Assembly (NCBI GenBank): GCA_022844485.1
Contig: JALHLQ010000011.1
Span: 1-64,000, forward strand
DNA from: Xanthobacteraceae bacterium
GTDB taxonomy: Bacteria; Pseudomonadota; Alphaproteobacteria; Rhizobiales; Xanthobacteraceae
Direction of reading: 5' to 3'
Length of the DNA: 64,000 nt
How positions within the stretch are numbered: the stretch's first letter is position 1; every line of letters starts with the position of its first letter. Below the pieces are notes generated by a model that saw only the letters and a list, made by a program, of their open reading frames with translations, searched no databases and was not told the origin of the DNA. The translations under genes were made by a program, and so were the position numbers. Shown piece after piece: positions 1 to 64,000 of the stretch.

Positions 1-361
<361 letters not shown>

Positions 362-496
362 CTCATTTCCAGTGCCCGTCCCGGACGCCGCGTCCGAGAT
401 CCGGACAAAGAACCAGCTTGCTTTGCGGAGATCGACGACAGTTTCGGAATCTCTTTCCGTCCGCTGCCGTCCGTCTTCCGCCCTCTGTCCTTCGCC

Positions 497-614
497 GGCT
501 TGGTGGTTCTAGCGGGGAGCCTGAACCCGTTCCCATCCCGAACACGGCCGTTAAACTCCCCAGCGCCGATGGTACTAAGTCTCAAGACTTGGAAGAGTAG
601 GTCGCTGCCAGGCC
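497..614 (+). rRNA. rrf: 5S ribosomal RNA
   Basis: The conserved 5S core CCCATCCCGAACACGGCCGTTAAAC and GCGCCGATGGTACT are visible. The terminal helix GGCTTGG / CCAGGCC closes a ~118-nt molecule. It lies ~135 nt after 23S, and that spacer holds nothing recognisable. No tRNA follows 5S in this operon. Confidence 0.95.
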
Positions 615-649
615 TGCCAAGGACAGAATTCTTCACGATGATCTTGTCC

Positions 650-688
650 AAAACGCCGCCGCGGTTTTTCCACGGCGGCGTTTTTTTT
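650..688 (+). terminator. Intrinsic terminator of the rRNA operon
   Basis: AAAACGCCGCCG and CGGCGGCGTTTT pair around a short loop and are followed by a run of eight T. The hairpin lies 35 nt after 5S and closes the rRNA operon. Confidence 0.9.
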
Positions 689-831
689 GATCAATGGAAA
701 TCCCATCGCTTTAGCGCCGCATCCGTAGTCGCCCGCTCCGGAGGTTCCCGCAGGAACATCGGGCACGCCGCTGCATTTGTTTGTACGTCGGGCCTCGCAT
801 GAGGCCCTGCGCGCCAGGGCGGCTGATCGCA

Positions 832-1038
832 ATGAGCGACATCGGGCATCGACGCATCTCCAGGCCGCTTGTGCGAGACGACGAGGATTCGCCGGTTGCC
901 GATGCGGAACTCGAGCGCGTACTGGAAGAAGTTCCGCGTGGAACCTTCGCGCTCGTCGGCGCGGCGATGCTGCTTCTGCTCGCCGGCTACTTCTATGTCT
1001 ATCTCTTCGTCTTCCTGCCGCGCGGCATGGTGGGCTGA
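832..1038 (+). CDS. Cytochrome c oxidase subunit IIa-like small membrane protein
   Basis: A 68-residue protein beginning MSDIGHRR. It has a short acidic N-terminus and one C-terminal membrane segment (about residues 38-62, TFALVGAAMLLLLAGYFYVYLFVF). It lies 3 nt before subunit II of a haem-copper oxidase. Small single-span subunits (IIa/CbaD type) occupy this place in ba3-type oxidase operons, where they complete the two-span subunit II fold. The ORF track begins at an upstream TTG; the internal ATG at 832 is preferred because it removes an implausible leader. The function is inferred mainly from size and position. Confidence 0.7.
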   Translation: MSDIGHRRISRPLVRDDEDSPVADAELERVLEEVPRGTFALVGAAMLLLLAGYFYVYLFVFLPRGMVG

Positions 1039-1041
1039 GCC

Positions 1042-1581
1042 GTGCACGCAAGCGAACGCGAAATCCTCGGGCAGGAGCTGCGCTGGGCCGCCGTCGTAGC
1101 AGGGATCGTCGGCGTGGTGATGGTGGCCATCCTCTATGCCGGTCTGGCGCTGCGCACGAATCCGCCAAGCAATCTCGAGACCGTCGATCCGAAGACGCTG
1201 CACCTCACGGCCGAATTCTCGGAACCGAATCTCGGCACACGCGTCGAGCCGAACGGACAGGTCACGACGCGCATGGTGACTGCGCAGTTCGCCTTCGTGC
1301 CGCGCTGCGTGGTCGTTCCGGCAAACCGTCCGGTGACGCTGCGCTTCGCGACGCCCGACGTGATCCACGGCATTCTCGTCACCGGCACCAACGTCAACAC
1401 CATGGTGATTCCCGGCTTCGTCTCGCAGGTCCACACCGTGTTCACGCGCTCGGGGCAGCTTCTGATGCCGTGCCACGAGTATTGCGGGCTCGGTCACAGT
1501 CAGATGTGGGCGACGGTGAACGTGGTTCCTGAATCGGAGTTCAAGCCGGACGCAGATGGGAGGGCGAGCTGTGCTCCATAA
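1042..1581 (+). CDS. Cytochrome c oxidase subunit II (CuA, ba3-like)
   Basis: It encodes the CuA subunit that takes electrons from cytochrome c and passes them to subunit I. One membrane anchor spans about residues 14-37, followed by a periplasmic cupredoxin domain. All CuA ligands are visible: H109, then C144, E146, C148, H152 and M155 in PCHEYCGLGHSQMW. At 179 residues with one transmembrane helix it is the short ba3/B-family type, not the two-helix aa3 form. It starts at GTG, 3 nt after the small subunit, and its end overlaps the start region of subunit I. Confidence 0.93.
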   Translation: MHASEREILGQELRWAAVVAGIVGVVMVAILYAGLALRTNPPSNLETVDPKTLHLTAEFSEPNLGTRVEPNGQVTTRMVTAQFAFVPRCVVVPANRPVTLRFATPDVIHGILVTGTNVNTMVIPGFVSQVHTVFTRSGQLLMPCHEYCGLGHSQMWATVNVVPESEFKPDADGRASCAP

Positions 1582-3193
1582 CGCGAGAGGGCTGACGCTC
1601 GCGCACATGTGGGTGGCGTTTGCGACCTTTGCGCTCGCGGCCGTGCTCGGCGCCTGGCAGATGTGGGCGCGAACGCCGCTTGGCGCGCCGTTCCACACGC
1701 CCGACAACTACTTCACGTCGGTCACAGCGCACGGCGTGATCATGGCCTATGTGCTGACAACCTTCTTCATCATGGGGTTCGGGTACTATGTGGGGGCCAC
1801 CGCGCTCGATCGGCCGATTCCCGGCAAAACCTGGGCTTGGGTCGGCTATGCGCTCGCGGTGATCGGCACCGTCATGGCGGCCATCACGATCCTGAGCGGC
1901 CGTGCCTCGGTGCTCTACACGTTCTACCCGCCGCTCGTAGCAAGCCCATTCTTCTATATCGGCCTCGTTCTGGTCGTGGCCGGATCATGGATCTGGTGCG
2001 TGATCATGATCGTGGCGATGCTGCAATGGAAGCGCGCGCAGCCTGGCGAACCTGTGCCGCTCGCGATGTTTGCGACTGTCGCGAACGCGGTGCTGTGGCT
2101 ATGGACCACGGTCGGCGTCAGCGCCGAGCTCGTGTTCCAGGTCATCCCGGCGGCGCTCGGCTTCAACCAGATGATGGATGTGGGACTTTCGCGCACGCTG
2201 TTCTCGTGGACGTTGCACGCGATCGTCTATTTCTGGCTGATCCCGTCCTACATCGCCTTCTACACGATGGCGCCGCAAGCGGCGGGCGGACGGCTCTACA
2301 GCGACACGATGGGACGGCTCACCTTCATCCTGTTCCTGATCTACAGCCTGCCGGTCGGGCTGCATCATCTCTTCATGGATCCCGAGCATTCGACCGGCTT
2401 CAAATTCCTGCAAGCCACGCTGACGGCACTCGTCGCTGTGCCGACCTTGCTCACCGGCTTCACCATCACCGCTTCTTTCGAGATCGCCGGCCGTTTGCGC
2501 GGCGGCCGCGGCTGGTTCGGCTGGATCGGCGCGCTGCCGTGGGAGCGGCCGATGGTGCTCGCGACCGGGCTTGCCTTCGTCATGCTGTTCTGGGGCGGGG
2601 GCGGCGGGCTCGTGAACATGAGCTTCGGCATGAACGCGCTGATCCACAACACGTCCTGGGTCACGGCGCACTTCCATCTCATCTTCGGCGGCACCGCGGT
2701 GATCATGTATTTCGCCATCGCCTATGCGATCTGGCCGCGCCTCACGGGGCGTCCGGCGCTGTCCGTGTCGCACCAGCGCCTGCAGCTCTGGCTCTGGTTC
2801 ATCGGCATGATGGTGATGACGCTGCCTTGGCATTGGCTCGGGCTGCAGGGGCAGTGGCGGCGCGTCGCGCAGTTCGACTACACGAACCCGATCATCGCGT
2901 CGTGGGGTCCATGGGTCATCGTCTCCTTCCTTGGCGGTCTGATCTTGCTTGCGAGCGCGTTCCTCTTCATCTGGAATCTGGCGAGCTTCCACCGTCGGGA
3001 AGCGGCGGTGCCGATGCCGGCGATGCGCTATGCGCTGGCGGTACATCCCCCTGGGCGATTGCCCGCGGCGCTGAACGGGTTCGCGCTCTGGAACGTCTTC
3101 GTGCTCGTCTTGATGGTGATCGCCTACGGCTATCCGATCGCACAGTTCTTCATCCTGCAGCCGCCGGAAGCGGTGGTGCATCGCGTGGACTGA
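1571..3193 (+). CDS. Cytochrome c oxidase subunit I (ba3/B-family haem-copper oxidase)
   Basis: The catalytic subunit reduces O2 to water at a haem-CuB centre and pumps protons. It has about twelve or more membrane helices. Ligands visible include the low-spin haem histidine in VTAHGVIMAYV, the CuB/Tyr motif HAIVYFWLIPSY, the CuB histidines in GLHHLFMD, and the haem histidines in TAHFHLIFGG. The ORF is open from ATG 1556, but GTG 1571 has a GGAGGG ribosome site just upstream and is preferred. It overlaps subunit II by about 11 nt, implying translational coupling. No subunit III gene is present, which is normal for ba3-type oxidases. Confidence 0.92.
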   Translation: MLHNARGLTLAHMWVAFATFALAAVLGAWQMWARTPLGAPFHTPDNYFTSVTAHGVIMAYVLTTFFIMGFGYYVGATALDRPIPGKTWAWVGYALAVIGTVMAAITILSGRASVLYTFYPPLVASPFFYIGLVLVVAGSWIWCVIMIVAMLQWKRAQPGEPVPLAMFATVANAVLWLWTTVGVSAELVFQVIPAALGFNQMMDVGLSRTLFSWTLHAIVYFWLIPSYIAFYTMAPQAAGGRLYSDTMGRLTFILFLIYSLPVGLHHLFMDPEHSTGFKFLQATLTALVAVPTLLTGFTITASFEIAGRLRGGRGWFGWIGALPWERPMVLATGLAFVMLFWGGGGGLVNMSFGMNALIHNTSWVTAHFHLIFGGTAVIMYFAIAYAIWPRLTGRPALSVSHQRLQLWLWFIGMMVMTLPWHWLGLQGQWRRVAQFDYTNPIIASWGPWVIVSFLGGLILLASAFLFIWNLASFHRREAAVPMPAMRYALAVHPPGRLPAALNGFALWNVFVLVLMVIAYGYPIAQFFILQPPEAVVHRVD

Positions 3194-3196
3194 CGC

Positions 3197-4057
3197 ATGA
3201 GCGCCGAATCGCACCCTCGCGTCTTGGACCAGCGCTGGCGCGTATGGGCCAGCGTCGCCATCGGAGGTGCCGTGCTGTTCGGCGCCCTTGTCGGCTTCGT
3301 GATCCTGCCGGTGCTGCAGGGGCGACAAGCGGGTGTCGACGCCTGGACCGCCTTCTGCCGGGCAATTGGCGTTGCGCCGGGTTCGCCGGCGATGCCGCAG
3401 CCTTCCATGACAGCGCCGGCGCAGCCCGTCTCGCAGGTCGCCTGGACGCCCGACATCATCAACGGATTGCATTCGGCGGATCGCGCTGCGGGGCAGAAGA
3501 TCGCCGCCGAGGTTTGTGTCGCCTGTCACGGCGAGACCGGGATATCCGCGAATCCGCAATGGCCGCATCTCTCCGGGCAGTCGGCTTTCGCGATCTACAA
3601 GCAGTTGCACGACTACAAGAGCGGTGCGCGCGTCAACGAGCAGATGACGCCGGTGGTGCAGGATCTGACCGAGCGGCAGATGGTGGACGTGGCCGGCTAC
3701 TATGCCAACCTCGCGCGCGGGACCCTCGATCCGCAGACCACGTGGGTGACCTACGAAAATATTCGACGGCTGGTCGAAGAAGGCGATCCGGCGCGAGGCA
3801 TTGCAGCGTGCGCCTCTTGTCATGGCGCGCGGGCCGGCGGACCGATCGAAACCCCGACGCTGACGGGCCAGCGTCGCGAGTACCTGGTCGCGCAACTGCA
3901 GGCCTATGCCTCGGGGCAGCGCAGCAATGACGTGTATCGCCGCATGCGCGGTCTCTCGGCGCAGTTGAAACCCGAGGAGATCGAGGGCCTGGCCGCCTAT
4001 TACGCGGCCGCGCGCGGACTCGAGCCGCAAGCTGCAAGGTCATCGGGCGAGCGCTGA
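3197..4057 (+). CDS. Membrane-anchored dihaem cytochrome c (c4-like)
   Basis: A 286-residue protein with an N-terminal transmembrane anchor (about 18-40) and a proline-rich linker. Two class I cytochrome c domains follow, each with a CXXCH haem site: C107-VAC-H111 and C205-ASC-H209. Tandem c4-like domains such as LSGQSAFAIYKQL and LTGQRREYLVAQL support a c4-type electron carrier. The gene begins 3 nt after subunit I, so it is the last gene of the oxidase operon. It most likely delivers electrons from the bc1 complex to CuA of this oxidase. Confidence 0.88.
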   Translation: MSAESHPRVLDQRWRVWASVAIGGAVLFGALVGFVILPVLQGRQAGVDAWTAFCRAIGVAPGSPAMPQPSMTAPAQPVSQVAWTPDIINGLHSADRAAGQKIAAEVCVACHGETGISANPQWPHLSGQSAFAIYKQLHDYKSGARVNEQMTPVVQDLTERQMVDVAGYYANLARGTLDPQTTWVTYENIRRLVEEGDPARGIAACASCHGARAGGPIETPTLTGQRREYLVAQLQAYASGQRSNDVYRRMRGLSAQLKPEEIEGLAAYYAAARGLEPQAARSSGER

Positions 4058-4077
4058 TCTCCCTAACATTTTGTTCT

Positions 4078-4123
4078 GCGCGTGATCTTTGCGAAAACCG
4101 GCATCCACTTTCGCGATCACGCG
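4078..4123. repeat. Intergenic palindromic repeat (ACCGGCATCCACTT family)
   Basis: GCGTGATCTTTGCGAAA and TTTCGCGATCACGC form inverted arms around AACCGGCATCCAC. The central ACCGGTATCCACTT-like core recurs near 44960 and, on the other strand, near 55825. Elements of this kind are widespread between Rhizobiales genes. It may also act as a terminator between the two converging genes. Confidence 0.6.
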
Positions 4124-5083
4124 CTAGTTCTTCGCCGGCGCGTCGAACAGCTTGCCGAAGCGTTCCGCGTCCCGGCGGATGATGCTGTCGAATTCCCCGG
4201 CTGCGGTGGCGCTGATCACCACACCCTGCTGTTCGAAGCGCGCGCGGAGGTCGGATTGGCCGAGGACGTCGACGAGATCCTGATGGATCTTGGCCAGGAC
4301 AGGCTTCGGCGTTCCCGCGGGCGCCATGATGCCGAACCAGGCATCATACTCGAAATTCGGCAGGCCTGCTTCTTTGAAGGTCGGGACATTGGGAAGGCCG
4401 GGAAGCCGCTTGTCGCCCGTCACTGCCAGCCCGCGCAGCTTGCCGGATTGGATCAAATCCCCGCCGACGTTGAAGAACGTGAAGGCCATGGCCGTGTCGC
4501 CGCGCAGCACGCTGGTCTGCGCTTCAGGCAGCCCGCGATAGGGAACGTGAACGATATCCGTACCGGTCGCCTGCTTCAGCGTTTCGGCGGCAAGTCCGGT
4601 CGTGCTGCCCAAGCCGGCAGAGCCATAGTTCAGTCCACCGGGTTTCGCCTTGGCCGCTGCGATGAGATCGTTCACGGTCGTGGTCTTGGACTCCGGCGGA
4701 GCGATGAGGATGACCGGCATCACGGCGACCCGGGAAATGCCGGCGAAATCCTTGAGCGGATCGAAGCTCAATTCCTTATTGATCTTGTTGACGATCGTGT
4801 GCCCGTTTGAGGTGAGCATCAGCGTATAGCCGTCCGGCGTGGACTTCGCGACGCTCGTCGTGCCGGCGATGCCTGGCCGATTTTCGACGACGACCTGCTG
4901 CTTCCACTTGTCGGTCAGGCGCTCAGATATGGCGCGCGCCAGGATGTCGGTCATGCTCCCGGGCGAAAACGGCACGATCATGCGCACGGTCTGACTCGGA
5001 AAAGTCGGTGTCTGCGCCAGAGCCGAGGCCGGAAAGGCCAACGCAATGGCAGCAGCAATGCCCAGTTCTGTGAGTGACTTCAT
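4124..5083 (-). CDS. Tripartite tricarboxylate transporter binding protein (TctC/Bug family)
   Basis: A periplasmic solute-binding protein of 319 residues. The signal peptide is MKSLTELGIAAAIALAFPASALAQ, followed by the family hallmarks RMIVPFSPGSMTDILAR, VVENRPGIAGT and VPYRGLPEAQT. Bug proteins bind carboxylates or amides for a TctAB permease, or act as orphan receptors, and no tctA or tctB is in the window. The start MKSL is preceded by GGAGGAAACC. It lies downstream of dgoK-dgoA on the same strand (135 nt gap), which hints at, but does not prove, an aldonate or sugar-acid ligand. Confidence 0.9.
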   Translation of the reverse strand: MKSLTELGIAAAIALAFPASALAQTPTFPSQTVRMIVPFSPGSMTDILARAISERLTDKWKQQVVVENRPGIAGTTSVAKSTPDGYTLMLTSNGHTIVNKINKELSFDPLKDFAGISRVAVMPVILIAPPESKTTTVNDLIAAAKAKPGGLNYGSAGLGSTTGLAAETLKQATGTDIVHVPYRGLPEAQTSVLRGDTAMAFTFFNVGGDLIQSGKLRGLAVTGDKRLPGLPNVPTFKEAGLPNFEYDAWFGIMAPAGTPKPVLAKIHQDLVDVLGQSDLRARFEQQGVVISATAAGEFDSIIRRDAERFGKLFDAPAKN

Positions 5084-5218
5084 TGGTTTCCTCCGCTTTG
5101 GCCGGTATTCATGCCGCCTGCGGTGCGCGGGCGCAATAGGCATGCGACCGCCCGGCTTTTCATGGAGTGAAACGCCCTGGGCAACAGCATCCGCGGCTTG
5201 GGATGTCGCCCCCGGGCC

Positions 5219-5842
5219 TCAGGCCGAGGCCGCGCGCACGAAGGCTCGCGCGGCTTGCGCGACCTCGGCGGGGCTGCGGCCGGGCTGATACAAGGCAGAT
5301 CCGATCCCGAATCCGTCGGCGCCGGCCTCCCGATAGGCTGGAATATTGACAGGCGTAATCCCGCCCACCGGCAGCAGCTTCTGCTCACGGGGTATCACTG
5401 CGCGCAGCGCCTTGACCACCTGGGGTCCGATCATCTCAGCGGGAAAGAGCTTGACGGCATGGGCGCCGAGTGCGCGCGCTGCAAAGATTTCGCTCGGAGT
5501 CACGACCCCCGGCATCGGCACCAGGCCGCGGGTCAAGGCCGCTCGCACCACGGCGGGATCGAAATGCGGGCTGACGACAAGGCGGCCGCCGGCGCGCGCC
5601 ACCGCATCCACGTCCTCCTGACTGAGAACGGTCCCCGCGCCGACAAGGGCTTGCGCACCGAATTGATTTTCAAGTCTGCGGATACTGTCCAGCGGCTCCG
5701 GCGAGTTCAGCGGCACCTCGATGATACGGAAGCCGGCGTCGATCAGCGCTTGTCCGACCGGGACTGCTTCATCCGGCGTCAGACCACGCAGAATGGCCAC
5801 AAGCGGGCAGGTGCGAAGCGCCTGGTCGAGCGTCAAAGCCAT
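5219..5842 (-). CDS. dgoA: 2-dehydro-3-deoxy-6-phosphogalactonate aldolase
   Basis: A class I aldolase that cleaves 2-keto-3-deoxy-6-phosphogalactonate to pyruvate and glyceraldehyde 3-phosphate, the last step of the De Ley-Doudoroff route. The 207-residue TIM barrel shows the general base E42 in IIEVPLNSP, the Schiff-base lysine K131 in AVKLFPAEM, and the phosphate-binding PVGGITP. PLNSP in place of the TLRTP of the KDPG type, plus overlap with dgoK, points to DgoA rather than Eda. Its start overlaps the dgoK stop by 10 nt, so the two are translationally coupled. Confidence 0.9.
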   Translation of the reverse strand: MALTLDQALRTCPLVAILRGLTPDEAVPVGQALIDAGFRIIEVPLNSPEPLDSIRRLENQFGAQALVGAGTVLSQEDVDAVARAGGRLVVSPHFDPAVVRAALTRGLVPMPGVVTPSEIFAARALGAHAVKLFPAEMIGPQVVKALRAVIPREQKLLPVGGITPVNIPAYREAGADGFGIGSALYQPGRSPAEVAQAARAFVRAASA

Positions 5843-6729
5843 GTCAGCAATCTCGCGATTTCGATCAGGCCCTTCACCGTCGCGTCCTGCGGACCGCGCA
5901 CCGCCTTTCTCCTCAAAGCGGAAAACGCGGCCAGGTATCGGTCGACAAGCGCGGCCGCGCCGAAGACGAGCGGCGCCTCGTCGTGCAGCCCCAGCAAATT
6001 CCGAGCCGACGCCACTTCGCAGCCGATCAGGATGCCGGAAATATAGCTCGCGATGGCGTTGGGAGCGAGCTTGTCGGCTAGCGAGAGCGCGCGCGCTCCG
6101 AACAGTTCATGCGTCAGTGTGCCGAGCGCGGCTGCGCGCGCTCCGGCTTCGACGCCGCGCAAGAACGCCGCCTCGTCATGGTCGCGCCCTTTGACCATCC
6201 TCCCGAGGATCGAGTGGTCGAGCAGCACCGCAAAGAGTTCGCCCGTCATGAAGGTGGCGAAATGACGGATCGCCCCGCCCTCGACGAGCGCCCATTTCGA
6301 ATGCGTGCCGGGATGCAGCGCGAGCCCTTCGTCCATGACTCCGAGAATCTGCGTCTCCTCTCCGCGCATCACGTCGTGAATTCCCCCCGAGATGTTCACG
6401 CCGGGAATGAAACCGATGCGGACGCCGTCGGCGAGCCGGCGCTGCACGACGTTCGCGGCGAGCGCGGCGCGCGAGGCGGGGCAGGGGACGTAGGGTGTCT
6501 CAACCCAGCCCTGCCGGCTTGTGATCATGCCAGAGGCGATGCAGGGGATCGCGGGGTCAAGCCAGTCACCGATATTGTCGCGCAGCTTCTCTTCGAACCG
6601 GCCCTCCTTCACCGTAAGAATGCCGTCCTGGGTGCGTCGCAAATCGAGCACCCGGCCCTCGCGATCCAGCCTGCGGGCGCGGAAACTCGACGTGCCCCAG
6701 TCGAGAGCGATGAGTCTGGTTTCGGCCAT
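5833..6729 (-). CDS. dgoK: 2-dehydro-3-deoxygalactonokinase
   Basis: An ATP-dependent kinase that phosphorylates 2-keto-3-deoxygalactonate at C6, supplying the substrate of DgoA. The N-terminus MAETRLIALDWGTSSFRARRLD is the phosphate-1 loop of the ASKHA fold, and the internal LHPGTHSKWALVEGG is characteristic of DgoK. Length 298 residues is normal. It is the first gene of a dgoK-dgoA pair on the minus strand. No galactonate dehydratase of the enolase superfamily lies next to it; an IlvD/Edd dehydratase at 20241 could supply the substrate. Confidence 0.9.
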   Translation of the reverse strand: MAETRLIALDWGTSSFRARRLDREGRVLDLRRTQDGILTVKEGRFEEKLRDNIGDWLDPAIPCIASGMITSRQGWVETPYVPCPASRAALAANVVQRRLADGVRIGFIPGVNISGGIHDVMRGEETQILGVMDEGLALHPGTHSKWALVEGGAIRHFATFMTGELFAVLLDHSILGRMVKGRDHDEAAFLRGVEAGARAAALGTLTHELFGARALSLADKLAPNAIASYISGILIGCEVASARNLLGLHDEAPLVFGAAALVDRYLAAFSALRRKAVRGPQDATVKGLIEIARLLTWL

Positions 6730-6824
6730 GCGTGTGCGGGCGGGGTTCTGTCTAGTTCCTGCCCGAACGGAACGCCCGCCCGGGCGTTGAAGTTCATTCT
6801 CACAACGTATTCATCCCGAAGAGG

Positions 6825-7265
6825 ATGCACATGGTCATTACGCGGGACACGACGCCGCCGGAAATCTCCTTGTCCACCGAGCAGGTGTGTTTCTTGATCG
6901 TCAAGGCGCGGGAGTTCGACGTCAAGGACGTGGTCACGATCCCGGATCCCGCGTCCAATGCTGCCGATGACGGCATGGCTGGCGTGCTGGAAGATCACGG
7001 GGACGACCCGACGCGGGCGGAGTTCGTTGCTTTCGTCGATGCCCTCTCGGTGGACGAGCAGGTAGAGCTTGTCGCCCTCGCCTGGCTCGGGCGGGGCGAT
7101 TCCGGGATTGAAGAATGGGCCGAGTTGCGCGCCGAGGCGGCGCGGCAGCACAATCGGCGGACTGCGGCATATCTGCTGGGCATGCCTTTGTTGGCCGATT
7201 ACCTCGAAGAAGGCCTGTCGACGTTCGGCCGCTCCTGTGTGGACGAGGAGATCGGGCGGCTCTGA
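6825..7265 (+). CDS. DUF3775 domain-containing protein
   Basis: A 146-residue, acidic, soluble protein with no signal peptide or membrane segment. The body, EFVAFVDALSVDEQVELVALAWLGRGD followed by the helical ...YLLGMPLLADYLEEGLSTFG, matches what I recall of the DUF3775 family common in Rhizobiales. The function is unknown. Start choice is open between ATG 6825 and ATG 6831. It converges with the APC permease gene, whose stop lies 2 nt away. Confidence 0.75.
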   Translation: MHMVITRDTTPPEISLSTEQVCFLIVKAREFDVKDVVTIPDPASNAADDGMAGVLEDHGDDPTRAEFVAFVDALSVDEQVELVALAWLGRGDSGIEEWAELRAEAARQHNRRTAAYLLGMPLLADYLEEGLSTFGRSCVDEEIGRL

Positions 7266-7267
7266 CG

Positions 7268-8599
7268 CTACTCGGCCGGAGCTGTGGTTCGCCGCTGCAG
7301 GAAGAGGAGCGGCGTCCCCGCGAGCAGCACCACGATCCCGAGAATCGAGCCGATCCCAGCATAGGCAAGGCTCGAATAGAACATCCAGGCACAAGCCGCG
7401 GCCAGAACAGCCGGCGTGAACGGATAGAACGGGACGCGGAACGGCCGTTCCCGGTCCGGATCGGTCCGGCGGAAGACGTAGACCGACACGGCCACGAGCA
7501 GCATGAACAACCAGAACACGGGGGCGGTGTAGGCGACCATGGCCTCAAAGCCGTCGCGCGTGACAGCGCCGAAAAGCACGAGCACGACCGAAATCGCGCC
7601 CTGCACGAGAAGCGCATTGACGGGATTACGCCCCCTGGTCTCCCAGGCGCCGAGCTTGCGCAAGAGCGGCACGTCGCGGCCCAGGGCATAATAGGAGCGC
7701 GCGCCGGTAAACACGGTTCCGTTCAGCGTGCTGAGCGCCGTGCAGCACACGATGAGACTGAGCAGGATCGCGCCGGGGTTGCCGGCGACGGCGCGCATCA
7801 AATCGGCGCCGACGGCATCGCTCGTCCGCAAGCCCTGAAGGCCCAATACGTTCAGGTAGGCCACGTTGATCAACACATAGAGCAGAACGATGATGGCGAC
7901 GCCGAGCACCAGCGTCCGCGCCATATTCCGCCGCACGTCGCGCAATTCGCCCGAGAGATAGGCTGCCTCGTTCCAGCCGCCATAGGTCAGCAGGATGAAT
8001 ACCATCGCGAGTCCGGCCGCTCCCCACCCAACATCCTTCGCGACCGCTGGGGCCGGAGCGGTGGCGGTCGCTAGAAAACCGGCGAAGACGACGGCAAGGA
8101 CCGCGAGCACCGTGAGCGCGCTGAACACGAGCTGCATCCACTTGCCTTGCGGGGTCCCGACCAGGTTGACAGCTGTAACTGCGATCACCCCGAGCACCGC
8201 ATAGACCGAGGTGCCGTAGGAGCCGAGCGGAATAAGCTGGTTCGCGTACTCGCCGAACACGAAAGCGACGGCTGCAATGGCGCCTGTCTGGATCACCGTC
8301 CCGCGCGCCCAGGCAAAGAACAGCCCGACCGATTGGCCATAGGCGCGGGTGAGAAAATGATACTCGCCGCCTGCATGCGGGTGCATGCTGCCGAGCTCGG
8401 CGTAGCACAGCGCGCCGGCAATGGTGATCAGGCCGCCGAGAAGCCACAGGCCGATAAACGCGCCTTCGCTCCCGACATTGGCCGCGACCAGCGACGGCGT
8501 CTTAAAAATGCCGATACCGACGACGATGCCGACGAGCATCGCGACGCCATCCACGACCGTCAGGTTTGCGCCGGGTGCTCCCGGATTGCGCTCCGCCAT
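7268..8599 (-). CDS. APC-superfamily amino acid permease
   Basis: A 443-residue inner-membrane transporter with about twelve helices. The unwound TM1 motif VVGIGIFKTP and the TM3-region CYAELGSMHPHAGGEYHFL place it in the APC family, near basic amino acid/polyamine or y+LAT-like antiporters. The substrate cannot be read from sequence. The ORF track extends to 8653, but MAERNPGAPG at 8599 is the more plausible start because the upstream extension is not conserved in character. Confidence 0.88.
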   Translation of the reverse strand: MAERNPGAPGANLTVVDGVAMLVGIVVGIGIFKTPSLVAANVGSEGAFIGLWLLGGLITIAGALCYAELGSMHPHAGGEYHFLTRAYGQSVGLFFAWARGTVIQTGAIAAVAFVFGEYANQLIPLGSYGTSVYAVLGVIAVTAVNLVGTPQGKWMQLVFSALTVLAVLAVVFAGFLATATAPAPAVAKDVGWGAAGLAMVFILLTYGGWNEAAYLSGELRDVRRNMARTLVLGVAIIVLLYVLINVAYLNVLGLQGLRTSDAVGADLMRAVAGNPGAILLSLIVCCTALSTLNGTVFTGARSYYALGRDVPLLRKLGAWETRGRNPVNALLVQGAISVVLVLFGAVTRDGFEAMVAYTAPVFWLFMLLVAVSVYVFRRTDPDRERPFRVPFYPFTPAVLAAACAWMFYSSLAYAGIGSILGIVVLLAGTPLLFLQRRTTAPAE

Positions 8600-8667
8600 G
8601 CTCTGCTCCCAACAAGCAAGCCGGACCCTCGACAGTGACGGTCCGGCTGTCACAACAAGAGTCGAAT

Positions 8668-9471
8668 TCAGGAGGCGCGCGTTGCGCTCCAGTTGGCGCC
8701 TTGCATGGTTTTGCCGTCGACGCGGCCCTTGAGCGTCGTCGGCCCACCCTCGGTCTCAAGCACCAATTCGATGTCGGCTCCGCGGAGCCGTCCGCTCTTC
8801 ACCGGCACCTCACGCCCGTTGACCGTGGCTTTCCCGGTGAGCATCTGGAACTGCTGCTGGAGGTCGAGCGCGATCTTGCGCTCGCCGGCTTCGACATTCC
8901 ACCGTCCTTCGACCTTCGCAGGAACCCACCACATATAGACGCTGCGCCCGTTGACCGTGTCGCGTTGGTCCGGTTCCCATTCGCCCATGTCGAAGGCATG
9001 AGAGACGACGCGAGTTCCCGGCCGGAGTTCGTCGAGGATGCGGGGGCGCAGCTGACGGTTGACGGTTTGCAGCAGGTACATCGTCAAGACGTTCGCCTTG
9101 CTGATGTCGGTCTGGAAGAGATTGCGCTGCTCGAAGGTGACGCGGCCTTCAACGCCGGCCTTCTTGGCGTTCTCACGCGCTTCGGCGATGCGGTCCGGAT
9201 CGATGTCGACCCCGAAGGCGGTCGCGCCGCGCTTGGCCGCCGCAATCGCGATGCGGCCGTCGCCGGAGCCGAGATCGATGACGTAGTCATCCTTGCTCAC
9301 ATTGGTCAGCTCGAGCATCCGATCGACCACTTCGGGAGGCGTCGGAACATAGGGCACGTCGAGCCTCACCGCATTCTGCGCGTAAGTTGCCGCCAGCAGG
9401 CTCGCCCAAATCAAGCCTGTGAAGGCGACGTGCGAAGGGTACAACCGAAACGTCCGGGCCATGAGTTTCAT
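8668..9471 (-). CDS. Exported SAM-methyltransferase-like protein
   Basis: A 267-residue protein combining an N-terminal signal-like hydrophobic segment (about 12-32, ending TYAQ) with a class I Rossmann methyltransferase core. Motif I is VIDLGSGDGRIAIAAAKRG at about residues 64-82, and the acidic post-I loop is FGVDIDPDRI. The C-terminal ~90 residues are beta-rich (VYMWWVPAKVEGRWNV...), unlike ordinary methyltransferases. SAM is cytoplasmic, so export of such a fold is puzzling; it may be membrane-tethered inside or have lost catalysis. Nothing in the neighbourhood indicates a substrate. Confidence 0.75.
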   Translation of the reverse strand: MKLMARTFRLYPSHVAFTGLIWASLLAATYAQNAVRLDVPYVPTPPEVVDRMLELTNVSKDDYVIDLGSGDGRIAIAAAKRGATAFGVDIDPDRIAEARENAKKAGVEGRVTFEQRNLFQTDISKANVLTMYLLQTVNRQLRPRILDELRPGTRVVSHAFDMGEWEPDQRDTVNGRSVYMWWVPAKVEGRWNVEAGERKIALDLQQQFQMLTGKATVNGREVPVKSGRLRGADIELVLETEGGPTTLKGRVDGKTMQGANWSATRAS

Positions 9472-9612
9472 CCTTTACCACCACAATCCGGTATGAAAAC
9501 GTCGATCGGGCACGGGTTCAGCGGCACCGATCCCGCGCGACGAGAGACAAGCATGCCCTCACCGAACGATCCGCGCCCTTATACGGTATCGTCGGGCGGG
9601 CCGCGCCTTCGA

Positions 9613-10518
9613 TCACAGGCTTGTGAGTGCCTTCCTCTTCGTCGCCCGGCACGCGGCTTTGAGGCGGCGGCGGAAGGCTTTCCGCTTGTCTGACAAGAGC
9701 CGGTCCGAAAGCCGGCCCGCCGCAAGCCGGTGCTTGCGCAGGCGCTGCTCGATCGGCGCTTTCAGGACGTCGCTCCAGGGCGACAGCGAAGCGCCCGGAG
9801 CCGTGTGCTTGAGAAGTACCTCCAGGTCCTGGCACTTTCCCAGGCGTTGCCGCAGATTCTGCGCCCGCGCGATCCAGTTCTTGCCGAACTTTGGGCACAG
9901 GGGCTGGATGACCTCCATCTGATAACGATGGACGACCACGCGCCGGCGAAGCTCATGAAGGGATTCGGGCTCGGCCTTTTCCCAATCGCCCGGACGCGCT
10001 TTACGGGCTCGATAGTAGCTCTCGACCAGTTGCTCGGCCACGTCGTCGAAGGCGAAGGCTTCATGGGTCCAACGCTCGATCGCCGCTGCGGCCTTGTCGA
10101 CCGTCGCGACGAGCCGTGTCCTCGCCGGCTTGTCGGCAATTCCCGCTTCCGCTTTGCGCCGCATGGATTGGATCTGCCGACGAATGGCTTGCTCTGCCAT
10201 GCGCGGAAGATCGCTGCCGGCCTTTGCAAGGTCGTCGAGCGCGTCGAGGCAGGCTTGACCATCGCGGGCGTGCGCGAGCGAGCGCGCTGCGTCACGAGCC
10301 TCGATCCGCAGTTGCTTTGCTTCGGCGCCGATGAGCGGCTCCAACAAACGCAGCAGGGCGCGCCAGCGCTTCATCGATTTTCGGAATTCGTGAACGGCGC
10401 GGGCGCTCGGACCGTTTCGTTCGGACACGGCGGTCCGCGCCTTGGCCAGCGTCTGCCGTGCCGGTGCAAAAAGCACTCTGCCCGCCAATTTCGCGTGGAA
10501 AATCGCCCGATCATCCAT
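9613..10518 (-). CDS. CHAD domain-containing protein
   Basis: A helical, highly basic protein of about 301 residues. VHEFRKSMKRWRALLRLLEPLIG and later LHELRRRVVVHRYQMEV are the two histidine-containing CHAD motifs. CHAD domains bind inorganic polyphosphate and may target proteins to polyphosphate granules. There is no CYTH domain in the chain or next door. The start is uncertain among ATG 10518, 10542 and the ORF-track 10581; none has a convincing ribosome site, and 10518 (MDDRAIFHAKL) is chosen because the domain begins soon after. Confidence 0.82.
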   Translation of the reverse strand: MDDRAIFHAKLAGRVLFAPARQTLAKARTAVSERNGPSARAVHEFRKSMKRWRALLRLLEPLIGAEAKQLRIEARDAARSLAHARDGQACLDALDDLAKAGSDLPRMAEQAIRRQIQSMRRKAEAGIADKPARTRLVATVDKAAAAIERWTHEAFAFDDVAEQLVESYYRARKARPGDWEKAEPESLHELRRRVVVHRYQMEVIQPLCPKFGKNWIARAQNLRQRLGKCQDLEVLLKHTAPGASLSPWSDVLKAPIEQRLRKHRLAAGRLSDRLLSDKRKAFRRRLKAACRATKRKALTSL

Positions 10519-10647
10519 GTGACGGTCGTAGGGCTGTTCCATGACAATTAGAAGAAAAATCCGCCCGCCCGGCCTTTCCATGGCGGGGGGCCCCTGCTAC
10601 ATAACCGGCGCGCCAAGGCCTCGTTCTGGTGCGCATTTCAGCCTTAT

Positions 10648-10724
<77 letters not shown>

Positions 10725-10732
10725 AATTCGAC

Positions 10733-10763
10733 CCGCTGGGCTTGATCCCGCAGCGGGCATTTT
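10733..10763 (+). terminator. Putative intrinsic terminator after tRNA-fMet
   Basis: CCCGCTG and CAGCGGG form a 7-bp stem followed by CATTTTGCTTCT. It sits 8 nt after the tRNA CCA and 11 nt before the next start codon, so it probably ends the tRNA transcript. Confidence 0.6.
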
Positions 10764-10774
10764 GCTTCTAGGCC

Positions 10775-11572
10775 ATGATCCGGGTTGGCATCGGCGGGTG
10801 GGTCTATGAGCCGTGGCGCGGCGTGTTCTATCCGCCGGGGCTCAAGCAGGCGGACGAGCTCGGCTTCGCCAGCCGCCGCGTCACCACCATCGAAATCAAC
10901 GGCACGTTCTATCGCACCCAATCGCCGAAAGCCTTCCGCAGCTGGGCCGAGCAGACGCCGGACGATTTCGTTTTCGCGGTGAAAGGACCGCGCTACGCGG
11001 TCAACCGCGCGCGGCTCGGCGAAGCAGGCGAGTCCATTGCGCGTTTCTTCGACAGCGGTGTCACCGAGCTCGGAGACAAGCTCGGGCCCGTGCTCTGGCA
11101 ATTGCCGCCGACGAAGAAATTCGACGAGAACGACATCGCGTCCTTTCTCGATCTCCTACCCCGTTCGTTCGCCGGCTGCCGTGTCCGCAACGCGCTCGAG
11201 GTGCGGCACAAGAGTTTCCTCTCTCCGGCTTTCGCCGCCCTGATGGGAGCAGCGAACATTCCCATCGTGTATGCCGATTCCGAAGATTATCCCGCGATTG
11301 CGGATCTTACCGGCGACTTCATCTATGCGCGCCTGATGCGCTCCGCCGAGGATGAGCCGGCGGGCTATTCCGGCACGGCGCTCGATGCATGGGCCGCGCG
11401 TCTGCGCCAGTGGGAAGCCGGGCGCGAGCCCGACGATCTGCCGCGCATCGGCGCAGCCACGCCGCCGCTGCAGGCCGCGCGCGATTGCTTCGTCTATTTC
11501 ATCAACGGCGCGAAGCTGCGCGCGCCGGCCGCCGCCATGGCCATGCTCGAAAAACTGAACGCGGCCGCTTGA
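10775..11572 (+). CDS. DUF72 family protein (YecE-like)
   Basis: A 265-residue TIM-barrel-like protein. The opening MIRVGIGGWVYEPWRGVFYPPGL, then VTTIEINGTFYRTQSPKAFRSWAEQTP and FVFAVKGPRYAVNRARL, are the typical DUF72 blocks. FVYFINGAK near the C-terminus is a variant of the family's usual Y-x-YFNN-like end. The biochemical role of DUF72 is not established. It stands alone, just after the tRNA-fMet terminator, and is followed by a RidA-like gene 55 nt downstream. Confidence 0.88.
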   Translation: MIRVGIGGWVYEPWRGVFYPPGLKQADELGFASRRVTTIEINGTFYRTQSPKAFRSWAEQTPDDFVFAVKGPRYAVNRARLGEAGESIARFFDSGVTELGDKLGPVLWQLPPTKKFDENDIASFLDLLPRSFAGCRVRNALEVRHKSFLSPAFAALMGAANIPIVYADSEDYPAIADLTGDFIYARLMRSAEDEPAGYSGTALDAWAARLRQWEAGREPDDLPRIGAATPPLQAARDCFVYFINGAKLRAPAAAMAMLEKLNAAA

Positions 11573-11627
11573 CGCGCGAGCGCCGTTCGTCGCCAACTGA
11601 CGGCTTGGCCACCAGGGGAGAACGGAC

Positions 11628-12040
11628 GTGACCGGCAACCTGCGCTTTCTCAATCCCTCAACCATGTCCACCCCGCCTGGCTACACGCATGTCGTCGAGA
11701 TCACTGGACCCGGCCGGCTCGTCTATATCGCGGGGCAGCTTGGCCTCGACCGGGCGGGGAAGATCGTCGGGGACCCTGGGGACTTCCAGGCGCAGACGGT
11801 GCAGGCCTTCGAGAACCTGAAATCGGCGATCGAGGCCGTCGGAGCGCGCTTCGAACACATCGTGAAGATCAACAATTACCTGGTGGACATCGGCAAGAAC
11901 ATCGGCGCCTTCGTCAAGTGCGCGATCGCTACCTCAATACGAAAGCCCCGCCCGCGAGCACGGCTGTCGGCGTTCCGGCGCTGGCGCTGGCGGGCGCGCT
12001 TTTCGAGATCGAGGCTGTCGTCGCTCTGCCGCCGGGCTGA
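11628..12040 (+). pseudogene. RidA family protein, frameshifted
   Basis: RidA-family proteins deaminate reactive enamine/imine intermediates. The first ~97 residues read well (VEITGPGRLVYIAGQLGLDRAGKIVGDPGDFQAQTVQAFENLKSAIEAVG). After FVK the ORF-track frame turns into an arginine-rich, RidA-unlike tail running to 12083. Inserting one G near 11918 (AAGTGCGCG to AAGGTGCGCG) restores VRDRYLNTKAPPASTAVGVPALALAGALFEIEAVVALPPG and a stop at 12038-12040. So a 1-nt deletion, either a real mutation or an assembly error, breaks the gene. The start is GTG with GGGGAGAACG upstream. Confidence 0.85.
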
Positions 12041-12439
12041 TCAGCCCAGTCTTGTCATACTGAGGACTTGGGCGGCGACATAGCCGAGCCAGACGGCGAG
12101 AAGGCACAAGATAACCGAGGCCGCGATATTCGCGCCCGCACGCAGCCACTCGCCGTCCTGCATCAACGCGAGCGTTTGCAAGCTGAAGGCGGAGAATGTC
12201 GTAAATCCCCCGCACAGGCCGACCATGACGAAGGCCTTTGCCTCCGCGCTCACAGTGACCCGGCCGTCGGGCCCGGTCGCTGCAAAGAACAGTCCGATGA
12301 CGAAAGAGCCGAGCACGTTGACGAACAGCGTGCCCCATGGGAAGGCAAGGCCAAGAAGGCGGGCCGCGGCTTCACCGCTCCAATGCCGCGCGACGCCGCC
12401 CAAGGCGCTGCCGACTGCAATCCAGAAATACGCGTTCAT
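12041..12439 (-). CDS. crcB: Fluoride channel CrcB/Fluc
   Basis: A 132-residue, four-helix membrane protein that forms a dual-topology dimeric fluoride channel. The signature GGFTTFSAFSLQTL is intact, with the conserved N-terminal GSALGGVARHW and FVNVLGSFVIG. Its stop abuts the stop of the convergent RidA gene. I looked for a fluoride riboswitch in the short leader and did not find one. Confidence 0.93.
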   Translation of the reverse strand: MNAYFWIAVGSALGGVARHWSGEAAARLLGLAFPWGTLFVNVLGSFVIGLFFAATGPDGRVTVSAEAKAFVMVGLCGGFTTFSAFSLQTLALMQDGEWLRAGANIAASVILCLLAVWLGYVAAQVLSMTRLG

Positions 12440-12495
12440 TATCCCCCCTGCCGGCCTGTGTTTTAACGCGTCGATCTTTGTCTGTCAGGAAGCCC

Positions 12496-13125
12496 ATGCC
12501 CCTCGATGCTCGGGCCGTGATCGGCCTCGCCCGCGTGATCCCCGTGCTCACGATCGAGAGCTTGCGGGATGCCGTGCCGCTCGCCCGCGCGCTCGCGCAA
12601 GGCGGGCTGCCGGTGATCGAGGTGACGCTACGCACGCCGGCGGCGCTCGAGTCGATCCGCGCCATCGCGGCCGAAGTCCGAGACGTCGTGGTCGGCGTCG
12701 GCACCGTCACAAAGGCGGCGGACATCGAGGCGGCGACCAAAGCGGGCGCGAAATATCTCGTCAGCCCGGGGACACCGCCCGCGCTCGCCGACGCTCTGGC
12801 GAATGCGCCCCTTCCCGCCATCCCGGGCTGCGCGACACCCGGTGAGGCCATGGCGCTGCAAGCGCGCGGGTTCAGCGTGCTCAAATTCTTCCCCGCAGAG
12901 GCCACTGGCGGGATCGCCTGGCTCAAGGCTGTGTTCGGGCCGTTGCCGGAGCTGAAGTTCTGCCCGACGGGCGGCATCCATGAGGGCAATGCGCAAGCTT
13001 ACCTCGACCTGCCTAATGTGCTGGCAGTCGGGGGCTCTTGGGTTGCCCCGAAAAGTCTCATAGACGCCGGCGACTTCACGCGCATCGCGGTTTTGGCGAA
13101 AAAGGCTTCCGCGCTGCGGCGCTGA
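12496..13125 (+). CDS. eda: KDPG aldolase (2-dehydro-3-deoxy-phosphogluconate aldolase)
   Basis: A class I aldolase cleaving KDPG to pyruvate and glyceraldehyde 3-phosphate (Entner-Doudoroff). The 209-residue barrel has general base E42 in VIEVTLRTP, Schiff-base K130 in VLKFFPAEATGG, PGCATPGE and the phosphate loop KFCPTGGI. TLRTP and the PAE-A-GG block match Eda more than DgoA. The start ATG 12496 was chosen over the long upstream ORF extension, which overlaps crcB. A KDG-kinase-like gene sits 3 kb away, giving the kinase-aldolase steps of KDG catabolism. Confidence 0.9.
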   Translation: MPLDARAVIGLARVIPVLTIESLRDAVPLARALAQGGLPVIEVTLRTPAALESIRAIAAEVRDVVVGVGTVTKAADIEAATKAGAKYLVSPGTPPALADALANAPLPAIPGCATPGEAMALQARGFSVLKFFPAEATGGIAWLKAVFGPLPELKFCPTGGIHEGNAQAYLDLPNVLAVGGSWVAPKSLIDAGDFTRIAVLAKKASALRR

Positions 13126-13221
13126 CGCACGCGTCACATTGCCCAAGGTCCCGGTTTGTACTCTTGAGCCCTTCCTCCGCCGCGCCATCTTGGCCCCAAG
13201 ATTTCGATTGGAGGAGTTGAC

Positions 13222-14037
13222 ATGATCGATGCCACAAAGCTTCTCGACCAATTTCTGGGCGCGGGGAGCGGCGGACGCGCGAAGGATTTGCTGGGCCAGA
13301 TCGGCGGCCAATTCGGACTTCCTGGGGCCCAGCAGCCTGGCACAAGTGTACCCACGACAAAGAGCAGTGCTGTGCCTGCAAGCGGAGGCAGCGATCTCCT
13401 CGGACGAGCGCAGGACATGCTGCGCGGCTCGGGCAGCGGCTTCGCTGGTGGCGCGGCAGCCACTGCCATCGCCGGCCTCTTGTTGGGCTCGAAGTCCGGA
13501 CGCAAAATGGCGATGGGTGCCGCAAAGCTCGGTGCGGTCGCAATTTTGGGCGGCCTCGCCTACAAGGCCTATACGAATTATCGCGACGGGCGGCCGATCC
13601 TACCGGGCGCCGGCGCAATCGACCTCGGGTCCTCGCCACTGCCCGCCTTGCCCGGTGCGCCGCCCTTGCCTGAGCACGCGACGCTTCTGCTGCGCGCCAT
13701 GATCGCCGCAGCCACATCCGATGGTGTCGTCGACGCCAGCGAACGCCACCGTATCGTCGGGCAGCTCGACCAGGACGGCATCTCGGCGGAGGAACAGGCA
13801 TTCCTGGAGGAGGAATTGGGCCGGCCGTGGTCGCCGGCGCAGCTTGCCGGCGCCGTGTCGACTCCGGAAATGCGCAGCGAGATCTATCTCGCCTCGGTCC
13901 TGGCGATCGACTGCGACACCGAAGCGGAGCGGGCGTATCTGCGCTACCTCGCCGCCGCCTTTGGCCTGGATGACAAGCTGGTCGCGCATCTCAGCGCCAC
14001 CGCTGAGGCGGCCAAGGAGCAGGCCAAGGCGGCCTAG
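13222..14037 (+). CDS. DUF533/TerB-like membrane-associated protein (YebE type)
   Basis: A 271-residue protein starting MIDATKLLDQFLGAGSG, with a low-complexity glycine-rich N-terminal half. A hydrophobic stretch (about 74-115, AGGAAATAIAGLLLGSKSGRK...AILGGLAYKAYTNY) follows. The C-terminal all-helical TerB-like domain runs from about 155 (LLLRAMIAAATSDGVVDASERHRIVGQLD...). This is the DUF533 architecture. The role is unknown; TerB-like domains are linked to metal or membrane stress. It has a strong ribosome site, GGAGGAGTTGAC. Confidence 0.85.
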   Translation: MIDATKLLDQFLGAGSGGRAKDLLGQIGGQFGLPGAQQPGTSVPTTKSSAVPASGGSDLLGRAQDMLRGSGSGFAGGAAATAIAGLLLGSKSGRKMAMGAAKLGAVAILGGLAYKAYTNYRDGRPILPGAGAIDLGSSPLPALPGAPPLPEHATLLLRAMIAAATSDGVVDASERHRIVGQLDQDGISAEEQAFLEEELGRPWSPAQLAGAVSTPEMRSEIYLASVLAIDCDTEAERAYLRYLAAAFGLDDKLVAHLSATAEAAKEQAKAA

Positions 14038-14075
14038 CGCGCGACCATCGCGCATAAAGAGCAAGCGCTGAGGAC

Positions 14076-14110
14076 AAGCCGGCGCGGAGGGTCCGGCTTG
14101 AACCTTTTTC
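14076..14110 (+). terminator. Putative terminator after the DUF533 gene
   Basis: AAGCCGG and CCGGCTT form a 7-bp stem, followed after GAACC by a run of five T. It lies 40 nt after the DUF533 stop. Confidence 0.45.
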
Positions 14111-14153
14111 AAGCCGGCGACAAGATCATCGGTCATGACCCGCGACCCCGCTC

Positions 14154-14720
14154 TTGTCTCCCCCCTCGCCTGATCCGATCGCCCGGCCGCGGCGCTCCGC
14201 TTTCGACTGGTCGACGGCGGTCATTGTCGCGCTGGCGCTGGGCGCGGCTGCAACCGTGCTCGTGCGCTCGGGATCGGATCGGTTTTTCGCGATCCTGCGC
14301 GAGGACGCGGAGCTGTTTTTCGAAATTCTTCCAAAGGTGCTTGCGGGTACGCTCATCGGCGCCTTCGTCACGCTGCTGCTTCCGCGCGAAATCGTCAGCC
14401 GATGGGTCGGCAGCGAGTCCGGCCTCATGGGAATACTTATTGCCACCTTGGTCGGGATTATCTTTCCCGGCGGGCCTTTTACGATCTACCCGGTTGCCGC
14501 CGCGCTGATTGCGGTCGGCGCGGACGCGGGCGCGGCCGTCGCTTTCATGACGAGCTGGACCTTGCTTGGCTATACGCGCGTCATCGTTTGGGAGATGCCG
14601 TTCTTCGGCTTCGACTTCGTGCTGTGGCGGCTGGTGGTTGCGCTCCCGCTTCCGATCGTGGCGGGGCTGCTTGCGCGTGCTGCGCTGAAAGCGTTTTCCG
14701 CCCGGCGGGAGCCTCGGTGA
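14154..14720 (+). CDS. UPF0718-type permease, first half
   Basis: A 188-residue integral membrane protein with four or five helices. It contains the loop motif LIATLVGIIFPGGPFTIYPVAAALI, typical of the PF03773 permease family (ArsP-related organic/metal solute permeases). The start is problematic: the only in-frame choice is TTG 14154, while a natural-looking ATG at 14135 is out of frame and stops after 12 codons. Removing one C from the C6 tract at about 14161 would fuse that ATG to this frame. The last codon overlaps the next gene as TGATG, so the two are coupled. Confidence 0.75.
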   Translation: MSPPSPDPIARPRRSAFDWSTAVIVALALGAAATVLVRSGSDRFFAILREDAELFFEILPKVLAGTLIGAFVTLLLPREIVSRWVGSESGLMGILIATLVGIIFPGGPFTIYPVAAALIAVGADAGAAVAFMTSWTLLGYTRVIVWEMPFFGFDFVLWRLVVALPLPIVAGLLARAALKAFSARREPR

Positions 14721-15214
14721 TGTCGCTGGCGGTCACGATTTTCCTTTGGGTGCTCGTCGCCGCGCTTGCGCTTGCGACGCTGCGCATCGGACGCGCGCCA
14801 TTCATGGAAAGCGTGCAGGCCGGGCTTGCCGATTTCGTGCGTCTGATTCCGCGTCTGGCGATCGGCGTCATCGGATCAGGCTATCTCGCCGAAGTGCTGC
14901 CGCAGGAATTCATCGCGCGCTGGCTCGGCCCACAATCCGGCGGGCCGGGCCTCGTCATCGCAACGCTTGCCGGCGCGCTCACGCCGGGCGGTCCGGTGGT
15001 CGGATTCGCGCTCGGTGCAACGGCGCTGAAAAGCGGCGCCGGCGCTCCGCAGGTGATCGCTTATGCCACGGCTTGGGCGCTGTTCGCCTTTCCGCGGCTT
15101 GTTCTCTATGAACTGCCCATCGTGCCGGCGCGCATCGTTTGGCTTCGCGCGGCCGTGTCGGTGCCGCTGCCCTTCCTCGCCGCCTTAGGCGCGATGCTGA
15201 TCGGCAGGCCGTGA
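14720..15214 (+). CDS. UPF0718-type permease, second half
   Basis: A 164-residue membrane protein with about four helices. It carries the matching loop IATLAGALTPGGPVVGFALGATALKSGAG, a sister motif to that of the upstream gene. Full-length PF03773 permeases carry two such repeats in one chain; here each repeat is a separate coupled gene and they presumably assemble as a heterodimer. The substrate is unknown. The IS element begins 30 nt downstream. Confidence 0.8.
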   Translation: MSLAVTIFLWVLVAALALATLRIGRAPFMESVQAGLADFVRLIPRLAIGVIGSGYLAEVLPQEFIARWLGPQSGGPGLVIATLAGALTPGGPVVGFALGATALKSGAGAPQVIAYATAWALFAFPRLVLYELPIVPARIVWLRAAVSVPLPFLAALGAMLIGRP

Positions 15215-15244
15215 TCTTTCCCTGAAAACCAAACGCGCGCTCTA

Positions 15245-16095
15245 GGGCGTGTCCTCAATTAGCGATTCCCAAATCAGAATCTCGATGATTCATGGAGGGT
15301 CAGTTTGATTCGGAGGACTGACCGATGCGTCGTTACGGGCTGCGTGATGACCAGTGGGATCGCATTAAGGACCTGCTTCCGGGTCGAGAAGGTCACGTTG
15401 GGGTAACTGCGAAGGATAATCGGCTGTTCGTCGAAGCGGTCCTCTACCGCTATCGGGCGGGCATTCCGTGGCGGGACTTGCCGGAGCGGTTTGGCAATTG
15501 GAAGCAGGTGCATACCCGTCACACGCGCTGGGCGCAAAGTGGCGTCTGGGAGAGGGTTTTCAAAGCGCTGGCCGCCGATGCGGACAACGAATACGCCATG
15601 ATCGACAGCACCATTGTGCGCGCTCATCAGCACAGCGCTGGTGCGCCCAAAAAAACTGTCAAGGCGAGGAAGCGATCGGGCGCAGTCGAGGCGGATTGAG
15701 CACCAAGATCCACGCCATGGTCGATGCGCTCGGCAATCCGCTCGCCTTCTTGTTGACGCCGGGCCAAGCGCATGACCTCGAGGGCGCCGATGCTTTCCTT
15801 CCGCAAATGCAGGCGGATACGCTGCTCGCCGACAAGGCTTTCGACGCCGATAAGCGGGTGATCGAGCCTCTCCTGAATGCCGGCAAAACACCGGTGATCC
15901 CCTCAATGCCTGGCCGCAAGCAACCGCGTCCCTACGACCGCGACCTCTTCAAAGCACGCCACCTCATCGAGAACTTCTTCTGCAAACTGAAGCAATTCCG
16001 CGCCCTCGCCACTCGCTACGACAAGCGCGCCGTCAACTTCCTTGCAGGCGTCTACGCCGCCGCGATATTCATTTGGCTCAATTGAGGACACGCCC
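15245..16095 (+). mobile_element. IS5-family (IS427-group) insertion sequence, complete
   Basis: An 851-bp element bounded by perfect 16-bp inverted repeats GGGCGTGTCCTCAATT and AATTGAGGACACGCCC. It is flanked by a TA duplication on each side (15243-15244 and 16096-16097), within CTAG on both ends. It has a single transposase in two overlapping frames. Size, ends and TA target are as expected for the IS427 group. The right end lies inside the stop codon of the neighbouring kinase gene. Confidence 0.93.
15325..16085 (+). CDS. tnpA: IS5-family transposase, made by programmed -1 frameshift
   Basis: Two overlapping ORFs. The first (15325-15699) has MRRYGLRDDQWDRIKDLLPGR and the first catalytic Asp in YAMIDSTIVRAHQHSAG. 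The second is in the -1 frame and carries GRSRGGLSTKIHAMVDALGNPL, the second Asp in LLADKAFDAD and the Glu in HLIENFFCKLKQFRALATRYDK. The frames meet at CCCAAAAAAAC (about 15649-15660), an A7 slippery run. A -1 slip after Lys-Lys joins them as APKKNCQGEEAIGRSRGG. IS427-group elements are known to use such frameshifting, so the gene is probably functional, not decayed. Confidence 0.88.
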
Positions 16096-17072
16096 TAGTG
16101 AACCGCGGCCGCGGCCGCGGCGCGCGGCATGATCGCGCCGCGGTGGAGGATCACCTGGCCGGCGAGACGATGGGCGGCTTTCGCGGCTTCGAGCGGCGTG
16201 TCGCCTCCAAGCCGCGCGGCCAGATAGGCCGCGTTGAAGCTGTCGCCCGCCGCCGTCGTGTCCACCGGATCGATCGTTTGCGGCACCGGGACAAGCTCGC
16301 GAGTGCCCTTGGCCGATATGAGCGCGCCCTTGGCGCCGTTCTTGATCACGACCTCGCTGATGCCGAAGGCATGCAGGCGCTCCGCCGTCGCGTCCGGACT
16401 CGCGTCGCCCCACAGCAGAGCCTCGTCGTCGAAGGTCGGAAGGGCGATGTCGACGCGCTTCAAGGTTTCGGCGAAAACCGCGCGGCTTCGAGCCAGGTCG
16501 CCCCTCCAGCCGCGCGGACGATAATTTCCGTCGAAGGCGACGGTGACCCCATTCTGGCGCGCGATCTCCAGCGTCGCCAGCAAACGGCCCAGCCCAAGAT
16601 TCGAATACAGCGAGAGCGTGATTCCCGAGAAATAGACGGTTCGGGCGGCGAGAAGCGCCGCAGCGACAGACGTCCATTCAGGCAATTCGAACAATTCGCG
16701 GGCGGGCGAACTGTCCCGCCAATAAGCAAACTGCCGTTCGCCGCCGGGCGACGTTTCGATCAGGTAAAGTCCCGGCATTCGCCCCGGCACGCGGATCATC
16801 AAATCCGTCGTCACGCCTTCGGCTTGCGCCAGAGAGACGATGCCTTCCGAGTAGGGGTCGTCGCCCAATGCGGTTGCGTAAACGACGGAGACGCCGCCGC
16901 GTGCGAGGTAGACGGCGGTGTTAAACGTATCGCCCCCGTAGCTCAGGCCGAAGCGCCCGTCCGCTGCGCGCGCGAGTTCGACCATGACCTCGCCGACGCA
17001 GACCACCTGGGCGGAGGGCGCTTGTTTTGCATCCGGGTCGACATTCGCATTCTTGCTGCTCTTCTTCGGCAT
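16095..17072 (-). CDS. kdgK: PfkB-family sugar kinase, probable 2-keto-3-deoxygluconate kinase
   Basis: A 325-residue ribokinase-fold kinase. It shows VVCVGEVMVELARAADGRFGLSYGGDTFNTAVYLARGG (substrate side), VAFDGNYRPRGW, and the C-terminal PfkB signature DTTAAGDSFNAAYLAARLGG with its catalytic Asp. GEVMVEL, YGGDTFNTA and FDGNYRP match KdgK better than fructokinase. With the KDPG aldolase at 12496 it would complete 2-keto-3-deoxygluconate use. The IS element is inserted exactly in the TAG stop; the duplicated TA preserves the codon, so the protein is unchanged. The C-terminal RAAAAAAVH tail is unusually alanine-rich. Confidence 0.85.
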   Translation of the reverse strand: MPKKSSKNANVDPDAKQAPSAQVVCVGEVMVELARAADGRFGLSYGGDTFNTAVYLARGGVSVVYATALGDDPYSEGIVSLAQAEGVTTDLMIRVPGRMPGLYLIETSPGGERQFAYWRDSSPARELFELPEWTSVAAALLAARTVYFSGITLSLYSNLGLGRLLATLEIARQNGVTVAFDGNYRPRGWRGDLARSRAVFAETLKRVDIALPTFDDEALLWGDASPDATAERLHAFGISEVVIKNGAKGALISAKGTRELVPVPQTIDPVDTTAAGDSFNAAYLAARLGGDTPLEAAKAAHRLAGQVILHRGAIMPRAAAAAAVH

Positions 17073-17204
17073 GAACGGACCCTAGGTGCTATCCCGATCT
17101 TTGCCTAGTGCCCGAACCCGAGTTCGCATGCGCGAGGGCGCAAACACGGCAGCGGTTTCCGTATCGAGCCACTGGGGTGACGACATTGGAATCCGGCACG
17201 ATCG

Positions 17205-17720
17205 TCAGCCGATCTTGAGATAGCCAAAACCCTTGCTCTGCAATTCCGCGACCGTTGCGACTCCGGAGGGGACGAAGCTCAAGAATTTGTCGCTGCGCGT
17301 TTTCGCCGGATCGATATTAAGCCGCTTGTAGGTGATCTGGCACACATAGGCCTCGACGCCATACTTCGTGAGACCGACGAAACGCTTGTAAAGATCCGGA
17401 TCGATCGTTTCCTTTTCCCAGGGCGTGCCGGCGAGATCCTGGAGATAGAATTTGATCCCCGCTCCGTGCGCCACGATGACGATCTTGATCTTCATCGGGT
17501 CGAATTCATAGGCTGAGAGGTGGTTGTTGATGTTCTGCAGCATCTGCGAGAAACGCTGGTGATCGCCAAAATCGCAGTGGTAGAGGCAGGCGAGGTCGGT
17601 CTCTTTGGCGACTTTCGACAGGTCGAGTTTCGACGGGCTGGCGGACGCGATGTTGCGCACGCCAGCTATCGCGCCGATCGATCCGAGAAATGTTAACAGG
17701 CCGCGTCGGTTGGGGGTCAT
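17205..17720 (-). CDS. DsrE/DsrF-like family protein with twin-arginine-type signal
   Basis: A 171-residue protein starting MTPNRRGLLTFLGSIGAIAGVRNIASA, which resembles a Tat signal. It continues with a DsrE-like fold (DLACLYHCDFGDHQRFSQMLQNINNHLSAY..., KIVIVAHGAGIKFYLQDL). Exported DsrE-like proteins occur next to sulfur or thiol systems in proteobacteria; nothing here identifies a partner. The ORF-track start at 17921 is rejected because the extension crosses an 18-bp inverted repeat and has no ribosome site, whereas MTPN has GGAGACCCCC upstream. Confidence 0.8.
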   Translation of the reverse strand: MTPNRRGLLTFLGSIGAIAGVRNIASASPSKLDLSKVAKETDLACLYHCDFGDHQRFSQMLQNINNHLSAYEFDPMKIKIVIVAHGAGIKFYLQDLAGTPWEKETIDPDLYKRFVGLTKYGVEAYVCQITYKRLNIDPAKTRSDKFLSFVPSGVATVAELQSKGFGYLKIG

Positions 17721-17757
17721 GGGGGTCTCCGTTTTGCGTGCGATCCGGTGTGATTTT

Positions 17758-17812
17758 GGTTCGGAAGTCCGCATCTTGGACCAGCGGCAAGAATGATGCG
17801 GACTTCCGAACC
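17758..17812. repeat. Perfect 18-bp inverted repeat
   Basis: GGTTCGGAAGTCCGCATC and GATGCGGACTTCCGAACC are perfect complements separated by 19 nt. The hairpin lies in the leader of the DsrE gene, 38 nt upstream of its start. There is no T tract on either side, so it is not a simple terminator. It may be a REP-like element or an mRNA stabiliser. Confidence 0.8.
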
Positions 17813-17959
17813 GCCACCCTAGGAGACGTATTCCAAAACGCGCAAGTGAGAACATGGGTTTTGCGGCGGGAACTCGCGCTGCAGAGCAGCAGTGAGTGTC
17901 GCGCAGTGGCCTGAATCGCACGGAGCGGCTATCCCGGGCTGGTCTGAACGGAGCGGCGC

Positions 17960-18865
17960 GTGAGGGATGAATCCCAGCCTCAGGTTTTCGGGCTTTCGCC
18001 GACGTTTGTCGGCATCGCCTGCGGCGTGCTCGCGGCGCTGTTCTGGGCCACCGGCTTCGTCGTCGCGCTGCACGGGTTGAGAGCTGGGCTCTCCTCTTTC
18101 GATATTACGCTCCACCGTTTTGTCTGGGCCGGGCTCGGCCTGATGCCGTTCGTCTTCGCCGCCGGGCTGCGGCGCCCGAGCGGCCTCTCCTGGGGCCAAG
18201 GCCTTGTGCTGACGCTCTTCTCCGGTCCGCTGCTCGCCGCCATGAGCTATGCCGGGTTTCTGTTCGTGCCGCTCGCGCATGGCGGCGTGATTCAGCCCTC
18301 CACCGCGGCCCTGTTCGGCGTGCTCCTGTCCGCGCTGATCTTGAAAGAGAAGCTGTCGTTTGCGCGCGTGACCGGGGCCGTGCTGATCGTCGTGGGCCTC
18401 CTGCTCCTGGGCGCGGAAGCGCTCACGACGATCGGGCGGCATGGCCTTGTCGGCGATTTGCTGTTTGCGGCAGCGGGCTTGGCATGGGCGTGTTTCGGCA
18501 TTGTACTGCGCCACTGGCGGATCGACGGGCCACGTGCCGCAAGCGCGGTCAGCGTCATCTCGATGCTCCTCTACGCGCCGCTGCATGCGGCGCTGTTCGG
18601 ATTCGAGCGGATCATCGCCGCGGGCGTGCTGGAAAACGCGTTGCAGGCCTTTGCGCAGGGCGTGCTGGCGGGTCCGGGCGCCGTCTATCTGTTCGCGCGT
18701 GCCGTGATGCTCTTGGGAGCTTCGCGCGGCTCGGTGTTTCCCGCGCTGGTGCCGGCCTTCACCTTGCTGATCGGATTCGTGGCGCTCGGCAACGTGCCGA
18801 CGCTTGTGCAATTGGCCGGCCTCATCGTTGTCCTGCTCGGCTTCAGGTATGTCCTGAAGACCTGA
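17960..18865 (+). CDS. EamA/DMT-superfamily transporter
   Basis: A 301-residue protein with ten predicted membrane helices in two EamA repeats (about 15-145 and 160-298). GVLAALFWATGFVVALHGLRAGLSSFDITLHRFVWAGLGL and the repeat ending LSALILKEKLSFARVTGAVLIVVGLLLLG are typical. DMT proteins export metabolites or amino acids; the substrate is not inferable. The start is GTG 17960, with GGAG seven bases upstream. It converges with the aminotransferase gene. Confidence 0.88.
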   Translation: MRDESQPQVFGLSPTFVGIACGVLAALFWATGFVVALHGLRAGLSSFDITLHRFVWAGLGLMPFVFAAGLRRPSGLSWGQGLVLTLFSGPLLAAMSYAGFLFVPLAHGGVIQPSTAALFGVLLSALILKEKLSFARVTGAVLIVVGLLLLGAEALTTIGRHGLVGDLLFAAAGLAWACFGIVLRHWRIDGPRAASAVSVISMLLYAPLHAALFGFERIIAAGVLENALQAFAQGVLAGPGAVYLFARAVMLLGASRGSVFPALVPAFTLLIGFVALGNVPTLVQLAGLIVVLLGFRYVLKT

Positions 18866-18871
18866 CAAGCC

Positions 18872-20053
18872 TCACGCCGCCTTGCGCGAGGCGAGGAAAT
18901 CGCCCATGCGCTCGAGCGCGCGCAGAATGTTCTCCGTCGAGTTGGCGTAGGACAGCCGCATATAGCCTTCGCCCAGGATGCCGAAGTCCGGCCCGCCAAT
19001 GACGGCGACGCCGGCGTCCTCCAGCAGCGAGGAGGCGAGCGTCTTCGCCTTCCAGCCCGTGCGCTTGACGTTCGGAAAGGCGTAGAACGCGCCCTTCGGC
19101 ATCTTGCAGGAAACGCCCGGCAGCTTGTTCAAGCCCTCGACCACGACTTTGCGCCGCCGGTCGAATTCCGCGACCATCTTGGCGACCGCATCCTGCGGCC
19201 CTGTGAGCGCAGCCAGCCCGGCAAATTGCGCCGACGCATTCACGCAGGAATGCAGGTTCACGGCGAGCTTGCGCGCATAGTCGTAGAGCCTGCCCGGCCA
19301 CACCGCATAGCCGAGCCGCCAGCCGGTCATGGCGTAGGTCTTCGACCAGCCATTGAGCAAAATGACGCGGTCGCGGATCGAGGGATAGGTGAGGAGGCAC
19401 ACATGCGTCTCGCCGTCATAGAGCATGTGGTCGTAGATCTCGTCGGACATGATGGCGACGTCCGGATGGCGTTCGAGTCCGGCGACCAGCTTGTCGACTT
19501 CGGTCTTCGGCGTGACGCCGCCGGTCGGGTTGGCGGGCGAGTTCAGGATCAACAGCCGCGTGCGCGGCGTGATCAGCTTGAGCGTCTCCTCGGCCGAGAA
19601 GGCGAAATTGTTCTCCTCGCGGATCGGCACCGGTACCGGGGTTGCGCCGGTGTATTCGATCATCGAGCGATAGATCGGAAAGCCCGGGTCGGGATACATG
19701 ATCTCCGCGCCTGGCTCGCCGAACATCAGGATCGACATGAACATGGTCGGCTTGCCGCCGGGCATGATCATCACCTCGTCGGGCGAGACGCGCGCGCCGA
19801 AGCGTTTCTGCAGGTCGGCCGCTACCGCCTCGCGCAGAGGCAGGATGCCGGTCGCCGGCGTGTAGCCGTGATGGCCGTCGTGCAGCGCCTTGATCGCCGC
19901 CTCGACGATGTGCTCGGGCGTGCGGAAGTCCGGCTGGCCGATGCCGAGATTGATGATGTCGCGCCCCTGCGCGGCCAGCTGCGTGGCGCGCGCGAGCACG
20001 GCAAAGGCGTTCTCTTCCCCGATGCGGTCGAAGGCCGCGATGGTTTGAAGCAT
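18872..20053 (-). CDS. Class I/II PLP-dependent aminotransferase
   Basis: A 393-residue fold-type I aminotransferase. NLGIGQPDFRTPEHI, the PLP-stacking region and NSPANPTGG are present. The internal-aldimine lysine K238 lies in NGWSKTYAMTGWRLGYAVW and the cofactor Asp in MSDEIYDHMLY. The N-terminus FDRIGEENAFAVLARATQLAAQGRDIINLGIG is typical of the aspartate aminotransferase-like I-gamma subgroup. The amino donor cannot be fixed from sequence. It is monocistronic, converging with the DMT gene. Confidence 0.9.
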   Translation of the reverse strand: MLQTIAAFDRIGEENAFAVLARATQLAAQGRDIINLGIGQPDFRTPEHIVEAAIKALHDGHHGYTPATGILPLREAVAADLQKRFGARVSPDEVMIMPGGKPTMFMSILMFGEPGAEIMYPDPGFPIYRSMIEYTGATPVPVPIREENNFAFSAEETLKLITPRTRLLILNSPANPTGGVTPKTEVDKLVAGLERHPDVAIMSDEIYDHMLYDGETHVCLLTYPSIRDRVILLNGWSKTYAMTGWRLGYAVWPGRLYDYARKLAVNLHSCVNASAQFAGLAALTGPQDAVAKMVAEFDRRRKVVVEGLNKLPGVSCKMPKGAFYAFPNVKRTGWKAKTLASSLLEDAGVAVIGGPDFGILGEGYMRLSYANSTENILRALERMGDFLASRKAA

Positions 20054-20240
20054 TGGTCAGTCCTGATCTGCGGCCCATGCAGGGCCGGCGGTTGATTTCG
20101 CAAGCGAGTTCAGCGCAAAGTCCGCCCGAAATCAAATCCCCGCGCCCTGAGCGCGCGACGTTCACCTCTCTCCCTGCGGGAGAGGGACACGGGCATGGTT
20201 CGCTCCCGTTCGCAGCGGCGAGAAGAGATAGGCAAGCGTC

Positions 20241-22061
20241 ATGGCAAAGAAATCGAACGGCTCGAAGACCGAAGTTCCCGCGGGGCGGAAATTCCGCTCG
20301 CAACTGTGGTTCGACAATCCCGACAATCCGGGCATGACCGCGCTCTATCTCGAGCGCTACCTCAATTTCGGGCTCACGCGCGCGGAGCTCACCTCGGGCA
20401 AGCCGATCATCGGCATCGCGCAAACCGGTTCAGACCTCTCCCCCTGCAATCGACATCATCTGGATCTTGCCCATCGCGTGCGCGAGGGCATCCGCTCGGC
20501 CGGCGGCATCGCCTTCGAATTCCCGGTGCATCCGATCCAGGAGACCGGCAAGCGGCCGACGGCCTCGCTCGACCGCAATCTCGCCTATCTCGGGCTCGTC
20601 GAAATCCTCTACGGCTATCCGCTCGACGGCGTCGTGCTGCTCACGGGCTGCGACAAGACCACGCCCGCCTGCATTATGGCGGCGGCGACGGTGAACATTC
20701 CGGCCATCGTGCTCTCCGGCGGGCCGATGCTGAACGGCTGGAGGGGCGAAGAGCGAATCGGCTCCGGCATGGTCGTGTGGCAGGCGCGCGAGGATCTCGC
20801 GGCCGGCAAGATCACCTACCAGGAATTCATCGATTTCGTCTCGGATTCGGCGCCGTCCATCGGCCACTGCAACACCATGGGGACGGCTTCGACCATGAAC
20901 GCGCTCGCGGAGGCGCTCGGCATGTCGCTGCCGAACTGCGCGGCGATTCCGGCGCCCTATCGCGAACGCGGGCAGATCGCCTACGAGACCGGCATGCGCG
21001 CCGTCGAGATCGTGCACGAGGACCTGAAACCCTCCGACATCCTCACGCGCGAGGCGTTCGAGAACACGATCGTCGCCTGCTCCGCGATCGGCGGCTCGAC
21101 CAATGCGCCGATCCATATCAACGCGATCGCCCGCCATATCGGCGTCGAGCTCAAGATCGAGGACTGGGAAAAGGTCGGCTACGATGTGCCGCTGCTCGTC
21201 AACATGCAGCCGGCCGGACAATATCTCGGCGAGGAGTATTACCGCGCAGGCGGGCTGCCGGCGGTCATGAACGAACTCCTGAAAGCCGGGCGCCTTTACG
21301 CGGATGCGCTCACCGTGAACGGCAGGACCATGGGCGAAAACGTGAGGGGCAAGGCGATCAAGGATCCGGATGTGATCCGCCCCTATGGCAGGCCGCTATT
21401 GCCGGAGGCCGGCTTCAAAGTGCTGCATGGCAATCTGTTCGACAACGCGGTGATGAAGACGAGCGTGATCTCGAAAGAATTCCGCGAGCGCTATTTGTCC
21501 AACCCGAAAAGCCCCAACGCCTTCGAAGGCCGCGCCGTCGTTTTCGACGGACCGGAGGATTATCACCATCGCATCGACGATCCCGCGCTCAAGATCGACG
21601 AGAACACGATGCTGTTCATGCGCGGCACGGGGGCGATCGGCTATCCCGGTGCCGCGGAGGTCGTGAACATGCAGCCGCCGGCCTATCTCATCAAGAAGGG
21701 GATCTTGTCATTGCCCTGCATCGGCGACGGGCGGCAGTCCGGCACGTCGGCGTCGCCGTCGATCCTGAATGCGACGCCGGAAGCCGCCGCCGGCGGCGGG
21801 CTCGCGCTGATCAGGACCGGCGACCGCGTCCGCATCGATCTCAACAAAGGCACGGCCGATATCCTGCTCTCCGATGCCGAGCTCGCGGAGCGTCGAGCGG
21901 AGCTGCAGAAGCGCGGCGGATACAAGGTTCCGGAAAGTCAGACGCCGTGGCAGGAAATCCAGCGCGGCATGGTCGATCAGCTCGGCGACGGCATGGTACT
22001 GAGGCCCGCGGTGAAGTACCAGCGCGTCGCGCAAAAACACGTGCCGCGGGACAATCATTGA
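20241..22061 (+). CDS. IlvD/Edd-family sugar-acid dehydratase
   Basis: A 606-residue [2Fe-2S] dehydratase that removes water from aldonates to give 2-keto-3-deoxy acids. The three cluster cysteines lie at C69 (SPCNRHH), C137 ([10 protein letters not shown]) and C210 ([11 protein letters not shown]). Spacings of 68 and 73 equal those I recall for the characterised rhizobial L-arabinonate dehydratase, and K139 in CDK corresponds to the Mg-binding lysine. This favours a sugar-acid dehydratase over IlvD. Likely substrates are L-arabinonate, D-xylonate or D-galactonate. It could feed the dgoKA or kdgK-eda enzymes of this window. Confidence 0.9.
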
Positions 22062-22092
22062 TGTTTCTTCGTTCTCCTGCAGGGAAAGGGAA

Positions 22093-22875
22093 TTAGCGCG
22101 GCACGGCGCCATCCTTCAGGCCGTTGTCGTCAAGCGCGCGGCGGATCGTTCCGTCCTTCTTCGCCGCCTCGATGAATTCGCTGACATAGGCGAGCGCAGC
22201 CGGCTTGCCCTTCGGCACGGCGACGCAGGCGTCGGTCGCGAGGAAATAGCCGTCGAGGACGCGCGAGCCGGGCCACTGCGCGGCTACCATGACAAGGCTC
22301 TCGCGGCCGAGCGCCAGCGCGTCCGCCTTGCCTGTCCTCACCAAATCGACGACTTCTTCCATCGTTCGAAATCCGTCAATGGTCGTGTTCTTGAGCCAGC
22401 GCTCGGCGGCCCGCGCGGTTGCCGTGTTGGCGACCCCGACAATGCGGACGCCGGGGCGGTCCGCGTCCTCGGCTCTGGTGAAGGCGGAACCGGGCGGGAC
22501 GAGAAACGTGCTTTGGTACTGGTAATAGGCGGGGCCGAAGTCGACGATCTTGGCGCGCTCCCCGTCCTTCGGAATGAACGCCACGTCCCAGGCGCCGCGC
22601 AAGGCGCCGTTCGTCACCTCGCCGGAATTGGCGAATTCGACGAACTCGACAGCCACCCCCAGCCGCTTGCCGAGCGCGCGCGCAAGGTCGACGGTGACGC
22701 CGCGCGGCTCGCCGGTCGCGGGATCCTTGGTGGTCCAGAAGGCCGAGCCGACGAGCCCGACGCCGATGCCGACGCGCAGCTTGCCGGTCGGCGTCAGCTC
22801 GCGGCGAAGCGCGTCATCCGCGCTTGCGCTGACGCCGACGAATGCAAATGCGAGAGCAAGCGCCAGCCTCTTCAT
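22093..22875 (-). CDS. Amino-acid-type ABC transporter binding protein (SBP_bac_3)
   Basis: A 260-residue periplasmic protein. The signal peptide MKRLALALAFAFVGVSASADD is followed by GKLRVGIGVGLVGSAFWTTKDPATGEPRGVTVDLARALGKRLGV, the standard opening of the PF00497 family. No cognate permease or ATPase gene is adjacent, so it is an orphan. The ligand is unknown. The ORF-track start at 23010 is replaced by MKRLAL at 22875. It diverges from the TRAP operon. Confidence 0.87.
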   Translation of the reverse strand: MKRLALALAFAFVGVSASADDALRRELTPTGKLRVGIGVGLVGSAFWTTKDPATGEPRGVTVDLARALGKRLGVAVEFVEFANSGEVTNGALRGAWDVAFIPKDGERAKIVDFGPAYYQYQSTFLVPPGSAFTRAEDADRPGVRIVGVANTATARAAERWLKNTTIDGFRTMEEVVDLVRTGKADALALGRESLVMVAAQWPGSRVLDGYFLATDACVAVPKGKPAALAYVSEFIEAAKKDGTIRRALDDNGLKDGAVPR

Positions 22876-23048
22876 GATCAGCTCCGTTCTGCTCAGCACG
22901 ACCGGCTTTCGCCATGCAAAAATCCGTTCGCCGATAGCGCATAATGCCGCCGCACCCAAGCACAGGTTGACACGCGCGGCATCATGGCCCGATGCTGCGC
23001 AGAAGAACAAGACGCTGCAGCCATGCAGCCCATCCCGGAGAGAACGCC

Positions 23049-24119
23049 ATGACCCCTCGCAACCTCGCGAAACTTTTCCTGCTTGCGCTGTTCGTCGCGC
23101 TCGCTGCGCCAGCGACGGCGCAAGAGACGATCCGGCTGCGCATCGCCTCCGGCCATCCGGCGGTCAATACCTATGTCAATCTGATGCAGACCTTCTTCGT
23201 GCCCGAGGTGACGAAGCGCGTCGCCGAGCGCACGAAACACAAGGTGGAATTCGTCGAGGGCTATGGCGGCGCGATGGTGAAGGTCGCCGACACGCTCGAA
23301 GGCGTGCAGAGCGGCATCATCGACATCGGCGGATATTGCTTCTGCTTCGAGCCGTCGAACCTGCCCTTGCACGCCTTCCAGATCATGCTGCCATTCGGCA
23401 CCATGAGCCCGGTCATGAGCCTGAAGGTCGCGCGCGAGGTCTACGACAAGACGCCCTACATGAGCCAAGTATTGGAGGACAAGTTCCGACAGAAGCTGAT
23501 CGCCCTGATCGCCGACAACGGCTACAATCTCGGCACCAATTTCGAATGGAACAGCGTCGCCGATCTGAAAGGTCAGAAGATCGCCGGCGCGGGCTTGAAC
23601 CTGAAGTGGCTCGAATTTGCGGGCGCGGTGCCCGTGCAATCGTCGCTGCCGGAAGCCTACACCTCGATGCAGACCGGCGTGTATAACGGCTGGATCATGT
23701 TCCCGTCCGGCTGGGTGAACTTCAAGCTCTATGAAGTCGGCAAGTACTATACCGAGATCGGCTTCGGCGCGATCACCTGGCACGGCCTGACCATCAACAA
23801 GGCGCGCTGGGACAAGCTGCCGAAAGAGGTGCAGGACATCGTCCTCGAAGTCGGGCGCGAATACGAGCTGCGCACCGGCACCGTGAACGAGGAGAACTAT
23901 CCGAAGCAGATCGCGCAGTTGAAGGCGAATGGCGTCAACGTGCGCAAGCTGCCGGATCAGGTGGCGGTCGACTGGGCGCGCTCGCTCGCAGGCTGGCCGC
24001 TGCAGAAGGCCAAGGAGCTCGACGCCGCCGGGCTTCCTGGCACGCAGGTCCTGCAAATCACGCTCGAGGCTGCCGAGCGCAATGGTCACAAATGGCCGGT
24101 GCGGTATGAGCTGAAGTGA
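23049..24119 (+). CDS. dctP: TRAP transporter solute-binding protein DctP
   Basis: A periplasmic receptor of a TRAP carboxylate uptake system, 356 residues. The signal peptide MTPRNLAKLFLLALFVALAAPATAQ precedes a DctP body (LRIASGHPAVNTYVNLMQTFFVPEVTKRV..., ADLKGQKIAGAGLNLKWLEFAGAVPVQSSLPEAYTSMQTGVYNGWIMFPSG). A binding-site arginine would lie near the middle but cannot be fixed by eye. It is first in a dctP-dctQ-dctM-lyase-GNAT gene series. The ligand is probably an organic acid; the downstream PEP-mutase-family enzyme suggests a C3-C4 2-methyl or malate-like acid. Confidence 0.9.
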   Translation: MTPRNLAKLFLLALFVALAAPATAQETIRLRIASGHPAVNTYVNLMQTFFVPEVTKRVAERTKHKVEFVEGYGGAMVKVADTLEGVQSGIIDIGGYCFCFEPSNLPLHAFQIMLPFGTMSPVMSLKVAREVYDKTPYMSQVLEDKFRQKLIALIADNGYNLGTNFEWNSVADLKGQKIAGAGLNLKWLEFAGAVPVQSSLPEAYTSMQTGVYNGWIMFPSGWVNFKLYEVGKYYTEIGFGAITWHGLTINKARWDKLPKEVQDIVLEVGREYELRTGTVNEENYPKQIAQLKANGVNVRKLPDQVAVDWARSLAGWPLQKAKELDAAGLPGTQVLQITLEAAERNGHKWPVRYELK

Positions 24120-24134
24120 CACCTCGGGAGCATC

Positions 24135-24219
24135 GTAGGGTGGGTTAAGCGAAGCGAGCCCACCTTGCCTCCGGCAAGCATCTGGTGGGCACGGCGCGTT
24201 CGTGCCTTTGCCCACCCTG
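24135..24219. repeat. Intergenic palindromic repeat (GTAGGGTGGG family)
   Basis: GTAGGGTGGGTTAAGCGAAGCGAGCCCACC...GGTGGGCACGGCGCG...TTGCCCACCCTGC contains two nested inverted pairs. The same family recurs twice at 63834-64000. It lies between dctP and dctQ and overlaps the annotated GTG of dctQ. Confidence 0.75.
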
Positions 24220-24756
24220 CCTTCTCCTCCCGCGCGAAAGGTCCAGCAGTTGTTCCACTCCTTGAGCGAGTCCCTTACGCGCTCCCTGCTGGCGATCGCG
24301 GCCGTCATCATCTTCGCCTTGAGCTTCCTGGTGGTCGCCGATGTCGGGGGGCGTGTCTTATTCAATACGCCGGTGAAAGGCACGCCGGAGATGGTCTCGA
24401 TGTCAGTCGTCATCGTCTGTTTCCTCATCGCGGCGCATGCGGTGCGCAGCGGCGGGATGATCAGGACCGACGTGCTGATCGAGGTCTTTCGTGAGCGCGG
24501 GCAAAATTTCGCCGCGCTGCTTTCTGGAATTTTGGGGGCTGCATTTTTCGGCCTCATCGTCTGGGGCAGCTACGAGCCGGCGCTGCATGCCTGGTCGAGC
24601 GGTGAATTCGAAGGCGAAGGCGCGATGCGCGTTCCGGTGTGGCCTGCGCGTTTCGTGGTGATGGGGGGCGCGCTGCTGGTCGCCGTCATCTATGTGAGCC
24701 AGGCGATCGCCGCGGTGCGGGCGCTCGCCTATCCGTACCGGGCCGAGCGGCTGTAA
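24202..24756 (+). CDS. dctQ: TRAP transporter small permease DctQ
   Basis: The four-helix small membrane subunit of the TRAP system, which couples the receptor to the large permease. ALSFLVVADVGGRVLFNTPVKGTPEMVSMSVVIVCFLIAAHAVRSGGMIRTDVLIEVF is the classic DctQ core. The N-terminus is uncertain: GTG 24202 lies within an intergenic repeat, and translation may instead begin at TTG 24250 (then MFHSLSESLTRSLLAIAAV). Its stop is 13 nt before dctM. Confidence 0.88.
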   Translation: MPLPTLPSPPARKVQQLFHSLSESLTRSLLAIAAVIIFALSFLVVADVGGRVLFNTPVKGTPEMVSMSVVIVCFLIAAHAVRSGGMIRTDVLIEVFRERGQNFAALLSGILGAAFFGLIVWGSYEPALHAWSSGEFEGEGAMRVPVWPARFVVMGGALLVAVIYVSQAIAAVRALAYPYRAERL

Positions 24757-24769
24757 CGAGCGGGGACGC

Positions 24770-26134
24770 ATGCTGGGCAGCACCGACATGGTCGCGATCC
24801 TCGCGGTGCTGCTCGTCCTTGTGTTTGCGGGCGTGCATATTGCCGTCGCGCTCGGCATCACCGCGTCGCTCGGCATCTACCTGATGACCGGCGACATCGA
24901 GGTGGTGCGGAGCTTCGTCGCCAATACCGCTTACGAGGCGCTGCGCGACTACGTGTTCGCGGTCATTCCGCTGTTCATGCTGATGGGCGATTTCCTTGCC
25001 AAATGCGGCGCGGCGAGCGATCTCTATACCTTGGCGAACCGATTGAGCCGCTGGCTGCCGGCGCGGCTCGCGGTCGCGACCATCATCGCGAATGCGATTT
25101 TCGCCTTCGTCACCGGCGTCAGCATCGCGGCGGCGGCCGCGTTCTCGCGCATCGCCTATCCGGAGATGATGCGCTACGGATACCGGCGCGATTTCGCGCT
25201 CGGCTGCATCGCCGGCAGCGCCTGCCTCGGCATGCTGATCCCGCCCTCCGTGCTCATGATCGTGTGGGGCGTGCTCACCGAAATCTCGATCGGCAAGCTG
25301 TTCCTCGCCGGCGTCATTCCGGGCCTGCTCGTCGCCGGCGGTTTCATCGTCTATGTCGTGGCGGCCGGCATCTTGAGGCCGGAGAATGTCGGGGAGACCA
25401 CGGTGCGGAGGATCGGCGCGGCGCCGCTGGGCGCCGCCGTCTCGCCGCGGGTCGCGCTCGCCGTGGGTGAAAGCGAGCCGCCGCTAGGGCCCTTGCTCGC
25501 CAGCACTGCCCTTGTCTTTTGTCTGATACTCGGCGTGCTCGGCTCGATCTGGCTCGGCATCTGCACGCCGACCGAAGGTGCGGGCGTCGGCGCGGTCGGC
25601 GCGCTCGTGCTCGCGTTGATCAAGGGCATCACGCCGCGCGACATCTGGCAGGTGGTGGTGAATGTCGGGCGCACCTCCGGCCCGCTGCTGCTGCTCCTCT
25701 TCTGCGCACAGCTCTATTCGCGCGTGCTGTCGATGACCGGCTTCACCGACATGGCGAAGACGTTCCTCTTGGGGGCCGGGCTCGATTCATGGGGCATCCT
25801 GCTCGTGATGCTCGCGATCTGGTTCGTGCTTGGCTGCCTGATCGATTCCATTTCGATCATCCTGCTGACGGTGCCGATCTTCTATCCGATCGCGATGCAA
25901 CTCGGCTTCGATCCGCTGGCCTTCGCGATCATCGGCATCCTTGCGATCGAAACGGGACTGCTCACCCCGCCATTCGGGATTCTCGTGTTCACGGTGAAAG
26001 CCTCGGTGGTCGATCGTGACGTGCAACTGTCGGAAATCTTCTGGGGCTCGATTCCCTATTGGCTGATCCTGATGGTCGTGGTCGCCATGATCGCCGTGTG
26101 GCCCGGGCTTGCGAGCTTCCTGCCAAATTTGTGA
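24770..26134 (+). CDS. dctM: TRAP transporter large permease DctM
   Basis: A 454-residue ion-coupled permease of the TRAP system, with about twelve or more helices. VFAVIPLFMLMGDFLAKCG, VTGVSIAAAAAFSRIAYPEM, GSACLGMLIPPSVLMIVWGVLTEISIGKLFLAGVIPGLL and IETGLLTPPFGILVFTVKA are DctM hallmarks. The ~30-residue insert between halves (NVGETTVRRIGAAPLG...) is slightly longer than usual. With dctP and dctQ it forms a complete sodium-dependent importer. Confidence 0.93.
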   Translation: MLGSTDMVAILAVLLVLVFAGVHIAVALGITASLGIYLMTGDIEVVRSFVANTAYEALRDYVFAVIPLFMLMGDFLAKCGAASDLYTLANRLSRWLPARLAVATIIANAIFAFVTGVSIAAAAAFSRIAYPEMMRYGYRRDFALGCIAGSACLGMLIPPSVLMIVWGVLTEISIGKLFLAGVIPGLLVAGGFIVYVVAAGILRPENVGETTVRRIGAAPLGAAVSPRVALAVGESEPPLGPLLASTALVFCLILGVLGSIWLGICTPTEGAGVGAVGALVLALIKGITPRDIWQVVVNVGRTSGPLLLLLFCAQLYSRVLSMTGFTDMAKTFLLGAGLDSWGILLVMLAIWFVLGCLIDSISIILLTVPIFYPIAMQLGFDPLAFAIIGILAIETGLLTPPFGILVFTVKASVVDRDVQLSEIFWGSIPYWLILMVVVAMIAVWPGLASFLPNL

Positions 26135-26147
26135 TTGTCGAGACGCC

Positions 26148-26981
26148 ATGAAGACCATCGCAGACAAGCGCCGCGCATTTCGCAAGCTGCATGAATCGGG
26201 GTGCTTCGTGATCCCCAATCCATGGGACATCGGCAGCGCGCGCTATCTGCAGTCGCTCGGCTTCAAGGCGCTGGCAACGACTTCGGCAGGCTTCGCCTTT
26301 TCGCAAGGCTTGGCCGACGGGCAGGTGCCGCGCAATCTCGTCCTGCGCCACTGCGCGGACATGGTCGAAGCCACAGAACTGCCCATCAATACCGATTTCG
26401 AAAACGGCTATGCGCGCGATCCGGCCGGCGTCGCGGAAAACGTGCGGCTGTGCTGCGAGACCGGCGTCGCCGGACTGTCGATCGAAGATTCGACCGGCGA
26501 GAAGGCGAAGCCGATCTACGAATTCGACCACGCGGTTGCGCGCATGCGTGCGGCGCGCGCGGCGATCGACAAGTCCGGGCATGACGTGATGCTGATCGGG
26601 CGCGCCGAGAACTTCCTCGTCGGCAGGCCCGATCTCGACGATACGATCGGGCGGCTGAAAGCCTATGCGGATGCCGGCGCCGATTGCCTTTATGCGCCGG
26701 CTTTGGCGACGCGCGAGCAGATCGTTGCAGTGGTCGAGGCGGTCGCGCCGAAACCGGTGAATGTTCTGATCGGCGGGCCCTTGGGCTTCACGGTCGACGA
26801 CATGGCGAAGCTCGGCGTCCGGCGCATCAGCGTCGGCGGCGCCATGGCGCGCGCGGCCTGGGGCGGATTCATGCGCGCCGCGCGCATGATCGCGCAAGAG
26901 GGCCGGTTCGATGCCTTTGCGGACGCGGCTTCGGGGGCGGATCTCAACAAGCTTTTCCGCAAGGAACAGAAGTCCTCGTGA
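26148..26981 (+). CDS. Isocitrate lyase/PEP mutase family enzyme
   Basis: A 277-residue TIM-barrel lyase of the ICL/PEPM superfamily. The order is FRKLHESGCFVIPNPWDIGSARYLQSLGF, ATTSAGFAFSQG, INTDFENGYARDP (the metal-binding acidic patch), GLSIEDSTG and LIGRAENFLVG. The catalytic K-K-C-G-H loop of isocitrate/2-methylisocitrate lyase is absent, so it is more like oxaloacetate decarboxylase/PEP-mutase-type members. It lies 13 nt after dctM and probably acts on the imported acid or its product. Confidence 0.85.
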   Translation: MKTIADKRRAFRKLHESGCFVIPNPWDIGSARYLQSLGFKALATTSAGFAFSQGLADGQVPRNLVLRHCADMVEATELPINTDFENGYARDPAGVAENVRLCCETGVAGLSIEDSTGEKAKPIYEFDHAVARMRAARAAIDKSGHDVMLIGRAENFLVGRPDLDDTIGRLKAYADAGADCLYAPALATREQIVAVVEAVAPKPVNVLIGGPLGFTVDDMAKLGVRRISVGGAMARAAWGGFMRAARMIAQEGRFDAFADAASGADLNKLFRKEQKSS

Positions 26982-27694
26982 GCGCGGGTTCTTCAGAGCC
27001 CGATCCGAGGACGGGGCTGCCGGTTGGCCCGACGATCGACTCGACGCCGGCGCGGCTGCCCGGCCCGGTGGTCCTGCAAGGCCGCTACGGTCGCGTCGAA
27101 CGGCTGCAATCGCGCCACGCCGCGGATCTCTGGAAGGCGGTCGCAGGCCGCGAGGAGATCTGGGTCTATATGTCGGGTTATGGTCCGTTCGCGGACGAAG
27201 CATCCTTCGTGCACTGGGTCGAGAGCCGCATGGCGCTCAGTGATCCCTATTCCTACGCGATCGTCGATCCCAGGCGCGGCGCGGTCGGGATCGCGACGCT
27301 GATGGAGATCCGCCCCGCGATGCGCGTCATCGAGGTAGGCCACATCGTCTATTCGCCGGACTTGCAGCGCACCGCGCTCGGAACGGAGGCGCAATATCTC
27401 CTCACCGCCTACGCCATCGAGACGCTCGGCTATCGGCGCTATGAGTGGAAATGCAACGCGCTGAACGCTCCCTCGCGGCGCGCGGCCCTGCGCTACGGCT
27501 TTGCCTATGAAGGCATTCTGCGCCAGCACATGATCGCGAAAGGCCGCAACCGCGACACCGCCCTCTATTCGATTCTCGATTGCGAATGGCCGGCGCGCAA
27601 AGCCGCCTTCGAGAAATGGCTGGCGCCGGAGAACTTCGATGCCGCAGGGCGGCAAAAGACGAGACTGTCCGCGCTCAACGGGCTGCTCGCTTGA
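26978..27694 (+). CDS. GNAT-family acetyltransferase (RimJ/RimL-like)
   Basis: A 238-residue protein of the Acetyltransf_3 type. LQGRYGRVERLQSRHAADLWKAVAG, VGIATLMEIRPAMRVIEVGHIVYSPDLQRTALGTEAQYLLTAYAIETLGYRRYEWKCNALNAPSRRAALRYGFAYEGILRQH show the beta4-alpha3 acetyl-CoA region and the N-x-x-S-R-A motif. The start is GTG 26978, overlapping the stop of the lyase (GTGA), which implies coupled translation. The substrate is unknown. Confidence 0.87.
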   Translation: MSAGSSEPDPRTGLPVGPTIDSTPARLPGPVVLQGRYGRVERLQSRHAADLWKAVAGREEIWVYMSGYGPFADEASFVHWVESRMALSDPYSYAIVDPRRGAVGIATLMEIRPAMRVIEVGHIVYSPDLQRTALGTEAQYLLTAYAIETLGYRRYEWKCNALNAPSRRAALRYGFAYEGILRQHMIAKGRNRDTALYSILDCEWPARKAAFEKWLAPENFDAAGRQKTRLSALNGLLA

Positions 27695-27695
27695 G

Positions 27696-28145
27696 CTATT
27701 CGGTCAGGCGAATGCCGGCCGTGATCTCGTCTTGCACGAAGTCCGCGCAGGCGAAGGAAAACGGGCTGGCCGGGTCTGGTCTCGCATGCACGACCGTCCG
27801 GAAATCCTCGCAAGCGAGCTTGAGCCAGCCTGCCTGACAGTTGCGCAGCCCGCGGCGCAGCTTGAACACGATTTCGTTCACGCGACGGAAATCCTCCTCG
27901 GCCTCCGCGCTGCGCGCGAGATCGGCTGCGGAGTCGCCGGCGGCCGCGTGCCAGACCGTGCAAGCCGGGCTCATCGGCCGCTCCTCGGTGGCGGCAACCA
28001 GGGCCTCATCGCTTCGCGGCAGGAACATTGAGGAGACGATCACGCCCGCGCCGATCGCGAGTGCGACGGCGAGCATGTAGCGTGACCAGGCGTTGGCTAT
28101 CTGACGTTCGTTTGGGGTCAGCACAACAGTCAATCGGGGGCGCAT
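27696..28145 (-). CDS. Uncharacterised single-span membrane protein
   Basis: A 149-residue protein I do not recognise. It has a basic N-terminus, one membrane segment (about 23-41, YMLAVALAIGAGVIVSSMFLP) and a ~100-residue presumably periplasmic domain. That domain has four cysteines (ACTVWH, NCQAGWLKLACEDF, FACADF) that could form disulfides. It converges with the GNAT gene with 1 nt between stops. Confidence 0.6.
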   Translation of the reverse strand: MRPRLTVVLTPNERQIANAWSRYMLAVALAIGAGVIVSSMFLPRSDEALVAATEERPMSPACTVWHAAAGDSAADLARSAEAEEDFRRVNEIVFKLRRGLRNCQAGWLKLACEDFRTVVHARPDPASPFSFACADFVQDEITAGIRLTE

Positions 28146-28337
28146 TCAAGCTCTCCTTGACGGAATTTGGATCGGCGTCGGGCTGGTTGATGGTCCGCAG
28201 ACTACCGCCTGAGCTCAGGGGCGAAGTATGAGCCGCTTCACATAAGGGGTTCCTTCGTTCGCGCTCTGGTTTGCCTCCCCAATCCGGGATAGTGAACGGC
28301 GGGCGGCGCGCCGCCGTCGCAGGTTTGGGGGAAAGCC

Positions 28338-29096
28338 ATGGCCGGACGTTTGAAGGGCAAAGTCGCGCTCGTCACCGCGGCGGGGCAGGGGATCGGACGC
28401 GCCATCGCGGAAGCCTTCGCCGCCGAGGGCGCGACGGTGATCGCGACCGACATCGATCCGAAGAAATTGAAAGGCTTGCGGCGCGCGGAAAAACTGAAGC
28501 TCGACGTGCGGTCAGACGAGGCGGTGACCGCGCTGGGCCGGGACATTGTCCGGCGCCTCGGTCCGGTTGAGGTGCTGGCAAATTGCGCGGGCTTCGTGCA
28601 TCACGGCACCGTGCTCGATTGCGCGGACGAGGAGTGGGATTTCGCCTTCGACCTCAATGTCCGCTCGATGCACCGCACGATCAAAACGTTTCTTCCCGGC
28701 ATGCTGAAGCAGAAGAAGGGCTCGATCATCAATATCGCCTCGATCGCGTCGTCCGTGAGCGGATTGCCGAACCGCTACGTCTATGGCGCGACCAAGGCCG
28801 CAGTGATCGGCCTGACGAAATCGGTCGCCGCGGATTTCATCAAGCAGGGCGTGCGCGCGAACGCGATCTGTCCGGGCACGGTGCAGTCGCCCTCGCTCGA
28901 CGAGCGCATTGCCGCGCTCGCGAAGCAGACCGGCCAGTCGCTCAAGGCCGTGCGCCAGGCTTTCATCGATCGGCAGCCGATGGGGCGGCTCGGCACGGCC
29001 GAGGAGATCGCCGCGTTTGCGGTCTATCTCGCCTCCGACGAGGCGGCGTTTACGACCGGGCAATTCCATCTGGTCGATGGCGGATTTGCGATGTAA
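28338..29096 (+). CDS. SDR oxidoreductase, BDH2/2-keto-3-deoxy-L-fuconate dehydrogenase-like
   Basis: A 252-residue classical SDR. The NAD site is VTAAGQGIG; the catalytic Ser is in IASIASSVSG and Tyr/Lys in YVYGATKAAVIGLTKSVAADF. CAGFVHHGTVLDCADEEWDFAFDLNVRSMHRTIKTFLPGML closely resembles the DHRS6/BDH2 group, whose bacterial members oxidise 2-keto-3-deoxy-L-fuconate or similar acids. The neighbouring dehydrogenase of the DenD type supports a sugar-acid role. Confidence 0.87.
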   Translation: MAGRLKGKVALVTAAGQGIGRAIAEAFAAEGATVIATDIDPKKLKGLRRAEKLKLDVRSDEAVTALGRDIVRRLGPVEVLANCAGFVHHGTVLDCADEEWDFAFDLNVRSMHRTIKTFLPGMLKQKKGSIINIASIASSVSGLPNRYVYGATKAAVIGLTKSVAADFIKQGVRANAICPGTVQSPSLDERIAALAKQTGQSLKAVRQAFIDRQPMGRLGTAEEIAAFAVYLASDEAAFTTGQFHLVDGGFAM

Positions 29097-29143
29097 TCCC
29101 TCTCGCGAAGCGGAGAGGGATGAAAGAAACCGGGGTGAACGGA

Positions 29144-30127
29144 ATGCACGTTCTGATACTCGGTGCGGCGGGCATGATCGGCCGCAAGCTGACGGAGCGG
29201 CTTGTTCGCGACGGCGCGCTCAACGGCGGCGCGATCGAGCGGTTGACGCTCACCGATGTCGGTGCGCCCGCGCGGCCAACTATGTCCGCGGGTCAGGCCG
29301 AGACAGCCGCGTCGGACCTGTCCGCGCCCGGCGAGGCGGAGAAGGCCATCGCGGCCAAGCCGGACGTGATCTTTCATCTCGCCGCCATCGTGTCGGGCGA
29401 AGCCGAGCTCGATTTCGACAAGGGCTACCGTATCAATCTCGACGGCACGCGCTTTCTGCTCGAAGCCGTCCGCAAGGCGGGCGACGGCTATCGGCCGAAG
29501 CTCATCTTCACGTCATCGGCCGCGGTGTTCGGCGCGCCGTTCCCGCCGGCGATCCCGGACGACTTCCATCTCACGCCGCTGACGAGCTACGGCACGCAAA
29601 AGGCGATGGGCGAACTCCTGCTCGCGGACTATACGCGGCGCGGCTTTGTGGACGGCGTCGGCCTGCGGTTTCCCACAATCTGCGTACGGCCGGGCGCTCC
29701 GAACAAGGCGGCCTCGGGCTTCTTTTCCGGGATCATTCGCGAGCCGCTGGCCGGGCACGAGGCGGTGCTGCCGGTCGCCGACAACGTGCGGCACACGCAT
29801 GCGAGCCCGCGCGCGGCGGTGGGATTTCTCATCCACGCCGCGGGGCTGACACGCGAACAGCTCGGGCCGCGCATCAACATCACCATGCCGGGCGTGTCGG
29901 TAACAGTCGGCGAGCAGATCGCGTCGCTCAAGCGGATCGCCGGCGAGAAGGTCGCCGCGCGCATCCGGCGGGAGCCGGACGCGCTGGTCGCGCGCATCGT
30001 CAGCGGCTGGCCGGAGCGGTTCGACGCACGGCGAGCCGCGGAGCTCGGCTTCCGCGCCGAGACCTCCTTCGACGAGATCGTGCGCATCCATATCGAGGAC
30101 GAGCTGCAGGGGAAGATCGCCGCGTGA
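29144..30127 (+). CDS. denD: D-erythronate dehydrogenase-like NAD-dependent epimerase/dehydratase family protein
   Basis: A 327-residue extended SDR. The Rossmann motif is MHVLILGAAGMIGRKLTERLV, with SSAAVFGAPFP and the catalytic YGTQKAMGELLL. FPTICVRPGAPNKAASGFFSGIIREPLAGHEAVLPV is characteristic of the DenD group, which oxidises D-erythronate to 2-keto-erythronate. The kinase and isomerase partners of that pathway are not in the window. ATG 29144 is chosen; ATG 29120, eight codons upstream, lies at the end of a hairpin and is an alternative. Confidence 0.8.
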   Translation: MHVLILGAAGMIGRKLTERLVRDGALNGGAIERLTLTDVGAPARPTMSAGQAETAASDLSAPGEAEKAIAAKPDVIFHLAAIVSGEAELDFDKGYRINLDGTRFLLEAVRKAGDGYRPKLIFTSSAAVFGAPFPPAIPDDFHLTPLTSYGTQKAMGELLLADYTRRGFVDGVGLRFPTICVRPGAPNKAASGFFSGIIREPLAGHEAVLPVADNVRHTHASPRAAVGFLIHAAGLTREQLGPRINITMPGVSVTVGEQIASLKRIAGEKVAARIRREPDALVARIVSGWPERFDARRAAELGFRAETSFDEIVRIHIEDELQGKIAA

Positions 30128-30134
30128 TTTCCTA

Positions 30135-30279
30135 GTCCCTCCCCTGAAAGGGGAGGGTGGCGAGCGAAGCGAGCCGGGTGGGGTCGGCGTTCCTCGGTTC
30201 GACCCCCACCCCGCTCCTCTTGCTCCCGCTTCGCTCGACGAGCGACCCTCCCCGTCCAGGGGCCTTCCAGGGGGAGGGA
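30135..30279. repeat. Intergenic palindromic repeat (CCCTCCCC...GGGGAGGG type)
   Basis: TCCCTCCCCTGAAAGGGGAGGGTGG...AGCGAAGCGAGCC...GACCCCCACCCCGCTC...CGAGCGACCCTCCCCGTCCAGGGG is a nested palindrome. A shorter relative lies at 31153-31246. Its right end, GGGGGAGGGATT, serves as the apparent ribosome site of the map gene. Confidence 0.8.
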
Positions 30280-30281
30280 TT

Positions 30282-31127
30282 GTGAATTACATCACCCCCA
30301 TGACCTATATCGACGCCGCGGTCGCGCCCCCGCGCAAGAACGGACAGATCAAAATCTACGGCCCGGAGGCTTTCGCCGGCATGCGCAAGGCCGGGCGGCT
30401 CGTGGCCGAATGTCTCGACATGCTCGTCGATGAGGTGAAGCCCGGCGTGACAACCGAGCACCTCGACCGGCTGGCCTACGAATTCGCGATGGATCATGGC
30501 GCGAAGCCCGCGACGCTGATGTATCGCGGCTACACGAAGTCCACCTGCACCTCGATCAATCACGTCGTCTGCCACGGCATCCCGAACGACAAGCCGATGC
30601 GCGAGGGCGACATCGTCAACATCGACGTGACGCTGATCGTGGAGGGTTGGCACGGCGACTCGAGCCGAATGTTCGCCGCGGGTCCGATTTCGCGCCGCGC
30701 CGAGCGGCTGATCGAGGTCACCTACGAGGCGATGATGCGCGGCATCGCCGCGATCCGCCCTGGCGGCACCACCGGCGATATCGGCGCCGCCATCCAGAGC
30801 TTTGTCGAGCCGCAGCACATGTCGGTCGTGCGCGATTTCTGCGGGCATGGACTCGGGCGGCTGTTTCATGACGAGCCGAACATCGTGCATGTCGGCCGGC
30901 CCGGCGAGGGACTCGTGCTCAAGCCCGGCATGTTCTTCACCGTCGAGCCGATGATCAATCTCGGCCGGCCGCATGTGAAGGTGCTCTCGGACGGCTGGAC
31001 GGCGGTGACGCGGGACCGCTCGCTCTCGGCGCAATTCGAGCACACGGTCGGCGTGACCAAGACCGGCGTCGAGATTTTCACGCTGTCCCCGCGAAAGCTC
31101 GACAAGCCCACTTACGAACGCGCCTGA
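30282..31127 (+). CDS. map: Type I methionine aminopeptidase
   Basis: It removes the N-terminal methionine from nascent proteins. The 281-residue chain has all five metal ligands: D115 (VNIDVT), D126 (WHGDSSRM), H189 (FCGHGLG), E222 (FTVEPMI) and E253 (QFEHTV); H98 in VCHGIPN is the substrate-contact histidine. The start is GTG 30282, with GGGGAGGGATT upstream; ATG 30300 is an alternative. It is followed by radC, an order seen in other Hyphomicrobiales. Confidence 0.95.
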
Positions 31128-31152
31128 CGCTGCACGATGTCGACTGCGATTT

Positions 31153-31246
31153 TCCCTCCCCCTGAAAGGGGGAGGGCCAGGGTGGGGGTCAGTGATCCCC
31201 ACCCGGTTTTGCTTCGCAAACGACCTCCCCTTTCCAAGGGGAGGTA
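31153..31246. repeat. Intergenic palindromic repeat, short copy
   Basis: CCCTCCCCCTGAAAGGGGGAGGG, then GGTGGGGGTCAGTGATCCCCACCC, then CCTCCCCTTTCCAAGGGGAGG. It shares the CCCTCCCCTGAAAGGGGAGGG head with the repeat before map. Confidence 0.75.
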
Positions 31247-31356
31247 TGACGCTCAATCAGGTTTGTCTGAAGTCCTTTTGCCGGCGATTGCCAAGCACGG
31301 CGGAATTCAGTCATTCTGACAGGCGCGCATCTATGCGCGAGGCACCAGGAGACTTG

Positions 31357-32082
31357 ATGCCGGGTTCCTCTCCCCGCCGGAAGAATTCATCCGGACCAGC
31401 CGATGCGGCCGTGCCCCATTTCCACGGGCATCGCGACCGTTTGCGCGCGCGCTTTCGCGAGGCCGGGGCGGAGGCCTTGGCGGATTATGAATTGCTCGAG
31501 CTCTTGTTATTCCGCGCAATACCGCGGCGCGACGTCAAGCCGATCGCGAAGGGGCTTCTCGCCAAATTCGGCTCGTTCGCGGAGGTTGTGGCGGCGCCGG
31601 AAGCGCGGCTGAAGGAAGTGGCAGGGCTCGGCGAGGCGGCGATCGTCGAGTTGAAGGTCGTGCACGCGGCGGCGAGCCGCTTTGCGCGGGGCGAAATCCG
31701 GCGGCGGCCGGTGCTGGCGTCGTGGTCGGCGGTGATCGACTACTGCCGCACGGCGATGGGCTTTGCCGAGGTCGAGCAGTTCCGCATCCTGTTTCTCGAC
31801 AAGCGCAACCAGTTGATCGCCGACGAGGTGCAGCAGAGAGGCACGGTCGATCATACGCCCGTCTATCCGCGCGAGGTGGTCAAGCGCGCGCTGGAATTGA
31901 GCGCCACCGCGGTCGTGCTCGTGCACAATCATCCCTCGGGCGATCCGACGCCGTCGCAGGCCGACATCCAGATGACGAAGGCGATCGTGGAGGTAGCGAC
32001 GCCGCTCGGCATTGCCGTGCACGATCACATCATCGTCGGGAAAAGCGGGCATGCAAGTTTGAAGGGGTTGAAGTTGATCTAG
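31357..32082 (+). CDS. radC: RadC/JAB-domain protein
   Basis: A 241-residue protein with an N-terminal helix-hairpin-helix region (about 40-105, [18 protein letters not shown]) and a JAMM/MPN+ metal site H190-N-H192[11 protein letters not shown]203. The family is historically called DNA repair protein RadC, but its function is unsettled and many members belong to mobile elements. Here the context next to map is chromosomal. ATG 31357 is preferred because GGAG lies five bases upstream; ATG 31333 lacks a site. Confidence 0.9.
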
Positions 32083-32253
32083 TCGACCGCGCTTGCAAAG
32101 AGCGAGGCCGGTGACGATCGATCGCGCCATGATCCAGATTCAGGCGACGCCTGCCGTTACCCTGCTGCATCGGCTCCGAAATTAATGTAAGAATGCTGCC
32201 GACTCAGCGCGCCCTGCCCGAGCCGATACGCGCGCACCATCAGGAGACTTTCG

Positions 32254-32469
32254 ATGCGCTATACGGTGGTTTTGGAGCAAGAAGAGGATGGTGGATACGT
32301 CGCCAGCGTGCCGGCAATGCCAGGATGCGTCAGCCAGGGCGACACCCGCGCGGAGGCGCTGAGCAACATTCGGGAAGCCATCGAACTTTACGTTGAGGAC
32401 TGCCGCGATGCTGGCGATCCAGTGCCAACCGAGGCAGGCAAGGAGTTTGTAGAAGTCGAGGCCGCGTAG
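32254..32469 (+). CDS. HicB-like antitoxin domain protein (orphan)
   Basis: A 71-residue protein MRYTVVLEQEEDGGYVASVPAMPGCVSQGDTRAEALSNIREAIELYVEDCRDAGDPVP, a typical HicB partial RNase-H fold. No C-terminal DNA-binding helix-turn-helix or ribbon-helix-helix is present. No hicA toxin ORF (about 60 residues, lysine-rich with a GSH motif) occurs on either side. It may be a solitary regulator or the remnant of a toxin-antitoxin pair. A clear AGGAG precedes the start. Confidence 0.85.
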   Translation: MRYTVVLEQEEDGGYVASVPAMPGCVSQGDTRAEALSNIREAIELYVEDCRDAGDPVPTEAGKEFVEVEAA

Positions 32470-32819
32470 GCCAACGTGTCCGCAGTGACGTGGCCAAGCT
32501 CCCAGGCAGCGCCCCCAATTTCTCCTGGCGGAGCCTGGAATTTCATTACGCGGATCAAGCCGGCGAGACCGAGCGCGGTTCTTCTCGGGCCAGTCAATCG
32601 ACCCGCGCTCGCCGGTGTTCGGCTTTACCGAGACCGGCAGCACGGCGGACTACATCGGCCGCGGGGTCGCCGATCATCGTCGGCAAGAACGGACATGCGA
32701 GCTTGAAGGGGATGCGGTCGATTGAGCGCTCGGCCTTGGGCGCGATGGCGCGAAGGCCGTAAAGCCCGGGCCGCGATTCTGAATTGCCCGCCGACGCACA
32801 GTGCGCTAGTTGTGGCGAA
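32470..32819. other. Region of gene debris, including a radC 3' fragment
   Basis: No credible full gene lies here. At 32673-32724 the plus strand encodes IIVGKNGHASLKGMRSIE, nearly identical to the RadC C-terminus [18 protein letters not shown]. In a different frame just before it, FSGQSIDPRSPVFGFTETGSTADYIGRG reads like part of a real protein that I cannot identify. This suggests fusion of decayed fragments. Confidence 0.6.
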
Positions 32820-32892
32820 GCGGGGCCTTCGACGGTCGCCCCGCCTTCTCAAGGCCCGCGGGCCCAAGCACCGTCTCCTTCGAAAGGAGGGG
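32820..32892 (+). ncRNA. chrB-like pseudoknotted leader RNA (orphan copy)
   Basis: P1 is GCGGGGC (32820-32826) with GCCCCGC (32838-32844). Its loop GACGGT (32831-32836) can pair with ACCGTC (32870-32875) as a pseudoknot. A GC-rich hairpin GGCCCGCGGGCC lies between. P2 is CTCCTT/AAGGAG (32875-32880 with 32884-32889) and hides the AGGAGG ribosome site. The sequence CCCAAGCACCGTCTCCT is shared exactly with the leader of the chromate operon at 42683. Downstream are a 9-codon ORF and a TauE/SafE permease, not chrB. Confidence 0.7.
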
Positions 32893-32895
32893 ACC

Positions 32896-32925
32896 ATGCC
32901 GGCTGAGCCGCTTTTCGTCGGATAA
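32896..32925 (+). CDS. Nine-codon ORF behind the leader RNA
   Basis: ATG CCG GCT GAG CCG CTT TTC GTC GGA TAA (MPAEPLFVG) begins 6 nt after an AGGAGGGG ribosome site held in the leader hairpin. It is either a tiny leader peptide or the stump of a lost chrB-like gene. The next gene on the strand is the TauE/SafE permease, 86 nt further. Confidence 0.4.
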   Translation: MPAEPLFVG

Positions 32926-33011
32926 CCACATCGCAGACAGGGGATATCGCGGCCTCCCCTCAAGATGGATTTCCCATCCAAGCGCTGCTCGCCTCGAATT
33001 GGGAGCGAGTC

Positions 33012-33761
33012 ATGGATGGTCTTGTCCTCGCATTGTTTCTCGGCGCAGCCTTTTTGGGCGGCTTCGCCTCCGGTCTCGCCGGATTCGCCATGGGGTTCGT
33101 GGTCGCCGGCATCTGGCTGCACATTCTTTCGCCCGTCCAGACAACCGCGCTGATCGTCGGCTATGGGCTCTGGACGCAGGGCTATGGCGTGTGGAAGCTG
33201 AGGCGCTCGCTGAGCCTTGGGGCCTTGGCGCCCTTCATCATCGGCGGCCTCGTCGGGATACCAATCGGGACCATGCTGCTCGCTCGTCTCGACCCGGCCT
33301 ATTTGCGCACGGGCGTGGGCCTGCTGCTGATCCTCTACGGCGCCTACGGTCTGACACAGCCGGCGTTCAAGCCGGTGAAGGCCGGAGTCGCCGCCGACAG
33401 TGTGGTTGGATTTCTGAACGGCCTGATTAGCGGGCTGACCGGGTTTCCAGGATTCGTCATCACTATCTGGTGCCAATTCCGCGGCTGGCCGAAAGATGTG
33501 CAGCGCGCGGTCTTTCAACCGGTCATGCTCGCGGCCATTGTTGCAAACGCGGTGTCGCTTGGCCTCGCCGGCGCGATCACCCGGGGCCTGATTGAGCTAT
33601 ATTTCCTGGGCCTTCCCGCGATGCTGGCCGGCTTGTGGATCGGGTTCAAGCTGTACGGAAAACTCGACGAGGCCGCCTTCCGCAAGCTGATCCTCACCCT
33701 GCTCCTGATGTCCGGGCTGGGCCTGGTCGCCGCGCAGGCGTGGCGGCTCGTGGGGCCGTAG
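33012..33761 (+). CDS. Sulfite exporter TauE/SafE family permease
   Basis: A 249-residue membrane protein with about eight helices. LGGFASGLAGFAMGFVVAGIWLHILSPVQTTALIVGYGLWTQGYGVWKLRR and the second-half VVGFLNGLISGLTGFPGFVITIWCQFRGWPKDVQRAVFQPVML are the two PF01925 repeats. Family members move sulfite, sulfoacetate or other organosulfonates or anions. The position downstream of a chrB-like leader suggests regulation by the same signal as chromate resistance, as an inference. GGGAGCGAGTC precedes the ATG. Confidence 0.87.
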   Translation: MDGLVLALFLGAAFLGGFASGLAGFAMGFVVAGIWLHILSPVQTTALIVGYGLWTQGYGVWKLRRSLSLGALAPFIIGGLVGIPIGTMLLARLDPAYLRTGVGLLLILYGAYGLTQPAFKPVKAGVAADSVVGFLNGLISGLTGFPGFVITIWCQFRGWPKDVQRAVFQPVMLAAIVANAVSLGLAGAITRGLIELYFLGLPAMLAGLWIGFKLYGKLDEAAFRKLILTLLLMSGLGLVAAQAWRLVGP

Positions 33762-33841
33762 CAACGAGGCTCTCTTGACCTGTGGAGGTTGCCCGAAGGG
33801 TCCTGCATTGCTGCGCAGGCAGAGTTGACGTGTGCGGCCTG

Positions 33842-34537
33842 CTACTGCCGCACCAAGGACAACGGCTGCCGGCCCGCCGGGATGCGCTGCCAGGTGTCGG
33901 CGTCGCCTTCCTCGAAGCGCCAGGTTTCGCCGCGCGCGGATTGGATCACAAGCTGGCCGCGATCCATCTGCCACGTCCGCGGCTGGAAATTGGCGATCGC
34001 CGCGTCGCAGCCCGGCTTCACCGTCAGCGCCAGCGTGTCGTTCGCCGCGGCATTGCCTGACAGCGTAAGCTGGCAGATCGGCTTGCCGGCGCCGCGCACG
34101 ACGTTCCATTCGCCGGCGACGTTCTGCGCCGTCTTCTCGTGGCCGACCGCGGCCTGACTTTGCAGGAAGTACAGCGGGTCGCCGGGCCGCAGGCCTTCGT
34201 AGAGGCCGCTTTCCACTTCCGTCAGTTCGAGCAAAATACGCCCGCGCGTATCAAGAAACTGTACGGCATCGTTCTTCGCCAGCGACCAAGCCGTGATGTC
34301 CTTGGTGAGCGGGAAGACATTCGCGCACTCCTTATCCCATTCGAGCGCAAACCCGCCCCTGACAACAGAGGCCCTGAACGCGACCGGGCAGATCATGTCG
34401 CGGTCGGCGTTGGACAGCTCCCAGTTGCCGACCAGCGCGCGTGCCGCGTCGCTCATGGCGGGCGGCTGCGCCTGCGCAAAGGCCGCGCCGGAAAGAGCGC
34501 ACAAGCCAACGAGACAAGCGATGACGGCTTTGGCCAT
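33842..34537 (-). CDS. AprI/Inh-family metalloprotease inhibitor-like protein, two domains
   Basis: A 231-residue exported protein with signal MAKAVIACLVGLCALSGAAFAQAQ. It carries two tandem Inh-like beta-barrels of about 85 residues: VGNWELSNADRDMICPVAFRAS...WDKECANVFPL and AGEWNVVRGAGKPICQLTLSG...VKPGCDAAIANF. Each has one cysteine pair. Inh/AprI proteins inhibit serralysin-type secreted proteases and normally carry one domain. No serralysin or type I secretion genes are in the window, so it may instead be a general periplasmic lipocalin-like protein. The start is ATG 34537; GTG 34546 is an alternative. Confidence 0.82.
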   Translation of the reverse strand: MAKAVIACLVGLCALSGAAFAQAQPPAMSDAARALVGNWELSNADRDMICPVAFRASVVRGGFALEWDKECANVFPLTKDITAWSLAKNDAVQFLDTRGRILLELTEVESGLYEGLRPGDPLYFLQSQAAVGHEKTAQNVAGEWNVVRGAGKPICQLTLSGNAAANDTLALTVKPGCDAAIANFQPRTWQMDRGQLVIQSARGETWRFEEGDADTWQRIPAGRQPLSLVRQ

Positions 34538-34596
34538 GGGACCCACGCTAGCACGGACCCTGCGGCAAGGTCATCGCCGGCAGGGAGGCGGCGAAT

Positions 34597-35568
34597 TCAA
34601 CGTCTCCGCCATGGAGTTTCCGGCACCGGCGTGAGCGGGCCCTTGCCTGCCGCCCAAGACAGGAGGTTGTCGACCACGAGCTGGCCCATAGCGCGGCGGG
34701 TGTGAACCGAGGCCGAGCCCACATGCGGCAGGAGAACGACGTTGTCGAGCGCGATCAGCGCCGCCGGGACGCGCGGCTCGTCCACGAACACGTCGAGGCC
34801 GGCCGCGAGGATCGTCTTCTTCTGCAAGGCCTCGATCAGCGCCGGCTCGTCCACGACGGAGCCGCGCGCCACATTGATGAGGACGCCGTTCGGGCCGAGC
34901 GCGCCGAGCACCTTCGCATCGATGAGGTTCTTCGTTTCGGGCCCGCCGGGCGTCACCACGATGATGACGTCCACGTCGCGCGCCATCGCCACGAGGTCGG
35001 CATAGTAGCGATAGGCGACATCGGCCTGCCGGCGTCGGCCGTAATAGACGACCGGCACGCCAAAGGCCTCGAGCCGGCGGGCGATCGCCTTGCCGATGCG
35101 GCCGAGGCCGACAATGCCCGCCGTGCGGTCGCGCAGCGTCGCGGTGAGCGGATAGTTTTTCTCCAGCCATTTGCCGGCGCGCAGATAGCGCTCGGCTTGC
35201 GGCAGCTCCCGCACGACGCACAACAGCAAGCCGAGCGCGGTGTCGGCGACCTCCTCCGTCAGCACGTCAGGCGTATTCGTCACGACGATCCCGCGGGTTG
35301 CGGCCGCCTTGGCATCGACATGATCGTAACCGACGCCGAAGCTCGCGATGATCTCGAGCTTCGGAAATCGGTCCAGGAACTCCCCGGTGACCGGCGCGTG
35401 CGCCCCTCCGGCCGCGGCCATGGCGCGGAGCGAAGGGCCGAGCTCGTCGATCAGGGCGTCCGGATTCTTCGATTCCCAGAGCTTGCGCAGCTTGAAGGCC
35501 TTGTCGATGCCCTCGACAATGATCGGCGCCATGGGACCAAGCATCAGAACCTCGGCCTTGTCGGGCAT
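34597..35568 (-). CDS. D-isomer-specific 2-hydroxyacid dehydrogenase (glyoxylate/hydroxypyruvate reductase type)
   Basis: A 323-residue NAD(P)-dependent dehydrogenase. The cofactor fold is GIVGLGRIGKAIARRLEAFGVPVVYYGRRRQ; arginines after the first strand suggest NADPH. Catalytic residues are Arg in NVARGSVVDEPAL, Glu in DVFVDEPRVP and His in LLPHVGSAS. The substrate is probably glyoxylate, hydroxypyruvate or a 2-keto sugar acid. The start MPDKAEV has CAGGAGAACAGC upstream. It diverges from the sugar ABC operon and may share its regulation. Confidence 0.9.
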   Translation of the reverse strand: MPDKAEVLMLGPMAPIIVEGIDKAFKLRKLWESKNPDALIDELGPSLRAMAAAGGAHAPVTGEFLDRFPKLEIIASFGVGYDHVDAKAAATRGIVVTNTPDVLTEEVADTALGLLLCVVRELPQAERYLRAGKWLEKNYPLTATLRDRTAGIVGLGRIGKAIARRLEAFGVPVVYYGRRRQADVAYRYYADLVAMARDVDVIIVVTPGGPETKNLIDAKVLGALGPNGVLINVARGSVVDEPALIEALQKKTILAAGLDVFVDEPRVPAALIALDNVVLLPHVGSASVHTRRAMGQLVVDNLLSWAAGKGPLTPVPETPWRRR

Positions 35569-35779
35569 GCTGTTCTCCTGGATTGGCGGACGAGCTTGGG
35601 GCGATGGTGCGGCATGGTGCACCGCCGCCTGCGGGGTTTCAACGCCTCAGGACCGTTGCCTTCCGGTGCGGCGGCTGCAAAATGTGTATGCTGCAAGCTC
35701 GAGATGATAGAAGAGGCCGCGGCCGGCCGGGCTTGGCCAGGTCGTCGAGACGAAACCGCTCTCCAGGGAGGCACCGTGC

Positions 35780-36841
<1,062 letters not shown>

Positions 36842-36900
36842 GATTCCGCGGCCACGGGACGGCCGCAGCAACCGTCGAAGTCCCGTCAACGGAGGAAGAC

Positions 36901-38208
36901 ATGTCAATCACAAGACGCGATGCTCTCAAGGGGGCTGCTGCGCTGGCCGCAAGCACGCCGCTTCTCGGCTCGACTGCTCTCGCGCAAACCGCGCCGAAAT
37001 ACACGCCGGAGCCGGGGGCAAGCCTGCGCATCCTGCGCTGGTCGCCGTTCGTGAAGGGCGATGGCGACGCGTTCGAAGCCATTGCGCAGAAATTCACGCA
37101 AGCGACGGGCGTGCAGGTCCGCATCGACCGCGAGAGCTGGGAAGACATCCGGCCGAAAGCGGCCGTGGCCGCCAATGTCGGATCGGGTCCTGACCTCATG
37201 ATGGTCTGGTTCGACGATGCCCACCAGTATCCCGACAAGCTTCTCGATCTGACCGACATCGGCGAGGATATCGGCAAGCGGCACGGCGGATGGTTCGACG
37301 GTCCGCGCGCTTACGGCGTTCGCGACAACCGCTTCGTTGCGATGCCGGTCGCCGCGATCGGCAACGGCTTGATGTGGCGGCAATCGATCATCGAGAAAGC
37401 CGGCTTCAAGGAGATGCCGAAGGACACCGCGGGCTTCCTCGAAGTCTGCCGCGCCCTGGCGAAAGGAAACCTGCCCCGTGCGGGTTTCGCGATGGGGAAT
37501 GCGGTCGGCGACGGCAACAATTACGCGCACTGGATCGTCTGGAGCCACGGCGGGCAGATGGTCGACCAGAACAACAAGGTCACCATCAACTCGCCGGAAA
37601 CGATGGCCGGCCTGCGTTATGCGCGCGAGCTCTATCAGACCTTCGTGCCGGGCACCGAAGGCTGGCTTGACATCAACAACAACCGCGCCTGGCTCGCGGG
37701 CGAAATCTCGTGCTCGGCGAACGGCGTCTCGATGTATGTGTCGACCCGCAATGAGGCCCGCTTCAAGGAGATTGCCGATGACACGCGATCCTCGATCCTG
37801 CCGGTAGGGCCGGTCGGGCGCCCGATCGAACTTCACCAAACCACATCGCTGATCGTGTTCCGCTACACGAAGTTTCCGAACGCGGCACGGGCGTTCCTGC
37901 AGCACTTCTACGAGCAGGCGAATTACGGGGACTGGATCCAGGGCTCGTCCGCCTACTGTGCGCCGGCGCTCAAAGCGTTCGCCAACCACCCGATCTTCAA
38001 GTCGGATAAGGTCTACGAACCTTATGCCCGCGCTTCCGAGACGCTGCGCGTCAACGGCTATGCCGGGCAGCTCGGCTATGCCTCGGCGGCGGTCATGGCG
38101 GACTACATCATGGTCAACATGGTGGCGGAAGCCGCAACCGGCCAGCGCACGCCGGAAGAGGCGATGAAGCGTGCCGAGCAGCGCGCGAACCGTTACTACC
38201 GGGTGTGA
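36901..38208 (+). CDS. Sugar ABC transporter solute-binding protein
   Basis: A 435-residue extracellular solute-binding protein of family 1. The signal MSITRRDALKGAAALAASTPLLGSTALAQ carries a twin-arginine motif (TRRDALK), so export is probably by Tat. The mature part LRILRWSPFVKGDGDAFEAIAQKFTQATGVQVRIDRESWEDIRPKAAVAANVGSGPDLMMVWFDD is typical of sugar or polyol receptors. It starts 59 nt after the ATPase, with GGAGGAAGAC upstream. The ligand cannot be assigned. Confidence 0.9.
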   Translation: MSITRRDALKGAAALAASTPLLGSTALAQTAPKYTPEPGASLRILRWSPFVKGDGDAFEAIAQKFTQATGVQVRIDRESWEDIRPKAAVAANVGSGPDLMMVWFDDAHQYPDKLLDLTDIGEDIGKRHGGWFDGPRAYGVRDNRFVAMPVAAIGNGLMWRQSIIEKAGFKEMPKDTAGFLEVCRALAKGNLPRAGFAMGNAVGDGNNYAHWIVWSHGGQMVDQNNKVTINSPETMAGLRYARELYQTFVPGTEGWLDINNNRAWLAGEISCSANGVSMYVSTRNEARFKEIADDTRSSILPVGPVGRPIELHQTTSLIVFRYTKFPNAARAFLQHFYEQANYGDWIQGSSAYCAPALKAFANHPIFKSDKVYEPYARASETLRVNGYAGQLGYASAAVMADYIMVNMVAEAATGQRTPEEAMKRAEQRANRYYRV

Positions 38209-38227
38209 GTTGACGCGCTGAAGAGCC

Positions 38228-38290
38228 GTAGCCCGGATGGAGCAAAGCGACATCCGGGAGCGGCATTCCCGGATTTCAATCCGGGCTACG
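38228..38290. repeat. REP-like palindrome inside the sugar ABC operon
   Basis: GTAGCCCGGATGGAGC...ATCCGGGA, then TCCCGGATTTCAATCCGGGCTACG: the outer arms CGTAGCCCGGAT and ATCCGGGCTACG are perfect complements. It lies between the receptor and first permease genes and could stabilise the upstream mRNA end to give more receptor than permease. Confidence 0.85.
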
Positions 38291-38302
38291 CAAGGACTGG
38301 AC

Positions 38303-39253
38303 ATGGTGGACGCCGCCCTTCCGCGCCGCGCAGGCTTTCGCGAGACGACGCTCGCCGAACGCCTCTTGCAGGACCGCAATCTGCTCGGGTTCTTGTTCAT
38401 GCTGCCGGCGGCGGCTTTCTTGCTGCTGTTTCTCACCTATCCGCTCGGGCTTGGCGTCTGGCTCGGCTTTACCGATGCGCGCATCGGCCGCGCCGGGCGC
38501 TTCATCGGTACTGCGAACTACGAGATGCTGTGGACCGACCATGTGTTCTGGCTCTCGGTCTTCAACACGTTTCTCTACACGGCCGTCGCCTCGGTGCTGA
38601 AATTCGTGCTCGGGCTCTGGCTGGCACTTCTCCTCAACGAACACCTGCCGTTCAAAGCCATTCTGCGCGCGCTCGTACTCCTGCCTTGGGTGGTACCGAC
38701 GGTTCTTTCGGCGATCGCGTTCTGGTGGATTTTCGACGCGCAGTTCTCGATCATCACCTGGTCCCTGCAGCAGCTCGGATTGATGTCGGGCTCGATCAAT
38801 TGGCTCGGCGATCCCACCATGGCACGCATTTCGGTCATCGCCGCCAATGTCTGGCGCGGGATTCCGTTCGTGGCCATCACGCTGCTTGCTGGGCTGCAGA
38901 CGATCCCGCCTTCGTTGCACGAAGCGGCAACCCTCGACGGTGCCAGCGGATGGCAGCGCTTCCGCCACATCACTCTGCCGATGCTCGCACCCATCATTGC
39001 CGTGGTTATGACGTTCTCGGTACTATTCACCTTCACCGATTTCCAGTTGATCTACGTGCTTACGCGCGGGGGGCCGCTGAATGCGACGCATCTGATGGCA
39101 ACGCTGTCGTTTCAGCGCGCCATTCCGGGCGGACAGCTCGGCGAGGGCGCGGCGATCGCGGTGGCGATGATTCCGTTCCTGCTTGCCGCGATTCTCTTCA
39201 GCTATTTCGGCTTGCAACGCCGCCGCTGGCAGCAGGGCGGCGGCGACGGATGA
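38303..39253 (+). CDS. Sugar ABC transporter permease, MalF type
   Basis: A 316-residue inner-membrane permease with six core helices. The EAA loop EAATLDGASGWQRFRHITLPMLAP contacts the ATPase. The N-terminus ERLLQDRNLLGFLFMLPAAAFLLLFLTYPLGLGVWLGFTD is typical of the MalF/UgpA type. The ORF-track start at 38237 lies in the REP-like repeat; ATG 38303 is preferred. It is followed 10 nt later by its partner permease. Confidence 0.92.
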   Translation: MVDAALPRRAGFRETTLAERLLQDRNLLGFLFMLPAAAFLLLFLTYPLGLGVWLGFTDARIGRAGRFIGTANYEMLWTDHVFWLSVFNTFLYTAVASVLKFVLGLWLALLLNEHLPFKAILRALVLLPWVVPTVLSAIAFWWIFDAQFSIITWSLQQLGLMSGSINWLGDPTMARISVIAANVWRGIPFVAITLLAGLQTIPPSLHEAATLDGASGWQRFRHITLPMLAPIIAVVMTFSVLFTFTDFQLIYVLTRGGPLNATHLMATLSFQRAIPGGQLGEGAAIAVAMIPFLLAAILFSYFGLQRRRWQQGGGDG

Positions 39254-39263
39254 GGGAGCCATC

Positions 39264-40169
39264 ATGACCGTCCCGACAGCGCCTTTGCTGCGAAAGGTCC
39301 TTGCCGCCGACGACAGCATCGGCATGAGCTATCTCGAGAACTGGCCGCGCCGGCTTCTGCTCGTCGTCCTGCCGCTCGGGGTGTTCGTGTTCGTGCTGCT
39401 CTTTCCGTTCTACTGGATGGGCGTCACCGCGCTGAAACCCAATCACGAATTGACGAACTTCACCGACTACAGCCCGTTTTGGCCGTCCGAGCCGACGCTG
39501 CGCCATATCCGCTATCTGCTGGTCGAGACCTCGTATCCATGGTGGCTCGTGAACACGATGATTGTCGCAGTGTGTGCGACGTTGTTGTCGCTGATAGCGT
39601 CGGTGTTTGCCGCCTACGCGATCGAGCGCATCCGCTATGTCGGATCGCGTTCGATCGGGCTCGCGATCTTCCTTGCCTATCTCGTGCCGCCGTCGATCCT
39701 GTTCATTCCGCTCGCAGTGATGGTGTTCCAGTTCGGGATCTACGATACCAAGCTCGCCCTGATCTTCACGTATCCGACCTTCCTGGTGCCGTTCTGCACC
39801 TGGCTGTTGATGGGCTATTTCCGTTCCATCCCCTACGAGCTTGAGGAATGCGCCCTGGTCGATGGCGCGACCCGCTGGCAGATCCTGACCCGAATCATCC
39901 TGCCGCTGGCCGTACCGGGGCTGATCTCGGCGGGCATCTTCGCCTTCACTCTCAGCTGGAACGAGTTCATCTACGCGCTTACGTTCATCGCCTCGTCCGA
40001 GAACAAAACGGTGCCCGTCGGCGTGCTGACGGAACTGGTGCGTGGCGACGTCTATGAATGGGGGGCGCTGATGGCGGGCGCGCTACTCGGCTCCTTGCCG
40101 GTCGTGCTGCTCTATTCATTCTTCGTCGAGCACTACGTGTCGTCGATGACCGGCGCGGTGAAGGAATAG
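39264..40169 (+). CDS. Sugar ABC transporter permease, MalG type
   Basis: A 301-residue permease with six helices. The EAA loop EECALVDGATRWQILTRIILPLAVPGLISAGIFAFTLSWNEFIYAL is of MalG/UgpE type. It pairs with the upstream permease to form the channel. The start ATG 39264 has GAGGGAGCC upstream. It is the last gene of the importer operon. Confidence 0.92.
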   Translation: MTVPTAPLLRKVLAADDSIGMSYLENWPRRLLLVVLPLGVFVFVLLFPFYWMGVTALKPNHELTNFTDYSPFWPSEPTLRHIRYLLVETSYPWWLVNTMIVAVCATLLSLIASVFAAYAIERIRYVGSRSIGLAIFLAYLVPPSILFIPLAVMVFQFGIYDTKLALIFTYPTFLVPFCTWLLMGYFRSIPYELEECALVDGATRWQILTRIILPLAVPGLISAGIFAFTLSWNEFIYALTFIASSENKTVPVGVLTELVRGDVYEWGALMAGALLGSLPVVLLYSFFVEHYVSSMTGAVKE

Positions 40170-40226
40170 GGAATCCGGCGCGCGCACGGGTTGATTTTGC
40201 GGCAGCAATCGGCGAACAGGACCCGC

Positions 40227-40862
40227 ATGAAACCCACAACGGACGATTCCGTCGTCGTCATCGGCGCTGTCCAGAAGATCCGCAAAGGCGTCCTCTGGAT
40301 CGCGATCGCGATCGGCATTGCCTGCGTGCTGGTTGTGGCTTCGCGCTGGGATCAGGCACATCCGCTCCATCATCCGATCGAATGGGTCGGCTTGGTGCTG
40401 ATCGTGCTTTGCATCCTCGGCCGCACCTGGTCGACGATCTATATCGGCGGACAGAAAATGAGGCAGGTCGTGGCGGTGGGGCCCTATTCGGTCAGCCGCA
40501 ATCCGCTCTATCTGTTTTCGATCATCGGCGCGGCTGGCGCCGGCGCGCAGCTTGGAAGCGTGGTTTTGGCGGTGATCGCCGGCGTTGTCGCCTGGCTGGT
40601 CTTTCTCCTGGTGGTGTACAAGGAAGAGCAGGTGATGCTCGATCTGTTCGGCGATTCATATCGGACCTACATGCGCGGCGTGCCGCGCTTTCTCCCTCGG
40701 TTCGGTCTTTGGCGCGACGTCGAAACCGTGACGATCAAGCCGTCGCTCGTGCTGACGACGTTTTTCGACGCGCTCGTCTTCCTGCTCGCGATCCCGCTCG
40801 CGGAAGGCATCGAATATCTGCAGGAGATCGGCTTGCTGCCGGTCCTCTTGGCCGTCCCCTGA
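40227..40862 (+). CDS. Isoprenylcysteine carboxyl methyltransferase-like membrane protein
   Basis: A 211-residue protein with about five membrane helices. The ICMT/PEMT signature VAVGPYSVSRNPLYLFSIIGAAGAG and YKEEQVMLDLFGDSYRTYMRGVPRFLPRFG are clear. These bacterial SAM-dependent membrane methyltransferases mostly lack known substrates. It is 57 nt after the sugar permease and may be read through from it, but has its own AGGA site. It converges with the DMT gene, 1 nt apart. Confidence 0.85.
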   Translation: MKPTTDDSVVVIGAVQKIRKGVLWIAIAIGIACVLVVASRWDQAHPLHHPIEWVGLVLIVLCILGRTWSTIYIGGQKMRQVVAVGPYSVSRNPLYLFSIIGAAGAGAQLGSVVLAVIAGVVAWLVFLLVVYKEEQVMLDLFGDSYRTYMRGVPRFLPRFGLWRDVETVTIKPSLVLTTFFDALVFLLAIPLAEGIEYLQEIGLLPVLLAVP

Positions 40863-40863
40863 G

Positions 40864-41793
40864 CTATTCGATCTGGAGCGGCGCGACCGTCCCTTTGCGT
40901 ACGCGCTCACGGTAGAGCAGGTAGAGGCCGGAGGCGGTGACGATGCCGACGCCAGCCAGTGTCCAGGTGTTCGGGACGTCGCCGAACACGAGGTAGCCGA
41001 GTGCGATCACCCAGACGATCTGGCTATAGATGAAGGGAGCAAGCACCGAGGCCGGGGCGAGACGGTGCGCGACGATCAGCATGTAGTGGCCGGAGCCGCC
41101 GAAGAGACCGGTCGCGATGGTCAGCGCCAGGATCAGCGGGCTCGACGGCGTCGTCCACACCAGCGGCAGCACCGGCAGCAGCAGAACGGCGCCGCCGAAA
41201 TTGGCGAAGAACAGCGACGTCTCGTCGGAATCGTAGCGCGCCAGAACGCGCGTCGTCAGATTGTAAATGGCGTAGCAGAATGCGCCGCAGACGGAGAGAA
41301 TGGCCGCCGCATGAATGCCGCCGAAGCCCGGCCGGATCACGACCAGCACGCCGACGAAACCGACGATGATCGCGATCCAGCGCCGCCAGCCGACCCATTC
41401 GCCGAGCATCGGGCCGGAGAGGGCAGCGACGATGAAGGGCGTTGAAAACAGGATCGCCATGGTCTGGTCGAGCTGCAGGTAGCGCAACGCAAAGAAGTTC
41501 AGGAGGCTCGAGAGAAGCAGCAGCACGGAGCGCCCGATCTGCCACATCGGCCGGCGCGAACGCAGCATGCCGGGCCGTGTCAGTGGATTGAGGATGGCGA
41601 AAGAGAGCACAAACGCGCTGGCGTAGCGCGCCCACACCACCTGCAGCGTCGGCATGTAGGCGTTCAGGTACTTTGCGGTGGCGTCGAGACAGGCAAACAG
41701 CGCAACGGCGCCGCACATCAGCGCAATTCCGACGAGGCGCGCGCGACGCGCCCTGGCCTCGTCGCTCGCCCGCGCGGTGGATGCGGCCTCCAT
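40864..41793 (-). CDS. EamA/DMT-superfamily transporter
   Basis: A 309-residue, ten-helix transporter with two EamA repeats. GIALMCGAVALFACLDATAKYLNAYMPTLQVVWARYASAFVLSFAI and LRYLQLDQTMAILFSTPFIVAALSGPMLGEWVGWRRWIAIIVGFVGVLVVIRPG are diagnostic; it resembles RhaT/S-adenosylmethionine uptake-type DMT proteins. It starts 3 nt after the SDR stop, so the two form an operon. The substrate is unknown. Confidence 0.88.
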   Translation of the reverse strand: MEAASTARASDEARARRARLVGIALMCGAVALFACLDATAKYLNAYMPTLQVVWARYASAFVLSFAILNPLTRPGMLRSRRPMWQIGRSVLLLLSSLLNFFALRYLQLDQTMAILFSTPFIVAALSGPMLGEWVGWRRWIAIIVGFVGVLVVIRPGFGGIHAAAILSVCGAFCYAIYNLTTRVLARYDSDETSLFFANFGGAVLLLPVLPLVWTTPSSPLILALTIATGLFGGSGHYMLIVAHRLAPASVLAPFIYSQIVWVIALGYLVFGDVPNTWTLAGVGIVTASGLYLLYRERVRKGTVAPLQIE

Positions 41794-41796
41794 CGT

Positions 41797-42549
41797 TTAG
41801 TAGGTAGCCCGCCCGCCGGAAATGTCGAACACCGCTCCGGTCGTGAACGAGCATTCTTTCGAGGCGCAGAAGGCGACCAGCGAGGCGACCTCTTCGACCT
41901 TGACGAAGCGCGCGCGGGGAATCTTCGAAAGCATGTAGTCGATATGCTGCTGCGTCATCTGATCGAAAATGGCGGTCTTGGCCGCGGCCGGCGTGATGCA
42001 GTTCACGGCGATGTCGCGGCCGGCGAGTTCCTTGCCGAGCGATTTCGTCAGCGCGATGACCGCCGCCTTGGAGGCGGAATAGGCGGAGGCGTTCGGGTTT
42101 CCTTCCTTGCCGGCGATCGAGGCGATGTTGACGATGCGACCGTAGTTCTGGGCGATCATTGTCGGGACGACGGCGCGGCAGCATAGGAAAGGCCCGTCGA
42201 GATTGACCGCCATCACCTGCGCCCAGGCTTCGATCGGATACTCCCATGTCGGCAGATTGGGACCGGCGATGCCGGCATTGTTCACGAGGACATCGATGCG
42301 CGAGAAGGCGCGCAGGGTCTCATCACGCGCGCGTTCGACATCGGCCAACCTCGTCACATCGACCGGGACGGCGATGAGCTTGCCGCGGGTTTTCAACTCC
42401 CCGGCAGTCTTTTCGGCGAGCGTGCGATCGCGATCCCAGATGGCGACCGCCGCCCCCGAGTCGAGAAGCCGTTCGACGATGGCGCGGCCGATACCCTGCG
42501 CGCCGCCGGTGACGACGGCCGCCTGGCTGCCGAAATCGAACCTGGTCAT
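41797..42549 (-). CDS. SDR family oxidoreductase
   Basis: A 250-residue classical SDR: VVTGGAQGIGRAIVERLLDSGAAVAIWDRD (NAD type, Asp after strand 2), VNNAGIAGP, the catalytic Ser in NIASIAGKEGNPNASAYSASKAAVIALTKSLGKELA with Tyr and Lys, and the C-terminal FTTGAVFDISGGRATY. Close in style to sugar or sugar-acid dehydrogenases and FabG-like enzymes. The ORF extension to 42639 is not used. It is the first gene of the pair with the DMT transporter. Confidence 0.88.
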   Translation of the reverse strand: MTRFDFGSQAAVVTGGAQGIGRAIVERLLDSGAAVAIWDRDRTLAEKTAGELKTRGKLIAVPVDVTRLADVERARDETLRAFSRIDVLVNNAGIAGPNLPTWEYPIEAWAQVMAVNLDGPFLCCRAVVPTMIAQNYGRIVNIASIAGKEGNPNASAYSASKAAVIALTKSLGKELAGRDIAVNCITPAAAKTAIFDQMTQQHIDYMLSKIPRARFVKVEEVASLVAFCASKECSFTTGAVFDISGGRATY

Positions 42550-42682
42550 GATGACGATCCTGCAACTGTCCGTGTGGCACGTTAGCGAAAGCGCGGAGTG
42601 CATGCGAGCGCCGCTTTGGCGAACGTGGCTTGCGCCCATCCGCCTTGTAAGCGTCGCCCAAGTCGGCTAGCCTTTCCCGCAT

Positions 42683-42749
42683 CGGGGCCGATGGCGGTCG
42701 CCCCGTGAGGCTCGCGCCCAAGCACCGTCTCCTCAATAGCGGAGGAGGC
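42683..42749 (+). ncRNA. chrB-type leader RNA of the chromate operon
   Basis: P1 is CGGGGC (42683-42688) with GCCCCG (42700-42705). The loop GGCGGT (42693-42698) pairs with ACCGTC (42724-42729) as a pseudoknot. A small hairpin GGC-TCGC-GCC follows P1. P2 is CTCCTC (42729-42734) with GAGGAG (42742-42747) and contains the ribosome site of chrB. Relative to the copy at 32820, a G-U replaces A-U in the pseudoknot, a compensated change. I recall related chrB-a/chrB-b motifs being described upstream of chrB genes in alphaproteobacteria, but could not check them here. Confidence 0.78.
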
Positions 42750-42751
42750 TC

Positions 42752-43582
42752 ATGTCTGCGAGCTACGCAATCTCTCCCTTCGATCTCTGGACCCTGATCG
42801 GCACGGCGGAAACCCCGAGCATCATCGATGTCCGCCGGCGCGCGGCGTTCGAATCCTCGCCGGGCCTTATCCCTTCCTCCCGCTGGCGCGATCCGGAGCG
42901 AGCCGGCGAATGGATCGGTTCGCTCGATCGCACAAGGCCGATTGTCCTAGCCTGCAAGGCGGGGCACGAGCTGAGTCAAATGGTTTCAGCCAGGCTACGG
43001 GCTGAGGGTCAGAGCGCGCAGATTCTGGCCGGCGGCGTGCAAGGCTGGATGGAAGCAAAGCTGCCCCTTGTTTCGCGCGACGCGCATGCGAGGTTCGCCG
43101 CCGCGCCGCGCATGTGGGTTACGCGCCGGCGGCCGAAGATCGACCGCGTTGCCTGCCCCTGGCTGATCCGCCGGTTCGTCGATCCGGAGGCGACGTTTCT
43201 GTTCGTGGATCCATCCGAAGTGCCGGCTGTCGCGCGCGAGACCGGCGCCATTCCGTTCGATATCGAAGGCGTGGAGCTGAGCCATGAGGGCGAGCGCTGC
43301 TCATTCGACACGCTGCTCAGACTACTCGGGCTCGAGAACGAACCGTCGCTTGCGCGGCTTGCGCTGATCGTGCGCGGCGCGGACACGGCGCGCTATGATC
43401 TTGCCGCTGAGGCCGCGGGCCTGCATGCCGTCTCTCTCGGGCTGTCTGTGCTGGCGCGGGACGACGATCATGGCCTCCTCCAGGGCGGCTTTGCCGTCTA
43501 CGATGCGCTGTTTGCCTGGATCCGGTTCGCCGCCGACGAGCGGCACAACTGGCCGGTGAAGGCCGTCGCGGGAGGACGCTAA
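42752..43582 (+). CDS. chrB: ChrB-domain chromate resistance protein with N-terminal rhodanese domain
   Basis: A 276-residue protein. Residues about 5-108 form a rhodanese-like domain (PSIIDVRRRAAFESS, VLACKAGHELSQMVSARLRAEG, GGVQGW) with the active-site Cys in CKAGHELS. Residues about 120-270 match the ChrB C-terminal domain (MWVTRRRPKIDRVACPWLIRRFVDPEATFLFVDPSEV). ChrB-type proteins act in chromate sensing or resistance. Its stop overlaps the start of chrA (TAATG), and a structured RNA covers its ribosome site, so control is probably translational. Confidence 0.9.
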   Translation: MSASYAISPFDLWTLIGTAETPSIIDVRRRAAFESSPGLIPSSRWRDPERAGEWIGSLDRTRPIVLACKAGHELSQMVSARLRAEGQSAQILAGGVQGWMEAKLPLVSRDAHARFAAAPRMWVTRRRPKIDRVACPWLIRRFVDPEATFLFVDPSEVPAVARETGAIPFDIEGVELSHEGERCSFDTLLRLLGLENEPSLARLALIVRGADTARYDLAAEAAGLHAVSLGLSVLARDDDHGLLQGGFAVYDALFAWIRFAADERHNWPVKAVAGGR

Positions 43583-44931
43583 TGGAGATCGCGCAGCAAG
43601 ATGCATCGACCGCCGTCGGCCGTGCCGACCGGCCTGGTCTGCGCGAGGCCTTGGGGGTCTGGCTCAAGGTCGGCCTGCTGTCGTTCGGCGGGCCGGCCGG
43701 GCAGATCGCGCTCATGCACCGCATCGTGGTCGAGGAGAAAAAGTGGATCGATGAAGCGCGCTATCTGCATGCCCTGAACTACTGCATGCTCTTGCCTGGC
43801 CCCGAGGCGCAGCAACTCGCGACCTATATCGGGTGGCTGATGCATCGCACCCTCGGCGGGCTCGCGGCGGGACTCCTGTTTATCTTGCCCGGCGCGCTGG
43901 TGATGCTGGGTCTGAGCGTCCTCTACGTCCTGGCCCGTGGCGTCGCGGTCGTCGAAGGCGCGCTGTTTGGGATCAAGGCGGCGGTGCTCGTCATCGTGGT
44001 CGAGGCGGTGATCCGCATCGGGCGCAAGGCCCTCAAGACGCGCTTGCTGGTCGGGCTCGCCGCCGGGGCTTTTGTCGCGATCTTCGTCTTCGCCCTGCCG
44101 TTTCCGCTGATCGTCATCGCCGCAGGGCTTGCCGGCTACTTCGTCGCCCAGTGGCGGGCGGAACGGATCGGGCTCGATGCCGCGCCTCCGCTACGGCGCG
44201 ACGCGCGCCCCGGGCGCTGGCGAACGGCCGCAACCGCCGTGCTGGTCGGGCTCGTCGTCTGGTGGGCGCCGGTCGCGCTCGCCGCGTTCACGCTGGGCGG
44301 GGACCATGTCCTGGTTTCTCTCGGGCTTTTCTTTTCGAAGCTCGCGGTCGTGAGCTTCGGCGGGGCCTATGCGCTGATGGCCTATATGGCGCAGCAGGCG
44401 GTCGAAACCCACGGCTGGCTGAGCGCGCGCGAAATGGTGGACGGGCTCGGCTTGGCCGAAACCACGCCCGGACCCCTGATCCTCGTATCGCAATTCGTTG
44501 GTTTCCTCGCGGCGCATCGCGAGGCCGCGCCCTTCGATCCGCTCACCGCCGCCGTGCTCGGCGCGGCCATGACGACTTGGACGATCTTCGCCCCGTCTTT
44601 TCTGTGGATCTTTGCCGGCGCGCCCTTCGTGGAAGATTTGCGTGGAAACCGCCGTCTTGCCGGCGCGCTCTCGGCCATTACCGCGGCGGTGGTCGGCGTC
44701 ATCCTGAACCTGGCCGTCTGGTTCACGCTGCATGTCCTGTTCGCGCACGTCACCGAGGTCGAGACCGGGCCGATCCGGTGGTTTCGCGTCGATTTCGCCA
44801 GCATGGACATGGCCGCGGCCGTCCTCGCCGGCGTCGCGGCGGGGCTCGTGTTCGGCTTGCACTTCGGCTTGATCCGGACCGTCGTGGTCATGGCGGCGCT
44901 GGGGATCGCGTGGCGTTTCACAATGAATTAG
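43582..44931 (+). CDS. chrA: Chromate efflux transporter ChrA (long chain)
   Basis: A 449-residue CHR-superfamily protein with two homologous halves (about 20-195 and 225-445) and 10-13 helices. Family motifs are VGLLSFGGPAGQIALMHRIVVEEKKWIDEARYLHALNYCMLLPGPEAQQLATYIGW and the second-half KLAVVSFGGAYALMAYMAQQAVETHGWLSAREMVDGLGLAETTPGPLILVSQFVGF. It exports chromate. It is translationally coupled to chrB. Confidence 0.94.
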   Translation: MEIAQQDASTAVGRADRPGLREALGVWLKVGLLSFGGPAGQIALMHRIVVEEKKWIDEARYLHALNYCMLLPGPEAQQLATYIGWLMHRTLGGLAAGLLFILPGALVMLGLSVLYVLARGVAVVEGALFGIKAAVLVIVVEAVIRIGRKALKTRLLVGLAAGAFVAIFVFALPFPLIVIAAGLAGYFVAQWRAERIGLDAAPPLRRDARPGRWRTAATAVLVGLVVWWAPVALAAFTLGGDHVLVSLGLFFSKLAVVSFGGAYALMAYMAQQAVETHGWLSAREMVDGLGLAETTPGPLILVSQFVGFLAAHREAAPFDPLTAAVLGAAMTTWTIFAPSFLWIFAGAPFVEDLRGNRRLAGALSAITAAVVGVILNLAVWFTLHVLFAHVTEVETGPIRWFRVDFASMDMAAAVLAGVAAGLVFGLHFGLIRTVVVMAALGIAWRFTMN

Positions 44932-44950
44932 TTTTGTACTTTGGCCCATT

Positions 44951-44991
44951 GTCTTGCGGCGAACCGGTATCCACTTCGCCGGAGAATGCGC
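44951..44991. repeat. Intergenic repeat (ACCGGTATCCACTT family)
   Basis: CTTGCGGCGAACCGGTATCCACTTCGCCGGAGAATGCGC: GGCGAA and TTCGCC arms flank ACCGGTATCCAC. It is related to the elements near 4080 and 55804 and lies between two converging genes. Confidence 0.6.
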
Positions 44992-44995
44992 GAGC

Positions 44996-45813
44996 TCACG
45001 CCTCGTCGGCGAGGGCGCTCTCGTGCCAGCGCCGCAGGACGAGATGCGACACGAGCGTCAGAATGTAAAAGATCAGGATGCCGGCGAGAGAGAGCAGCAA
45101 TAGCGCGGCGAACATCCGCGGGATGTTCAACCGATAGCCTGATTCGGCGATGCGATAGGCGAGGCCGGAGCCGGCGCCTGCCGAGCCTGCCGCAATTTCC
45201 GCGACCACGGCTCCGATCAGCGACAACCCGCCGGCAATGCGCAAGCCTCCCATGATGTGGGGCAGGGCCGAGGGCAGTTTCAGATTCCATAAGACCTGCC
45301 AGCGCGTGGCCCGGTAGAGCCGGAACAGTTCTTCCAGGTTACGGTCGACGGAATTCAAGCCGAGCGTTGCATTTGACAGCACAGGGAAGAAGGCCACGAT
45401 CCAGGCGCAGGCGAGTACGGCGGCGGGCTGAGGCAGATAGATGAGAAGCAGCGGTGCGATCGCAACAATGGGCGTGACTTGCAGGATGACGGCGTAGGGA
45501 TAAAGCGAATATTCGATCAGGCGAGACTGGCTGAACACGACGGCGAGGCCAATACCACCGATGAGCGCAAGCGAGAACCCCTGCAAAGTGAGCAGGAGCG
45601 TCGTCAGCAGCGACGCCGACAGGAGCGGCCAGTCCGCAAACAAAGTCGCGATCACAAGGCCGGGCGAGGGCAATATGAAAGGCGGCAGCGCATTGATACG
45701 TACGACCAGATCCCAGGCCCCCAGGCCGAGGCCAAGAATGGCGACCGGCAGGAGCCAGCGGACCACACGCTCGCGTCGACCTGGCTGCAGGTCCTCCCGC
45801 CCGCCGCGCGCGC

Positions 45814-45817
<4 letters not shown>
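44996..45817 (-). CDS. NitT/TauT-type ABC transporter permease
   Basis: A 273-residue permease with six helices. The EAA-like loop is ELFRLYRATRWQVLWNLKLPSALPHIMGGLRIAGGLSLIGAVVAEI, typical of the SsuC/TauC/ThiX group. GTG 45817 overlaps the ATPase stop (GTGA) and is chosen over the ORF-track start at 45865. Its receptor gene lies beyond an opposing gene at 47254. NMT1/THI5-like receptors often bind pyrimidine or aromatic precursors, so the substrate is open. Confidence 0.9.
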
Positions 45818-46622
<805 letters not shown>

Positions 46623-46623
<1 letters not shown>

Positions 46624-46636
46624 TGATATTCATCAA
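46623..46636. promoter_or_regulatory. FNR/FixK box
   Basis: TTGATATTCATCAA is a perfect TTGAT-N4-ATCAA palindrome, the site of oxygen-responsive FNR/FixK regulators in alphaproteobacteria. Its centre is ~83 nt before ATG 46713, suitable for an activated promoter at -41.5 with a ~40-nt leader. On the minus strand it touches the ATPase start codon. Confidence 0.75.
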
Positions 46637-46712
46637 TTTCGAGTGCAACGTTCTAACCGTATTCTGGCGTTCAGTGAAACCTAGGCCTGCAGCATCAAGG
46701 GGGAATTCCAGC

Positions 46713-47189
46713 ATGCTCGGATATCAACAACCAGACTTTGCGAAAGCTCTCCGGTGGGGCGTCGTCGCCGGAGCCGCTGGCGGTCTCGCCGAAATCGTAT
46801 GGGTTTCGGCCTATGCGTTGGCGACAGGCATGGATGCCGCGATTGTGGCGCGCGGCGTCACAACGGCTGTCGGCATCACCGCCCTCTTGCCGCAAACCTC
46901 GGTGCTGCTTGGCGTCTTCATTCATATGGCGCTTGCTGTCGTGCTCGGGACGGTGCTTGCGGCTGCGTGGCAGAAGCTGCCTGGCGCACGCTATCCGCTC
47001 ACGGTCGCGGCACTGGCGGGCGTATGGATGATGAACTTCTTCGTCGTTCTCCCGCTGCTCAGCCCAGATTTCATCCAGCTCCTTCCCTACACGGTGAGCC
47101 TGGTTTCGAAACTCCTGTTCGGATTCGCGGCAGCCGAAGTCCTGCGGCGCGCAAGCTTGGCGTCAGCGGCGGTCCCCGCCGGCGCCTGA
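46713..47189 (+). CDS. Uncharacterised four-helix membrane protein behind an FNR/FixK box
   Basis: A 158-residue protein starting MLGYQQPDFAKALRWGVVAGAAGGLAEIVWVSAYALATG. It has about four membrane helices (about 13-33, 50-68, 87-105, 113-145) separated by short loops. I do not recognise the family. The ORF-track start (46623) falls in the FixK box; ATG 46713 with AAGGGGGAA upstream is preferred. The perfect FNR/FixK site suggests microaerobic or anaerobic expression. It is placed against the direction of the flanking ABC genes. Confidence 0.75.
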   Translation: MLGYQQPDFAKALRWGVVAGAAGGLAEIVWVSAYALATGMDAAIVARGVTTAVGITALLPQTSVLLGVFIHMALAVVLGTVLAAAWQKLPGARYPLTVAALAGVWMMNFFVVLPLLSPDFIQLLPYTVSLVSKLLFGFAAAEVLRRASLASAAVPAGA

Positions 47190-47205
47190 CCAGCCTGGAC
47201 GAGAA

Positions 47206-47237
47206 ACAGCCGGCGCGGCGCCCGCCGCGTCGGCTGT
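47206..47237. terminator. Hairpin between converging genes
   Basis: ACAGCCGGCGCGG and CCGCGTCGGCTGT form a strong stem with one bulge. It lies between the ends of two converging genes. It has only ATTT after it, so if it terminates it does so weakly. Confidence 0.45.
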
Positions 47238-47253
47238 ATTTCCGATCGGGGGG

Positions 47254-48261
47254 CTACTTGCGCCGCAACTCGAGGCCCACCTTCTTGTTCACGAATTGCA
47301 AGGTGTAAGACTTCCGGATGTCGAGGTCCGGCTTGACCACCCCGGCGCGCGCCATTTTGTCGAAAAAGCTCCTGATCCGCTCGTGCGACATGGCCCCGAT
47401 GCCGAGCTTCAGCGAATCGCCCGAATCGACGATCCCATAGTCCCGCATCTTGGCAATCGAATGCGCGATGGCCTCGTCGGTCATCTCGGGATTGTCTCGC
47501 TTGATCATGGCGTTGGCCGCCTTGTTGTCACCATAGATGTAATTGTACCAGCCGATGATCGAGGCATCGACGAAGCGCTGCACAAGATCGGGCCGCTTCT
47601 CAACGAGGTCGCGGCGCGTTTCAATCAGAGTCGAATAGGTGTCGAAGCCGTGGTCGGCCAGGAGGAAGATCTTCGGCTTGAAGCCGCCGGCTTTTTCCAC
47701 GGCGAACGGCTCCGATGTCACATAGCCCTGCATGGCCGAGCGCTTGTCGGCGATGAAGGGTTGCGGATTGAACAGATACGGCTTCACCTGGCGGTCGGTG
47801 AAGCCGTAATCGTTCTTCAGCCACTGATAGTAGCCGGCCATCCCTTCCTTCGACACGAAAACGGTGAGCTTCTTCAGGTCTTCGAATTTGCTGACGCCCG
47901 CGTCGGGATGCACCATCAGCACCTGCGGGTCCTTCTGGAAGCTCGCGGCGACGACGAGGGTCGGGATGTTCTGCGCCACCGCATCGAAGGCCTGCAGCAT
48001 GTTGGCGCTCATGTAGAAATCGATGCGGCCGACGGGCAACAAAATCCGATTGTTCACCTGCGGCCCGCCTTGCACGATCGTCACGTCGAGCCCGTATTTC
48101 TTGTAGGTGCCGTCGGCGAGCGCCTGGTAGAACCCGCCGTGCTCGGCTTGCGCCACCCAGTTGGTGCCAAACGATACTTTATCGAGCGGTTGGGCCGCCG
48201 AACCGGTGCTCAGCGCAACCAGCGCGCTCAGCGCCGCTGCCTGCCGAAAGACTTCTCGCAT
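47254..48261 (-). CDS. NMT1/THI5-like ABC transporter substrate-binding protein
   Basis: A 335-residue periplasmic receptor. The signal is MREVFRQAAALSALVALSTGSAAQ, then KVSFGTNWVAQAEHGGFYQALADGTYKKYGLDVTIVQGGPQVNNRILLPVGRIDFYM, typical of the NitT/TauT/ThiY-like group. An AGGAGGATC ribosome site precedes the start at 48261. It is probably the receptor of the permease-ATPase pair at 44996-46623, although a gene on the opposite strand now separates them. Confidence 0.9.
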   Translation of the reverse strand: MREVFRQAAALSALVALSTGSAAQPLDKVSFGTNWVAQAEHGGFYQALADGTYKKYGLDVTIVQGGPQVNNRILLPVGRIDFYMSANMLQAFDAVAQNIPTLVVAASFQKDPQVLMVHPDAGVSKFEDLKKLTVFVSKEGMAGYYQWLKNDYGFTDRQVKPYLFNPQPFIADKRSAMQGYVTSEPFAVEKAGGFKPKIFLLADHGFDTYSTLIETRRDLVEKRPDLVQRFVDASIIGWYNYIYGDNKAANAMIKRDNPEMTDEAIAHSIAKMRDYGIVDSGDSLKLGIGAMSHERIRSFFDKMARAGVVKPDLDIRKSYTLQFVNKKVGLELRRK

Positions 48262-48556
48262 GATCCTCCTCCCGAATACCCCGGAAGGCGCGGACAATAG
48301 GGAAAGCACAATGCTTTGCCCAGCACCCGCGTAGGCAGGGCGCACTCAGCGTGCGGGAGCCGTGGCCGTTCGGTTCCAGCCCGAGCGAGTTCAAACAATC
48401 GTGATTGCCCTGGTATCAGGCGGAGTTGACCGCGCGACGGCCCGCATGCGGCTGCGCAAGGCTCCGGAAGGCGCGGAACGAAGGCCATTGCGGGTCAAAG
48501 GGTTCCCATTACGCAAGGAAATGCTTTAGGACTGCGCCCGATTGCAGGGGGACGGA

Positions 48557-49369
48557 ATGGCAGGCCTGCCACGGCGCGACTGGCTCGACATGGCATGGAC
48601 CGACTTCACCGGGGCCGACACGTCCCGGTGGATCGCCGTCTTGCCGGTCGCCGCCGTCGAGCAGCACGGGCCGCATCTTCCACTGGGCGTCGATGCCTTC
48701 ATCGCCGACGGATACCTTGAGCGTGTGCGCGCGGCCTTGCCCGAGCAACTCCCGGTCACGTTTCTGCCCCGGCAGGCCATCGGGGCTTCCGAGGAGCATG
48801 TCGGTTTTCCCGGCACGCTGACCTATTCCGGCGAAACCATGATCCGGGTGTTGGCGGAAATTGCTGAAAGCGTCCATCGCGCCGGCCTGCGCAAGCTCGT
48901 CATCGTGAACAGCCACGGCGGCAATGTGCCCATGATCGACATCGCTGCGCGAAGTCTGCGCTCCCGGTTCGGCATGCTGGTGGTGATCGCGGCCTGGCAC
49001 CGCTTCGGTTATCCGGAGGGGCTGTTCAGTTCCGAGGAACGGCTGTTCGGCATCCATGGCGGGGATGTGGAAACCTCGCTGATGCTCGCGGCGCGCTCCG
49101 ATGCCGTCCGGGAGAACGAGTTGAGATCGTTCCCCTCCGCTGCGCTCTCGATGAAGGACGAATTCCGGTGGCTGAACGCGGATCGCCCGGCGGGCTTCGG
49201 CTGGGCCACGCAAGATCTCAATCCAGAGGGCGCGCTGGGCGACCCGACGCTTGCTTCACGCGAGAAGGGCGAGGCGGCGCTTGCGCATGGGGCACGCGCC
49301 TTCATCGAGCTCCTCGCAGAGGTGGACAGCTTCGATCTCGGGCGGCTCAAGCCCGCTCCGCTCGACTAA
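48557..49369 (+). CDS. Creatininase family amidohydrolase
   Basis: A 270-residue protein of the creatininase fold. Metal-ligand motifs are present: VEQHGPHLPLGVDAFIADG, VIVNSHGGNVPMIDIAAR and GIHGGDVETSLML. Family members include creatinine amidohydrolase, MftE and FAPy-deformylase-like enzymes; the residues alone do not choose between them, and no mycofactocin genes are present. ATG 48557 with AGGGGGACGG upstream is preferred over TTG 48542. The ~295 nt before it hold nothing I recognise. Confidence 0.87.
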   Translation: MAGLPRRDWLDMAWTDFTGADTSRWIAVLPVAAVEQHGPHLPLGVDAFIADGYLERVRAALPEQLPVTFLPRQAIGASEEHVGFPGTLTYSGETMIRVLAEIAESVHRAGLRKLVIVNSHGGNVPMIDIAARSLRSRFGMLVVIAAWHRFGYPEGLFSSEERLFGIHGGDVETSLMLAARSDAVRENELRSFPSAALSMKDEFRWLNADRPAGFGWATQDLNPEGALGDPTLASREKGEAALAHGARAFIELLAEVDSFDLGRLKPAPLD

Positions 49370-49408
49370 GGCGGTGGAGTTCCGGAAAGCCGGCATCCCT
49401 TTTACGCG

Positions 49409-50869
49409 CTACTGCTCGAAGCGATCGATGAACCAGCGAAGAATGCGGACCCAGACATCGTCCTTGCTGACGGCGTCCTCGATGCCGTGCTCGAGATTGG
49501 GATTGTCGTTCACCTCCATGACGACGAAGCCGGTATCGGTCTGCTTGAGATCGACGCCATAGAATCCGTCGCCGATCGGTCGGGCCGCGCGCACGGCGAT
49601 GTCGATGACCGCGGGCGGCGCCTGGTCGATTTCGAAGGTCCTGAACCCGCCCTCGCGCGAAGAGCCGTCCGGCCGATGTTTGACGATTTGCCAATGCCCG
49701 CGCGCCATGCGGTATTGGCACACGAACAACGGCTCGCCCGCGAGCACGCCGACCCGCCAATCGAACTCGGTCGGCAGGAATTTCTGCGCAAGCAGCAGGT
49801 CGGTCTCTTCGAACAGCTCGTCGAAGATCCGCTTGAACTCCTCGGGGGTGGACACAAGGTGGATGCCGCGTGAGAACGAGCCGTCAGGGATCTTCACCAC
49901 CAGAGGCAGACCGAGCTCGTCCATGGCCTTGGTCCGATCGGCGTCCTCGGCGAGCATCACCGTCTGCGGCATCGGCACCTGATTGGAGCCGAGAAGCTCC
50001 ATCAGGAACACCTTGTTCGTGCAGCGGATCATCGACATGGGATCGTCGATGACGGGCATGCCCTCCTGCCAGGCACGGCGCGCGAAGCGATAGGTGTGAT
50101 TGTCGATCGAGGTCGTCTCGCGGATGAAAAGCCCGTCATATTCGGCGAGCTCGGCCAGATGACGCCGGGTGATCGGTTCGACATCGACGGAAAGTTTTTC
50201 GGCAATCCGCGCGAAATGCTTGATCGAGGCGACCGAGGAGGGCGGCATCTTCTCGTTCGGATCGTGCAGGACGGCGAGGTCGTATTTGGCGACCGTGCGC
50301 GCCTTGGGATCACGCCACTCTCGCCGTGTATGCTGGTGTAGCGCCTCGCGGAAGAACGAGGCTTCGCCGTTGGCAAGCCGCGTCGCCGTGCGCGGCCGGA
50401 TGCGGTCGATCGACAGCCACTGGCCGGGCTCCACCGTCACCTCGAGGGCCGGGCAGCGGAACCAGTCGAACAACAGCCGTCCGAAGGAATCGAAACGCTC
50501 GTCACGCGAGATGCCGAAGCAAACCAGCAGCTTGATTTCGCCCTCCGGCTGGTAATCGGCCTTTCGGGCGCAGCGGTTGAGCTCGTCCTCGAGCTCGGGA
50601 AGGGCATGCTCATAGAGCTTCGATTCGCGCAGCTCCAGCATGGTTTCGACCGTCGGCACGACGCGATGGCCTCGTGCTTCCGCCAGCAGCGAGGCGTAGT
50701 AGCCCTTTGATTGATAGGCATAGGAGCGCGAGAGATTGACGAGTTTCGGCCTGCCGATATCGAACAGCTTGGGACGTGCGAGATACTCGCTCGTCGTAAT
50801 CACCTTGTGCGGGGTGTCGGCGTTCGGAAAATCTTTGGGCTGGTCGACAAGTATGACCCAGCCGGTCAT
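49409..50869 (-). CDS. RimK-like ATP-grasp ligase with N-terminal RLAN domain
   Basis: A 486-residue protein. Residues about 1-150 match the RLAN type (VILVDQPKDFPNADTPHKVITTSEYLARPKLF...NLSRSYAYQSKGYYASLLAEARGHRVVPTVETMLEL). Residues about 190-480 are an ATP-grasp ligase (LPLVVKIPDGSFSRGIHLVSTPEEF, FDWRVGVLAGEPLFVCQYRMA, GFYGVDLKQTDTGFVVMEVNDNPN, the Mg-binding end). Such enzymes join an amino acid or peptide to an acceptor; the substrate is unknown. ATG 50869 overlaps the upstream GNAT stop (ATGA); the ORF-track start 50875 is a TTG. Confidence 0.88.
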   Translation of the reverse strand: MTGWVILVDQPKDFPNADTPHKVITTSEYLARPKLFDIGRPKLVNLSRSYAYQSKGYYASLLAEARGHRVVPTVETMLELRESKLYEHALPELEDELNRCARKADYQPEGEIKLLVCFGISRDERFDSFGRLLFDWFRCPALEVTVEPGQWLSIDRIRPRTATRLANGEASFFREALHQHTRREWRDPKARTVAKYDLAVLHDPNEKMPPSSVASIKHFARIAEKLSVDVEPITRRHLAELAEYDGLFIRETTSIDNHTYRFARRAWQEGMPVIDDPMSMIRCTNKVFLMELLGSNQVPMPQTVMLAEDADRTKAMDELGLPLVVKIPDGSFSRGIHLVSTPEEFKRIFDELFEETDLLLAQKFLPTEFDWRVGVLAGEPLFVCQYRMARGHWQIVKHRPDGSSREGGFRTFEIDQAPPAVIDIAVRAARPIGDGFYGVDLKQTDTGFVVMEVNDNPNLEHGIEDAVSKDDVWVRILRWFIDRFEQ

Positions 50870-51372
50870 GGACAATGCCTCTCTGGTTGGTGGTTCACGA
50901 GACGTTTTTCGTAACGCAGCGCATCGCCATGGTCTTGGTAGTAGCGATCATAGCGGCCGAACAACCGGTAGCCGCTTTTGTGATAGCGCGAGATTGCGCC
51001 GGCATTCCCCTCATGAACCTCGAGCCGCATCGTCATGCAGCCGCGAGTCCGTGCCGCCTCCTCGGCCGCGATAAGCAATTGCGGGCCGGCGCCCCGGCCG
51101 GCGAAGTCGGGATGAACGGCGATCGAGTAAAGGCGGGCGACAGCGGAACCGGCGCGATAGAGCAGCAACGCATAACCCATGACATGGCCGTCGCCTTCGG
51201 CGACCAACAATGTCGCCGTCTCCGACGAGAGCAGCCGCCTGAAGCCGCGACGCGCGATGCGGTCCGTAACGAAAGTCCGCTGCTCGATGTCCATCAGAGC
51301 GGCGAGGTCGTCTAACCGCGCGGGACGGACCAGGGTCGCAGCTGCGTGCTGGCGGGCGGAAGCGGTTGCCAT
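50866..51372 (-). CDS. GNAT-family N-acetyltransferase, coupled to the RLAN ligase
   Basis: A 168-residue acetyltransferase: FVTDRIARRGFRRLLSSETATLLVAEGDGHVMGYALLLYRAGSAVARLYSIAVHPDFAGRGAGPQLLIAAEEAARTRGCMTMRLEVHEGNAGAISRYHKSGYRLFGRYDRYYQDHGDALRYEKRL. The acetyl-CoA loop GRGAGPQLL replaces the usual GxGxG/A. Its stop overlaps the ligase start by 4 nt. RLAN ligases are known to be paired with GNAT enzymes and sometimes a C39-type peptidase; no peptidase is here. The start is ATG 51372. Confidence 0.88.
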   Translation of the reverse strand: MATASARQHAAATLVRPARLDDLAALMDIEQRTFVTDRIARRGFRRLLSSETATLLVAEGDGHVMGYALLLYRAGSAVARLYSIAVHPDFAGRGAGPQLLIAAEEAARTRGCMTMRLEVHEGNAGAISRYHKSGYRLFGRYDRYYQDHGDALRYEKRLVNHQPERHCP

Positions 51373-51465
51373 GGGAGCGGAATATGGGTTCGAGACGGCG
51401 CGCAGATCAAGTGCGGCGACCAATTAACGGTTGAGAACGGAAGATCCACCGTCCCCGTTCCTTGC

Positions 51466-51834
51466 TCACGAGCATGGGGCCATGGTCACGGGATCGGTTT
51501 CTGGCGGGACGATGGCGCCCGCCGGGCGGCAGATGCCGTCGATGCAGATACTCCAATCGTCGGTGACGCGGGATCGGCGCAGGACGATCTGGGGCACCGG
51601 AGGCAGCGCCGGGCGCCAGCGCCACCAGCGGCCGTCGAACTTCGCGCCGCCCTGCGGCTCCATGCCTGCGCCGCTCCCCTCGATTCGCGCCTCGGCGATG
51701 ACAAGGCCCGCCGCCTCGAGCCGCCAGTCCTCCTCCCAGCGCGTTTTTTCAACCGAATGAGTCCAGGCCAGGGTGAGAGCGGCCGCTCCAAGCCGGACGG
51801 CGGCGCCGGCCCCATAGAGACAAATCTCCATCAT
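51466..51834 (-). CDS. DUF1850 domain-containing protein
   Basis: A 122-residue protein with a hydrophobic N-terminus (about 3-25) and the DUF1850 core LAWTHSVEKTRWEEDWRLEAAGLVIAEARIEGSGAGMEPQGGAKFDGRWWRWRP. DUF1850 genes usually lie between a TAXI receptor and a fused 4TM/12TM TRAP permease. Here it is 65 nt after the TAXI gene, but the permease is missing. The first residue may be M1 or M2. Confidence 0.8.
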   Translation of the reverse strand: MMEICLYGAGAAVRLGAAALTLAWTHSVEKTRWEEDWRLEAAGLVIAEARIEGSGAGMEPQGGAKFDGRWWRWRPALPPVPQIVLRRSRVTDDWSICIDGICRPAGAIVPPETDPVTMAPCS

Positions 51835-51899
51835 TGCACGTGGTCACCTCTCGCCCCGACCCATGGCAACGCGGTGACGGCGAGGCGGGTCCACGCGCA

Positions 51900-52862
51900 T
51901 CAGAACGCAATTCCTTTCTCGCGGTAATAACGCGCAGCGCCGGGGTGAAGCGGGATCGGCGAACTTTTCGGCGCGTTTTCGACCCTGATCGCGCTCGCCG
52001 AAGAATGCGCCGCAATCAATGTCGGGACGTTTTCGAACAAAGCCTTGGTCATCTGATAGACGAGCGGCTCCGGCAAGTCTGCACGCGTCACGAGATAGTT
52101 TTGCACCACCGCAGATTTCACCGGCCCCGATTGGCCGCGATATGTCCCGGCCGGTATCGTTCCTTCGACGAAAGGCGAGCCTGCTTTTTTCACAATGGCC
52201 GGAGGGATTTCTACGACCGAGATGTCCATGGCATTCGCAAGTTCGGTGATCGAGGCGACCCCGAGCCCCGCCGATTGCAACGTGGCGTCGAGCTGGCCCT
52301 TCTTGATCAACTCGACCGATTCGTTGAACGGCAGGTACTCGGCTTTGCCAAGGTCCTCGTAGCGGATCCCCGCCGCGGAGAGGATCACGCGAACGTTGAT
52401 CTCCGTCCCGGAGCGCGGGGCGCCGACGGAAACGCGTTTGCCCTTGAGATCGTAGATGCTGCGGATGCCGGATGTCTTGGAGGCGACGATGTGCATGTAG
52501 TTGGGGTAGATCGCGCCAACCATCCGGAGCTTATCGAGCTTCCCGCGGAAGCCGGCGTCGAGGTCACCTGTCCATGCCTGAACGAGAGAGTCGCCGAGCA
52601 CAAATGCGAGTTCGCCCTTGCCGTCATTGAGCATAGACAGGTTTTCGACGGAAGCCTTCGTCACCTGCGCGATCGTTTTCGTGCCCGGTATGCTGTTGCC
52701 GTAGATTTTTGCCAGCGCCACGCCGAGTGGGTAATAGACGCCGGCAGTCCCGCCTGTCAGCACGCTGATATTGTTCGCGCGCGCAGCGACGGGCGCATTT
52801 ACAAGCAAGACTGCTGCCGCTCCCCAACCGAGCCACCCCAAAAAGCGGAGCGAACTGTTCAT
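51900..52862 (-). CDS. TAXI-family TRAP transporter solute-binding protein
   Basis: A 320-residue exported receptor with signal MNSSLRFLGWLGWGAAAVLLVNAPVAARAN. Next comes ISVLTGGTAGVYYPLGVALAKIYGNSIPG, then VGAIYPNYMHIVASKTSGIRSIYDLKGKRVSVGAPRSGTEINVRVILSAAGI, the TAXI hallmarks. TAXI receptors serve fused TRAP permeases that take up glutamate-like or organic acids. No such permease is encoded in the window, so the receptor is either orphaned or works with a permease elsewhere. Confidence 0.92.
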   Translation of the reverse strand: MNSSLRFLGWLGWGAAAVLLVNAPVAARANNISVLTGGTAGVYYPLGVALAKIYGNSIPGTKTIAQVTKASVENLSMLNDGKGELAFVLGDSLVQAWTGDLDAGFRGKLDKLRMVGAIYPNYMHIVASKTSGIRSIYDLKGKRVSVGAPRSGTEINVRVILSAAGIRYEDLGKAEYLPFNESVELIKKGQLDATLQSAGLGVASITELANAMDISVVEIPPAIVKKAGSPFVEGTIPAGTYRGQSGPVKSAVVQNYLVTRADLPEPLVYQMTKALFENVPTLIAAHSSASAIRVENAPKSSPIPLHPGAARYYREKGIAF

Positions 52863-53038
52863 GATGGTCCCCTTTGGTCAGTGCTTCTCCATGCTGTTTG
52901 CCTGTTCCGTTCGCTCGGACTGCTCATTTCTGTCTCCCATTCTTATCGAGGGCGCAGAAAAACACGAGGAGGAACAGGGCCTCTCCCCAATCACGATGCC
53001 GCAGGCTTAACGCGGTCTGAAAGTGGACAACCATGAAT

Positions 53039-53053
53039 TGTTACATTATAACA
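53039..53053. promoter_or_regulatory. Zur box upstream of the znu genes
   Basis: TGTTACATTATAACA differs in one defined position from the TGTTATANTATAACA core of proteobacterial Zur sites. It is a palindrome except for one base pair and the centre. It lies 158 nt before znuC and directly upstream of a small ORF. Zinc-loaded Zur would repress the operon. Confidence 0.8.
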
Positions 53054-53061
53054 TAATGCCC

Positions 53062-53199
53062 ATGGCACCTCCTTACCGCCACCGTGAGACCGTCTCGGTC
53101 TCACCATCGATCTTGCGGCTCTCGGTTCTCGAGCGCGTGGCGATTGCGGCTGTTTTGTGCGCGGCTTTGTGGGCGGCCGTGCTCTGGGTGATGACGTAG
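53062..53199 (+). CDS. Small membrane protein between the Zur box and znuC
   Basis: A 45-residue ORF, too short for the ORF track. It reads MAPPYRHRETVSVSPSILRLSVLERVAIAA and ends in one hydrophobic helix, VAIAAVLCAALWAAVLWVMT, and stop TAG. Its end lies 11 nt before the znuC GTG, with AGGAGG directly after the stop. An in-frame ATG at 53056 and later TTG/GTG codons are alternative starts, because ATG 53062 would leave almost no leader after the Zur box. It is possibly a small accessory of the zinc importer; coding is inferred from frame, helix and spacing only. Confidence 0.5.
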   Translation: MAPPYRHRETVSVSPSILRLSVLERVAIAAVLCAALWAAVLWVMT

Positions 53200-53210
53200 G
53201 AGGGCAGCCG

Positions 53211-53957
53211 GTGAGCGCGGCGCTGCAATTTCGCAATCTGACGCTGGGTTACGATCGCCACCCGGCGGTGCATCACCTGGAGGGCACGATCGCACCAGGC
53301 GCGCTGATGGCGGTTGTCGGCCCGAACGGCGCCGGCAAGTCGACCCTTCTGAAGGGCATCGCGGGCGTGCTGAAGCCGCTGGGAGGCCGGATCGAGCGCG
53401 GCGGATTGAAAGCGCGGGACATCGCCTATCTCCCGCAGGTCATGGAGATCGACCGCTCGTTCCCGATCAGCGTCTACGACATGGTCGCGATGGGTCTTTG
53501 GGGGCGCACCGGTCTGTTCGGTCGAATCGGTCCTCTCCAAAGGGACAAGATTCATCATGCTATTGCCGCCGTCGGAATGAGCGGCTTCGAGCAGCGGCCG
53601 ATTGCAACCCTCTCCGGCGGGCAGATGCAGCGGATGCTGTTTGCGAGGCTTCTCCTTCAGGACGCACGCATCATTCTCCTTGACGAGCCGTTTACCGCGA
53701 TTGACGCGCGCACGGCCTCCGATCTGCTCGATCTCGTGCGACGCTGGCATCGCGAGAAGCGCACCGTGCTGGCCGTGCTGCACGACATCGAACTGGTGAA
53801 GTCGCATTTTCCCGAGGCGCTCCTGCTTGCGCGGGAGGCGGTCGCCTGGGGACGGTCGGGAGAGGTGCTCACGCCGGACAATCTGCTGAAGGCGCGTCGC
53901 ATGTGCGAGGCCTTCGACGATCACGCCGAGGCTTGCGAGAGAGAGCGGGCGGCCTAG
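53211..53957 (+). CDS. znuC: Zinc ABC transporter ATP-binding protein
   Basis: A 248-residue ATPase: Walker A GPNGAGKSTLLKGIAG (about 38-45), YLPQVMEIDRSFPISVYDMVAMGLWGR (Q-loop region typical of metal importers), signature LSGGQMQRMLFARL, Walker B ILLDEPFTAID and H-loop VLHDIELV. It powers high-affinity zinc (or Mn/Zn) uptake. GTG 53211 follows AGGAGGGCAGCC and is chosen over the ORF-track start. A Zur box lies upstream. Confidence 0.9.
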   Translation: MSAALQFRNLTLGYDRHPAVHHLEGTIAPGALMAVVGPNGAGKSTLLKGIAGVLKPLGGRIERGGLKARDIAYLPQVMEIDRSFPISVYDMVAMGLWGRTGLFGRIGPLQRDKIHHAIAAVGMSGFEQRPIATLSGGQMQRMLFARLLLQDARIILLDEPFTAIDARTASDLLDLVRRWHREKRTVLAVLHDIELVKSHFPEALLLAREAVAWGRSGEVLTPDNLLKARRMCEAFDDHAEACERERAA

Positions 53958-53963
53958 GCAGCG

Positions 53964-54833
53964 ATGCTCTACGACTTCGTTCTGGCACCCTTTGTCGAGT
54001 TTGAGTTCATGCAGCGCGCGCTGGTCGGCTCGCTTGCGCTGGCGCTCGGCGCGGGCCCGGTCGGCGTATTCCTCATGCTGCGTCGGATGAGCCTGGTCGG
54101 CGACGCGATGGCGCATGCCATTCTGCCGGGCGCGGCGCTGGGATTTCTTCTGTCCGGCCTCAACTTGTTCGCCATGACGGCTGGCGGCCTCCTGGCGGGC
54201 TTCGTCGTCGCGTTTCTCTCCGGTCTCGTTGCGCGGACGACGGAACTGAAAGAAGACGCCTCGCTTGCCGCGTTCTACCTCGTCTCCTTGGCGCTCGGCG
54301 TCGTGATCGTCTCGTGGCGCGGCACCAATATCGACCTGTTGCACGTGCTGTTTGGCACCGTCCTTGCGCTCGACAATCAGACGCTCGTCTTGCTCGCGTG
54401 TTTCGCCACCGTCAGCCTTCTCGCACTCGCGATCATTTATCGGCCGCTCGTGCTCGAATGCGTAGATCCGGGCTTCTTGCGTTCGGTCAGTCCAGCAGGG
54501 GGACCGACTCACATCGCCTTTCTGTTTCTTGTGGTGCTCAACCTCGTCGGCGGCTTTCATGCGCTCGGCACCTTGCTTGCCGTCGGCATTATGATGCTGC
54601 CCGCGGTGACGGCGCGCTTCTGGGCGCGCGATATCACGACCATGATGCTCGTCGCGATGGCGACCGCAGCGCTCGCGGGCGTTCTCGGCCTTCTGCTGTC
54701 GTTTCATACGAGCCTGCCGTCGGGGCCGTCGATCATCCTTGTTGCGGGTTTCTTCTATGCGGTGTCACTCCCCTTCGGGCCCGTCGGCGGGTGGCTGCGC
54801 AAGGCCTTTCCCGGCCGCCATCTCGAAGCCTAA
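53964..54833 (+). CDS. znuB: Zinc ABC transporter permease
   Basis: A 289-residue ABC-3-type permease with about eight helices. FMQRALVGSLALALGAGPVGVFLMLRRMSLVGDAMAHAILPGAALGFLLSG is the classic start, followed by VARTTELKEDASLAAFYLVSLALGVVIVSWRGTNIDLLHVLFGTVLA and FHALGTLLAVGIMMLPAVTARFWARDI. It starts 6 nt after znuC and ends 11 nt before znuA. Confidence 0.92.
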   Translation: MLYDFVLAPFVEFEFMQRALVGSLALALGAGPVGVFLMLRRMSLVGDAMAHAILPGAALGFLLSGLNLFAMTAGGLLAGFVVAFLSGLVARTTELKEDASLAAFYLVSLALGVVIVSWRGTNIDLLHVLFGTVLALDNQTLVLLACFATVSLLALAIIYRPLVLECVDPGFLRSVSPAGGPTHIAFLFLVVLNLVGGFHALGTLLAVGIMMLPAVTARFWARDITTMMLVAMATAALAGVLGLLLSFHTSLPSGPSIILVAGFFYAVSLPFGPVGGWLRKAFPGRHLEA

Positions 54834-54844
54834 GGAGCCAGGTG

Positions 54845-55744
54845 ATGTCCAAGCGCCTTCTGTTCGCCGCCACGGTGCTGTGCGGGGTTGCTGCAAGCAC
54901 GGTCGCGCATGCGCAGGAGAAGCTGCAGGCGGTGGCCACATTCTCCATTCTTGCCGACATGGTGCAGAATGTCGGCGGCGACCGCATCGCGCTGACGACG
55001 CTGGTCGGCCGCAACGCCGATGCGCATGTCTATTCTCCGGCGCCGGCGGACGCGCGGAAGCTTTCCCACGCCAAGGTGGTGTTCACCAACGGGCTCGGCT
55101 TCGAAGGCTGGATCAACAGGCTGATCAAGGCGTCGGGGACCAAGGCCCCGGTTGTCGTCGCAAGCAGAGGCGTGAAGCCGCGCAAGGGCGGCCATGCGCA
55201 GGGCCACGATCATGGCGATGCCGATCCGCATGCCTGGCAGTCGGTGGCCAATGCAAAAATCTATGTCGGCAATATCCGCGACGGGCTAGTTGCGGCGGAT
55301 CCAGCCGGCCGAGCCGTGTACGAAGCCAATGCCGCAGCCTATCTCGCCAAGCTCGATGCGCTGGACAAGGCCGTGCGCGCCGCCGTGGAAAGAGTGCCGG
55401 CCGAGCGGCGGCGGGTCATCACGTCGCATGATGCCTTCGGCTACTTCAAGGATGCCTACGGCATCGATTTCATCGCGCCGCAGGGCGTCTCGACCGAATC
55501 GGAAGTCTCGGCGCGCGACCTCGCGCGCATCATCACCCAGATCAAGAAGCAGAAAATCCCCGCCGTTTTCCTCGAGAACATCGTGGACCAGCGGCTTGCC
55601 AAGCGCATTGCGGACGAGACCGGCGCAAAGATCGGCGGAACGCTCTATTCCGATGCGCTGACGGATGAAGCGGGCGATGCGCCCACTTACATCGACCTGA
55701 TCCGGCACAATATAAAGGCCCTCAGCGACGCGCTGACGAGTTGA
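54845..55744 (+). CDS. znuA: Zinc ABC transporter substrate-binding protein
   Basis: A 299-residue cluster A-I metal receptor with signal MSKRLLFAATVLCGVAASTVAHA. Metal-ligand candidates are H61 in GRNADAHVYSP, H129 in DADPHAW and H195 in ITSHDAFGYF. The histidine-rich loop GGHAQGHDHGDADPH (about 116-129) marks zinc rather than manganese receptors. GVSTESEVSARDLARIITQIKKQKIPAVFLEN is typical of the family. It completes znuCBA. Confidence 0.92.
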   Translation: MSKRLLFAATVLCGVAASTVAHAQEKLQAVATFSILADMVQNVGGDRIALTTLVGRNADAHVYSPAPADARKLSHAKVVFTNGLGFEGWINRLIKASGTKAPVVVASRGVKPRKGGHAQGHDHGDADPHAWQSVANAKIYVGNIRDGLVAADPAGRAVYEANAAAYLAKLDALDKAVRAAVERVPAERRRVITSHDAFGYFKDAYGIDFIAPQGVSTESEVSARDLARIITQIKKQKIPAVFLENIVDQRLAKRIADETGAKIGGTLYSDALTDEAGDAPTYIDLIRHNIKALSDALTS

Positions 55745-55803
55745 CGCCGCCGCCGATCCTGGGGCGGCTTCGCGCCGGGCTGGCGCGGCTCGGCGGCGTC
55801 CGC

Positions 55804-55906
55804 TAGAGCATTTTCCGGCCAAGTGGGTACCGGTTGGCCAAAAGAAAATGCGACAAAACAATAGGCTAGAGCCTGATCCGATTCCATCCGATCGGATCAG
55901 GCTCTA
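55804..55906. repeat. Compound intergenic repeat with a 16-bp hairpin
   Basis: The first part, TAGAGCATTTTCCGGCCAAGTGGGTACCGGTTGGCC...AAAATGC, is a member of the ACCGGTATCCACTT family in reverse. The second, TAGAGCCTGATCCGAT (55867-55882) and ATCGGATCAGGCTCTA (55891-55906), is a perfect 16-bp inverted repeat with 8-nt loop. Both are common between Rhizobiales genes. The element separates znuA from the CobW gene. Confidence 0.8.
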
Positions 55907-55960
55907 GGATTTGACATTGGCGACCCAACCCCTGTGCCGCCTGTTCCGGAAGCATCATCC

Positions 55961-57019
55961 ATGTCCGACAAAGTCCCCGTCACCGTTCTCACCGGCTATC
56001 TCGGCGCCGGCAAGACGACGCTCCTCAACCGCATCCTCACGGAGCCGCATGGGCGGAAATTCGCGGTGATCATCAACGAATTCGGCGAGATCGGCATCGA
56101 TAACGAGATCGTGGTCGGGGCGGATGAAGAAATCTTCGAGATGAACAATGGTTGCGTCTGCTGCACAGTGCGCGGCGATCTCATCCGCATCATCGACGGG
56201 CTGATGCGGCGTAAGGGCAAGTTCGACGCGATCATCTTGGAGACGACGGGGCTTGCCGATCCCGCGCCCGTCGCGCAAACTTTTTTCATGGACGAGGAGG
56301 TCGGGCGCAAGGCGAAGCTCGACGCCGTCGTCACGGTGGCCGACGCAAAGTGGCTCTCCGAGCGGCTGCGCGACGCGCCGGAGGCGAAGAACCAGATCGC
56401 CTTTGCGGATGTGATCCTGCTGAACAAGACCGATCTCGTGAGCGCGCAGGAACTGGCCGAGGTCGAGGGACGCATCCGCGCGATCAACCCTTATGCGCAG
56501 GTGCACCGAACGCAGCGCTGCCAGATTCCGATCGGCGAAGTGCTCGGGCGCAACGCCTTCGATCTCGACCGCATCCTGTCGATCGAGCCGTCGTTCCTCG
56601 ACGGCGACGGTCATGACCATCATCACGGCCATCACCATCACGCCGATCACGATCACCATCATGACCATGACCACGCGCATTCGCATGCGGCCGGCAATGG
56701 CGGGCTGAAGCATTATCACGACGAGGACATGCAATCGATCGCGCTGAGGCTCGACAAGCCGCTTGATCCGCAAAAATTCTTCCCGTGGATCCAGAACCTG
56801 GTCGCTACCGAAGGGCCGCAAATCTTGCGCTCCAAAGGCATCCTTTCGTTCAAGGATGACCCCGAGCGTTTCGTCTTCCAGGGCGTGCACATGATCCTCG
56901 ACGGCGACCACCAGCGCCCCTGGCGCGATGAAGAGAAGCGCGAAAGCCGCATCGTGTTCATCGGCCGCGAACTGCCGGAGGAGAAAATCCGGCAAGGGTT
57001 CGAGGGCTGTGCGGCTTAG
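55961..57019 (+). CDS. COG0523/CobW-type GTPase, probable zinc metallochaperone
   Basis: A 352-residue G3E GTPase: Walker A TGYLGAGKTT (11-20), the metal-binding CXCC motif C65-V-C67-C68 in MNNGCVCCTVRGDL, NKTD, and a CobW C-terminal domain (IALRLDKPLDPQKFFPWIQNLVATEGPQILRSKGILSF). A histidine-rich loop HDHHHGHHHHADHDHHHDHDHAHSH sits between the domains (about 215-240). Location just after znuCBA and the His loop favour a zinc chaperone over cobalamin synthesis. No Zur box lies directly in front. The start is MSDKVPV. Confidence 0.9.
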   Translation: MSDKVPVTVLTGYLGAGKTTLLNRILTEPHGRKFAVIINEFGEIGIDNEIVVGADEEIFEMNNGCVCCTVRGDLIRIIDGLMRRKGKFDAIILETTGLADPAPVAQTFFMDEEVGRKAKLDAVVTVADAKWLSERLRDAPEAKNQIAFADVILLNKTDLVSAQELAEVEGRIRAINPYAQVHRTQRCQIPIGEVLGRNAFDLDRILSIEPSFLDGDGHDHHHGHHHHADHDHHHDHDHAHSHAAGNGGLKHYHDEDMQSIALRLDKPLDPQKFFPWIQNLVATEGPQILRSKGILSFKDDPERFVFQGVHMILDGDHQRPWRDEEKRESRIVFIGRELPEEKIRQGFEGCAA

Positions 57020-57055
57020 GTCGCCTCCCCGGATTGGCCACGGCAGCGCACGCGG

Positions 57056-58057
57056 ATGAGTGCGCGCACCGAGCCCGCCTCCCTTTTGGCGCGTACGCGC
57101 CCGATCGACGCCGGCGCGCCGATCGTGGCTGCGCATTTTCTAGGGAGCACGGTCGTCTTCGTGCTCGGCGAGGAAGCGCTCTTGTTCGTGCCGCAAGCGG
57201 GTGAGGAGCGGGGCGTCGCGGTCCATGCGGGCTCGATCCTCGCATCCGAATCCGACGGCAAGCGCGTGTTCACCGCCGGAGACGACGGCAAGGTGGCCGT
57301 GAGCGATGCGTCGGGGATGGTGGACATTGTGGCGACCGATGCGAAGCGGCGCTGGATCGATCACATCGCAATCGGGCCGGACGGAGCGATCGCCTGGAGC
57401 GCGGGCAAGCAGGTCTTTGTACGCACACCGAGGGGCGAAACTCGCGAGCTCGAACTTCCCTCGAGCGCGGGCGGACTCACCTTCGCGCCCAAGGGACTGC
57501 GGCTCGCGGCGACGCATTACAACGGCGTCACGCTCTGGTTTCCCAATGCGCAAGCCGCGCCCGAGTTGCGCGCGTGGAAAGGATCGCATCTTCGCGTGAC
57601 ATTCAGCCCCGATGGCCGATTTCTGATCACCGCAATGCAGGAGCCGATGCTGCATGGGTGGCGGCTCGCCGACGGCCGGGACATGCGCATGTCCGGCTAT
57701 TCGGCCAAAGTGCGGTCGCTCTCCTGGAGTGCGCGTGGCGAATGGCTCGCCTCGAGCGGCTCGGACCAAATCGTGCTCTGGCCCTTTCAGTCGAAGGAGG
57801 GGCCGATGGGCAAGCAGCCGAAGCTGCTTGCCCCTTATGAGAAGCGAGCCGCAGTTGTCGCGTGTCACCCCAAGCAAGACGTTGTTGCGGTGGGGTACGA
57901 GGACGGGCTCGTTCTGCTGGTCCGCCTCGACGATGCCGCCGAGATCGTCGCGCGCCGTCCGCATGACGCGCCTGTCGCCGCATTGGCATGGGACAGCGCG
58001 GGCGCGCTGCTCGCCTTCGCCACCGAAGACGGGAAGGCCGGCGTGGTCACACTCTAG
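57056..58057 (+). CDS. WD40-repeat protein linked to the CobW GTPase
   Basis: A 333-residue predicted beta-propeller. Repeats end in VRVF/VTLW-like strands: GVTLWFPNAQAAPELRAWKGSHLRVTFSPDGRFLITAMQEPMLHGWRLADGRDMRMSGYSAKVRSLSWSARGEWLASSGSDQIVLWPF, and a final VAALAWDSAGALLAFATEDGKAGVVTL. There is no signal peptide, so it is cytoplasmic. It lies 36 nt after the GTPase gene, so it is probably co-transcribed and may be a scaffold for it. The function is not established. Confidence 0.85.
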   Translation: MSARTEPASLLARTRPIDAGAPIVAAHFLGSTVVFVLGEEALLFVPQAGEERGVAVHAGSILASESDGKRVFTAGDDGKVAVSDASGMVDIVATDAKRRWIDHIAIGPDGAIAWSAGKQVFVRTPRGETRELELPSSAGGLTFAPKGLRLAATHYNGVTLWFPNAQAAPELRAWKGSHLRVTFSPDGRFLITAMQEPMLHGWRLADGRDMRMSGYSAKVRSLSWSARGEWLASSGSDQIVLWPFQSKEGPMGKQPKLLAPYEKRAAVVACHPKQDVVAVGYEDGLVLLVRLDDAAEIVARRPHDAPVAALAWDSAGALLAFATEDGKAGVVTL

Positions 58058-58219
58058 GCACCCGCTCGGCGTGAACGGGGGATAAACACTCTGTTCACAT
58101 GAACAATCCTTAAGCTTCTGATTCAACAGATGTTTTCTCAGTTCCTTGCGTTCCCTCGCGGAACCATTTGCAGGCTCATGGGTTGGCAGTCGAGGTCATT
58201 TTCCTCCGAGGAGATATCC

Positions 58220-60133
58220 ATGAAATCTGTTGCACGACGCAGCGTGAAGCTGCGCCTTTTGGCGAGCGCCGCCGTTGCCGCGCTGATCGTCTTGACGCCG
58301 GTGGTCGAAAGCTCGCTGTCGCCTGCGCAGGCGCAGACGCGGGTGTCCGTGTCGGTCGAATTCCGCAAAGCGCTCGAGCCGCATGGGCGTTTCCATCGGC
58401 ATTCGCGCTGGGGCGAGGTGTGGGTGCCGGCGAAGGTGTCGCGGGACTGGCGTCCCTATACGCTTGGACGCTGGGCCTATACCGATGATTGGGGCTGGTA
58501 CTGGGCCTCCGACGAGGAGGATTTCGGCTGGATCGTCTATCACTACGGCCGCTGGGTATTCGATGAGGAGCTCGGCTGGTGTTGGGTGGCCGGTGATCGC
58601 TGGGCCCCGGCCTGGGTGAGCTGGCGGCGCGGTCCGCAATATGTGGGCTGGGCTCCGCTGCCGCCGGACGAGGTGGTCGTCGAGTATGTCGAGCGGCCGG
58701 ATTACTGGTTCTTTGTGCGCACGGCGGATCTTCTGGCGCCACGCGTTTCCGTCGTGCTGATCCCGCGACCGCGCTACACGACCTTCTTCCAGCAGACGGT
58801 GATCGTGAACCGCACCGTGATCATTCGCGATGACCGCGCGCGATTCGCCGTCAACCCGGGAATCGAGCCGACCTATGTGGCGGCGGCCATCGGCCGTCCG
58901 ATCCGCGCCTATGACGTGCGGCCACGCGTTCTTGCGGGCGTATCGCCCGCCTTCGAGCAAGCCATCACGGTCCGCGCCGGCGAGCGCGTTCGCGAGCGTG
59001 TCGTTCTTCGCGAGACCCGCGAGGTGATCCGGCCGGCCGCGCAGGTCGAACCACCACGGCGTCTGGAGCGCCTTGAAGAGGGGCGGCTTGGCGAGCGTCC
59101 GCCGCGCGCCGCACGGCAGTTCACGCGCGACGAGGAGCGAAAGGACGCAGATCGAACGACGGGCGAGCGCCCTGGCGAACAGCGCGCCATCGATCGCCAG
59201 CCGCGGCAGGATGACGCAAGGGAACAACGCCGGGAGCTCCGCGACGGACAGCAGGAAGGCGCGCAAGAGCAGCGACGGGACAAGGCAGGCGAACAGCGAC
59301 AGGAGCAGCGGGAACAGACACGCGACCGCGTGCAGGATCGCCGCGACCAGTCGCGTGATCAAGGGCAGGCCCGCGAGCAGCAGCAGCGCCAACGCGAGGA
59401 GGCGCAAGAGAAGCTGCAGCGTGAGCGCGAAACACGCGGCGAGCAGGCGCGCGAGAAGCAGGAGCAGGCCCGCGAGCAGCAGCAGCGCCAACGCGAGGAG
59501 GCGCGAGAGAAGCTGCAGCGTGAGCGCGAAACACGCGGCGAGCAGGCGCGCGAGAAGCAGGAGCAGGCTCGCGAGCGGCAGCAGCTGCAGCAGCAGCGTG
59601 AGCAGGTTCGCGAACGTGCTCAGGAGCAGCGCCAGCAACTGCGCGAGCAACGCGATCCGGCGCGCGAGCGCGGACAGGAGCGTCGCGACAGCGTGCGCGA
59701 GCAGTTGCGTGAGCGCGATCGCGGCGCAACGACCGGCCGCGGCGATGTTGCGCCGAGGCTCGAGCGTCAGCGTGGCGACGACGACCGCGGGCGCCCCGCG
59801 ATCGGTCGCGGCGCCGATCGGCCTGACCCGGGCGAGCGCGTCCGCGGGCCGGAACGCTCCGTCGGCCCGGATCGCGGTGCGATTGAACGCGCAGCGCCTC
59901 GTCCTGAACCGCGCGGCGGCGGCGACGGACCTCCTGCGGCCGCCCGCGGCGGTCCTCCCGAGCGCGGCACTACGGGTCTCGGTGGTGGCGGACCGGCGCC
60001 GCAGCGCGCAGCGCCTCCGCAAGCCGCACCTGAGCAGCCGCAAGCCGCTCCGCAGGGACGCGGCGGCGGTGGCGGGGGTGGCCGCGGTGGCCCTCCCGGC
60101 GGAGACGGTCCGGGCGAACGGCGCGGGCAATAG
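58220..60133 (+). CDS. DUF6600-like/YXWGXW exported protein with coiled-coil repeat tail
   Basis: A 637-residue protein: signal MKSVARRSVKLRLLASAAVAALIVLTPVVESSLSPAQA, then an aromatic domain (about 45-190) rich in W-G-W motifs (GRWAYTDDWGWYWASDEEDFGWIVYHYGRWVFDEELGWCWVAGDRWAPAWVSWR). A ~300-residue Q/E/R-rich coiled-coil tail follows, with a 33-residue unit repeated (EQARE-QQQRQREEA-EKLQRERETRGEQAREKQ). The end is a Gly/Pro-rich low-complexity stretch. It is probably an envelope or periplasm-spanning structural protein. GGAGATATCC precedes ATG 58220. Confidence 0.82.
   Translation: MKSVARRSVKLRLLASAAVAALIVLTPVVESSLSPAQAQTRVSVSVEFRKALEPHGRFHRHSRWGEVWVPAKVSRDWRPYTLGRWAYTDDWGWYWASDEEDFGWIVYHYGRWVFDEELGWCWVAGDRWAPAWVSWRRGPQYVGWAPLPPDEVVVEYVERPDYWFFVRTADLLAPRVSVVLIPRPRYTTFFQQTVIVNRTVIIRDDRARFAVNPGIEPTYVAAAIGRPIRAYDVRPRVLAGVSPAFEQAITVRAGERVRERVVLRETREVIRPAAQVEPPRRLERLEEGRLGERPPRAARQFTRDEERKDADRTTGERPGEQRAIDRQPRQDDAREQRRELRDGQQEGAQEQRRDKAGEQRQEQREQTRDRVQDRRDQSRDQGQAREQQQRQREEAQEKLQRERETRGEQAREKQEQAREQQQRQREEAREKLQRERETRGEQAREKQEQARERQQLQQQREQVRERAQEQRQQLREQRDPARERGQERRDSVREQLRERDRGATTGRGDVAPRLERQRGDDDRGRPAIGRGADRPDPGERVRGPERSVGPDRGAIERAAPRPEPRGGGDGPPAAARGGPPERGTTGLGGGGPAPQRAAPPQAAPEQPQAAPQGRGGGGGGGRGGPPGGDGPGERRGQ
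59365..59562 (+). repeat. 99-bp tandem repeat within the coiled-coil gene
   Basis: Two copies of a 99-bp unit start at 59365 and 59464 and are almost identical at DNA level (for example GCGCAAGAG versus GCGCGAGAG). A degenerate third copy begins at 59563. Each encodes 33 residues of Q/E/R heptad-like sequence. The near identity implies recent duplication or gene conversion. Confidence 0.85.
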
Positions 60134-60140
60134 GGGTCTC

Positions 60141-60174
60141 AAAAAAGAACGGGCGGGGAGTTCCCCGCCCGTTT
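60141..60174. terminator. Bidirectional intrinsic terminator
   Basis: AACGGGCGGGGA and TCCCCGCCCGTT form a 12-bp stem, preceded by six A and followed by GTTTCC. It lies between the converging envelope-protein and decarboxylase genes. The A run makes it most effective for the minus-strand gene. Confidence 0.8.
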
Positions 60175-60204
60175 CCATTCTGCGCGTCGGCGCGCTCGGA
60201 TTGC

Positions 60205-61338
60205 TCAGATCACGTAGGACTTCAGCGGCGGATAGCCATTGAAGCCGACCGACGAGTAGGTCGTCGTATAGGCGCCGGTCGCCTCGATCAGCACCTTATC
60301 CCCGATCGCAAGCGAGATCGGCAGCGGATAGGGGTTCTTCTCGTACAACACGTCCACCGAGTCGCAGGTGGGTCCGGCGATGATGCAGGGCGTCATCTCG
60401 TCCCGATCGCGAGAGGTGCGGATCGGGTAGCGGATCGACTCGTCGATCGTTTCGGCGAGCCCGTGGAACTTGCCGATATCGAGATAGACCCAACGCACTT
60501 CGTCTTCCGGCGAGCGCTTGGCGATCAGCACCACCTCGGCCTCGATCACGCCGGCATTGCCGACAAGCCCGCGGCCCGGTTCGATGATCGTCTCCGGCAC
60601 GGCATTGCCGAAATGCTTGCGCAGCGCACGGAAGATCGCCTTGCCGTAGGACTCGAGCTTCGGAGTCTTACGCATGTATTTCGCCGGGAAGCCGCCGCCG
60701 AGATTGACCATCGACAGCGCAATTCCGCGCTCCGCGCAAGCGCGGAAGACCGAGGCCGTGGAGGCGAGCGCACGGTCCCAAGCCTCGACATTATGCTGCT
60801 GCGACCCGACGTGAAAGGAGATGCCGTGCGCCACGAGCCCGAGGCGATGGGCGAGTTCGAGAATGTCGGGCGCGTAATCCGGCTCGCAACCGAATTTGCG
60901 CGAAAGCGGCCATTCGGAACCCGAGCCGTCGCAATGGATGCGGCAGATCACGCGGGAGCCGGGTGCGGCGCGCGCAACCTTCTCCACTTCCGCTTCGCAG
61001 TCGACCGCAAACAGCGTCACGCCGAGCGCGAATGCGGCCGCGATCTCGCTCTCCTTCTTGATCGTGTTGCCGTAGGAAATCCGATCCGGCGTGCAGCCGG
61101 TGGCCAGCACGTCCTTCGTCTCGGTTACTGACGCGACGTCGAAGGAGGAGCCGAGATCGGCGAGCAGCTTCAGGATCGCCGGATCGGGGTTGGCCTTGAC
61201 GGCATAGAAAACGCGCGTGTCCGGCAGCGTCCTCGCAAAGGCCTGGTAATTGTCCCGGACGACGTCGAGATCGATCACGAGGCAGGGTCCCTCGTCGCAG
61301 CGCTTCTTCAAGAAATCGCGGATGCGTGCGGTCATCTC
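60205..61338 (-). CDS. Ornithine/lysine/diaminopimelate-type decarboxylase (fold III, ODC)
   Basis: A 377-residue fold-type III PLP decarboxylase, probably ornithine decarboxylase making putrescine. The Schiff-base lysine is K47 in FYAVKANPDP; VGSQQHNVEAW, VNLGGGFPAKY, EPGRGLVGNAG and the active-site Cys in IIAGPTCDSVDVL are present. The eukaryotic-like short form is standard in alphaproteobacteria; lysine may also be used. The ORF-track start (61488) lies in the leader; ATG 61338 (MTARIRDF) with GGGAGATGCGG upstream is chosen, with 61350 and 61356 as alternatives. Confidence 0.9.
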   Translation of the reverse strand, partial: EMTARIRDFLKKRCDEGPCLVIDLDVVRDNYQAFARTLPDTRVFYAVKANPDPAILKLLADLGSSFDVASVTETKDVLATGCTPDRISYGNTIKKESEIAAAFALGVTLFAVDCEAEVEKVARAAPGSRVICRIHCDGSGSEWPLSRKFGCEPDYAPDILELAHRLGLVAHGISFHVGSQQHNVEAWDRALASTASVFRACAERGIALSMVNLGGGFPAKYMRKTPKLESYGKAIFRALRKHFGNAVPETIIEPGRGLVGNAGVIEAEVVLIAKRSPEDEVRWVYLDIGKFHGLAETIDESIRYPIRTSRDRDEMTPCIIAGPTCDSVDVLYEKNPYPLPISLAIGDKVLIEATGAYTTTYSSVGFNGYPPLKSYVI

Positions 61339-61499
61339 CGCATCTCCCATTTGCATCACGGCCTCTCGGCCGAGTTGATGAACCAACAGGCGCCGCGCAC
61401 GCACACGGCAAGAACGCGCCGCGAGAGTGACGTCACCTGACTGATGCCTTGGTCCGGATGGGAAATATCCCGTCCGCACGCCCGGCAAAGAAGGACAAG

Positions 61500-61700
61500 C
61501 CTCTTCGGTTACGCGGCAACCCGCAGTACCAAAAAAGCCCGCTCCGTCGTTGCTTTAAGCCGCGTCGCCCGTTGAGAACGGGCTTTGCCGGTTCGCCTCC
61601 GGCTGCCGGTCGCGGGTGCAAGAAAGGCAGATCCCTTTCTTAGGCGGCTGTCCGGCCTCTTGTCCGGATGCCCACCGACCGACACACGGCCACAGGCACG
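61500..61700 (-). promoter_or_regulatory. Attenuator-like leader of the decarboxylase gene, speF-type candidate
   Basis: Read on the minus strand: a hairpin AAGAAAGGGATCTGCCTTTCTT, then GCACCCGCGACCGGCAGCCGGAGGCG. Two mutually exclusive stems follow: GCCCGTT/AACGGGC (61567-61573 with 61577-61583) and AAAGCCCG/CGGGCTTTTTT (61579-61586 with 61531-61541). The second ends in a T6 run and is a terminator. Alphaproteobacterial ODC genes are known to carry a structured speF leader; membership is not verified here. Intergenic length of about 470 nt supports a long leader. Confidence 0.6.
61531..61586 (-). terminator. Conditional terminator in the decarboxylase leader
   Basis: On the minus strand AAAGCCCG pairs with CGGGCTTT, followed by more T (TTTTTT in total). 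The 5' arm is shared with the competing hairpin GCCCGTT-CTC-AACGGGC. It is about 190 nt upstream of the decarboxylase start. Confidence 0.55.
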
Positions 61701-61813
61701 TGCGAAATTGGGCAATCGTCAAATAAGTCATTCGAGCCGGTCATGCAAGAGCGCCGGACACGGACACCGAATTCTAAACCGTTTCTTAAGATGTCGAGCC
61801 GAAACGCGACGCC

Positions 61814-62077
61814 TCAGGGGCGCGTCGTAAACGGTTCGACCCGCTTGGCGGCGCGAATGAATGCCCCCATGATGACGATGCCGGCTGCGAAGAAGATCGC
61901 TTGCAGTGCCAGCGTCCCGTATTCGCCGAGACCAAGTTGGCTGCCAAAAGCCCAACCGCCCGCATAGGCGGCGCCGAAGACTTCCGCGCCGATGAGAACG
62001 GCGGCGGACATCACGGTCAGCACGTTGGACCAGAGGACGCGGCGGGGGGCCAGGGGTTTTTCAATCGGCTCTTTCAT
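61814..62077 (-). CDS. Uncharacterised two-helix membrane protein
   Basis: An 87-residue protein MKEPIEKPLAPRRVLWSNVLTVMSAAVLIGAEVFGAAYAGGWAFGSQLGLGEYGTLALQAIFFAAGIVIMGAFIRAAKRVEPF. Two membrane segments (about 17-41 and 53-74) are joined by a glycine-rich loop. Small proteins of this type are common in Bradyrhizobium relatives, with no known function. The start MKEP is chosen over the track start at 62110. Confidence 0.7.
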   Translation of the reverse strand: MKEPIEKPLAPRRVLWSNVLTVMSAAVLIGAEVFGAAYAGGWAFGSQLGLGEYGTLALQAIFFAAGIVIMGAFIRAAKRVEPFTTRP

Positions 62078-62170
62078 GGGCGCGGAATGTCCTCGAATTT
62101 CGCCTCGCAATCAAGCGCCATAGGGCTATAACCGCGGTCGCAAAGCCCCTCGGCCAAGACAAGCGCTCCG

Positions 62171-63766
62171 ATGGATTTTCACACCTATGGACACCGCCGC
62201 GGCGTGGTCGCCGCGCCGCACGCGGAAGCCACCGAAGCCGGCTATCACATTCTCGGCGAGGGCGGGAATGCGCTCGAAGCGATGGTGGCCATGGCCGCGA
62301 CGATCGCAGCCGTCTATCCGCATATGAACCATATCGGCGGCGACGGCTTCTGGCTGTATCGCGAACGCTCGGGCCGCGTGCGCGCCATCATGGGTGCCGG
62401 TCCCGCAGGCAGCCGCGCCACGCCCTCGCTCTATCGGGAAGCCGGATACGACGCGATCCCCGCGCGCGGACCGCTTGCCGCGCTGACGGTTCCGGGCGCG
62501 GTCGGCGGATGGATGCTCGCGCTCGAAGCGGCCAAGGCGCTCGGGGGGCGCATGCCGCTCGATGTGCTCTTCAGTTGGGCTATCCGCGCAGCGCGCGACG
62601 GCTATACCGTGACGCGCAGCCAGGCGGGTCTCACGGCAGAGAAGATGCCGGAGATGAGAGATGCGACCGGCTTCGCCGAGACATTTCTCGTCGACGGCAA
62701 GGCGCCTGCGTCCGGTACGCGGCTGAAGCAGGCTGCACTCGCCGCTACGCTCGATCATCTGGCGAATGCGGGTCTCGACGACTTCTATCGAGGCGATATC
62801 GGACGCGAGATCGCTGCGGACCTGGAGCGGATCGGCAGCCCGGTGACGCGCGCCGACCTGGAACGCTATTGCGGCATCGTCGCAGAACCGCTGACGGCAG
62901 CCTTGCGCAGCGGCGCGATCTTCAATACGCCCCCGCCGACCCAAGGGCTTGCTTCGCTCATGATCCTCGCGCTGTTCGATCGGTTCGGCGTGAGGGAGGC
63001 CGAAAGCTTCGATCATGTGCACGGCATCGTCGAGGCCACGAAACGGGCCTTCCGTGTGCGCGATGCTTACGTGAGCGATCCGGAGCGGTTGCCGCATGCG
63101 CCCGACCGCTATCTCGATTCCAAGTTCCTCGACGCGGAAGTGGCCAAGGTCGACATGCGAAAGGCCGCGCCATGGCCGCCGAGACAGGGGCAGGGCGACA
63201 CGATCTGGATGGGGGCTGCGGACAATTCCGGTCTCGCCGTATCCTACATCCAGTCGATCTATTGGGAATTCGGCTCCGGATGCGTGCTGCCGAAAATCGG
63301 CATCCTGATGCAGAACCGCGGCGCGAGCTTCTCGCTCGATCCAAGGGCGCTCAATCCGCTGCAGCCCGGGCGGCGGCCGTTTCACACGCTCAATCCGGCG
63401 CTAGCTGTCTTGCACGACGGCCGGGTGATTGCTTACGGCGCCATGGGCGGCGACGGTCAGCCGCAAACGCAGGCCGCGATCTTCACGCGTCATGTGCATT
63501 TTCGCCAGCGGCTGGGAGAGGCGATCGACCGGCCGCGCTGGCTGCTCGGGCGGACATGGGGCTCGCCGCATACAAATCTGCGGATGGAAGCGCGGTTTGG
63601 CTCGGCGGTGTTGGACCGGTTACGAACCGCAGGACACGATGTCGAGGTCGTCTCGGAGGATTATTCAGACACGATGGGCCATGCCGGCGCGGTCGTCATG
63701 CATCCAGACGGCTCGTTCGAAGGCGCGCATGATCCGCGGGCGGACGGCGGGGCGAGGGGCGTCTGA
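62171..63766 (+). CDS. Gamma-glutamyltransferase family protein
   Basis: A 531-residue Ntn-hydrolase precursor. VVAAPHAEATEAGYHILGEGGNALEAMVAMAATIAAVYPHMNHIGGDGFWLYRE and the cleavage/nucleophile threonine in GQGDTIWMGAADNSGLAVSYIQSIYWEFGSG are family marks. AVLHDGRVIAYGAMGGDGQPQTQAAIFTRHV follows. The usual H/TTHxSVVD sequence at the nucleophile is changed to DTIWMGAAD, as in acylase-like or oxamate amidohydrolase-like members, so glutathione may not be the substrate. There is no signal peptide, which suggests a cytoplasmic amidohydrolase. Confidence 0.88.
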   Translation: MDFHTYGHRRGVVAAPHAEATEAGYHILGEGGNALEAMVAMAATIAAVYPHMNHIGGDGFWLYRERSGRVRAIMGAGPAGSRATPSLYREAGYDAIPARGPLAALTVPGAVGGWMLALEAAKALGGRMPLDVLFSWAIRAARDGYTVTRSQAGLTAEKMPEMRDATGFAETFLVDGKAPASGTRLKQAALAATLDHLANAGLDDFYRGDIGREIAADLERIGSPVTRADLERYCGIVAEPLTAALRSGAIFNTPPPTQGLASLMILALFDRFGVREAESFDHVHGIVEATKRAFRVRDAYVSDPERLPHAPDRYLDSKFLDAEVAKVDMRKAAPWPPRQGQGDTIWMGAADNSGLAVSYIQSIYWEFGSGCVLPKIGILMQNRGASFSLDPRALNPLQPGRRPFHTLNPALAVLHDGRVIAYGAMGGDGQPQTQAAIFTRHVHFRQRLGEAIDRPRWLLGRTWGSPHTNLRMEARFGSAVLDRLRTAGHDVEVVSEDYSDTMGHAGAVVMHPDGSFEGAHDPRADGGARGV

Positions 63767-63833
63767 CGCGCGAATGTGGTCGCCCGGGCCGCGCGGTGTG
63801 CAATGAATCCGTTCCCCGGCCGAAGCGAGCGCC

Positions 63834-64000
63834 GTAGGGTGGGCTTCGCCGCGCGAAGCCCACGTCTTGTGCTTGCGTGGGCGCGCGCCTTCGGCGCTTC
63901 GCCCACCCTACCGAATCTCGATCGTGCGAATGTCAATCGTAGGGTGGGCTTCGCCGCGTGAAGCCCACGTCTTCTGCTTGCGTGGGCGCGCGCCTTCGGC
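63834..64000. repeat. Two tandem intergenic palindromes (GTAGGGTGGG family), second cut by window end
   Basis: Copy one (63834-63911) is GTAGGGTGGGCTTCGCCGCGCGAAGCCCACG...GCTTCGCCCACCCTAC, a full palindrome with an inner hairpin. Copy two begins at 63939, 28 nt later, and is nearly identical up to the window end. A diverged member lies at 24135. Confidence 0.85.

Follow-up and report, generated by a model that had tools for sequence, protein, structure and literature searches.

The gene for a TauE/SafE permease in the window, the stretch of 64,000 nucleotides analysed here, is preceded by two chrB-type RNAs in tandem, in the order promoter, RNA-A, mini-ORF, RNA-B, tauE. From the sequence we consider it probable that these are two serial candidate switches of the chrB class which act on one transcript, forming a bi-mechanism tandem ON switch for the induction of an exporter. 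This reading draws on both RNAs, the conservation of the tandem, the covariation of the pseudoknot, P2 and start region, a promoter at a fixed position and a constraint to five codons on the mini-ORF. All coordinates refer to the plus strand unless stated otherwise.

Two chrB-type RNAs upstream of the permease gene

The permease (33012-33761, 249 aa, N-terminus Met-Asp-Gly) matches Pfam PF01925 in a profile search with 83.1 bits against a cut-off of 32.6 (E 3e-23), covering positions 2-236 of 237. Directly before it stands the strongest chrB-type RNA that the Rfam scan finds in the window. This RNA, RNA-B (32939-32988), scores 58.7 bits in cmscan against chrB-b RF03086 (E 1.6e-9 for the window) and belongs to that family by a score above the gathering threshold of 36.5. 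It contains P1 (32939-32944/32955-32960), P2 (32964-32968/32974-32978) and a pseudoknot of GCGGC 32949-32953 with GCUGC 32984-32988.

RNA-A (32820-32897) is a chrB-a-like pseudoknotted leader, recognised by the covariance model R2 and by covariation of its pseudoknot. The elements that an earlier, sequence-only reading had described for this leader are present as written: P1 formed by CGGGGC/GCCCCG (32821-32826/32838-32843), a loop GACGGU (32831-32836) that pairs with ACCGUC (32870-32875), the GC hairpin P2 formed by GGCC/GGCC (32853-32856/32861-32864) and an SD-hiding stem (32873-32881/32886-32894). The core CCCAAGCACCGTCTCCT is indeed identical in the leaders at 32820 and 42683, and the sequence also contains the mini-ORF MPAEPLFVG (32896-32925, 9 codons) with 86 nt between its stop and the permease ATG at 33012. 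The same reading took RNA-A for an orphan leader that drives the permease alone. It had missed RNA-B, which intervenes and abuts the permease, so the arrangement is a tandem and the RNA-A leader is not an orphan.

The pseudoknot of RNA-A keeps its pairs in 18/18 sequences, and the changes are compensatory: one pair occurs as A-U in 8, G-C in 6 and G-U in 4 of the sequences, and another in G-C, G-U and A-U versions. R2 describes the GC-rich RNA-A subtype and was trained on other genomes only; an earlier model, R1, had included window sequences, and R2 was made without them for that reason. The SD-hairpin pairs of alignment A4 were misaligned and hence excluded from the models. A search of the 64-kb window with R2 finds RNA-A (84 bits, E 1.7e-24), the chrBA leader (60 bits, E 4.7e-17) and RNA-B (23.8 bits, E 9e-6), which places all three in one superfamily. 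The covariance-model search that had been proposed as a check on the leader thus returns it with R2 and, below the gathering threshold of 36.5, with Rfam chrB-b RF03086 (29.1 bits, E 5.6e-4 in an 801-base search); chrB-a RF03078 gives no match to RNA-A at E up to 10 in that 801-base sub-region. Judged by these scores and its anatomy, RNA-A is a GC-rich relative of chrB-a and chrB-b that lies under both Rfam thresholds and has the defining anatomy.

The leader of the chrBA operon (42679-42754) scores 42.0 bits against chrB-a RF03078, just under the gathering threshold of 43.9, and 34.5 bits against chrB-b. Its sequence and the R2 alignment display the chrB-a layout, with P1, a loop-to-3' pseudoknot, P2 and an SD hairpin right before the start codon. 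It is followed by chrB (42752-43582; rhodanese domain PF00581 plus ChrB_C PF09828, E 8.8e-46) and by chrA of the chromate-transporter family (43582-44931; PF02417, E 6.8e-72; TIGR00937). The ChrB of the window is a fusion of a ChrE-like rhodanese with ChrB_C, a possible link to sulfur.

The promoter of the tandem (32784-32812) consists of a -35 element TTGCCC (32784-32789), a 17 nt spacer and a -10 element TAGTTG (32807-32812). Upstream of P1, TTG is found at 37-38 nt in 20/22 tandem copies (background 0.7 per offset) and TA at 14-15 nt, again in 20/22 (background below one); both offsets are also present in most chrB-linked copies of RNA-A. A generic sigma-70 scan did not flag this promoter, though it is kept by offset in relatives, and a generic terminator scan of the window region flagged no terminator. 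The conserved offsets imply that the tandem transcript should start at P1 of RNA-A (about 32819-32820). The gap from RNA-A to RNA-B is too short for a second promoter, so RNA-A sits on the permease mRNA; together, promoter position and short gap lead us to reject the idea that RNA-A is not part of the permease transcript.

Some neighbouring features were recorded along the way. Upstream of the promoter, a small ORF at about 32254-32469 (MRYTVVLEQEEDGGYVASVPAMPGC...) looks like a HicB-type antitoxin and is followed at 32480-32780 by what resembles decayed coding sequence. On the minus strand, Rfam identifies a speF leader (61388-61525, 45.8 bits) adjoining the Alphaproteobacterial sRNA ar45 (61533-61713, 61.3 bits).

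Conservation of the tandem and pairing of the permease start region

In the family of the window organism, Xanthobacteraceae, chrB-b is found in 71/250 genomes and chrB-a in 76/250. Related soil and water bacteria retain the pair of RNAs, in most cases separated by a mini-gene of five codons; the relatives named here (Rhodoplanes, Pseudorhodoplanes, Pseudolabrys, Bradyrhizobium) are all Xanthobacteraceae. We count about 20 loci from several genera in which the tandem precedes tauE at a fixed promoter distance, so that the conservation of the leader before TauE/SafE genes, another check proposed earlier, is borne out. The distance to the tauE start is about 190-280 nt for RNA-A and about 75 nt for RNA-B, both in the nearest tauE relatives (67-75% identity) and in the more distantly related Pseudolabrys loci. 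Among 83 distinct copies of RNA-A, 57 lead directly into a long ORF, mostly chrB and in a few cases chrA or MFS, and about 20 precede the mini-ORF, RNA-B and tauE. An order-wide search with the RNA-A model gave few and weaker matches beyond the family.

Several Pseudolabrys-type loci carry the tandem tauE followed by RNA-A-chrB-chrA, and in four loci (L065, L161, L179, L255) two consecutive tauE genes, the second with RNA-A, mini-ORF and RNA-B, precede RNA-A-chrB-chrA. RNA-A also stands directly before MFS transporter genes without chrB (L316 in G007, L320 in G078, L311 in G051). The chrB-b RNAs lie 10-40 nt before genes for tauE, chrB, chrA, MFS, MatE, DUF1259, DUF3182, DUF6815 and others; the DUF6815 protein (comp1 loci L105, L148) has about 360 aa and is ATP-grasp-like by appearance. 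This regulon, with its ATP-grasp-like DUF6815, suggests that the ligand is probably exported and independent of ChrB. One genome with chrB-b before DUF6815 (G179) has no ChrB and could help to find the ligand.

The expression platform of RNA-B extends over 32974-33019. The switching strand CCAUCCA (32974-32980), made up of the 3' arm of P2 and the CA that follows, can form 7/7 pairs with UGGAUGG (33013-33019) at the start of the permease gene, and the SD GGGAG (33001-33005) lies within the hairpin CUCGC/GCGAG (32988-32992/33005-33009). Over 34 sequences the start-region pairing is 92.9% paired, a value equalled in 0/500 column shuffles, and it drops to 28-40% when slid by one column. The switching strand covaries with both the 5' arm of P2 and the start region AUGGAYGG, and one strand covarying with two partners implies that the two pairings are mutually exclusive. 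Part of the start-pairing covariation only separates tauE-type leaders (AU) from the others (GC), which leaves fewer independent events than the cell counts suggest; at the pair concerned, an A-C mismatch occurs in a few tauE loci. In the mixed chrB-b alignment A3, MAFFT misplaced P1, and the count was therefore confined to pairs of P2 and the start region.

The pairing also leaves a mark on proteins. A Met-Asp start is found in 10/10 ChrB orthologues that follow chrB-b leaders and in 0/92 that follow chrB-a leaders, the start codon being read as Met or Val, and the second codon thus follows the type of RNA and not the protein. tauE was left out as a control for this count because a strict regular expression had scored some tauE loci as 'no RNA-B'. 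At one locus (L189 in G016) a chrB-a-type RNA stands directly before tauE; the permease there starts with a ChrB-like MLATTP... and not with MDG, so the N-terminus again matches the type of leader.

The mini-ORF and terminator-like hairpin of RNA-A

The ORF behind the RNA-A ribosome site has exactly 5 codons in 17/20 tandem loci, set against a mean of 0.66 and a maximum of 5 in 5000 shuffles, and the five-codon peak is missing from the other two reading frames. The effective number is below 20 as the loci are related; sequences and stop codons are nonetheless diverse, with TAA, TGA and TAG all in use and peptides that vary between MCSGP, MFAGP, MAAGP, MALAD, MLVAH, MTSVG, LLLTN and MATAG. With its 9 codons, the ORF of the window departs from the five-codon form that is usual in relatives.

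In the closest relatives the switching strand of RNA-A (5' arm) and the mini-ORF (3' arm) form a long hairpin, and a U-run follows it (GGGCCCAAGCAC ... GUGCUCUGGGCCC-UAAUUUUUUU). The duplex energy of this hairpin has z of about -3 to -5 relative to shuffles. The partners change together in two loci, with AGGCCCA/UGGGCCU at L122 (G070) and AGCCCA/UGGGCU at L151 (G186). For the terminator stem, formal covariation amounts to little: 1 double-change pair, a level reached by 81/500 shuffles. A dinucleotide-shuffle test of the P2 arm against the mini-ORF was uninformative because the palindrome GGGCCC outlasts shuffling, and duplex energies were used in its place.

The first-layer terminator, clear in close relatives, is weak in the window, where a possible alternative hairpin at 32858-32916 folds as GCGGGCC ... 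GGCugagCCGC followed by UUUUC and its duplex energy is not above that of shuffles (z -0.4, P 0.29). Nine codons, a U-run of UUUU and pairing at chance level indicate that in the window organism this first layer may have changed or be in decay. The sequence-only reading had proposed translational control through release of the ribosome site: the SD-hiding stem is present, but in the closest relatives RNA-A also forms the terminator-like hairpin, and such release by itself does not account for RNA-A there.

Model of control, alternatives and known systems

In the tandem-switch model that we favour, the transcript would begin just before P1 of RNA-A and both RNAs would work by the same logic. The switching strand would be the 3' arm of P2, running on into ...CCAAGC.... 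With ligand present it would be kept in the aptamer by P2 and the pseudoknot, leaving the downstream region free; with ligand absent it would pair downstream. In RNA-B the strand would then lie on the permease start region AUGGAYGG and block initiation until ligand frees the start codon. In RNA-A it would pair with the mini-ORF region, forming a long hairpin that covers both ribosome site and mini-ORF and that, with the U-run that follows in close relatives, should terminate transcription; ligand would prevent the hairpin or terminator and open the mini-ORF ribosome site. Control would thus be exerted first on transcription, along with translation of the mini-ORF, and then on translation of the permease. 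That the ligand-bound state is ON is suggested by the exclusivity of the pairings. We infer premature termination and a role of the mini-ORF. The sequence-only reading is borne out in that RNA-A is a structured chrB-type leader which stands before a TauE/SafE gene and is kept there in relatives. A signal shared with chrBA, which it had also suggested, is likely and would presumably be one common ligand. Chromate or a sulfur oxyanion are candidates by guess only.

A more specific version of the model is conceivable, and we hold it tentatively. RNA-A and the five-codon ORF may form a riboswitch-gated antitermination device in which a minimal ORF would double as the 3' arm of an intrinsic terminator and have its ribosome site exposed by the ligand. 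A single ribosome, translating five codons as far as a stop codon at the stem base, would then open the terminator, a second aptamer of the same class would gate the start codon of the exporter, and the RNA would dictate the N-terminal Met-Asp-Gly in unrelated proteins.

Three other explanations were weighed against the tandem switch. RNA-A could be a dead remnant of a chrB gene deleted between two leaders, left with vestigial codons while RNA-B alone regulates. This is unlikely, even though the codons after RNA-A in one relative (G041, L116) read LLAARLSIS, similar to a ChrB N-terminus (compare MLAAPFAISPQDLW in L319, and MLAAPFAIS), the window peptide MPAEPLFVG and the peptides MLLAD and MLVAH loosely resemble that N-terminus too, and the ORF and hairpin of the window depart from the conserved form. 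Against it stand about 20 loci in several genera with a fixed promoter, a fixed ORF length and varying stop codons; nor is there space for a separate promoter before RNA-B, which puts RNA-A on the permease mRNA. The dead fragment had also been named by the sequence-only reading, as an outcome that would overturn it, and it is countered by the conserved promoter at -38/-15 that runs into the leader. As the tandem is kept in relatives, we reject a dead chrB fragment as the main explanation. A vestigial origin of RNA-A is plausible and loss of its function is not, at least in relatives: the tandem would have arisen by loss of chrB between its own leader and the chrB-b leader of tauE, the stub shrinking to the minimal ORF. 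In one genome (L102, G013, minus strand) the RNA-A at index 3855 is followed by a chrB whose sixth codon is a stop (MAALS*SFSISPE); this five-codon ORF inside chrB is a possible snapshot of how the mini-ORF originated, or an error.

That the RNAs are binding sites of the ChrB protein, for autogenous and trans control, and not small-ligand riboswitches is improbable in our view. ChrB is a known chromate-responsive DNA-binding regulator (PMC3817168) and is present in 27/31 genomes that carry the RNAs, which would suit such a role. However, G007 (99% complete) has an intact tandem and no ChrB, and ChrB is likewise missing from G101 (94%, tandem) and G179 (100%, chrB-b before another gene); relatives that bear the tandem without ChrB disfavour ChrB as sensor or effector. 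Least probable is a mini-ORF that encodes a sensing leader peptide, a stalling attenuator that would be the true sensor of RNA-A: its length is strictly held at 5 codons, but its sequence differs across groups, the constraint falling on length and pairing, and without sequence conservation there is no common peptide or codon to be read.

As far as the accessible literature goes, the tandem, the five-codon ORF, the tauE regulon and the start-codon platform, all proposed here from sequence, appear to be new. The literature search, with the original NAR 2017 description outside its scope, returned no mention of chrB-a or chrB-b; that study is reportedly the original description of 224 candidate RNAs. 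The chrB RNAs are orphan candidates, for which the start-codon platform supplies a direct and testable model of switching. The tandem with its five-codon ORF would be an unusually compact device for combined control of transcription and translation, and a leader that fixes the first residues of unrelated proteins would be a simple and general marker for further members.

With chrB-b RF03086, RNA-B shares P1, P2, CCAAGC..CUGC and the pseudoknot, but that model ends before the expression platform and holds neither the AUGGAYGG pairing nor the tauE regulon nor the tandem use. RNA-A and the chrBA leader have in common with chrB-a RF03078 the layout of P1, pseudoknot, P2, SD hairpin and start codon; they differ as a GC-rich subtype that has ACCGUC where chrB-a has AUCGC, and RNA-A of the tandem precedes a five-codon ORF instead of chrB. 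The nearest working precedent is the SAM-II/SAM-V tandem, in which control of transcription by a first aptamer with a terminator is followed by control of translation by a second over the ribosome site (PMC9481103). The likeness lies in two related aptamers in series, whereas here the RNA class is another and a conserved mini-ORF separates the two. Short ORFs upstream of the gated gene are also known, as in the riboswitch-controlled uORFs of the M. tuberculosis B12 switches (PMC11260477) and in the SAM-II switch of S. meliloti metA with a terminator between two AUGs (PMC9373788), where terminator and translation are combined as well. In contrast to those systems, the short ORF here has a set length of five codons, serves as the 3' arm of the switch hairpin and has a second switch downstream. 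Finally, orphan RNAs of ykkC subtype 2d stand before TauE/EamA genes (PMC7266159) and are likewise an orphan class at TauE-type exporters; Rfam scans of the window and sub-region gave no match to a ykkC-type RNA, and the chrB class is described separately, by models of its own.
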